24,882 bases of DNA from a virus. Location of the stretch: IMG/VR virus record IMGVR_UViG_3300046009_000036, positions 1 to 24,882 of that record; one strand, written 5' to 3'. Made by a program: the position numbers and the translations under genes. Shown here piece by piece: positions 1-24,882 of the stretch. Position 1 is the stretch's first letter. Each line of letters starts with the position of its first letter. Under the pieces are notes generated by a model. It saw only the letters and a program-made list of their open reading frames with translations. It was not told the DNA's origin and did no database searches.

Positions 1-1
1 G

Positions 2-169
2 GAACAAAAGCCTCAGACAAGTAAGCCGAGTACCGTTGTAGCGTCAGCTAAGCGGAGCACGGCTCCGAAGCAAGTCAGGCTAACGACTACACAAGCAGCG
101 TTGGCAAAGAAGTTCAAACTGACTCCGGAGCAATACGCCCGCGAAGTCCTTAAATTACAAGGGAGCTGA
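2..169 (+). CDS. C-terminal fragment of a head scaffold-like protein (partial)
   Basis: An open frame enters from the left edge and ends at TGA 167-169, giving 55 residues. The first part is low-complexity and basic (Lys, Ser, Thr, Pro). The end is a compact helical segment containing KKFKLTPEQYAREVLKLQ. A charged linker followed by a short helical C-terminus is typical of capsid scaffolding proteins or the scaffold part of prohead protease fusions, whose C-terminal helix binds the coat protein. Its place three genes before the major capsid protein fits that. The assignment rests on position and composition only, since the N-terminus is missing. The next gene starts two bases after the stop, and its GGGAG ribosome-binding site lies inside this coding end. 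Confidence 0.7.
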   Translation, partial: EQKPQTSKPSTVVASAKRSTAPKQVRLTTTQAALAKKFKLTPEQYAREVLKLQGS

Positions 170-171
170 TT

Positions 172-618
172 ATGAGCGAGAACCGTCTTACTAGAGAATT
201 GGAAAACCGTGCGCAACAGGAACGCCCTAAGCAGTGGGCCCCTGCGGAAACTTTGCCGGAACCTGATAAACAGGCCGGATTTGCGTACAGGTGGATACGT
301 GTTTCGACACTAGGCACTGCTGATCCACGCAACTTGTCAGGCAAGTTACGCGAGGGTTGGGAACCCGTAAAAGTATCGGAACAACCTAAATTTAAACTGC
401 TAATCGATCCTAATAGTCGCTTTGGCGAGAATATTGAGATCGGTGGGCTGTTGTTGTGCAAGACGCCGCAAGAGTTTGTAGGACAGCGTAATGAATATTA
501 TGCGAACCAAACTCAAGCGCAGACTACTGCAATTGACAACAGCTTCATGCGAGAGAACGACGCGCGGATGCCGCTCTTTGCGGAGCGTAAATCCTCAACG
601 TCGTTTGGTAAAGGTTAA
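172..618 (+). CDS. Small head-associated protein, function unknown
   Basis: A 148-residue soluble protein with no signal peptide or membrane segment. The ATG at 172 follows a GGGAG ribosome-binding site and lies two bases after the upstream stop. The N-terminus is polar and helical (RELENRAQQERPK), the middle is mixed, and the C-terminus ends in a basic MPLFAERKSSTSFGKG segment. I recognise the general type as a protein found upstream of capsid genes in uncultured aquatic phages, but know no biochemical role. Between a scaffold-like gene and coat or decoration genes, a head-assembly or minor capsid role is the likely reading. This is inference from position. Confidence 0.75.
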   Translation: MSENRLTRELENRAQQERPKQWAPAETLPEPDKQAGFAYRWIRVSTLGTADPRNLSGKLREGWEPVKVSEQPKFKLLIDPNSRFGENIEIGGLLLCKTPQEFVGQRNEYYANQTQAQTTAIDNSFMRENDARMPLFAERKSSTSFGKG

Positions 619-641
619 TTCTTTAATTACTGGAGCTTAAT

Positions 642-1334
642 ATGGCTTATCCGACTGTAAATGCCCCTTACGGGCTAAAGCCGATCAATTTGATCGGCGG
701 TCAGGTGTTCGCGGGCCAAACTCGTGAACTCCCGATTGCAAGCAACTACGGTACCGCTATCTATAACGGCGATATCGTTCGCATCTCGGGCGCTACCATC
801 GTCAAAGAAGCAGGCACTACGACTGTCTCGGCAACGGGCATCGTGGGCGTGTTCCTTGGCTGTAGCTACACTAACCCATCCACCGGTCAAAAGCTGTTCG
901 CTAACTCGTATCCGGGTAGTGTCGTTGCTTCGGACATTCTGGCTTACGTGGCAGATGATCCTGACCAACTGTTTAAGGTTGCTGTGACTGGCGGCGCTAC
1001 CTCATCCACGATCACCCCGATCTCGGGTTCGATTCTGGGCGACAACCTCGCTATTTCGCAGCCTGCGTCGAACACCACTATTTCGGGCAATTCGAATATC
1101 GGTGCTTACGATTCTGGCTCGAACACTGACCAGTCGCTGCCACTGCGTGTCGTTGATCTCGTTCCTGAGACCACTAACGCTGCTGGTAACTACAGCGAAG
1201 TCATCGTCAAGTGGAACGCTCCGTACCCAACAGCGACTACAACCGCTGCCGGTAGCCCGCTCGTCTATACCACTACGGTAACGATTAACGGCGGCCACTC
1301 GTATCTCAACCCGACTGGTCAAGCCAGCGTATAA
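642..1334 (+). CDS. Putative capsid decoration / head structural protein
   Basis: A 230-residue protein rich in Thr, Ser, Gly, Ala and Val, with the beta-strand and turn alternation of virion surface proteins. It starts MAYPTVNAPYGLKPINLIGG; proteins with an NAPYGLKP(I/V)NLIGG start are common next to coat genes in uncultured aquatic phages. The ATG at 642 has a GGAG site about seven bases upstream. There is no membrane segment and no catalytic motif. The gene sits 12 bases before the major capsid gene, and decoration proteins are often encoded directly beside the coat gene in tailed phages. The structural role is fairly sure. The exact role (decoration, cement or minor coat) is inferred. Confidence 0.72.
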   Translation: MAYPTVNAPYGLKPINLIGGQVFAGQTRELPIASNYGTAIYNGDIVRISGATIVKEAGTTTVSATGIVGVFLGCSYTNPSTGQKLFANSYPGSVVASDILAYVADDPDQLFKVAVTGGATSSTITPISGSILGDNLAISQPASNTTISGNSNIGAYDSGSNTDQSLPLRVVDLVPETTNAAGNYSEVIVKWNAPYPTATTTAAGSPLVYTTTVTINGGHSYLNPTGQASV

Positions 1335-1346
1335 GGAGCTTAAATC

Positions 1347-2255
1347 ATGGCTATTTCACGCGCACAACTACTGAAAGAGCTGCTCCCCGGCTTGAACGCA
1401 TTGTTCGGTCTGGAGTACGCTCGTTATGGCGAAGAACACAAGGAAATCTACGAAACCGAGACTTCCGAGCGTTCGTTTGAAGAAGAAACCAAGCTGTCTG
1501 GCTTCTCAGCAGCTCCGGTGAAAAACGAAGGTTCTGCAATTGCGTACGATAATGCGCAGGAAGCATGGACTGCTCGATACAACCACGAAACCATCGCTCT
1601 GGGTTTCTCGCTGACCGAAGAGGCCATCGAAGATAACCTGTATGACAGCCTGTCGGCTCGTTATACCAAGGCGCTGGCTCGTGCTATGTCGTACACCAAG
1701 CAAGTTAAGGCGGCTAACGTCTTGAACAACGGCTTTTCCTCGTCCTATCCGGGCGGTGATAATCAGGCCCTGTTCTCGGCATCCCACCCACTCGTCTCCG
1801 GCGGCACTAACTCGAATATTCCTTCGACTCCTGCTGACTTGAACGAAACTTCGTTGGAAAACGCTGTGATTCAAATCGCTGCGTGGACTGACGAACGTGG
1901 TCTGCTGATTGCTGCTAAGCCTAAAAAGCTGATCGTCCCACCAGCTCTCCAGTTCGTTGCTACTCGTCTGTTGGAAACCGAACTCCGCGTCGGCACTAAC
2001 GACAACGACATCAACGCCCTGAAGAACAACGGTTCGATCCCAGAAGGCTATACGATTAACCACTTCTTGACCGACACAAACGCATGGTTCCTGACCACTG
2101 ACGTTCCAAACGGCATGAAGCACTTTATTCGTACGCCGCTGGCGAACTCGATGGACGGTGACTTTGACACCGGCAACGTGCGTTACAAGGCTCGTGAGCG
2201 TTACTCGTTCGGCTGGTCTGACCCGCTGGGCATGTTTGGCTCGCAAGGCGCGTAA
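1347..2255 (+). CDS. Major capsid protein, Mu gpT-like family
   Basis: A 302-residue protein with the features of the Mu gpT-like coat family (HK97 fold). It has a helical N-terminus (LLKELLPGLNALFGLEY), then an acidic stretch that would match the E-loop region. After this come GFSLTEEAIEDNLYDSLSAR, the ALARAMSYTKQVKAANVLNN helix, FSASHPLVSGGTNSN, and TDERGLLIAAKPKKLIVPP. The length and motif order match full-length family members, so it looks intact. It would form the icosahedral shell. The codon pattern is regular (TCG, GCT, AAC, CTG), as expected for a highly expressed gene. A strong intrinsic terminator starts two bases after the TAA, so coat transcripts may be produced in excess over downstream genes. 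Confidence 0.9.
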   Translation: MAISRAQLLKELLPGLNALFGLEYARYGEEHKEIYETETSERSFEEETKLSGFSAAPVKNEGSAIAYDNAQEAWTARYNHETIALGFSLTEEAIEDNLYDSLSARYTKALARAMSYTKQVKAANVLNNGFSSSYPGGDNQALFSASHPLVSGGTNSNIPSTPADLNETSLENAVIQIAAWTDERGLLIAAKPKKLIVPPALQFVATRLLETELRVGTNDNDINALKNNGSIPEGYTINHFLTDTNAWFLTTDVPNGMKHFIRTPLANSMDGDFDTGNVRYKARERYSFGWSDPLGMFGSQGA

Positions 2256-2256
2256 T

Positions 2257-2285
2257 AAAAAGGGGGGCTTTACGCCCCCCTTTTT
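2257..2285 (+). terminator. Intrinsic terminator after the major capsid gene
   Basis: A perfect 12-bp stem: AAAAAGGGGGGC (2257-2268), loop TTTAC (2269-2273), and GCCCCCCTTTTT (2274-2285). The six G-C pairs followed by T5 are a textbook Rho-independent terminator. The A-run on the left would also make it work, more weakly, on the opposite strand. It starts two bases after the coat stop and is the only convincing terminator I found in the window. Partial read-through would supply the downstream genes, or a promoter must lie between here and 2388. Confidence 0.93.
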
Positions 2286-2387
2286 GTAGTATATAAAGGC
2301 AGTAATTCCGGGATTTATCCGGCACGTCAAACAGGCTCCCGGCCTGACTTCATGCAGATTGACGCGCCTAACCGCATGAGGAAAAAC
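2286..2387 (+). promoter_or_regulatory. Non-coding leader between terminator and next gene, with two small hairpins
   Basis: About 100 bases separate the terminator from the ATG at 2388, the longest non-coding gap in the window. It contains AT-rich TATATAAAG (2290-2298), a possible -10-like element without a convincing -35. It also has a CCGG/CCGG hairpin (2308-2322) and a CAGGC/GCCTG hairpin (2332-2346). The frame of the next gene stays open through the whole leader, with in-frame ATGs at 2352 and 2376. However, only the ATG at 2388 has a good GAGGA site (2378-2382, five-base spacing). A promoter or mRNA leader element is plausible but not proven. Confidence 0.4.
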
Positions 2388-2852
2388 ATGGCTCTTTCTA
2401 CCACCCAAAGTATTTGGCGTTCGGGCGGCGGCGACACGACTCGCACCGCGTATTGTGGTTCTGGCCTTATGGCTGCACAGTTCTACATCGCTGATGCTTC
2501 CCCAGCTACTGCTGGCACCAACGTCAAAGTCTCGTCTGCTTCGGGCGCAGCAAACCTCATTCTCCCGTCTGGCGCTGTTATCGTTTCTATTTCGGTAACT
2601 GATGCTGGTGCTGGTACTTGCGATATTGGCGCAACCGGCTACACCTCTGGCACGGTTGACAACAACTTCTTCGCTTCTGCGCTGGACGTATCTGCTGTCG
2701 GCACCACTTCGATTGGCTCGGTTGTGACAGGCGCGGCGCTGACAGAAATGTCGTATGTGACCGTGACCGACAATACTTCGGCCTCGGGCACTGTGGCTGG
2801 CGTAATCACTTACTTCGTCACCGATCCGCTGGTTGGTCAGCAGAACGTCTAA
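2388..2852 (+). CDS. Small beta-rich virion protein
   Basis: A 154-residue protein starting MALSTTQSIWRSGGGD. I chose ATG 2388 over upstream in-frame ATGs at 2352 and 2376 because GAGGA lies five bases before it. The sequence is rich in Ala, Gly, Thr, Ser and Val, with alternating beta-type segments (GAVIVSISVTDAGAGTCDIG, VTGAALTEMSYVTVTDN). It has no enzyme motif and no membrane segment. It is the first gene after the terminator and leader, so its transcription may be set separately from the coat gene. A head decoration or head-fibre role is likely from composition and position. The family is familiar from uncultured aquatic phages, but its function is not known to me. Confidence 0.72.
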   Translation: MALSTTQSIWRSGGGDTTRTAYCGSGLMAAQFYIADASPATAGTNVKVSSASGAANLILPSGAVIVSISVTDAGAGTCDIGATGYTSGTVDNNFFASALDVSAVGTTSIGSVVTGAALTEMSYVTVTDNTSASGTVAGVITYFVTDPLVGQQNV

Positions 2853-2866
2853 TTGAGGAGCCTGTT

Positions 2867-3355
2867 ATGGCGATGCAATACGACGTAAAGTCATTCCACG
2901 CGACAAGCTCTTCGCTTGCGTACGCGGATCGTACCCGGCTGAAGGGCGTAGTTATATCGCCCTCAACTTCGACGACGTTTAACTCATGTGTGGTTGATAC
3001 ACAGGGGGCGTTGTCGGGTACGTATGATATTCCGGGGTCAACGACTTGTACCGTTACCATCGCTAATCATGGGCTGTCGAACGGCGATACGGTTGGACTT
3101 AACTTTACGACTGGTACGGCAGTAGACGATTCGTATACGGTATCAAACGTAACAACGAACACGTTTACTATAACCACGGCGAGTTTGACCACGAGCGGCA
3201 ATGTGACGATGTACCCAAAAGTACTTGTCGAGCTGGATTGTTCTTCGGGTACGGCGTTTTACACGTTGATACCGGGCGAAGGCATTCTTGCGCAGGGCGG
3301 TCTGTTTTGCTTGTTGCCGTCTACCACGATAACGATGACTATTTTCTACGGGTAG
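2867..3355 (+). CDS. Structural protein with NHGL-type beta domain, paralogue 1
   Basis: A 162-residue protein with three visible parts. The N-terminal part includes the YDVKSFHATSS segment. A central beta domain (about 60-115) has TVTIANHGLSNGDTVGLNF, then GTAVDDSYTVSNVTTNTFTI and TTSGNVTM. The C-terminal part carries LIPGEGILAQGGLF and ends in TIFYG. The central pattern (NHGL, G-D, Y-x-V, N-T-F-T-I) is a small beta-sandwich-like module widespread in phage structural proteins and sometimes annotated as FCCH-like. ATG 2867 follows GAGGAG (2855-2860). The next gene is a full-length paralogue with the same layout, so the pair is an ancient tandem duplication. A virion surface or neck role is inferred. 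Confidence 0.72.
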   Translation: MAMQYDVKSFHATSSSLAYADRTRLKGVVISPSTSTTFNSCVVDTQGALSGTYDIPGSTTCTVTIANHGLSNGDTVGLNFTTGTAVDDSYTVSNVTTNTFTITTASLTTSGNVTMYPKVLVELDCSSGTAFYTLIPGEGILAQGGLFCLLPSTTITMTIFYG

Positions 3356-3359
3356 CGCC

Positions 3360-3851
3360 ATGATGCAAACAGACGTTAAGTCCGCCCGTGCAGCAAGTAC
3401 AGGACTGCTGGTAACGCAGGCCCCAGCGCGTTTGAAGTCGATTACGGTGACAAGTGCGACTGTGTCTACGAGAAGTACCTGTGTATGCGACCCGGTAGAA
3501 CAGAAGTCTGGCACCTACAGCCGTACAAGCCCAAGTGCCACAATCACAGTCACAATAGTAAACCACGGCCTTGAGACTGGGGATCGGGTGTTTCTGGACT
3601 TCACGTCAGGGACAGCACGGGATGGCGCGTACACAATTACAAAGACGGGCGACGACACGTTTACTTGTGCAGATGCGCCGACTACGACTACTAGTGGCAA
3701 CGTCACGATGTACAGCAGTATTGCTTTAGAGATCACTACTTTTAATACGGTTGGCTTGCCTATCTTGATTCCGGGCGAAGGCATCTACTGCCCTAACGGT
3801 ATCTTTGTGGGTTGTGGCTCATCGGTAACTGCGACGGTGTTCTATGGCTAA
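3360..3851 (+). CDS. Structural protein with NHGL-type beta domain, paralogue 2
   Basis: A 163-residue paralogue of the preceding gene. It shares the N-terminal T/YDVKS motif, the central domain at about 61-118 (TITVTIVNHGLETGDRVFLD, FTSGTARDGAYTI, TTTSGNVTMY), the C-terminal LIPGEGIYCPNGIF, and the final TVFYG. Overall identity by eye is moderate, so the duplication is old. The start is one of two adjacent ATGs (3360 or 3363), four bases after the upstream stop, with no strong ribosome-binding site, which suggests translational coupling. Its 3' end overlaps the next gene by eight bases. It has extra cysteines (CVC at 41-43, and 144 and 152) not all shared with paralogue 1. It probably assembles with or beside its partner in the virion. 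Confidence 0.72.
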   Translation: MMQTDVKSARAASTGLLVTQAPARLKSITVTSATVSTRSTCVCDPVEQKSGTYSRTSPSATITVTIVNHGLETGDRVFLDFTSGTARDGAYTITKTGDDTFTCADAPTTTTSGNVTMYSSIALEITTFNTVGLPILIPGEGIYCPNGIFVGCGSSVTATVFYG

Positions 3852-4098
3852 GACTCCAGCATGGCAGCGCAAGGAAGGTAAGTCTGAGAAGGGCGGCTTG
3901 AACGCCAAAGGACGTGCCTCGTATAACGCAGCTAATCCGGGTAAGCCCGGTCTAAAAGCCCCACAGCCGGAAGGCGGGGCTAGGAAGAAGTCATTCTGTG
4001 CCCGGATGTCAGGGATGAAGAAGAAGCTGACTTCGTCTAAGACCGCGAACGACCCGAACAGCCGTATTAATAAAAGTTTAAGGGCGTGGAAGTGTTGA
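3844..4098 (+). CDS. Small basic protein, DUF6321-like
   Basis: An 84-residue, strongly basic protein. The stretch KGGLNAKGRASYNAANPGKP followed by GLKAPQPEGGARKKSFCARM matches what I recall of the DUF6321 family, which is known from phages and has no established function. It ends ANDPNSRINKSLRAWKC, so its last residue is cysteine. It overlaps the preceding gene by eight bases. Bases GGAAG in its Trp-Lys codons (4088-4092) form the ribosome-binding site of the next gene. It opens the block of small basic proteins that runs to 7237. Nucleic-acid binding is a natural guess from charge, but no fold or motif proves it. Confidence 0.8.
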   Translation: MAKTPAWQRKEGKSEKGGLNAKGRASYNAANPGKPGLKAPQPEGGARKKSFCARMSGMKKKLTSSKTANDPNSRINKSLRAWKC

Positions 4099-4100
4099 CT

Positions 4101-4349
4101 ATGGACTTAGCATTCGTTTGGAACGGCGCGCTATCGCTATTTGTGGGCTTGTTTGCATACATCGCCCATGAGAAGTTTTCTGAGTTGGCACGTATCACGA
4201 TTCTTTTGAACAAGACTCGTGAGGAAATTGCACGGGATAATGTAACGCAAGCAGAAGTAGACCGTATTACCGATCACATAGATCAGCGATTCAACCGGTT
4301 GGAGACCAAGATAGACCAACTAATTGAGTCTCAGCGGAGAATGTTATGA
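4101..4349 (+). CDS. Small membrane-anchored coiled-coil protein
   Basis: An 82-residue protein. I prefer ATG 4101 over the in-frame GTG at 4086 because GGAAG (4088-4092) lies eight bases before it, and 4101 is two bases after the upstream stop. Residues about 5-22 (FVWNGALSLFVGLFAYIA) form one membrane segment. The remainder is a charged heptad-like helix (RITDHIDQRFNRLETKIDQL) that probably forms a coiled coil. Its TGA overlaps the next ATG (ATGA). One transmembrane helix plus a coiled coil is also seen in small lysis, superinfection or virion membrane proteins, but nothing here picks one of these. It lies away from the lysis genes. Unlike its neighbours it does not end in cysteine. Confidence 0.7.
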   Translation: MDLAFVWNGALSLFVGLFAYIAHEKFSELARITILLNKTREEIARDNVTQAEVDRITDHIDQRFNRLETKIDQLIESQRRML

Positions 4350-5086
4350 GAAAGAAGACTAGGAAATTCGCCAGTGGCGGCGACATCCTGAACACCATAG
4401 GTGCAGGGATGCTCGGCTATGCTCTGTATAAGAAGTTAAAGGGCGAAGACAAAGACGAGAAAAAGCCAGAAGCTGTAGGCGGTGCTGGTCGTCGTCCTAG
4501 AACTATTGAAGAACAGATTGGTCGTAAGGCTGAGCCGAAGGCGGAAACGAAAGAAGAATATCTTGAGAAGCGTGGTGCTAAGCCCTTGCAAGAAACCGGC
4601 ACGCGCGAGAACCCTCTTTATAAAGAGGACGAGGATAAGCCTAAACCCGCGCCTAAAAAAGTAACGCCAAAGGCTGAAAAGACAAAGAATGTAACTCCCG
4701 CTGCGCAAGACACTTCAGGCGAAGCACCAGCAAAACTTGGGTCACAAGGCAATTTTAAATTTAGTTCCAAAAATTTTGCCCCAAAAGGTACTCAATCTGT
4801 TGGCGAAACTCTTGGCATGGTAAAGCCGGGTGAAGCTAAAGGAACACAGACTCTTGGTGAGCGTATCAAGGGCACTATGGATTCGGCTGGTAAAAGCGTG
4901 GTGCGTACCCCGCAACAGCGTATGGCTGATGCCGCAAGGGAAGTTGAAGAGCGTCGCAAGAAAGAGTCTGGTATGAGGCGCGGTGGCGCAGTTAAGAAGT
5001 ACGCGTCCGGCGGTTCAGTAGGTTCAGCATCTAAGCGTGCTGATGGTATCGCACAACGTGGCAAAACCAAAGGAAGGATTTGCTAA
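4346..5086 (+). CDS. Basic low-complexity protein with C-terminal ADGIAQRGKTKGRIC tag
   Basis: A 246-residue protein with a short hydrophobic N-terminal helix (about 13-28, DILNTIGAGMLGYALY). A long, highly charged Lys/Glu/Pro-rich disordered middle follows, then a helical stretch (QQRMADAAREVEERRKKESG). The C-terminus reads GGAVKKYASGGSVGSASKRA and runs straight into the tag. The only cysteine is the last residue. It starts by ATGA overlap with the previous gene and ends by TAATG overlap with the next. The codons for KGR in the tag contain GGAAGG (5072-5077), which serves as the next gene's ribosome-binding site. Function is unknown. The layout suggests a membrane- or capsid-associated flexible protein whose tag is the functional end. 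Confidence 0.75.
   Translation: MRKKTRKFASGGDILNTIGAGMLGYALYKKLKGEDKDEKKPEAVGGAGRRPRTIEEQIGRKAEPKAETKEEYLEKRGAKPLQETGTRENPLYKEDEDKPKPAPKKVTPKAEKTKNVTPAAQDTSGEAPAKLGSQGNFKFSSKNFAPKGTQSVGETLGMVKPGEAKGTQTLGERIKGTMDSAGKSVVRTPQQRMADAAREVEERRKKESGMRRGGAVKKYASGGSVGSASKRADGIAQRGKTKGRIC
5039..5083 (+). repeat. Protein-level repeat: 15-residue C-terminal tag, copy 1
   Basis: Codes ADGIAQRGKTKGRIC directly before TAA. It is identical in amino acids to copies at 5257-5301 and 5796-5840. Twelve of the 15 codons differ synonymously in at least one of the three copies, so the identity is kept at protein level. Confidence 0.9.
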
Positions 5087-5304
5087 TGGCTAAGCAAGAT
5101 AATCGTCGTCCGAAGGGCGATACAGGTGTGGCTGAAATTTATACCGCAGATAAGGGCAACCCACCGCCTGACCCGGATATGGGTTCGGTGAAAGGCGCTA
5201 AGCCAGTCGCTCCTGCTACCCCTACAAAGAAAGCTAAGGGTGGCTACGTCCGTGCAGCGGACGGCATTGCCCAGCGGGGCAAGACCAAAGGGAGAATTTG
5301 CTAA
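5086..5304 (+). CDS. Small basic protein with ADGIAQRGKTKGRIC tag
   Basis: A 72-residue protein that overlaps its upstream neighbour by one base (TAATG). The upstream in-frame TTG at 5080 is less likely than ATG 5086, which has GGAAGG eight bases before it. The first 50 residues are polar and Pro/Lys-rich with no predicted fold. The end is KKAKGGYV plus RA and the 15-residue tag. Cysteine occurs only as the last residue. It is the shortest tagged protein, almost a minimal carrier of the tag, and so the simplest member for testing what the tag does. Function unknown. Confidence 0.72.
   Translation: MAKQDNRRPKGDTGVAEIYTADKGNPPPDPDMGSVKGAKPVAPATPTKKAKGGYVRAADGIAQRGKTKGRIC
5257..5301 (+). repeat. 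Protein-level repeat: 15-residue C-terminal tag, copy 2
   Basis: Codes ADGIAQRGKTKGRIC before TAA. Codon choices (gcg gac ggc att, and cgg for the first Arg) differ widely from copies 1 and 3. GGGAG inside it (5290-5294) precedes the next ATG by nine bases. Confidence 0.9.
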
Positions 5305-5843
5305 TGAAAGAGAAACTACACTACGACGACAAGGGCTCTACTTTTAAAGAAGCCTTTGCCGAAGCCCGCAAAGAGGGCAAGAAGAGCTTTGAGTGGAATG
5401 GTGAGAAGTACAACACCAAGCTGAAAGAAAAAGATAAAGGTCCTGATGAGTCCGAGCGTCCGGCTAGTAAAAAGGACGAGGACGAGGGCGAAACTAAAAA
5501 GCCAACCAATCGTGGTACGGCAGCGGCTCTTGCTGGTACGGGTGTGGCTCTTGGTGCGGCAGCAGCACTTAGCGGCATGAGGAAGTCTGAGCAGGATCGT
5601 AAAGAACGCGCCAGTAAACCCCCTGTTAGTGGGGCTGGCAAAATGGCAGGTTCTAGTCTAAGAGACCCTTATTCTATGAATCTTGGCAGTGATCTAGACC
5701 CTAAAAGAACCATGCGTGGTAACAAACGTATGGGGATTGATAGCCGTGATGTAGAGTTTAAGAAGGGCGGTAAGGTGTCTTCGGCTTCTAATCGCGCAGA
5801 TGGTATTGCCCAGCGTGGTAAGACCAAGGGAAGGATTTGCTGA
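5304..5843 (+). CDS. Basic protein with hydrophobic middle segment and ADGIAQRGKTKGRIC tag
   Basis: A 179-residue protein in three parts. The N-terminal 1-45 looks folded (FKEAFAEARKEGKKSFEWNG, then EKYNTKLKE). A charged linker is followed by a small-residue hydrophobic segment at about 71-91 (GTAAALAGTGVALGAAAALS) that could cross or lie in a membrane. The polar C-terminal part ends KKGGKVSSASNR and the tag. The only cysteine is the last residue. ATG 5304 overlaps the upstream stop by one base, with GGGAG nine bases before it. The N-terminal motif is familiar from uncultured aquatic phages as a short stand-alone domain. Its fusion here to the tag supports a modular reading: different bodies, same tail. 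Function unknown. Confidence 0.73.
   Translation: MKEKLHYDDKGSTFKEAFAEARKEGKKSFEWNGEKYNTKLKEKDKGPDESERPASKKDEDEGETKKPTNRGTAAALAGTGVALGAAAALSGMRKSEQDRKERASKPPVSGAGKMAGSSLRDPYSMNLGSDLDPKRTMRGNKRMGIDSRDVEFKKGGKVSSASNRADGIAQRGKTKGRIC
5796..5840 (+). repeat. Protein-level repeat: 15-residue C-terminal tag, copy 3
   Basis: Codes ADGIAQRGKTKGRIC before TGA. The preceding residues (GGKVSSASNR) also match the lead-in of copy 1 (GGSVGSASKR). GGAAGG inside it lies eight bases before the next ATG. Confidence 0.9.
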
Positions 5844-6271
5844 TGCCAGCTAAATCTGCCAAGCAAGAAAGATTCATGCAAGCAGTAGCGAATAACCCGA
5901 AGTTCGCAAAGAAGGTTGGCGTCCCTGTAACCGTGGGACAAGAGTTTACTAAATCAGGAGGCGGTATGGCATCGAAAATGAATCCCGGCATGATGGCAAT
6001 GATGAAGAAAAAAGCAGGCGCTAAGAAAATGGCGATGGGTGGCTACGCTTCTGGCGGTATGCCGATGGTCATGAAGGATGGTCAGAAAGTGCCAGCTTTT
6101 GCTGCTGATGGTAAGGGCAAGATGGCAAAAGGCGGCATGACTGCATCAAAGATGGGCGCTGTTAAGACTGCTGCTCCTAGCCGTGATGGCGTTGCTATGA
6201 AAGGCAAAACCAAAGGCAAGCAGGTCGTAATGGCTGGCAACAAACGCATGAACAAAGGCGGGTACTGCTAA
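5843..6271 (+). CDS. Basic Met/Gly/Lys-rich protein with a diverged internal copy of the tag
   Basis: A 142-residue protein starting at ATG 5843 (TGATG overlap, GGAAGG eight bases upstream). The N-terminal 45 residues look folded (AKQERFMQAVANNPKFAKKV, then GVPVTVGQEF). The remainder is repetitive, with Met-rich and KGG/YASGG elements. Near the end SRDGVAMKGKTKGKQ (6179-6220) aligns with the shared tag, but here it is internal. About 15 more residues follow, ending NKGGYC. The only cysteine is again the last residue. It overlaps the next ATG by one base. High Met and Lys content with Gly linkers suggests a flexible, nucleic-acid- or membrane-touching protein. No family function is known to me. 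Confidence 0.72.
   Translation: MPAKSAKQERFMQAVANNPKFAKKVGVPVTVGQEFTKSGGGMASKMNPGMMAMMKKKAGAKKMAMGGYASGGMPMVMKDGQKVPAFAADGKGKMAKGGMTASKMGAVKTAAPSRDGVAMKGKTKGKQVVMAGNKRMNKGGYC
6179..6220 (+). repeat. Diverged internal copy of the tag
   Basis: Codes SRDGVAMKGKTKGKQ-type sequence. It keeps the DG-(I/V)-A-x-(R/K)-GKTKG core of the tag, but is followed by 15 further residues instead of RIC and a stop. Confidence 0.7.
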
Positions 6272-6558
6272 TGATGGCCTCGCGCGGCATGGGTGCAATT
6301 AACCCTTCTAAGATGCCCGGCGGGAAGAAGAAAGCCCGTCGGGATAACACCGATTTCACGCAGTACAAAGAAGGTGGGAAGGTTAAGTCCAAGGTCAACG
6401 AGGCGGGCAATTACACCAAGCCGGGTATGAGGAAGTCGATGTTTGAGAGCATCAAGGCGTCTGCGGTACAAGGCACTGGTGCAGGAAAATGGAGCGCGAG
6501 AAAAGCACAGCTACTCGCAAAGCGGTACAAGGAAAAGGGTGGAGGCTATCGTGGCTAG
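6271..6558 (+). CDS. Small basic protein of unknown function (SKVNEAGNYTKPGMRK type)
   Basis: A 95-residue, very basic protein. ATG 6271 or 6274 overlaps or follows the upstream TAA. Features in order are a short N-terminal MASRGMGAINPSKMPGGKKK segment, a KEGGKVKSK linker, then VNEAGNYTKPGMRKSMFESI and GAGKWSARKAQLLAKRYKEK with a Gly-rich end (GGGYRG). The second half looks folded and helical, and I recognise it as a recurrent protein of uncultured aquatic phages with no assigned role. Its own GGAGG-bearing codons (6541-6545) form the ribosome-binding site for the GTG start at 6551, which overlaps this gene by eight bases. DNA binding is possible from charge, but not shown. Confidence 0.77.
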   Translation: MMASRGMGAINPSKMPGGKKKARRDNTDFTQYKEGGKVKSKVNEAGNYTKPGMRKSMFESIKASAVQGTGAGKWSARKAQLLAKRYKEKGGGYRG

Positions 6559-7003
6559 TAATAAAGAAAATCTTGCGCGGGAAAGAAACCCATCCGACAA
6601 ATACGGCAGTATCCGTGAGTTTGGTACTGAAGAACGTATTAAACGCAAAAAAGGCGAAGCTATTAAAGATATGGCTTACGGCGCGGCGCTTTCCCCGTTA
6701 ACAATTACAGCGGAAACTTTGGCTGGCGAAATACCTAAAGAAAAGCCAACCCCGATGGGAGGTGCGGCAGATTATCTACGCACGAGAGGTCGCGCAGCAG
6801 CCAAGGCGCTTAAGGATACGAAAGAATTTATAGGCGACGCAGCTTCAAAATATAAAGCTACCAAAGAACAAGAAGAAGATTTGGACAGGGAGCTTAAAAG
6901 CCAGATGAAGCGCGAAACTCGCGGTATGAAAAAAGGCGGCAAAGTTAAGTCTGCCTCGGCTCGTGCAGACGGCATTGCAATTCGCGGAAAAACGAGGGCA
7001 TAA
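6551..7003 (+). CDS. Charged helical protein with diverged C-terminal tag (GTG start)
   Basis: A 150-residue protein. The frame stays open upstream to 6443, but I chose GTG 6551 because a strong GGAGG (6541-6545) lies five bases before it, and earlier starts would lie deep inside the previous gene. The body is charged and helical (NLARERNPSDKYGSIREFG, KYKATKEQEEDLDRELKSQM). A mildly hydrophobic stretch (MAYGAALSPLTITAETLAG) sits near the middle of the first half. The end is KKGGKVKSASARADGIAIRG followed by KTRA. This is the fifth tag copy, with lead-in GGKVKSASAR, but without the RIC end. It therefore lacks the terminal cysteine of its relatives. Function unknown. Confidence 0.72.
   Translation: MASNKENLARERNPSDKYGSIREFGTEERIKRKKGEAIKDMAYGAALSPLTITAETLAGEIPKEKPTPMGGAADYLRTRGRAAAKALKDTKEFIGDAASKYKATKEQEEDLDRELKSQMKRETRGMKKGGKVKSASARADGIAIRGKTRA
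6965..7000 (+). repeat. Diverged C-terminal copy of the tag, lacking RIC
   Basis: Codes ADGIAIRGKTRA before TAA. It matches the tag for its first ten residues except Q-to-I and ends without Gly-Arg-Ile-Cys. The bases GAGGG inside it (6994-6998) precede the GTG start at 7004 by five bases. Confidence 0.8.
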
Positions 7004-7237
7004 GTGAAAGCCCCGCAACAGTCGCTTAAAAGCTGGGGAGACCAGAAATGGCGGACTAAGTCCGGTAAACCCTCAAGTAAAACCGGTGAGCGGTATTTGC
7101 CGGAGAAGGCGATTAAAGCTTTGAGTCCGGCGGAGTATGCGGCAACGACCAAGGCAAAGCGGGCAGGCAAGAAGGCAGGAAAGCAGTTCGTAGCACAACC
7201 CAAGAGTATTGCGAAGAAAACAGCGGGGTTTAGGTAA
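7004..7237 (+). CDS. DUF5872-like small basic protein (GTG start)
   Basis: A 77-residue basic protein that resembles what I recall of DUF5872: SLKSWGDQKWRTKSGKPSS, then TGERYLPEKAIKALSPAEYA, ATTKAKRAGKKAGKQFVAQP and a KSIAKKTAGFR end. The family occurs in bacteria, large viruses and phages without a proven function. The small folded core (Trp, Arg and Tyr-Leu-Pro motifs) with a basic tail suggests nucleic-acid contact, which is inference. GTG 7004 directly follows the upstream TAA and has GAGGG (6994-6998) five bases upstream. It closes the basic-protein block. Its stop overlaps the adaptor-like gene by one base (TAATG), so it may be translationally coupled to neck genes. Confidence 0.82.
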   Translation: MKAPQQSLKSWGDQKWRTKSGKPSSKTGERYLPEKAIKALSPAEYAATTKAKRAGKKAGKQFVAQPKSIAKKTAGFR

Positions 7238-7977
7238 TGGCCTTTACAACCAACACAACTAGCTTTAACCCAGACCTCAACGAGATATTCGAAGAGGCGT
7301 TTGAGCGTTGTGGCTTGGAGTTGCGTACGGGCTATGATTTTCGTACAGCACGGCGTAGTCTGAACTTCCTGATTGGCGAGTGGGCTAACCGGGGTATTAA
7401 CCTGTGGACTATTGAGCAGGGCTCGATCAACTTAGCGCAGGGAGTAACTACCTATGATCTACCTAGTGATACCGTTGATCTGGTTGAACATGTTATTCGC
7501 ACTGATTCCGGACAGGGTCCTAACCAGACGGATTTGAACATCACCCGTATTTCGGTTTCGACCTACTCGACCATCCCTAACAAGCTGGCGCAAGGGCGTC
7601 CGATTCAGGTCTGGATTAACCGCCAGTCGGGGCAGCAAGTCGGGTCGAACGTAGCTGTACCGAAATACCCACAGATTAATGTCTGGCCTGCGCCGGATCA
7701 GGGCACAACTTTACAGCCGTACTACGTGTTTTATTACTGGCGATTAAAGCGTATTTACGATGCCGGTACCGGCACGAACGTGATTGATATACCGTTCCGC
7801 TTTCAGAATTGCTTGGTAGCAGGGCTGGCTTATATGATCGCAGTAAAGAAAGCAGAAGTTGACCCGATGCGGATTCAAGCGTTGAAGTTGATGTATGACG
7901 AAGCTTGGGACTTGGCGGCAGGTGAAGACCGCGAGAAGGCTGCTGACCGGCTTGTGCCGAGAGAGATGTTTTTCTAA
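7237..7977 (+). CDS. Head-tail adaptor-like (tail accessory) protein
   Basis: A 246-residue soluble protein. The N-terminal helical region has DLNEIFEEAFERCGLELRTG, RTARRSLNFLIGEW and ANRGINLWT. A beta segment (INLAQGVTTYDLPSDTVDLV) follows, and the C-terminus is helical (CLVAGLAYMIAVKKAEVDPM). The pattern of a short N-terminal helix, Gly, A-x3-LN-x3-EW-x2-G-I and then a beta insert resembles P22 gp4-like tail accessory factors and similar adaptors. These bind under the portal to join the tail. No sheath or tape-measure gene is seen nearby, which supports a short tail. Similarity is judged by eye, so the exact family is uncertain. A neck structural role is likely. Confidence 0.7.
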   Translation: MAFTTNTTSFNPDLNEIFEEAFERCGLELRTGYDFRTARRSLNFLIGEWANRGINLWTIEQGSINLAQGVTTYDLPSDTVDLVEHVIRTDSGQGPNQTDLNITRISVSTYSTIPNKLAQGRPIQVWINRQSGQQVGSNVAVPKYPQINVWPAPDQGTTLQPYYVFYYWRLKRIYDAGTGTNVIDIPFRFQNCLVAGLAYMIAVKKAEVDPMRIQALKLMYDEAWDLAAGEDREKAADRLVPREMFF

Positions 7978-8384
7978 TGGGCAATAGGTTTGCTAGTGGT
8001 AAGAACTCGATTGCAGAATGTGACCGCTGCGGGTTTCGCTACAAGCTAAAAGAGTTAAAAAAGCTGACGATCAAGACCAAGCAGGTTACGATTAAGGTAT
8101 GCCCTACGTGTTGGGAACCGGATCAGCCACAGTTGCAGTTAGGCATGTATCCGGTGCAAGACCCACAAGCAGTTCGGGAACCGCGTCCTGATAACAGCTA
8201 TAGGCAGTCTGGCTACACAGGGTTGCAGTTGACGTTGAATACAGACTTTGGTGATCCGTCAGGTGGTAGTCGGATATTCCAGTGGGGCTGGTACCCGGTA
8301 GGTGGTTCAAGATCGGATGATGTAGGGTTGACACCAAATGCTTTAACGTCGCCCGCACAGATAGGTAGTGTAACAATCTCGTAG
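7977..8384 (+). CDS. Zinc-ribbon phage protein
   Basis: A 135-residue protein that starts inside the upstream stop (TAATG). A clear four-cysteine zinc ribbon occupies about residues 13-47: Cys15-x2-Cys18 (AECDRCGFRYKLKEL) and Cys42-x2-Cys45 (VCPTCWEP). Conserved-looking QPQLQLGMYPVQDPQAVREP and PRPDNSYRQ segments follow. The C-terminal half is polar and Gly/Ser-rich, probably beta or disordered. Zinc ribbons of this size can bind nucleic acid or act as structural knuckles. In the neck region either is possible. I know the family as recurrent in uncultured aquatic phages between adaptor genes, without known function. Confidence 0.78.
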   Translation: MGNRFASGKNSIAECDRCGFRYKLKELKKLTIKTKQVTIKVCPTCWEPDQPQLQLGMYPVQDPQAVREPRPDNSYRQSGYTGLQLTLNTDFGDPSGGSRIFQWGWYPVGGSRSDDVGLTPNALTSPAQIGSVTIS

Positions 8385-8392
8385 GAGTGACT

Positions 8393-8563
8393 ATGGACAG
8401 CATGAAGAAAGTAGCTAAGGCGGAAGCCAGCAAAGCAGTCACAAAGCATGTGAAATCTATGCACAAGATGGCTAAAGGCGGCGTGACCGGCGAGGCTATG
8501 AAGAAGTATGGACGTAACATGGCGCGTGCTATGAACCAGCGCGGTACTTCTAGGAGCCGATAA
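8393..8563 (+). CDS. 56-residue basic protein (GRNMARA type)
   Basis: A 56-residue gene reading MDSMKKVAKAEASKAVTKHV at the start, then KMAKGGVTGEAMKKYGRNMA and RAMNQRGTSRSR to the end. AGGAG (8383-8387) lies five bases before ATG 8393, and the upstream TAG is within that site. Its TAA (8561-8563) overlaps the next ATG by one base. Excellent translation signals, precise fit in the only gap between two genes, and the phage-typical KGGVTG...GRNMARA pattern make it a real gene. It is very basic, probably helical, with no cysteine. It resembles the KGG-rich proteins of the 4-7 kb block without the tag. Function unknown. Confidence 0.8.
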   Translation: MDSMKKVAKAEASKAVTKHVKSMHKMAKGGVTGEAMKKYGRNMARAMNQRGTSRSR

Positions 8564-8754
8564 TGGAAAAGATTAAGTCTTCACCTCCATCAGTGCTTAA
8601 GTCTTACTCAGGCAAAGAGTGCATGAACGAGATGAACATCGCTGGTGGTGTAGTTAGCAAAGGTAACTACAAAGAGCCTAAGACCACTGGTATCAAGATT
8701 CGCGGCACAGGTGCTGCGACTAAAGGTGTAATGGCACGAGGCCCGATGGCATGA
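8563..8754 (+). CDS. 63-residue basic protein (TGIKIRGTGAATKG type)
   Basis: A 63-residue protein starting in the upstream stop (TAATG) and ending in the next start (ATGA). The N-terminal half is polar (SYSGKECMNEMNIAGGVVSK). The C-terminal half is TTGIKIRGTGAATKGVMARG plus PMA, a motif I recognise from many uncultured aquatic phages, with no known role. The IRGTGAATKG part loosely echoes the GIAQRGKTKG core of the tag found at 5-6 kb. I regard that as suggestive only. Tight overlaps on both sides imply coupled translation with the adaptor-like gene that follows. Confidence 0.75.
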   Translation: MEKIKSSPPSVLKSYSGKECMNEMNIAGGVVSKGNYKEPKTTGIKIRGTGAATKGVMARGPMA

Positions 8755-9470
8755 CTTACAATGAACTGTTCCTTGCTGTTAAGGATTACCTACAGAACGA
8801 CTTCCCCACAAATACGTGGACGAACGTCGCGGGTACCGGCGTCTCTACAACAGACGGCACGGAACAGATCGACCTTTTTATTACGCAAGCAGAAGAGCGG
8901 GTTTACAACACTGTTCAGATTCCTGCCCTGCGTAAAAACGTCACCGGTAGCATTCAGCAGGGTAACAAGTACCTGTCCTGCCCGAACGACTTCTTGTCGG
9001 TGTTTTCGATGGCGGTTATCGACGGTGACGGTAACTACGAGTACCTGCTGAACAAAGATGTGAACTTTATCCGTGCGGCGTACCCCCGTGCAACTGACGA
9101 AGGGTTACCCAAGTACTACGCTTTGTTTGGCCCAACAGTTGTGGCTCTTACAGTTACGGATGAGTTGAGCTTTATTCTTGGCCCGACACCGGACGATACT
9201 TATTCTGTTGAGCTGCACTACTACTATTACCCAGAGTCAATCACAGTTGCTGACAACGGGCGTACTTGGCTTGGCGACAACTACTCGCCTGTACTGCTAT
9301 ATGGCACGTTGGTTGAGGCGTATACCTTCTTGAAAGGTGAGCAGGATTTGATCGCGCTGTATGACGGCAAGTATAAAGAAGCCATGAGTCAACTCAATCG
9401 TCTGGGTACAGGTCTTGAGCGTGGTGATGCGTACCGCGACGGTCAGGCAAAGATTAAGGTTAACCCATGA
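8751..9470 (+). CDS. Second adaptor-like neck protein
   Basis: A 239-residue soluble protein with an N-terminal helix (MTYNELFLAVKDYLQNDFP) and then ATGVSTTDGTEQ-like turns. After this come FITQAEERVYNTVQIPALRK, NVTGSIQQGNKYLSCPNDFL, and a beta-rich centre with FILGPTPDDTYSVELHYYYY. The C-terminus is helical (LYGTLVEAYTFLKGEQDLIA, ALYDGKYKEAMSQLNRLG). The helix, F-I-x3-AE-x-R, beta core, helix layout matches the head-to-tail adaptor group of podovirus-like phages (SU10-type adaptor). It starts by ATGA overlap. With the adaptor-like protein at 7237 it may form successive rings below the portal. Assigned by eye, so confidence is moderate. Confidence 0.72.
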   Translation: MTYNELFLAVKDYLQNDFPTNTWTNVAGTGVSTTDGTEQIDLFITQAEERVYNTVQIPALRKNVTGSIQQGNKYLSCPNDFLSVFSMAVIDGDGNYEYLLNKDVNFIRAAYPRATDEGLPKYYALFGPTVVALTVTDELSFILGPTPDDTYSVELHYYYYPESITVADNGRTWLGDNYSPVLLYGTLVEAYTFLKGEQDLIALYDGKYKEAMSQLNRLGTGLERGDAYRDGQAKIKVNP

Positions 9471-9898
9471 TCCAGCAAGGTCTGACAAACAGCTTCAAAC
9501 AAGAGATGCTCCAAGCGGGGCAGAACTTGGCGACCGACACGCTAAAGATGGCGTTGTACACAGCGTTTTCTGATATTGGGTCGCTTACAACTGTGTACAC
9601 AACGACCAACGAAGTGACAGGCACAGGCTACACCGCAGGTGGTGTGGCTATTACCGGCGTGACAATTAACACAGAAACCACAGGCCCGAACGCTGGAACG
9701 GTGTATGTAGATTTTAATGACGTGTCATGGCCCGGTGCTAACTTTGTAGCGCGTGGGGCTTTGATCTATAACGTGACACGTAGCAACGCGTCTGTAGCAG
9801 TACTGGACTTTGGTTCAGATAAAACATTCACAACGGCAACTAACACCGTTACGATGCCCGTTAATACCGCAACAACGGCTTTGATTCGTTTTCCATAG
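9467..9898 (+). CDS. Beta-rich structural protein, paralogue of the gene at 10109
   Basis: A 143-residue protein starting by ATGA overlap. Order of motifs: MIQQGLTNSFKQEMLQAGQN helix, TDTLKMALYTAFSDIG, TNEVTGTGYTAGGVAITGVT, then WPGANFVARGALIYNVTRSN, VLDFGSDKTF and NTATTALIRFP. The gene at 10109 shows the same order (SFLGELM..., DTFKAALYLAS, GEVTSANYSAGGVTVT, FDCVLIYNSTQSDKAV, TTSTALLRL), so the two are old paralogues separated by one small gene. The family is frequent in uncultured aquatic phages between neck and fibre genes. It is probably a virion protein of the tail or baseplate region, with no enzyme motif. Confidence 0.75.
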   Translation: MIQQGLTNSFKQEMLQAGQNLATDTLKMALYTAFSDIGSLTTVYTTTNEVTGTGYTAGGVAITGVTINTETTGPNAGTVYVDFNDVSWPGANFVARGALIYNVTRSNASVAVLDFGSDKTFTTATNTVTMPVNTATTALIRFP

Positions 9899-9906
9899 GA
9901 GGCTGA

Positions 9907-10098
9907 ATGCTTGTTCAAACCACAAAAGGCGAGATGGATGAGTCGCTTCTTGAAAAGAAGACGGGCGTCATCGACAATGACAATGAGACGATCAACTGGG
10001 TGGAGTATTGGTTGGATGACGAACTTGTGCATCGCTCGGTTGATATGGTGTTAAAGAAGTACACAGTTAGCGGCCTACCGGTCGCCGCATCTTTTTAA
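9907..10098 (+). CDS. 63-residue acidic protein between paralogues
   Basis: A 63-residue protein, MLVQTTKGEMDESLLEKKTG then VIDNDNETINWVEYWLDDEL, VHRSVDMVLKKYTVSGLPVA and ASF. GGAGG lies just before ATG 9907 (AGGAGGCTGAATG). It is compact and mixed charge, with a probable beta hairpin around NWVEYWLDDELVHRS. I recognise it as a recurring small protein in uncultured aquatic phages, always near structural genes, but its function is unknown. Its place between two paralogous structural genes suggests it is co-produced with them, perhaps as an assembly partner. That is inference. Confidence 0.75.
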   Translation: MLVQTTKGEMDESLLEKKTGVIDNDNETINWVEYWLDDELVHRSVDMVLKKYTVSGLPVAASF

Positions 10099-10108
10099 GG
10101 AGTTATAA

Positions 10109-10594
10109 ATGGCTAATACCCAATCCATGTGCACATCGTTCCTTGGCGAACTGATGACTGCAACCCACAACTTTGGTACTGCGCCCACCCGTGGCACAAG
10201 TGCTGCTGATACGTTCAAGGCTGCGCTGTATCTGGCAAGTGCTACGATCAATGCTTCGACCACGGCGTATACGTCAACTGGCGAAGTAACCAGCGCAAAC
10301 TATTCAGCGGGTGGCGTAACAGTAACTAACGCTAACCCACCGACTTCGACCAACACTTCGGCAACTGCGGGTACCGGCTACTGGACTCCGTCTGCATCGA
10401 TTGTGTATGGCACATCGGGTAGCCCTGTGACGTTTGCGTCGTTTGACTGCGTTCTGATTTATAACAGCACCCAAAGCGACAAGGCAGTTAGCGTTCACAC
10501 GTTTACTGCACAGACCGTGACATCGGGTACCTTCACTTTGACGATGCCGTCGAACACCACATCGACTGCTCTGCTGCGCCTCGTAACTACCTGA
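10109..10594 (+). CDS. Beta-rich structural protein, paralogue of the gene at 9467
   Basis: A 161-residue protein. ATG 10109 follows AAGGAGTTATAA. The motif order parallels the gene at 9467, with longer Thr/Ser/Ala-rich loops (NANPPTSTNTSATAGTGYW) and a shared end (NTTSTALLRL). A conserved-looking FDCVLIYNSTQSDKAVSVHT segment matches the ARGALIYNVTRSNASVAVLD part of the paralogue. It is beta-rich, with no membrane segment and no catalytic residues. Both paralogues directly precede the repeat protein at 10604, so they may form part of a shared appendage or neck decoration. Function beyond virion structure is unknown. Confidence 0.73.
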   Translation: MANTQSMCTSFLGELMTATHNFGTAPTRGTSAADTFKAALYLASATINASTTAYTSTGEVTSANYSAGGVTVTNANPPTSTNTSATAGTGYWTPSASIVYGTSGSPVTFASFDCVLIYNSTQSDKAVSVHTFTAQTVTSGTFTLTMPSNTTSTALLRLVTT

Positions 10595-10603
10595 TGAGAT
10601 TCC

Positions 10604-11617
10604 ATGTACGGAAACTACCCCTATTCTGGTGCGCCGTATAGTTCGACGGGGGATGTCCCCAATACAAACGTCGCGCTTACGGGGGTTTCCGCTACAGGAA
10701 ATGTTGGTACCGTTATTCCACGGTACGACGCGTTTCAGGCAATTACAGGTGTTGTAGCGTCAGGTGCGCTTGGCACTGTTGTGCCATTAGCAGAAAGCAC
10801 GGCAGCACTCTCCGGTGTTCAAGCGGCAGGTAATGTCGGCACCGTTGTCGCTGTTCCGGGCGAAGTCAAAGCATTGACAGGTGTCTTTGCGGATGGTCAG
10901 CTTGGCACCATGATCGCTTCGGCGGGGCCTGTTATTGCGTTGACGGGTGTCTCGGCAAATGGTCAGGTAGGCTCTGTTGTTGGTACGCCCTCAATATTCG
11001 TGGCGTTGTCCGGTGTTAATGCAAACGGCTTTGCGGGTAATGTTGGCGTTGATATTTCAGTCGCCTTAACGGGTGTTTCTGCTTCGGGAGAAGTAGGTTT
11101 CTTCATGTTCAGCACCGGTGCGGCGTTGACTGGTGTTTCGGCATCGGGTCAAGTAGGAACAGTAGCAACTGAATCTACGCACAACGTCGCGCTAACCGGC
11201 GTAGACGCTATTGCAGAAGACGGTGGCCCATCTACAGCGATTTCTGCCTTCCTCAACCATGTCCAAGCGCAAGGGTTCGTTGGCACTGTATCGCCAGTGC
11301 CGGGCATATTCCAAGCGTTGACGGGCGTTTCCGCATCTGGTCAGATCACTAGTCCGGGGCCGGACATTTCGTTGCCGTTGACTGGTGTGTCTGCGTCTGG
11401 CGCGGTAGGAACTGTAAGCCCGGAATCAATTAGTAATGTAGCCTTAACCAGCGCAACGGCAAATGGTATTACGGGCAACGTAACACCGGTGGTTGGTAAG
11501 ATCGTACAGCTTTCTGGCGTATCTGCGTCGGGCGTAGAGGGTGATGTTTACAACGCGTCGTGGACAGAAATTGACACCGACGAAGATGCACAGTGGGTGC
11601 TAATTAACACGGTATAG
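10604..11617 (+). CDS. Tandem-repeat (LTGVSASGxVGTV) structural protein
   Basis: A 337-residue protein made almost wholly of about 14 tandem repeats of 20-22 residues (about 23-318). The consensus is xALTGVSASGxVGTVxxxx with variable spacers. Some units are eroded (for example the ninth, LTGVDAIAEDGG, and the tenth, FLNHVQAQGFVGTV). A short Tyr-rich head (MYGNYPYSGAPYSSTGD) precedes the repeats, and an acidic tail (TEIDTDEDAQWVLINTV) follows. Regular Val/Leu and Gly spacing suggests a solenoid or stacked beta structure. It could be a rod-like virion appendage or a surface array. No known catalytic motif is present. It lies between neck and fibre genes. The function is not known to me. Confidence 0.75.
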   Translation: MYGNYPYSGAPYSSTGDVPNTNVALTGVSATGNVGTVIPRYDAFQAITGVVASGALGTVVPLAESTAALSGVQAAGNVGTVVAVPGEVKALTGVFADGQLGTMIASAGPVIALTGVSANGQVGSVVGTPSIFVALSGVNANGFAGNVGVDISVALTGVSASGEVGFFMFSTGAALTGVSASGQVGTVATESTHNVALTGVDAIAEDGGPSTAISAFLNHVQAQGFVGTVSPVPGIFQALTGVSASGQITSPGPDISLPLTGVSASGAVGTVSPESISNVALTSATANGITGNVTPVVGKIVQLSGVSASGVEGDVYNASWTEIDTDEDAQWVLINTV

Positions 11618-11624
11618 GTGAGAT

Positions 11625-12092
11625 ATGCCCCTTATTCAAGCAGATAGAGTCAAAGAGACTTCAACAAGTTCAAGTACTGGCCCGATTACGCTGCTGGGTG
11701 CTGCGTCTGGGTTTCAGACATTTAGCGCGGGGATTGGTAACGGCAATACGTGTTACTACACAATTGCATTGCCGGGCAGTTCTGAATGGGAAGTGGGCAT
11801 CGGTACGTACACCTCGTCAGGCAATACGTTGTCTAGGGACACGGTTTTATCGTCTAGCAACTCCGGATCGCTCGTTAGTTTCTCTGCGGGTACTAAAGAT
11901 GTGTTTGTGACATACCCGGCAGCGCGGTCAGCGTTGGGTGCAGCGAATCAGTCGATGGTCACTAACAACACGACAATAAACACCAGCTACACGTTGCCAT
12001 CAGGTCAGAATGCTATGTCAGTGGGGCCGATTACGATTGCATCTGGTCATGCAGTTACGGTGTCTTCCGGTCAACGCTGGGTTGTAATTTAA
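11625..12092 (+). CDS. Tail fibre-associated protein (MPLIQADRVKETS type)
   Basis: A 155-residue protein with an N-terminal domain (PLIQADRVKETSTSSSTGPI, FSAGIGNGNTCYYTIALPGS, EWEVGIGTYTSSGNTLSRDT, VFVTYPAARS). A C-terminal part follows with NNTTINTSYTLPSGQNAMSV, GPITIASGHAVTVSSGQRWV and VI. Both parts are familiar from fibre and fibre-base proteins of many aquatic phages. The GxITIASGxxVTVSSGxRWVV end is a common short beta cap on phage fibre proteins. It is soluble and beta-rich. It opens the host-recognition region and probably links fibres to the tail or forms a short fibre stem. Position and motifs agree. No enzymatic role is visible. Confidence 0.78.
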   Translation: MPLIQADRVKETSTSSSTGPITLLGAASGFQTFSAGIGNGNTCYYTIALPGSSEWEVGIGTYTSSGNTLSRDTVLSSSNSGSLVSFSAGTKDVFVTYPAARSALGAANQSMVTNNTTINTSYTLPSGQNAMSVGPITIASGHAVTVSSGQRWVVI

Positions 12093-12101
12093 GGAGCGGC
12101 G

Positions 12102-12569
12102 ATGAGTACGATTTCAGCAGGCACCACAACTGGCACCTCGCTTGTTAATACAGGCGATACGACCGGCAATTTGGTGTTTCAGGTCAATGGTACGACCACC
12201 GCAGTTACGCTGGATACCGCTAAGTCGATGAACTTGTCGGGCAGTTATACCGAAGGTGTGGTTGCGATTGGTACGGTGACAACGTCGAATACACTGAGTC
12301 TAGCCAACGGCACGTTCCAAACCGCGACGCTAACGGCTTCAACTGCATGTACGTTTACGATGCCGACAGCCACCGCAGGCAAGTCGTTCATTTTGTTATT
12401 GAGACAAGCAGCTTCAACTGGCAATGGCACAGCGACGTTCACGGGCGTTAAGTGGGGTACATCAGGAGCGCCGACAATTACCGCAACCGCAGGCAGGATG
12501 GACATTTTGTCTTTTGTGTCTGACGGCACAAACTGGTACGGCGCAATTCAACAAGGATACACACCGTAA
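12102..12569 (+). CDS. Short fibre protein of module 1
   Basis: A 155-residue beta-rich protein. The N-terminus is MSTISAGTTTGTSLVNTGDT, followed by LVFQVNGTTTAVTLDTAKSM. The C-terminal domain has CTFTMPTATAGKSFILLLRQ, GTATFTGVKWGTSGAPTITA and FVSDGTNWYGAIQQGYTP. The N-terminal part is typical of phage fibre proteins that trimerise. The C-terminal part is a beta domain seen at fibre ends (KSFILLLRQ, W-G, FVSDGTNWYG). It overlaps the following glycine-rich adhesin by one base (TAATG), so the two are likely made together. By analogy with T-even phages, where an adhesin caps a fibre tip, this may be the stem that carries the adhesin at 12569. That is inference. Confidence 0.75.
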   Translation: MSTISAGTTTGTSLVNTGDTTGNLVFQVNGTTTAVTLDTAKSMNLSGSYTEGVVAIGTVTTSNTLSLANGTFQTATLTASTACTFTMPTATAGKSFILLLRQAASTGNGTATFTGVKWGTSGAPTITATAGRMDILSFVSDGTNWYGAIQQGYTP

Positions 12570-14221
12570 TGTTTGGCGCACTAAATTTCATTCTAACCGG
12601 CGGTGGCGGGCCTTTAATCGTCATTGAAACATTTACTGCGACTGGTTCGTGGGTATGCCCTCCCGGTGTGACAAGCGTTGATTATCTGGTTGTGGCTGGC
12701 GGTGGTGGCGGCGGTGGAAATGTAGCTGGTGGCGGCGGGGGTGCTGGTGGATTTCGCATTGGAACCGCGTTTTCTGTCACTGCTGGAACCACTTATACAG
12801 TTACCGTTGGTGGTGGGGGTGGCGGCGCAACCTTGGGAGCAAGAGGCACAACTGGTTCAAATTCCGTATTTAGCACTATTACATCTAACGGTGGTGGAGG
12901 CGGTGGTGGTTTTACGTCATCTCCAAATAATAACGGCGCTAGTGGTGGTTCTGGCGGTGGGGGAAGCGTATTAGACGGTTCTCCGTATCCCGGTGGCACA
13001 GGAGGCGCAGGCAATACACCATCGACATCCCCATCTCAAGGCAACAATGGCGGCAACGGGGAAGGTTCTTCTCTTTATGGGTTAGGTGGTGGTGGAGGCG
13101 GTGCAAATGCGACAGGTGCATCTGCTACTCCAAGCAGTGCTGGTAACGGTGGTAACGGTACTGCGTCATCAATCAGCGGTTCGTCGGTAACTTATGCTGG
13201 CGGCGGTGGGGGTGGAGCAGATTCTCGCGCACCATCAACCACTGGTGGAACGGGCGGTTCTGGTGGCGGCGGCGCTGGTGGTAACGGTGTAAGTGGTCAA
13301 GTTAATGCAACTGCTGGTACTGCTAATACAGGTGGCGGCGGTGGTGGGGCTGGCTACTTAAATAGTCCTCAAACTTTTGGCAATGGCGCAGCAGGCGGCT
13401 CCGGCATCGTCATCATTAAGTACACAGTTTTGCCACAGACCATCTTGACATTCACTTCCAGCCGGTCGTGGACTTGCCCAACAGGTATTACTAGTGTGGA
13501 CTATTTGGTTGTAGCCGGTGGCGGCGGTGGTGGATCAGCTACAAGTGGTCTTGGCGCTGGTGGCGGTGGCGGTGCTGGCGGGTTCCGCACAGGTACAAGT
13601 TTATCTGTAACAGCAGGAACAACTTACGTAGTAACAGTAGGCGCTGGCGGTGCAGCACAACTCTCAGGTAGTAACTCAGTTTTTAGCACTATAACTTCTG
13701 CGGGGGGAGGTAGAGGTGGTAATGCTTTAGTTGCTGGTACAGCCGGGGGTTCTGGCGGTGGGGCAGGAGCTGGTGGGGGCGTAAGCCCTTATCCCGGCGG
13801 TGCAGGGAACACCCCTTCTACTTCTCCCAGCCAAGGTAACTCTGGCGGTGACGTTACTACATCAGCTACGTATGCTGGCGGGGGCGGTGGCGGGGCTTCA
13901 AACCCCGGAGCTAATGTGACGGGGAATCTTATAATTGGTGGCGCTGGTGGTAATGGGACCGCGTCTTCAATTACTGGAAGTTCTGTTACATATGCTGGCG
14001 GCGGTGGCGGCGGTGCAAATAGTAATGGCCCTACTGGACGATCAAGTGGTGGAACAGGCGGTGGAGGTTACGGTGCAAACGCGGTTCCAGCAGAGGTCGG
14101 GGGTGATGGAACCGCTAATCTTGGTGGTGGCGGTGGTGGGGGTTCTCAGCAAGGGGGGCCAAATGCATTTAATGGCGGCTCCGGTGGTTCCGGTATTGTC
14201 ATCATTAAGCTGAACCAGTAG
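12569..14221 (+). CDS. Glycine-rich two-domain adhesin, module 1
   Basis: A 550-residue protein with two tandem glycine-rich domains, A about 20-284 and B about 291-550. Each domain runs in this order: FT-x-S-WxCPxGxTSVDYLVVAG; a Gly run; GGFRxGTxxSVTAGTTYxVTV; NSVFSTITS; a Gly-rich loop; GNTPSTSPSQGN; another Gly run; NGTASSIxGSSVTYAGG; loops; and GGSGIVIIK. Runs of five to eight Gly resemble the polyglycine helical sandwich of Salmonella phage S16 gp38-type adhesins and the Gly_rich_2-type domains of phage fibres. Variable loops between Gly runs would contact the receptor. It overlaps the preceding fibre gene by one base. Two related genes lie at 14752 and 17817. Receptor binding is inferred from the fold type. 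Confidence 0.8.
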   Translation: MFGALNFILTGGGGPLIVIETFTATGSWVCPPGVTSVDYLVVAGGGGGGGNVAGGGGGAGGFRIGTAFSVTAGTTYTVTVGGGGGGATLGARGTTGSNSVFSTITSNGGGGGGGFTSSPNNNGASGGSGGGGSVLDGSPYPGGTGGAGNTPSTSPSQGNNGGNGEGSSLYGLGGGGGGANATGASATPSSAGNGGNGTASSISGSSVTYAGGGGGGADSRAPSTTGGTGGSGGGGAGGNGVSGQVNATAGTANTGGGGGGAGYLNSPQTFGNGAAGGSGIVIIKYTVLPQTILTFTSSRSWTCPTGITSVDYLVVAGGGGGGSATSGLGAGGGGGAGGFRTGTSLSVTAGTTYVVTVGAGGAAQLSGSNSVFSTITSAGGGRGGNALVAGTAGGSGGGAGAGGGVSPYPGGAGNTPSTSPSQGNSGGDVTTSATYAGGGGGGASNPGANVTGNLIIGGAGGNGTASSITGSSVTYAGGGGGGANSNGPTGRSSGGTGGGGYGANAVPAEVGGDGTANLGGGGGGGSQQGGPNAFNGGSGGSGIVIIKLNQ

Positions 14222-14235
14222 ACACAAATTTTGAC

Positions 14236-14255
14236 GGAGTAAATCATGCCAGTAA
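14236..14255 (+). repeat. 20-base translation-start repeat, copy 1
   Basis: GGAGTAAATCATGCCAGTAA covers the ribosome-binding site, start codon and first codons of the fibre gene at 14246. It is identical to 17231-17250 before another fibre gene, although the two proteins diverge after MPV. Confidence 0.85.
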
Positions 14256-14755
14256 CCATAGTAGGCAATAACACGCCAACTGCCGGAAGTGTCGTTTATG
14301 GCGACGGCGCTAACTATGTATCTACTGCGGCGGGCACAAGCGGTCAGGTATTAACGTCGGCAGGATCAGGCGCACCGACATGGTCTGCCGCTGCTGCTGG
14401 TGGGGATACGACTAATAACATCGGCTATCTCAACATACCGCAAAACTCGCAGTCCGCTGCATACACTCTGGTGCTTGGAGATTCGGGCGAACACATATTT
14501 CACCCATCTGCCGACACTACCGCTCGGACTTGGACTATCCCCGCAAACTCAAGTGTTGCGTTCCCTATCGGTACAGCGGTGACGTTCATCAATCAAAACG
14601 GCGCAGGCGTGATTACAATTTCAATTACATCAGACACGATGCGTCTGGCTGGTACGGGTGCGACCGGATCAAGAACGCTGGCGGCGAATGGCATAGCGAC
14701 CGCAATCAAAGTAACTAGCACTGAGTGGATCATCTCTGGTACGGGGCTGACATGA
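14246..14755 (+). CDS. Short fibre protein of module 2
   Basis: A 169-residue protein. The N-terminus is a fibre stem-like stretch (MPVTIVGNNTPTAGSVVYGD, GTSGQVLTSAGSGAPTWSAA). The C-terminal domain has IGYLNIPQNSQSAAYTLVLG, DSGEHIFHPSADTTARTWTI, PANSSVAFPIGTAVTFINQN, ITSDTMRLAGTGATGSRTLA and VTSTEWIISGTGLT. That C-terminal domain (N-Q-x-S-A-Y-T-L...S-G...T-W-T-I-P-A-N-S-S-V-A-F-P-I-G-T) is very common at the ends of phage tail fibre proteins and resembles a head or receptor domain. Here it is followed by ATGA overlap into a glycine-rich adhesin, again pairing a short fibre protein with an adhesin. It has the same 20-base start region as the gene at 17241. Confidence 0.82.
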   Translation: MPVTIVGNNTPTAGSVVYGDGANYVSTAAGTSGQVLTSAGSGAPTWSAAAAGGDTTNNIGYLNIPQNSQSAAYTLVLGDSGEHIFHPSADTTARTWTIPANSSVAFPIGTAVTFINQNGAGVITISITSDTMRLAGTGATGSRTLAANGIATAIKVTSTEWIISGTGLT

Positions 14756-16365
14756 GTGGCATTCTTCAAAGTGTCATAGCTTCTCTTGGTGGCGGGGGGT
14801 TCACCGTTGTTGATATATTCTCCACTAGTGATTCATGGACTTGTCCTGCTGGCGTAACTTCGGTAGATTATTTAGTGGTTGCTGGCGGTGGTGGAAGTTG
14901 TTCAGCTTTTGGTGGAGGCGGCGGCGCGGGGGGTTTTAGAACAGGCACCGGGCTATCTGTAACTGCGGGCACTACTTACACAGTAACCGTTGGCGCAGGG
15001 GGCGCTGGTGGCGCGGCGGGTATACAAAGTCAAGGAAGTAACGGAAACGATTCCGTTTTTTCTACTATTACATCTGCTGGTGGCGGTTTAGGAGGAGTTC
15101 AGGGGCAATCTGGTGGCACAGGAACTGGCGCAGGTGGAAATGGTGGTTCTGGTGGTGGTGGTGGCTATAGTCAACCGGGAGGAAACGGTAATACACCGTC
15201 TACTTCACCATCGCAAGGAAATAATGGTGGTGGTTCTATTAGCGCGGGGCCTAATTTCGGATGTGGTGGGGGTGGCGGAGCTAGTGCCGCTGGAGTAAGT
15301 GGAATAACAACCGCAGGTGGCAATGGCGGTAACGGAACAGCATCTACTATTTCAGGCTCTAGCGTAACTTACGCCGGTGGAGGAGGTGGCGGTATTTATT
15401 ATGGCGGCGCAGTAGGTACCCCCGGTACTGGCGGCTCTGGTGGTGGCGGCAACGCTGGCGCATATAACGTCCCACAAGGGGCAACAGGTAGTAGCGGAAC
15501 CGCAAATACAGGTGGCGGTGGTGGGTCTGCCATGCGTGGGACTGATAACGCACCCGATTATAAAGCAGGTGGCGCAGGTGGTTCAGGCATTGTAATTATT
15601 AAATATATATCTCCAATAGAAAGACTTTATACCTTTACAGCTTCTGGTTCTTTAACTATACCAACCGGTGTAACCAGCGTTAATTATTTAGTTGTAGCCG
15701 GTGGCGGCGGCGGGGCTGGTTACACAGGTGGCGGCGGTGGAGCTGGTGGGTTCCGCACTGGCACTAATTTGTCTGTAACGGCTGGCACAACTTACACAGT
15801 TACTGTTGGCGCAGGTGGGGCAGGTGGAGTTGGTATAACTAACGGGTCTACTGGTGGTAGCTCTACATTTTCAACCATTACCTCCGCAGGTGGTGGTTTT
15901 GGGGCTATTAACTCAACGAGTGGAGGCGGTGGCGGTTCTGGTGGTGGCGGCGGACATGCGCCGGGTAATGGCGGCGCAGGAAATACACCAAGCACTTCTC
16001 CATCACAGGGCAACAACGGTGGAAATGGTTCCGCAGAAACAATTTTTTACGGTGGCGGCGGCGGTGGCGGAGCATCACAGGCGGGAGCGCAAGGTTTTGG
16101 CAGCGCCTCCGGCAAAGGCGGAGATGGAACTGCGTCTATTATTTCTGGGTCATCAGTAACCTATGCAGGTGGCGGTGGTGGAGGGATTTACGACACTGCA
16201 AGCCCGACTGCTGGCGGCTCTGGTGGTGGGGGTAACGGCGGAACGCCTGCGGTAAATCCAACAGCAGGGACTACTAATCGTGGCGGTGGTGGCGGCGGAC
16301 AAGGGGGCAACAAGCCAAACGGCGCTGCTGGCGGTTCCGGTATCGTAATTATTAAACTTAATTGA
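14752..16365 (+). CDS. Glycine-rich two-domain adhesin, module 2
   Basis: A 537-residue protein. I prefer ATG 14752 (ATGA overlap with the fibre gene) to the upstream in-frame GTG at 14725. It has two tandem glycine-rich domains with the motif order of the protein at 12569, with domain A ending GGSGIVIIK near residue 284. Domain A keeps SWTCPAGVTSVDYLVVAG. Domain B begins SGSLTIPTGVTSVNYLVVAG, so the Trp-Thr-Cys-Pro of the other type is replaced by Leu-Thr-Ile-Pro. GNTPSTSPSQGN and SSVTYAGGG occur in both domains. Loops between Gly runs differ from the other copies, as expected if each adhesin recognises a different receptor. The N-terminus (MSGILQSVIASLGGGG) is short and hydrophobic and differs from its relatives. 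Confidence 0.8.
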   Translation: MSGILQSVIASLGGGGFTVVDIFSTSDSWTCPAGVTSVDYLVVAGGGGSCSAFGGGGGAGGFRTGTGLSVTAGTTYTVTVGAGGAGGAAGIQSQGSNGNDSVFSTITSAGGGLGGVQGQSGGTGTGAGGNGGSGGGGGYSQPGGNGNTPSTSPSQGNNGGGSISAGPNFGCGGGGGASAAGVSGITTAGGNGGNGTASTISGSSVTYAGGGGGGIYYGGAVGTPGTGGSGGGGNAGAYNVPQGATGSSGTANTGGGGGSAMRGTDNAPDYKAGGAGGSGIVIIKYISPIERLYTFTASGSLTIPTGVTSVNYLVVAGGGGGAGYTGGGGGAGGFRTGTNLSVTAGTTYTVTVGAGGAGGVGITNGSTGGSSTFSTITSAGGGFGAINSTSGGGGGSGGGGGHAPGNGGAGNTPSTSPSQGNNGGNGSAETIFYGGGGGGGASQAGAQGFGSASGKGGDGTASIISGSSVTYAGGGGGGIYDTASPTAGGSGGGGNGGTPAVNPTAGTTNRGGGGGGQGGNKPNGAAGGSGIVIIKLN

Positions 16366-16370
16366 CAACT

Positions 16371-16625
16371 ATGAGCACAAAAATTTATAAGTTTTATGGT
16401 ATCGACGTTGCAATGCAGATGCTTCGTCCCGGCGCTAAATGGGAGATCAACAACAATGTCTTTACTCGTTGGGATGACCCACGTCCGTGCCCGAGCATAG
16501 AAGAAGTGTATTGGGTGATGGACAAGATCAAAGAGTTTGAGGAGAGCATCCCGACAATTTGGTTGCCTGAGCAGTTAGAGCAGATGGGCGTTCAACAAAA
16601 ACAACTTGAGGATGCTATTCAATGA
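16371..16625 (+). CDS. 84-residue protein before the oxygenase, possibly fibre-related
   Basis: A soluble 84-residue protein starting MSTKIYKFYGIDVAMQMLRP (ATG 16371; the in-frame TTG at 16362 would overlap the upstream stop and is less likely). The middle is GAKWEINNNVFTRWDDPRPC PSI, and the C-terminus is helical (MDKIKEFEESIPTIWLPEQL, EQMGVQQKQLEDAI). There is no strong ribosome-binding site, so coupling to the adhesin gene is likely. It overlaps the next gene by four bases (ATGA). Size, Trp content and helical tail recall small fibre-assembly or chaperone-like proteins, but I see no decisive motif. Its pairing with a 2OG oxygenase may reflect a shared modification step. Function unknown. 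Confidence 0.72.
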   Translation: MSTKIYKFYGIDVAMQMLRPGAKWEINNNVFTRWDDPRPCPSIEEVYWVMDKIKEFEESIPTIWLPEQLEQMGVQQKQLEDAIQ

Positions 16626-17224
16626 ATATGCACCAACTATTCCCAATACCCGTCGGTATGTTTGACCTAGACCGCGAACTTACTGATGAAGAGTTGTTGT
16701 TTGTTCGTGGGCAAGAAACAAGACCCAACGACGGTAATACGACCAGCGTAAACAATTTCGTGCTGCGTGATCCGGGCATGACTTCTTTGCGTGATTGGAT
16801 AGAAGGATGCGTTGCTGAGTACTTCAAGGCTACTACTGATCCAAAGCATGACGTTCAGCTACGTATTACTCAATCGTGGTTCAACTACTCGCAGCAAGGT
16901 CAGTGGCATCACAAGCACGCGCATCCGAATAGTTATGTGTCTGGCGTGTTCTACCTGAACACCAACCCGGATGATCGCATCTACTTTTATCGCTCGGGCT
17001 GGAAACAAATCAACTTTCCACCTGAAAACTGGAATACGTATAACTCGGAGTCGTGGTGGTTCGAGGCAATCAAAGGGCGGTTAATTCTGTTTCCTTCGTC
17101 ACTTGAACACAACGTACCAGCTGTGCAAGGCGAAGATGTGCGTATCAGTATGTCTTTCAACACATTCCCGGTTGGTATCGTTGGGGATGAAATGTCTTTG
17201 ACAGGTTTAAAGCTTGAGGCTTAA
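16622..17224 (+). CDS. 2OG-Fe(II) oxygenase (2OG-FeII_Oxy_5-like)
   Basis: A 200-residue enzyme of the 2-oxoglutarate and Fe(II)-dependent oxygenase superfamily. Iron ligands appear as His99-Ala-His101 in WHHKHAHPNSYVSGVFYL, and His163 in FPSSLEHNVPAV. Arg174 (EDVRISMSFN) would hold the 2-oxoglutarate carboxylate. The HxHPNSxxSGVxYL block is characteristic of the subfamily that Pfam calls 2OG-FeII_Oxy_5, common in aquatic phages. Length is usual and no key residue is missing. It oxidises a substrate using O2 and 2OG, releasing succinate and CO2. The substrate is not shown by sequence. Lying between fibre/adhesin modules, hydroxylation of a fibre protein is one possibility, and host protein or small-molecule targets are others. 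Confidence 0.88.
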   Translation: MNMHQLFPIPVGMFDLDRELTDEELLFVRGQETRPNDGNTTSVNNFVLRDPGMTSLRDWIEGCVAEYFKATTDPKHDVQLRITQSWFNYSQQGQWHHKHAHPNSYVSGVFYLNTNPDDRIYFYRSGWKQINFPPENWNTYNSESWWFEAIKGRLILFPSSLEHNVPAVQGEDVRISMSFNTFPVGIVGDEMSLTGLKLEA

Positions 17225-17230
17225 TTTGAT

Positions 17231-17250
17231 GGAGTAAATCATGCCAGTAA
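17231..17250 (+). repeat. 20-base translation-start repeat, copy 2
   Basis: Identical to 14236-14255 (GGAGTAAATCATGCCAGTAA). It supplies the ribosome-binding site, start codon and MPV codons of the fibre gene at 17241. Confidence 0.85.
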
Positions 17251-17807
17251 ATATAAATGCAGACACTGTTGTAGGCGGGGCTGTTGTAACGGCTGATGCC
17301 TCTGGGCAGTTAGCGCTACAGAGTGCTGGAACGACTGGCTTGACAGTGGCTTCAGGTGATGTAACTGTCGCCAACAAGATCACGGCGATTGGAACAGCAA
17401 GCACAGCGGGGTTGAAGATTGCCGATGTATTGGAAACCGCAACGATCTCAGCCACTGCTGCGACAGGCACGATTGCCTACGATGTCACTACCCAAGCCGT
17501 GTTGTATTACACGAGCAACGCCTCAGCTAACTGGACGGTGAACTTCCGTGGTTCTTCCGGCACTTCTTTGAACACTTTGTTAGCGACAGGCGAGTCGGTG
17601 ACAGTCGCGTTCTTTGTCACGCAGGGTAGCACTGCGTATTACAACAACGTCGTGCAAGTGGATGGCAATGCAGTCACACCAAAATATCAGGGCGGTACAG
17701 CTTGGACAGCGGGTAATACGTCGAGCATTGACGCTTATGTTTACACAATCATAAAAACAGGCAATGCAGCGTTTACTGTGTTTGCCTCCCAAACGAAGTT
17801 TGCATAA
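17241..17807 (+). CDS. Short fibre protein of module 3
   Basis: A 188-residue protein. The N-terminal stem-like half (MPVNINADTVVGGAVVTADA, ALQSAGTTGLTVASGDVTVA) is followed by a C-terminal beta domain: LETATISATAATGTIAYDVT, TQAVLYYTSNASANWTVNFR, GSSGTSLNTLLATGESVTVA, then a QGGTAWTAGN turn and an AYVYTIIKTGNAAFTVFASQ end. The C-terminal domain is a recurring tail fibre domain in aquatic phages and cyanophages. It is unrelated by eye to the C-terminal domains of the module 1 and 2 fibre proteins, so stems are exchanged while the adhesins stay similar. The start region is a 20-base copy of that at 14246. It is nine bases upstream of the third glycine-rich adhesin. Confidence 0.82.
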   Translation: MPVNINADTVVGGAVVTADASGQLALQSAGTTGLTVASGDVTVANKITAIGTASTAGLKIADVLETATISATAATGTIAYDVTTQAVLYYTSNASANWTVNFRGSSGTSLNTLLATGESVTVAFFVTQGSTAYYNNVVQVDGNAVTPKYQGGTAWTAGNTSSIDAYVYTIIKTGNAAFTVFASQTKFA

Positions 17808-17816
17808 GGAACGACT

Positions 17817-19457
17817 ATGCCTTTGCTTGGAACAATAGGCGCTGCATCAGCCCGTGGTTTTGGGCTATTTGGTGCTGCTGGCGGCGTCGGTTTAACCGTA
17901 ATCGAAACCTTTATTACTACTGGGTCGTGGACTTGTCCCGCTGGTGTAACAAGTGTTGACTACCTTGTAGTTGCGGGTGGGGGCGGTGGCGGTGGTTACA
18001 TTGGAGGTGGTGGAGGCGCAGGTGGGTTCAGAACAGGCACAGGACTATCTGTAACCGCTGGCACTACCTACACCGTTACTGTTGGCGCAGGTGGAACTGG
18101 AGGGACACAACAAGCATCGTCTAACGATGCAACGGCTGGTGGCAACTCTGTTTTTTCAACAATCACTTCTAACGGTGGTGGTTTAGGCGCAAATGCGTAT
18201 GGCAGAAATGGGGGAAATGGCGGTTCTGGTGGTGGCGCATCAAACAGTTTAGGCGCTCCAGCTGCAATTGGTGGCTCTGGTAATACGCCATCAACATCAC
18301 CTAGCCAAGGTAATAACGGTGGTAGTAGTTCAATCAGTACAAATAATGGTAGTGGTGGCGGGGGCGGTGCTTCTGCCGTTGGTGGGGCTGCAATTAGCAC
18401 AGGACCGGGCGGGGATGGGGGGAACGGAACCGCATCAAGTATTTCTGGTTCTAGCGTAACTTATGCAGGTGGTGGTGCTGGTGCTTCCTATGCGAGTATA
18501 GGTGGGTCTGGTGGCTCTGGAGGTGGCGGTAGAGGAGCAACTGGCGGTGGAACTACTCCAATAAGAACACCTGAAAACGGAACTGCAAACAGAGGTGGCG
18601 GCGGTGGTGGTGGCACTACTGGTGATCGACCATTTGGTGATGGCGTTGGGGCTTCTGGCGGTTCCGGCATCGTCATTATTTCCTATCAAACACCAGCAAA
18701 CAGAGTTCTTAGTTTCACCACTTCAGGTTCTTTGACCATACCTACTGGTGTGACCAGCGTTGATTATCTAGTCGTGGCTGGTGGAGGAGGTGCCGGGAGA
18801 TACGGTGGGGGCGGTGCGGGCGGATACAGGACAGGAACAGGACTAGCAGTAACTGCTGGAACTACCTATACCGTTACTGTCGGCGCAGGTGGTGCTGGTG
18901 GCAGTCCAGATATTTCCCCATATCCAGCTGGAACTGTCGGTGGTAATTCTGTGTTTTCTACTATCACTTCTAATGGCGGTGGCGGTGGTGGGGGCAACGC
19001 CGGAGAAAATGCAACATCTGGCGGGTCTGGTGGAGGAGGGCATTGGAGTAGCGGCGCTGGAGGCTCTGGTAATACACCATCCACATCACCGAGCCAAGGT
19101 AATAATGGCGGTAGCGGCACTAATAATGCAACAAGTTATTCTGGCGGTGGTGGTGGCGGCGCAAGTGCTGTTGGAGTTAATGCTACCAATACTGTCGCAG
19201 GTAATGGCGGCAATGGTTCTTCTTCGAGTATTTCCGGTTCGTCAGTAACTTATGCGGGTGGCGGTGGTGGAGCAACTTTTCTAAATGCGGATACAGCAGG
19301 TAGCGGTGGCAGTGGTGGGGGCGGGGGCGGAGCAAAATATGGTGGTGGTCTACCTATTTCCGTAACAGGTTCTGCTGGCACAGCCAACACTGGTGGCGGT
19401 GGAGGGGGTGGTGGATATAGCGGCGGCTCTGGCATCGTAATTATCAAACTCAATTAA
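17817..19457 (+). CDS. Glycine-rich two-domain adhesin, module 3
   Basis: A 546-residue protein with two glycine-rich domains (boundary near residue 290) and a slightly longer N-terminus (MPLLGTIGAASARGFGLFGA). Domain A has SWTCPAGVTSVDYLVVAG, and domain B has SGSLTIPTGVTSVDYLVVAG. Both contain FRTGTGLSVTAGTTYTVTVG or YRTGTGLAVTAGTTYTVTVG, NSVFSTITSNGGG, GNTPSTSPSQGNNGG and SISGSSVTYAGGG. Domain A carries SYASIGGSGGSG and PIRTPENGTANRGG loops not seen in other copies. ATG 17817 follows AAGGAACGACT. No signal peptide or membrane segment is present. It probably binds a host surface receptor, as for the other two. The three adhesins could act together or as alternatives on one virion. Confidence 0.8.
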   Translation: MPLLGTIGAASARGFGLFGAAGGVGLTVIETFITTGSWTCPAGVTSVDYLVVAGGGGGGGYIGGGGGAGGFRTGTGLSVTAGTTYTVTVGAGGTGGTQQASSNDATAGGNSVFSTITSNGGGLGANAYGRNGGNGGSGGGASNSLGAPAAIGGSGNTPSTSPSQGNNGGSSSISTNNGSGGGGGASAVGGAAISTGPGGDGGNGTASSISGSSVTYAGGGAGASYASIGGSGGSGGGGRGATGGGTTPIRTPENGTANRGGGGGGGTTGDRPFGDGVGASGGSGIVIISYQTPANRVLSFTTSGSLTIPTGVTSVDYLVVAGGGGAGRYGGGGAGGYRTGTGLAVTAGTTYTVTVGAGGAGGSPDISPYPAGTVGGNSVFSTITSNGGGGGGGNAGENATSGGSGGGGHWSSGAGGSGNTPSTSPSQGNNGGSGTNNATSYSGGGGGGASAVGVNATNTVAGNGGNGSSSSISGSSVTYAGGGGGATFLNADTAGSGGSGGGGGGAKYGGGLPISVTGSAGTANTGGGGGGGGYSGGSGIVIIKLN

Positions 19458-19469
19458 CAGGAGATTTAA

Positions 19470-19832
19470 ATGGCGCACTTTGCTGAACTGGATGAAAACA
19501 ATGTTGTACTGCGTGTGGTTGTTGTTGGCAACGCAGACACTTCTGATGCTAACGGTGTAGAGAAGGAATACATCGGTGCAGCTTTCTGTGAGCGTTTGTT
19601 TGGCGGCACATGGAAGCAAACCAGCTACAACGGCAACAAGCGCAAGAACTACGCTGGTGTCGGCTTTACATACCGCGAAGATATTGATGCGTTTGTTGCA
19701 CCGAAACCTCATCCATCTTGGATTCTAAACGCCGATGCCGTTTGGCAAGCGCCTGTCCCTATGCCGACAGATGGCGCTATGTACACATGGGATGAAGCTA
19801 CTACCTCGTGGACTGTTGTGACCCCGGAGTAA
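19470..19832 (+). CDS. Small tail-fibre-region protein (MAHFAELDENN type)
   Basis: A 120-residue protein starting MAHFAELDENNVVLRVVVVG. It continues with AAFCERLFGGTWKQTSYNGN, KRKNYAGVGFTYREDIDAFV, APKPHPSWILNADAVWQAPV, PMPTDGAMYTWDEATTSWTV and VTPE. I recognise this as a widespread small protein of marine and freshwater phages, usually close to tail fibre genes. Its Trp/Pro/Tyr-rich end looks like a protein-binding or capping domain. AGGAG lies before ATG 19470. No enzyme motif is visible, and a fibre accessory or virion role is inferred. Its TAA is followed by a same-frame gene whose only start is ATT 19836, so a fused read-through product is formally possible. Confidence 0.82.
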   Translation: MAHFAELDENNVVLRVVVVGNADTSDANGVEKEYIGAAFCERLFGGTWKQTSYNGNKRKNYAGVGFTYREDIDAFVAPKPHPSWILNADAVWQAPVPMPTDGAMYTWDEATTSWTVVTPE

Positions 19833-19835
19833 AAA

Positions 19836-20522
19836 ATTGACCCGCTAACCCTTCTCGCTGCTGCCAATGCTGCTGTTGCGGCTGTAAAGAAAGGCTGTGA
19901 GCTTTACAAAGAGATCAAGGGCGCAGCGGGGGATGTTAAGGAAGTACTGGACGACTTAAAGGATCAGTACCAGAAGATAGTAGACCCGACACCTGTACAG
20001 AAACAGCAGTACAACGCGGAAGTCCAGCGGGTGCAGGAGATAGCGAAAGCCGACCCGAATGATGTTTACACCAATATTGGTGATCAGTTGGGTGTGTTGA
20101 TGGACAGCTACGACGCGCTAAGTAAGGCGTTACTGGCAGAGCAGGTGGCAGGCAGCAAGGTTTACAAGGGCGAGGAAAGTATTGGTAGGCGGGCATTACG
20201 GCGCATCATCATAACGACGAGACTAGACGCAATGTTAGTTGAGATACGCGAGACGATGGTGTACCGAGCGCCGCCTGAACTTGGGGCGCTGTGGAGCAAG
20301 TTTGAAGAGATGTGGCAGACCATCGTCAAAGAACAAGAAGCAGCTCACGCCGAGGAACTTAAGCTGATACAGATTGCAAGATGGCGACGCAGAAAAAGAA
20401 TAGCGGAAATCAAGGAAAAAGCGGCATGGGTTTCGGCAGTGGTGTTCGTAGTTATATGGGCGGTGGGTCTAATGTGGCTGACGACAAGAAGCGCGATGAT
20501 GAAGACGTCCCTTGGTCACTGA
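19836..20522 (+). CDS. Membrane-anchored helical protein with apparent ATT start
   Basis: A 228-residue reading frame. Between the upstream TAA (19830-19832) and residue 66 there is no in-frame ATG, GTG or TTG. The coding character clearly starts earlier, with a conventional amphipathic start reading (I/M)DPLTLLAAANAAVAAVKKG. ATT 19836 sits six bases after GGAG (19826-19829), so it is the most likely start. The first conventional start, GTG 20031, would cut off the N-terminal domain. The protein is helical throughout (LYKEIKGAAGDVKEVLDDLK, QAEVQRVQEIAKADPND-like), with a basic WRRRKR before one membrane segment at about 198-216. Its 3' 142 bases overlap the gene at 20381 in another frame. Function unknown; possibly envelope or lysis related. 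Confidence 0.7.
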   Translation: MDPLTLLAAANAAVAAVKKGCELYKEIKGAAGDVKEVLDDLKDQYQKIVDPTPVQKQQYNAEVQRVQEIAKADPNDVYTNIGDQLGVLMDSYDALSKALLAEQVAGSKVYKGEESIGRRALRRIIITTRLDAMLVEIRETMVYRAPPELGALWSKFEEMWQTIVKEQEAAHAEELKLIQIARWRRRKRIAEIKEKAAWVSAVVFVVIWAVGLMWLTTRSAMMKTSLGH

Positions 20523-20686
20523 TCGTCGTAGTGCTGGCGGTGCTGTTGACGTTCTTTATTGTCATGCCGATCTTGGCGTTTATGTACTACGACATGTATT
20601 ACGCGACACAGGCAGCGATTCATGAAGTCAGGAAGATGAAAGAATTACGACGTGAGATTCAGCTTGAACGGATGTACGACAAATAA
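20381..20686 (+). CDS. Small inner-membrane protein overlapping its neighbour
   Basis: A 101-residue protein from ATG 20381. Internal in-frame ATGs at 20426 (AAGGA nine bases upstream) and 20455 are alternative starts. The N-terminal 35 residues are Gly/Ser/Lys-rich and polar, then DDKKRDDEDVPW leads into one long membrane segment at about 45-70 (LIVVVLAVLLTFFIVMPILA). A helical basic tail ends ELRREIQLERMYDK. It lies between a membrane-anchored protein and the holin candidate, so a role in lysis control is conceivable. No family is recognised. The membrane and tail part is downstream of the overlap and is the best supported; the exact start is uncertain. Confidence 0.65.
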   Translation: MATQKKNSGNQGKSGMGFGSGVRSYMGGGSNVADDKKRDDEDVPWSLIVVVLAVLLTFFIVMPILAFMYYDMYYATQAAIHEVRKMKELRREIQLERMYDK

Positions 20687-20695
20687 GGAGCAATT

Positions 20696-21208
20696 ATGCT
20701 AACGCTTATCTCTACACTTGGCGGCTACCTAGTCGCTCTCTTTCCAAGACTATTTGATCTACTGCAAGACCGTGCAGACAAGAAGCACGAGTTGGACATC
20801 CTGCACATGCAGATGCGCCAGCAGTTATCGCTGACGGACAAAGGCTATTCCCCGTCAGACAAGACCGAAGAAGTCCGCGAGAACGACGCACAAGACCATC
20901 AGCAGTACATGGCCCAGATGGGTATGGTCTATGGCAATCAAGAAAAGCTATTGGAATCGTCTTCTCAATGGGTAAAAGATATGACGGCGGCTACCCGGCC
21001 TTTCGTGACCTTTATCTTCGTCCTTGAATTGGTGCTGATCAACCTGCTGACGATGCTGTGGATATTCTTACACGGCAGCACAATCACTTCTGTTGGCGAG
21101 TTCATTCAGATCATGGAGATCGTGTTTGATGCTGACGAGATGGCGCTCTTGGGCACGATCATCGCTATGTGGTTTGGCTCCCGTGGTAACTCGAAGGCTG
21201 GCAAGTGA
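20696..21208 (+). CDS. Putative holin (GTA-type / 3TM-like)
   Basis: A 170-residue protein. It has an amphipathic N-terminus (MLTLISTLGGYLVALFPRLF), a charged helical region at 24-95, a clear membrane segment at about 102-124 (PFVTFIFVLELVLINLLTML) and a second hydrophobic segment at about 148-161 ending AMWFGSRG. The RPF start of the membrane part and the final WFGSRG resemble three-TM holins of gene-transfer-agent and phage type (PF11351-like). It directly precedes a lysozyme without its own signal, which needs a holin for export, and sits in the lysis cassette. AAGGAG precedes ATG 20696. Its TGA overlaps a GTG that opens a 24-codon frame. The holin call is by context and pattern. Confidence 0.68.
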   Translation: MLTLISTLGGYLVALFPRLFDLLQDRADKKHELDILHMQMRQQLSLTDKGYSPSDKTEEVRENDAQDHQQYMAQMGMVYGNQEKLLESSSQWVKDMTAATRPFVTFIFVLELVLINLLTMLWIFLHGSTITSVGEFIQIMEIVFDADEMALLGTIIAMWFGSRGNSKAGK

Positions 21209-21279
21209 TCTATCTAGTCTACGCTAGGATGATTGCTACCGTGGGTATCTGTGCTTATTTGATAATTAATTTGCCATGA
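21205..21279 (+). CDS. Candidate 24-residue membrane micro-protein
   Basis: A GTG-initiated frame of 24 residues, (M)IYLVYARMIATVGICAYL then IINLP, which is one uninterrupted hydrophobic segment with a single Arg. Its GTG overlaps the holin-candidate stop (GTGA, 21205-21208). Its TGA overlaps the endolysin start (ATGA, 21276-21279). GAAGG (21193-21197) is seven bases before the GTG. Exact four-base overlaps on both sides, a ribosome-binding site and a purely membrane composition argue for a real small gene rather than a spacer. It could modulate the holin, as antiholins or small lysis peptides do. No homologue is known to me. Confidence 0.5.
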   Translation: MIYLVYARMIATVGICAYLIINLP

Positions 21280-21761
21280 AACTACCACTTGCTACAATTG
21301 CAATGATTAAGCACCACGAGGGGGTCAGATACAAGCCCTACAAGTGTCCGGCTAAGTTGTGGACTATCGGGGTGGGGCATGTGCTTTACCCTGAGCAGGG
21401 CAAGATGCCAGTCGATCAACGCGACAAGTTCGCACTAAAGATAGAGGACTTCCGTGTATTTAGCAAAGACGAAGTGGATACGATCCTTGAGAAAGACTTA
21501 CAGCGCTTTGTCGCTGGTGTTCTTCGTTACTGCCCTGACCATCTTAACGAAAATCGCTTGGGAGCGCTGGTCAGCTTTGCATTCAATGTTGGGCTAGGCA
21601 CTCTTCAGCGGTCTACCCTACGACAGAAGCACAACCGGGGAGACTTTGAAGGCGCAAAGCAGGAGTTCTTAAAGTTCACCAAGGGCGGTGGCAAGGTTCT
21701 GCCGGGGCTAGTCAAACGCCGAAATGACGAGATTGCCCTCTATTTCTCGGAGCCAAAGTGA
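21276..21761 (+). CDS. Endolysin, GH24 phage lysozyme
   Basis: A 161-residue lysozyme that cuts the N-acetylmuramic acid to N-acetylglucosamine bond of peptidoglycan. The GH24 catalytic triad has the E-8-(D/C)-5-T spacing: Glu15 (KHHEGVRY), Cys24 (KPYKC) and Thr30 (KLWTIGVGH). Cysteine in place of aspartate is the known variant of this family. A following core GALVSFAFNVGLGTLQRSTL matches phage lysozymes, as do the C-terminal FTKGGGKVLPGLVKRRNDEI residues. No signal peptide or SAR anchor is seen, so release depends on a holin. Length is typical. It overlaps the upstream micro-gene by four bases and the i-spanin GTG by four bases. Confidence 0.94.
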   Translation: MKLPLATIAMIKHHEGVRYKPYKCPAKLWTIGVGHVLYPEQGKMPVDQRDKFALKIEDFRVFSKDEVDTILEKDLQRFVAGVLRYCPDHLNENRLGALVSFAFNVGLGTLQRSTLRQKHNRGDFEGAKQEFLKFTKGGGKVLPGLVKRRNDEIALYFSEPK

Positions 21762-22222
21762 ACCCTTGGTTGATACTTGCCTTCGTCTTAGCTGTTGGCG
21801 CAGCGGCTGGGGGCGGGTATTATAAAGGCAATTCTGCGGGTAAATCCGAAGTCCAGCAGCAGTGGGACAAGGAGAAGGCCGAGCAGTACGCCGCCTACGC
21901 TAAGGGGCAGGAAGAAGCGCGTCAACGGGAGCAAGCACTACAAGCAAACGCAGACAAGCTGCGGAGGGACAAAGATGCTGAGATTAGGAACATTAACGCT
22001 CGTGCTACCGCTCTTACTAACAGCTTGCGCGACCGCCAAGCCCGCCCCACCGAAACCAATACCGTGCCCAGTACTGCCAGCGTTAGACCAGCCGGTTGTA
22101 GTGGAAAAGAGCTTTACCGAGAGGATGGAGAGTTTCTTGTTAGGCTCGCTGCCGAAGCAGACGGGCTTAAAGCTGCCCTCGACCAATGTTACCGACAATA
22201 CGACGCCGCAAGGCAAAAGTAA
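21758..22222 (+). CDS. Rz: i-spanin, Rz-like inner-membrane spanin
   Basis: A 154-residue protein with an N-terminal membrane anchor (about 4-22, WLILAFVLAVGAAAGGGYYK) and a long periplasmic coiled coil (about 35-95, QQQWDKEKAEQYAAYAKGQE and following). Cys near 114 and in DQCYRQ may form disulfides. This is the layout of phage Rz i-spanins, which link to the outer-membrane o-spanin and fuse the two membranes in the last lysis step. GTG 21758 overlaps the endolysin stop (GTGA). An o-spanin gene is embedded out of frame in its 3' half, exactly as in lambda-type Rz/Rz1. Length is close to the family norm. The gene symbol follows the lambda name by architecture. Confidence 0.88.
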   Translation: MNPWLILAFVLAVGAAAGGGYYKGNSAGKSEVQQQWDKEKAEQYAAYAKGQEEARQREQALQANADKLRRDKDAEIRNINARATALTNSLRDRQARPTETNTVPSTASVRPAGCSGKELYREDGEFLVRLAAEADGLKAALDQCYRQYDAARQK

Positions 22223-22229
22223 GGAATAG
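21975..22229 (+). CDS. Rz1: o-spanin, Rz1-like outer-membrane lipoprotein (embedded)
   Basis: An 84-residue lipoprotein encoded inside the Rz gene in a different frame. The ATG at 21975 has GGAGGG (21963-21968) six bases upstream. The frame is open further upstream to 21795, but that extension is unlikely. The signal peptide is MLRLGTLTLVLPLLLTAC, with lipobox LTAC and lipidated Cys18. A Pro-rich segment typical of Rz1 (AKPAPPKPIPCPVLPAL) follows, then a short folded end. It extends seven bases beyond the Rz stop. It would sit in the outer membrane and bind the i-spanin. Its presence shows the host has an outer membrane. Confidence 0.9.
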   Translation: MLRLGTLTLVLPLLLTACATAKPAPPKPIPCPVLPALDQPVVVEKSFTERMESFLLGSLPKQTGLKLPSTNVTDNTTPQGKSKE

Positions 22230-22231
22230 CC

Positions 22232-23947
22232 ATGCCAAGTACATACTCCCCCGACTTACGCATTGAACTGATTGCCAACGGTGAGCAGTCTGGTACATGG
22301 GGCACAACGACCAACAACAATTTAGGTACGTTGATTGAAGACGCTATTTCTGGCGCGGCAACCGTTACTGTTACTACAACAAATAGTGTTGCTGTACCCG
22401 GCCCTCCTGCGACTTATAGTTATGCATTAACCGCAGCTAATGGTGCGTCGGATGAAGCGCGATGCGCAATGCTCATAATTGGTACGACGTTAACTCAGTC
22501 GTTTAACGTATTTGCGCCGCCCGTCACTAAAACATACATTATTAGAAATATTAGTGGGTACAACATAGCGCTTTACTGCTCAACTACCCTTAACGGTGTG
22601 ATTGCTTCTGGCGCGGGGTTAAATATCCCGAACGGATCAACGATTTTTGTACGTTCAGAGTTTGACCCCATTACTTCGACTTGGGCGTTTTACGATGCTA
22701 TTAACCACGTCAGTGGTAATTTAGACGTCGGCGGCTCTCTTACGCTAGGCACAGCGTTGGCTGTCGCTGAAGGGGGTACCGGACTTAGTACGGTCCCTGC
22801 GCGTTCTATACCGGTTGCAAACGTATTAAATACTCTAACTACTATTACACCAACGGCTAACCAGTCTATTCGGATTAACTCTGCGGGTACGGCGTGGGAA
22901 GCGTATACCCCAACGGGCGGTTCAGGCACAGTTACATCTGTTGGTTTATCTGGCGGTACGACTGGACTAACTGTAGCAAGCAGCCCTGTTACTACTAGCG
23001 GCACGATGACATTAGGGGGTACTCTAGCCGTTGCTAACGGCGGTACAGGTCTAACTGCCACTCCTTCTAATGGTCAGCTTGACATAGGCAACGGCACGGG
23101 GTTCACGCGTACTACATTGACAGCTGGCTCCGGTATATCTATTACTAACGGTTCAGGGTCTATAACGATTGCAGCTACCGGCGGTGGCGGTGCTGTTACT
23201 TCTGTTAGTGGTAGTGGCGCTATAACGGCATCTCCATCTACGGGTGCAGTTGTTGTGTCTGTTGCAGACGCTAGTTCAGGTTCATCAGGTGTTGTTAATA
23301 CAACTAGCCAAACATTTGCTGGGGCTAAGACGTTTAGCAGTTCGTTGACTGCTAATGGGTTTCTATCGAGCAGCACCTCATACAACTATACTTCAACAAC
23401 TTCAACATTTGGCTCTAGTAGTGCTGTTAGCTTTGATATTAGCTCATCTAGGGCGTTTAATATTACTGCAAGTTTTATAAACGCGGGTTCAGATAATGTA
23501 AGTTCATGCGGCTCTGTAGGTACTAGGTGGTCTGTTGTTTATGCTGCAACTGGCACTATTAACACTTCGGATGCAAATACTAAGCAAGACATAGCTGACC
23601 TTGACGATGCTGAGAAGCGAGTAGCTGTACGCATTAAGGGGCTGATTAAGAAGTTCCGATTTAAGGATGCTGTAGAAGCTAAAGGCGACGATGCACGTAT
23701 TCACGTCGGTGTGATTGCCCAAGAAGTGCGCGATGCCTTCACAGCAGAGGGGCTAGACGCTAACCGTTATGGCTTGTTCTGTTCTGACACGTGGTGGGAA
23801 AAAGAAGAGCTGGTTGAGTACAAACACCTCGATGCGCCCCGCCTAGAGCGCGTAATCCATCACACTCCGGTAGAAGGCGCAACAGAGATTACGCAATTAG
23901 GTGTGCGCTACGACGAGTTACTAGCGTTTGTTATCGCTGCAATGTAA
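22232..23947 (+). CDS. Tail fibre with C-terminal S74 self-cleaving chaperone
   Basis: A 571-residue protein. The N-terminal domain MPSTYSPDLRIELIANGEQS with GTWGTTTNNNLGTLIEDAI (about 1-160) is a common fibre base in aquatic phages. The stem has repeats such as AVAEGGTGL (about 178) and AVANGGTGL (about 270) and Ser/Thr-rich beta turns. The C-terminal domain from Ser446 is a peptidase S74 (endosialidase-type) intramolecular chaperone. TSDANTKQDI supplies the Ser446/Lys451 dyad, followed by IKKFRFKDA, HVGVIAQEV and RYDELLAFVIAAM. After trimer folding the chaperone would cut itself off just before Ser446, releasing about 126 residues. It lies after the lysis genes rather than with the other fibres. 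Confidence 0.9.
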   Translation: MPSTYSPDLRIELIANGEQSGTWGTTTNNNLGTLIEDAISGAATVTVTTTNSVAVPGPPATYSYALTAANGASDEARCAMLIIGTTLTQSFNVFAPPVTKTYIIRNISGYNIALYCSTTLNGVIASGAGLNIPNGSTIFVRSEFDPITSTWAFYDAINHVSGNLDVGGSLTLGTALAVAEGGTGLSTVPARSIPVANVLNTLTTITPTANQSIRINSAGTAWEAYTPTGGSGTVTSVGLSGGTTGLTVASSPVTTSGTMTLGGTLAVANGGTGLTATPSNGQLDIGNGTGFTRTTLTAGSGISITNGSGSITIAATGGGGAVTSVSGSGAITASPSTGAVVVSVADASSGSSGVVNTTSQTFAGAKTFSSSLTANGFLSSSTSYNYTSTTSTFGSSSAVSFDISSSRAFNITASFINAGSDNVSSCGSVGTRWSVVYAATGTINTSDANTKQDIADLDDAEKRVAVRIKGLIKKFRFKDAVEAKGDDARIHVGVIAQEVRDAFTAEGLDANRYGLFCSDTWWEKEELVEYKHLDAPRLERVIHHTPVEGATEITQLGVRYDELLAFVIAAM

Positions 23948-23956
23948 GGGGCTACG

Positions 23957-24882
23957 ATGCCACTACAGAACTTACAGTTTCGCCCCGGGGTAAACCGAGA
24001 GGGCACAACGCTTGCCAACGAAGGCGGTTGGTTTGACTGCGACAAGGTGCGATTTCGTTCCGGCTACCCTGAGAAGATCGGTGGCTGGGCTCCGGTGTCT
24101 GCTAATACCTTCTTAGGTGTATGCCGGTCGCTTTGGAATTGGATAACGCTGAAGAACTACAACCTGCTAGGACTTGGCACTAACCTTAAGTTCTACGTTG
24201 AAAACGGTGGGGCGTATTTTGACATTACGCCAATACGAAAAACTACCGATAACAGTCCTACAGGTCAGATTACATTGTCGGTTACAAATGGTTCTAATCT
24301 ACTAACGATTACGGACACAGGCGCTGACTCACTACAAGTCAACGACTTTATAACAATTTCAGACGCCATCGCACTTGGCGGCAACGTCACGGCAGCGGTG
24401 CTAAACAACGAGTTTCAGATCGTTAATGTTATTTCTGGCACGCAGTATCGCGTTCAGTTATCTGTTACATCAAATGCCACTGCAACAAACTCCACAATGC
24501 CAGCGTTAGAAATTGCGTATCAAATAAATACCGGGCTTGATATTTATACCGTAGGGACCGGTTGGGGTGCAGGGCCTTGGCCTTTGTACACAGTTATTAC
24601 GCTAACTAATCCTTTTACCGCCGCTAGTATTGGGGTCACCACAATAACGGTTACTACTCCGACCGCTCACAATTTAACGACAAATAACTATGTCGTTTTC
24701 TCTAGCATCGCGTCTGATGTCTGCGGAATAGTAGGTAGCAGCAGTTTCTTTGAAACAACCTTTCAAGTTACTGTTACCGGCGCTAATACGTTCACCATCT
24801 CTACAGTTATCGGGCAAGCTCCCGGCCCTGTTATTACCTACCCAACCGTTTCCACCGCTGCTAGTGGTGGGGCAGTTACGAT
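23957..24882 (+). CDS. Putative tail nozzle / large tail protein, N-terminal part (partial)
   Basis: An open frame from ATG 23957 to the window edge (308 codons plus two bases, no stop). The N-terminus MPLQNLQFRPGVNREGTTLA then NEGGWFDCDKVRFRSGYPEK and IGGW is a well-known start of a large tail protein in uncultured aquatic phages. It continues with a beta-propeller-like SLWNWITLKNYNLLGLGTNL segment. A beta insert at about 95-175 and an NHGL-like module near residue 230 (TITVTTPTAHNLTTNNYVVF, ANTFTI) resemble modules of the proteins at 2867 and 3360. In short-tailed phages, proteins of this position and size serve as the tail nozzle or distal tube. That is inferred. The C-terminal part is missing. 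Confidence 0.78.
   Translation, partial: MPLQNLQFRPGVNREGTTLANEGGWFDCDKVRFRSGYPEKIGGWAPVSANTFLGVCRSLWNWITLKNYNLLGLGTNLKFYVENGGAYFDITPIRKTTDNSPTGQITLSVTNGSNLLTITDTGADSLQVNDFITISDAIALGGNVTAAVLNNEFQIVNVISGTQYRVQLSVTSNATATNSTMPALEIAYQINTGLDIYTVGTGWGAGPWPLYTVITLTNPFTAASIGVTTITVTTPTAHNLTTNNYVVFSSIASDVCGIVGSSSFFETTFQVTVTGANTFTISTVIGQAPGPVITYPTVSTAASGGAVT

Follow-up and report, generated by a model that had tools for sequence, protein, structure and literature searches.

Apparent alternation of AUU-type and GUG initiation codons in a family of freshwater phage genes found beside lysis genes

Results

The window, by which we mean the whole 24,882-base virus record analysed here, carries capsid, tail, glycine-rich and lysis genes; the genes and signals described below between 19470 and 22222 lie on its + strand. 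At the locus of interest the letters read ccccGGAG TAA AAA ATT GAC CCG CTA ACC. Read directly from these letters, a Shine–Dalgarno (SD) core, GGAG (19826–19829), is separated by six bases from an ATT triplet (19836–19838), and between them lies the TAA stop (19830–19832) of an upstream gene, in frame with the ATT and 3 nt before it. The ATT opens a frame of 228 codons, counting the ATT itself (227 sense codons after it), whose stop ends at 20522 (19836–20522). The original prediction had proposed that this frame is initiated at the ATT; re-reading of the letters confirmed its placing of the GGAG, the TAA and the 228-residue frame, as well as its statement that no ATG, GTG or TTG occurs between the TAA and codon 66, the first such in-frame triplet being GTG at 20031.

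The gene upstream (19470–19832), encoding 120 amino acids (phrog_7759, function unknown), is not part of a conserved unit: a homologue was present in only 10 of 205 loci. Further upstream, directly before this variable region, are three related glycine-rich proteins of approximately 550 residues (12569–14221, 14725–16365 and 17817–19457), each with two copies of a unit of the type FTxSGSxxxPxGVTSVDYLVVAGGGG, and at 4346–7003 lie consecutive small basic ORFs with near-identical tails (SASxRADGIAxRGKTKGRIC and variants).

Downstream, the neighbourhood is that of a lysis module, at the head of which the AUU gene stands. A gene for a 101-aa membrane protein (20381–20686) starts at ATG in another frame and overlaps the AUU gene by 142 nt in the window and mostly by 142, 145 or 151 nt in the family; it had a homologue in 129 of the 205 loci, with the ATG aligned in 119. 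Because this second gene lies there in the other frame, synonymous variation in the AUU gene falls within the overlap (pS 0.66 to 0.26, codons 182–226). There follow a 170-aa gene (20696–21208; phrog_6637, function unknown), holin-like by position and hydrophobicity only, an endolysin of the phage lysozyme type (21276–21761; PF00959, E 8.5e-37; phrog_7) and an Rz-like spanin (21758–22222; phrog_312, E 1.3e-15; PF10721). Within the Rz gene is a lipoprotein-like frame with the motif LLLTAC (approximately 21930–22229), read from the translation, which fits what an embedded Rz1 should look like. Among 137 loci with at least 2 kb of downstream sequence, a spanin homologue was found in 93 and an endolysin homologue in 39; a GH19-like ‘chitinase A’ lies downstream of the family gene in two loci (L082 and L164), and the two Manatee Spring phages keep this arrangement, with short genes (for membrane proteins or of unknown function) and then a chitinase-like endolysin.

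The product of the AUU gene has no family name in Pfam or PHROGs, neither of which gave a family at a convincing level. A structure model of the 227 residues after the start was all-helical, with six helices (mean pLDDT 76.9, pTM 0.51). One strong hydrophobic segment, probably membrane-spanning (residues 196–214 with Asp as 1; 20424–20480; Kyte–Doolittle mean 2.29), follows a stretch rich in Arg and Lys, in keeping with the earlier remark that this is a membrane protein, and a C-terminal hydrophobic segment was present in all 190 complete family rows longer than 200 aa. A fold search of the PDB at E 0.001 gave no match, and a viral structure library returned only uncharacterised phage proteins, the best of which is a 166-residue entry, labelled a fragment, with 70% identity. 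Across Pfam, PHROGs, PDB sequences and viral and PDB folds, homology yielded uncharacterised viral relatives or chance-level matches alone. The gene combines adjacency to endolysin and spanin genes with a membrane segment, and comparison with Pfam, PHROGs, PDB folds and viral structures linked it, by sequence or by fold, to no known family of holins or antiholins; its context suggests a role in lysis.

Relatives were collected by protein-based scans of IMG/VR, the last two of which were seeded from branches met in a DNA pattern scan, and proved to form a large family of genes in freshwater phages, beside lysis genes, with clades down to approximately 40% identity. At the aligned start, the 362 scored loci (361 plus the window) read ATT in 168, GTG in 124, ATG in 45, ATC in 22, TTG in two and ATA in one. 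AUU-type starts (ATT, ATC or ATA) are thus present in 191/362 loci, from many separate metagenome assemblies, which rules out sequencing or assembly error at the ATT, including the ATG-to-ATT base error that had been considered possible. Since relatives place ordinary start codons (GTG, TTG or ATG) at the aligned site, the start of the family coincides with the ATT position of the window, as the proposed alignment of homologues was meant to decide, and the ATT at 19836 is, on sequence comparison, very probably an authentic initiation codon.

Start types were unevenly distributed. The first 80 relatives (77–96% identical) had ATT in 54 cases, ATC in 17, GTG in eight, ATA in one and ATG in none, and the clade of the window (91 rows) had ATT in 58, GTG in 16, ATC in 15, ATA and TTG in one each and, again, no ATG. 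In remote relatives (approximately 40–60% identity), ATG stood at the ATT position in 45 of the 77 that could be read and GTG in most others; ATG starts were limited to one remote clade and two outliers. In some GTG loci the GTG lies one codon before the aligned ATT position, and wherever this was so and the aligned position was neither ATG nor GTG the start was called GTG, a rule applied also to 14 GTG-ATT-Asp loci, which lowers the number of ATT starts; a single ATT-CTT-Asp locus was scored as ATT. An in-frame GTG 19 codons upstream makes the ATT of one locus (L100) less certain. Left out of the 361 were the window itself (L081), loci with the start cut off (L159, L160, L474 and L510), L163 (chimeric end), L164 (remote at 30%, GTG start), L508 (identical to L232), 23 repeat contigs and re-listed loci, and the loci of the pattern scan (L233–L351), which were chosen by pattern and counted apart.

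In that pattern scan, with the third base left open, all 41 stretches with the GGAGTAAAAAATN context had ATT; for GAGGNNTAAATN, the 80 listed of 120 stretches comprised 62 ATT, 13 ATC, two ATA and three ATG, the last being remote relatives of 153–154 residues. Proteins of this length in L303, L335 and L345 have ATG behind a strong SD, an N-terminal DP[LF]T motif and a C-terminal membrane segment, and may be remote relatives that lack the weak start.

A family member in GenBank (MW202462.1) has a start reading GTG-CTA-Asp; its annotated start lies eight codons late (4025, against 3998 in L082, as placed by homology and the GTG). A scan of bacterial genomes gave a single match to the family, at the contig end L163:6001–6302 (RGVM01000128.1, a Chitinophagia MAG), where a piece of the family lies behind unrelated sequence without a family-type start; this contig is probably chimeric. 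Neither the window, compared by megablast with phage records, nor one related locus, compared with plasmids, gave a match.

Start type has changed repeatedly. A tree built from 277 distinct proteins required no fewer than 22 switches between AUU/AUC/AUA and NUG starts, and ATG could be explained by two changes at most (one clade and the pair L149/L156). Within the window clade taken by itself (91 rows), at least 12 changes were needed. In a test of third-base drift on 35 AUU-type rows, 6/42 four-fold columns likewise lacked G; the missing ATG within AUU-type rows is by itself weak evidence, and it is the number of changes that carries the argument. Neighbouring genes almost always start at ATG (119/129 homologues of the overlapping 101-aa gene, 47/48 of the 170-aa gene, the 48th also having ATG once extended, and 44/45 of the endolysin), and among 103 spanin genes 70 starts were ATG and 14 GTG.

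A strong SD was the rule at AUU-type starts across the family. Predicted pairing to the anti-SD averaged −7.32 kcal/mol in 107 AUU-type contexts, compared with −1.70 in 62 GTG and −2.75 in 13 ATG contexts, and an earlier subset of contexts agreed with these means. Across 15 phylogenetically independent pairs on well-supported branches, the strong SD was on the AUU-type member in 10.3 pairs on average, on the other member in none, and there was no difference in 4.7 (median p 0.002 with the cut-off for a strong SD at most −5.95; median p 0.004 with the cut at −4.5). The link held less firmly within the window clade alone, where three SD cuts gave median p of 0.004, 0.03 and, at the laxest, 0.06. 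The start codon was also predicted to be more open at AUU-type loci, with a probability of being unpaired of 0.80 compared with 0.37 at GTG and 0.43 at ATG loci. At GTG starts the form ATGTG was common (31/54 contexts tallied), and the frame that its out-of-frame AUG would open usually reaches a stop after four to seven codons.

The DNA before the start is variable: the 150 nt upstream fell into 72 groups with no detectable DNA similarity between them, of which 52 hold AUU-type starts, 18 GTG and eight ATG, five groups holding both AUU-type and GTG starts. Among AUU-type loci, the first 108 with sufficient sequence before the start had the upstream stop 0–5 nt from the start in 82 cases and 9–30 nt away in 26; the upstream frame was out of register with the start in 26/108, although these are separate tallies and the two sets of 26 are not necessarily the same loci.

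Discussion

The explanation that we favour, with a probability of roughly 0.7, is that selection keeps the start of this family weak at the start codon itself. It is plausible, and supported by the comparison of relatives, that the ATT limits expression, as the original prediction had suggested. A strong SD would recruit the ribosome efficiently, often aided by an upstream gene ending at the start, and the AUU, being a poor match for the initiator tRNA, would lead initiation factor IF3 to reject many of the complexes formed, such that protein would be made at a small fraction of the level expected from AUG and in proportion to the momentary strictness of IF3. Low yield is what we infer from this arrangement, and control by IF3 is what infC, pcnB, ccpN and sigR suggest by analogy. 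Other lineages would reach a comparably weak start through GUG and a weak SD, often as AUGUG with a competing out-of-frame AUG, with start type and SD changing together, mostly upon exchange of the upstream gene. The low dose would probably fix how much of the protein is made relative to the overlapping membrane protein, or when lysis occurs. The recurrent replacement of AUU by a weak-SD GUG suggests selection of the weak start itself, which can be reached by two routes, and the preference of many lineages for the AUU route leaves room for a regulatory, IF3-sensing role. Weakness is not universal, since one clade uses ATG (45 loci), and the strong SD might make up for part of the weakness of the codon and leave yield at an ordinary level.

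An alternative, which we hold to be unlikely, is that the AUU start is a tolerated relic, with the strong SD and the adjoining upstream stop bringing enough ribosomes for there to be no selection for weakness. The strong SD at AUU-type starts and the closeness of the upstream stop (no more than 5 nt from the start in 82/108 AUU-type loci) would both suit such a relic, and finding no G in the third position is only slightly out of the ordinary within AUU-type rows (6/42 comparable columns). A relic should, however, drift to AUG or GUG with no matching change in the SD, and what is found instead is 22 or more switches of start type, which almost always lead to GUG and very seldom to AUG, beside neighbouring genes that almost always have ATG, and AUU attached to 52 unrelated upstream sequences.

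A more elaborate and rather improbable version of a selected weak start would make the AUU a sensor. The strong SD would load 30S subunits and IF3 would veto initiation until late in infection, when its ratio to ribosomes shifts, tying the timing of lysis to the translation state of the host and balancing the protein with the overlapping membrane protein; lineages losing AUU would then take up an AUGUG site with a weak SD and equal net weakness, never AUG.

It is very unlikely that a feature of the DNA, for example a junction at which the lysis module recombines with the variable genes before it, rather than translation, keeps AATTGA(C/T)CC at this site. Upstream genes do diverge sharply right up to the start, and AUU and GTG starts seldom share an upstream group (67/72 groups have no mixture of the two), but the letters past the start vary at synonymous sites like the remaining gene, the ATC, ATA and GTG versions break the motif, and SD strength tracks the type of codon.

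Two readings in which the ATT is not an initiation codon can be put aside. Read-through of the TAA, or a frameshift, would make the frame a C-terminal extension of the upstream protein, as had been raised for the 120-residue protein of the window, and the upstream frame is indeed in register with the ATT there and in 82/108 AUU-type loci; this scarcely deserves credence given that the upstream proteins are unrelated among loci (the 120-residue one having its homologue in just 10/205), that 26/108 AUU-type loci are out of register, that relatives carry ATG, GTG or TTG at the ATT position, that the TAA-ATT form has no A-run for slippage, and that conservation starts at the start position and not upstream. 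Equally remote is initiation at GTG 20031 with codons 2–65 untranslated, which is what a standard gene caller gives: in 35 distinct AUU-type sequences dN/dS was 0.018 over codons 2–16 and 0.043 over codons 2–65, with synonymous differences of 0.58–0.68 per site in these two stretches, near saturation (pS 0.68), and such strong purifying selection upstream of codon 66 indicates that codons 2–65 are translated; moreover, the first NTG downstream of the ATT falls anywhere from the 3rd to the 89th codon in 109 AUU-type loci, and relatives with ordinary start codons start at the ATT position.

The favoured reading, a start kept weak, has several partial precedents. infC had been named as the known bacterial case of AUU initiation, and it is not the sole one, AUU also being the start of cvfC1, pcnB, IS911 and Borrelia pncA. 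In phage T4, gene 26 has an internal AUU start, of which a literature search, with most subscription journals outside its scope, found no report. Binns and Masters are said to have described in 2002 that expression of E. coli pcnB is limited by its inefficient AUU start; pcnB is a single chromosomal gene and not a phage gene. Initiation at an AUU codon in IS911 was reportedly described by Polard in 1991.

Borrelia pncA also has an AUU start, and its database entries are truncated, gene callers ignoring AUU (PMC13398362). IS911 is a mobile element and pncA an enzyme gene, and the available parts of the literature describe no wide, family-level alternation of start codons for either. At codons other than AUG, GUG and UUG, initiation complexes are destabilised by IF3, an effect on which infC relies for its self-control (PMC5472188; PMC2268962). 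The start of infC is AUU in E. coli and ATC in Streptomyces; IF3 represses initiation from the starts of infC and sigR (GTC) (PMC5472188). As in infC and sigR, the AUU or AUC of the phage gene may, by analogy, be a checkpoint inspected by IF3; unlike infC, which is regulated by its own product, the phage gene does not encode IF3.

One report gives a close parallel in Staphylococcus aureus, where the conserved AUU of cvfC1 and AUA of ccpN, behind an extended SD, give approximately 10% of the AUG level in poor medium and, for one of the two, up to 30% in rich medium (PMC13009471). There too a conserved AUU or AUA follows a strong SD, the weak codon being said to hold initiation low and the SD to aid recognition (PMC13009471). 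However, cvfC1 and ccpN are cellular regulatory genes of one bacterial lineage, studied by ribosome profiling and reporters (PMC13009471), whereas the phage family is known from sequence and its start alternates with GUG and a weak SD. Initiation sites of the form AUGUG or GUGUG in E. coli, at which two overlapping frames begin at one site, have likewise been described (PMC9841429), and the ATGTG often seen in GTG members of the phage family resembles the E. coli AUGUG, but in the phages the AUG frame usually reaches a stop after a few codons. Conserved AUU starts are, then, known in bacteria, and a phage family alternating between AUU with a strong SD and GUG with a weak SD is apparently new, the same literature search, with most subscription journals outside its scope, having found no report of one.

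AUU starts are usually taken to be rare curiosities of a few genes, and here a single phage family holds 191 AUU-type starts in 362 loci. The quantitative exchange of codon strength for SD strength, seen many times over, amounts to a natural experiment on the tuning of initiation strength, and the family is a ready set of sequences for the study of IF3 control in phage infection. It also exposes a systematic fault of annotation: callers that accept only ATG, GTG and TTG trim from a few to almost 90 residues from proteins of the family.

Two further signals at the start were considered and rejected. An out-of-frame UUG within AUUG is not required, being absent from the 22 ATC loci and the one ATA locus, and a −35-like TTGACC, considered from the letters alone, was dropped as the ATC loci lack it. 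Codon 4 of the AUU gene (19848–19850) is CTA in 64/92 distinct sequences of the window clade, compared with 176/1569 Leu codons elsewhere; with A after it, this CTA creates a +1-frame TAA, which ends a mini-frame that possibly starts at an overlapping UUG or AUG, although the excess of CTA may reflect early-codon bias alone.
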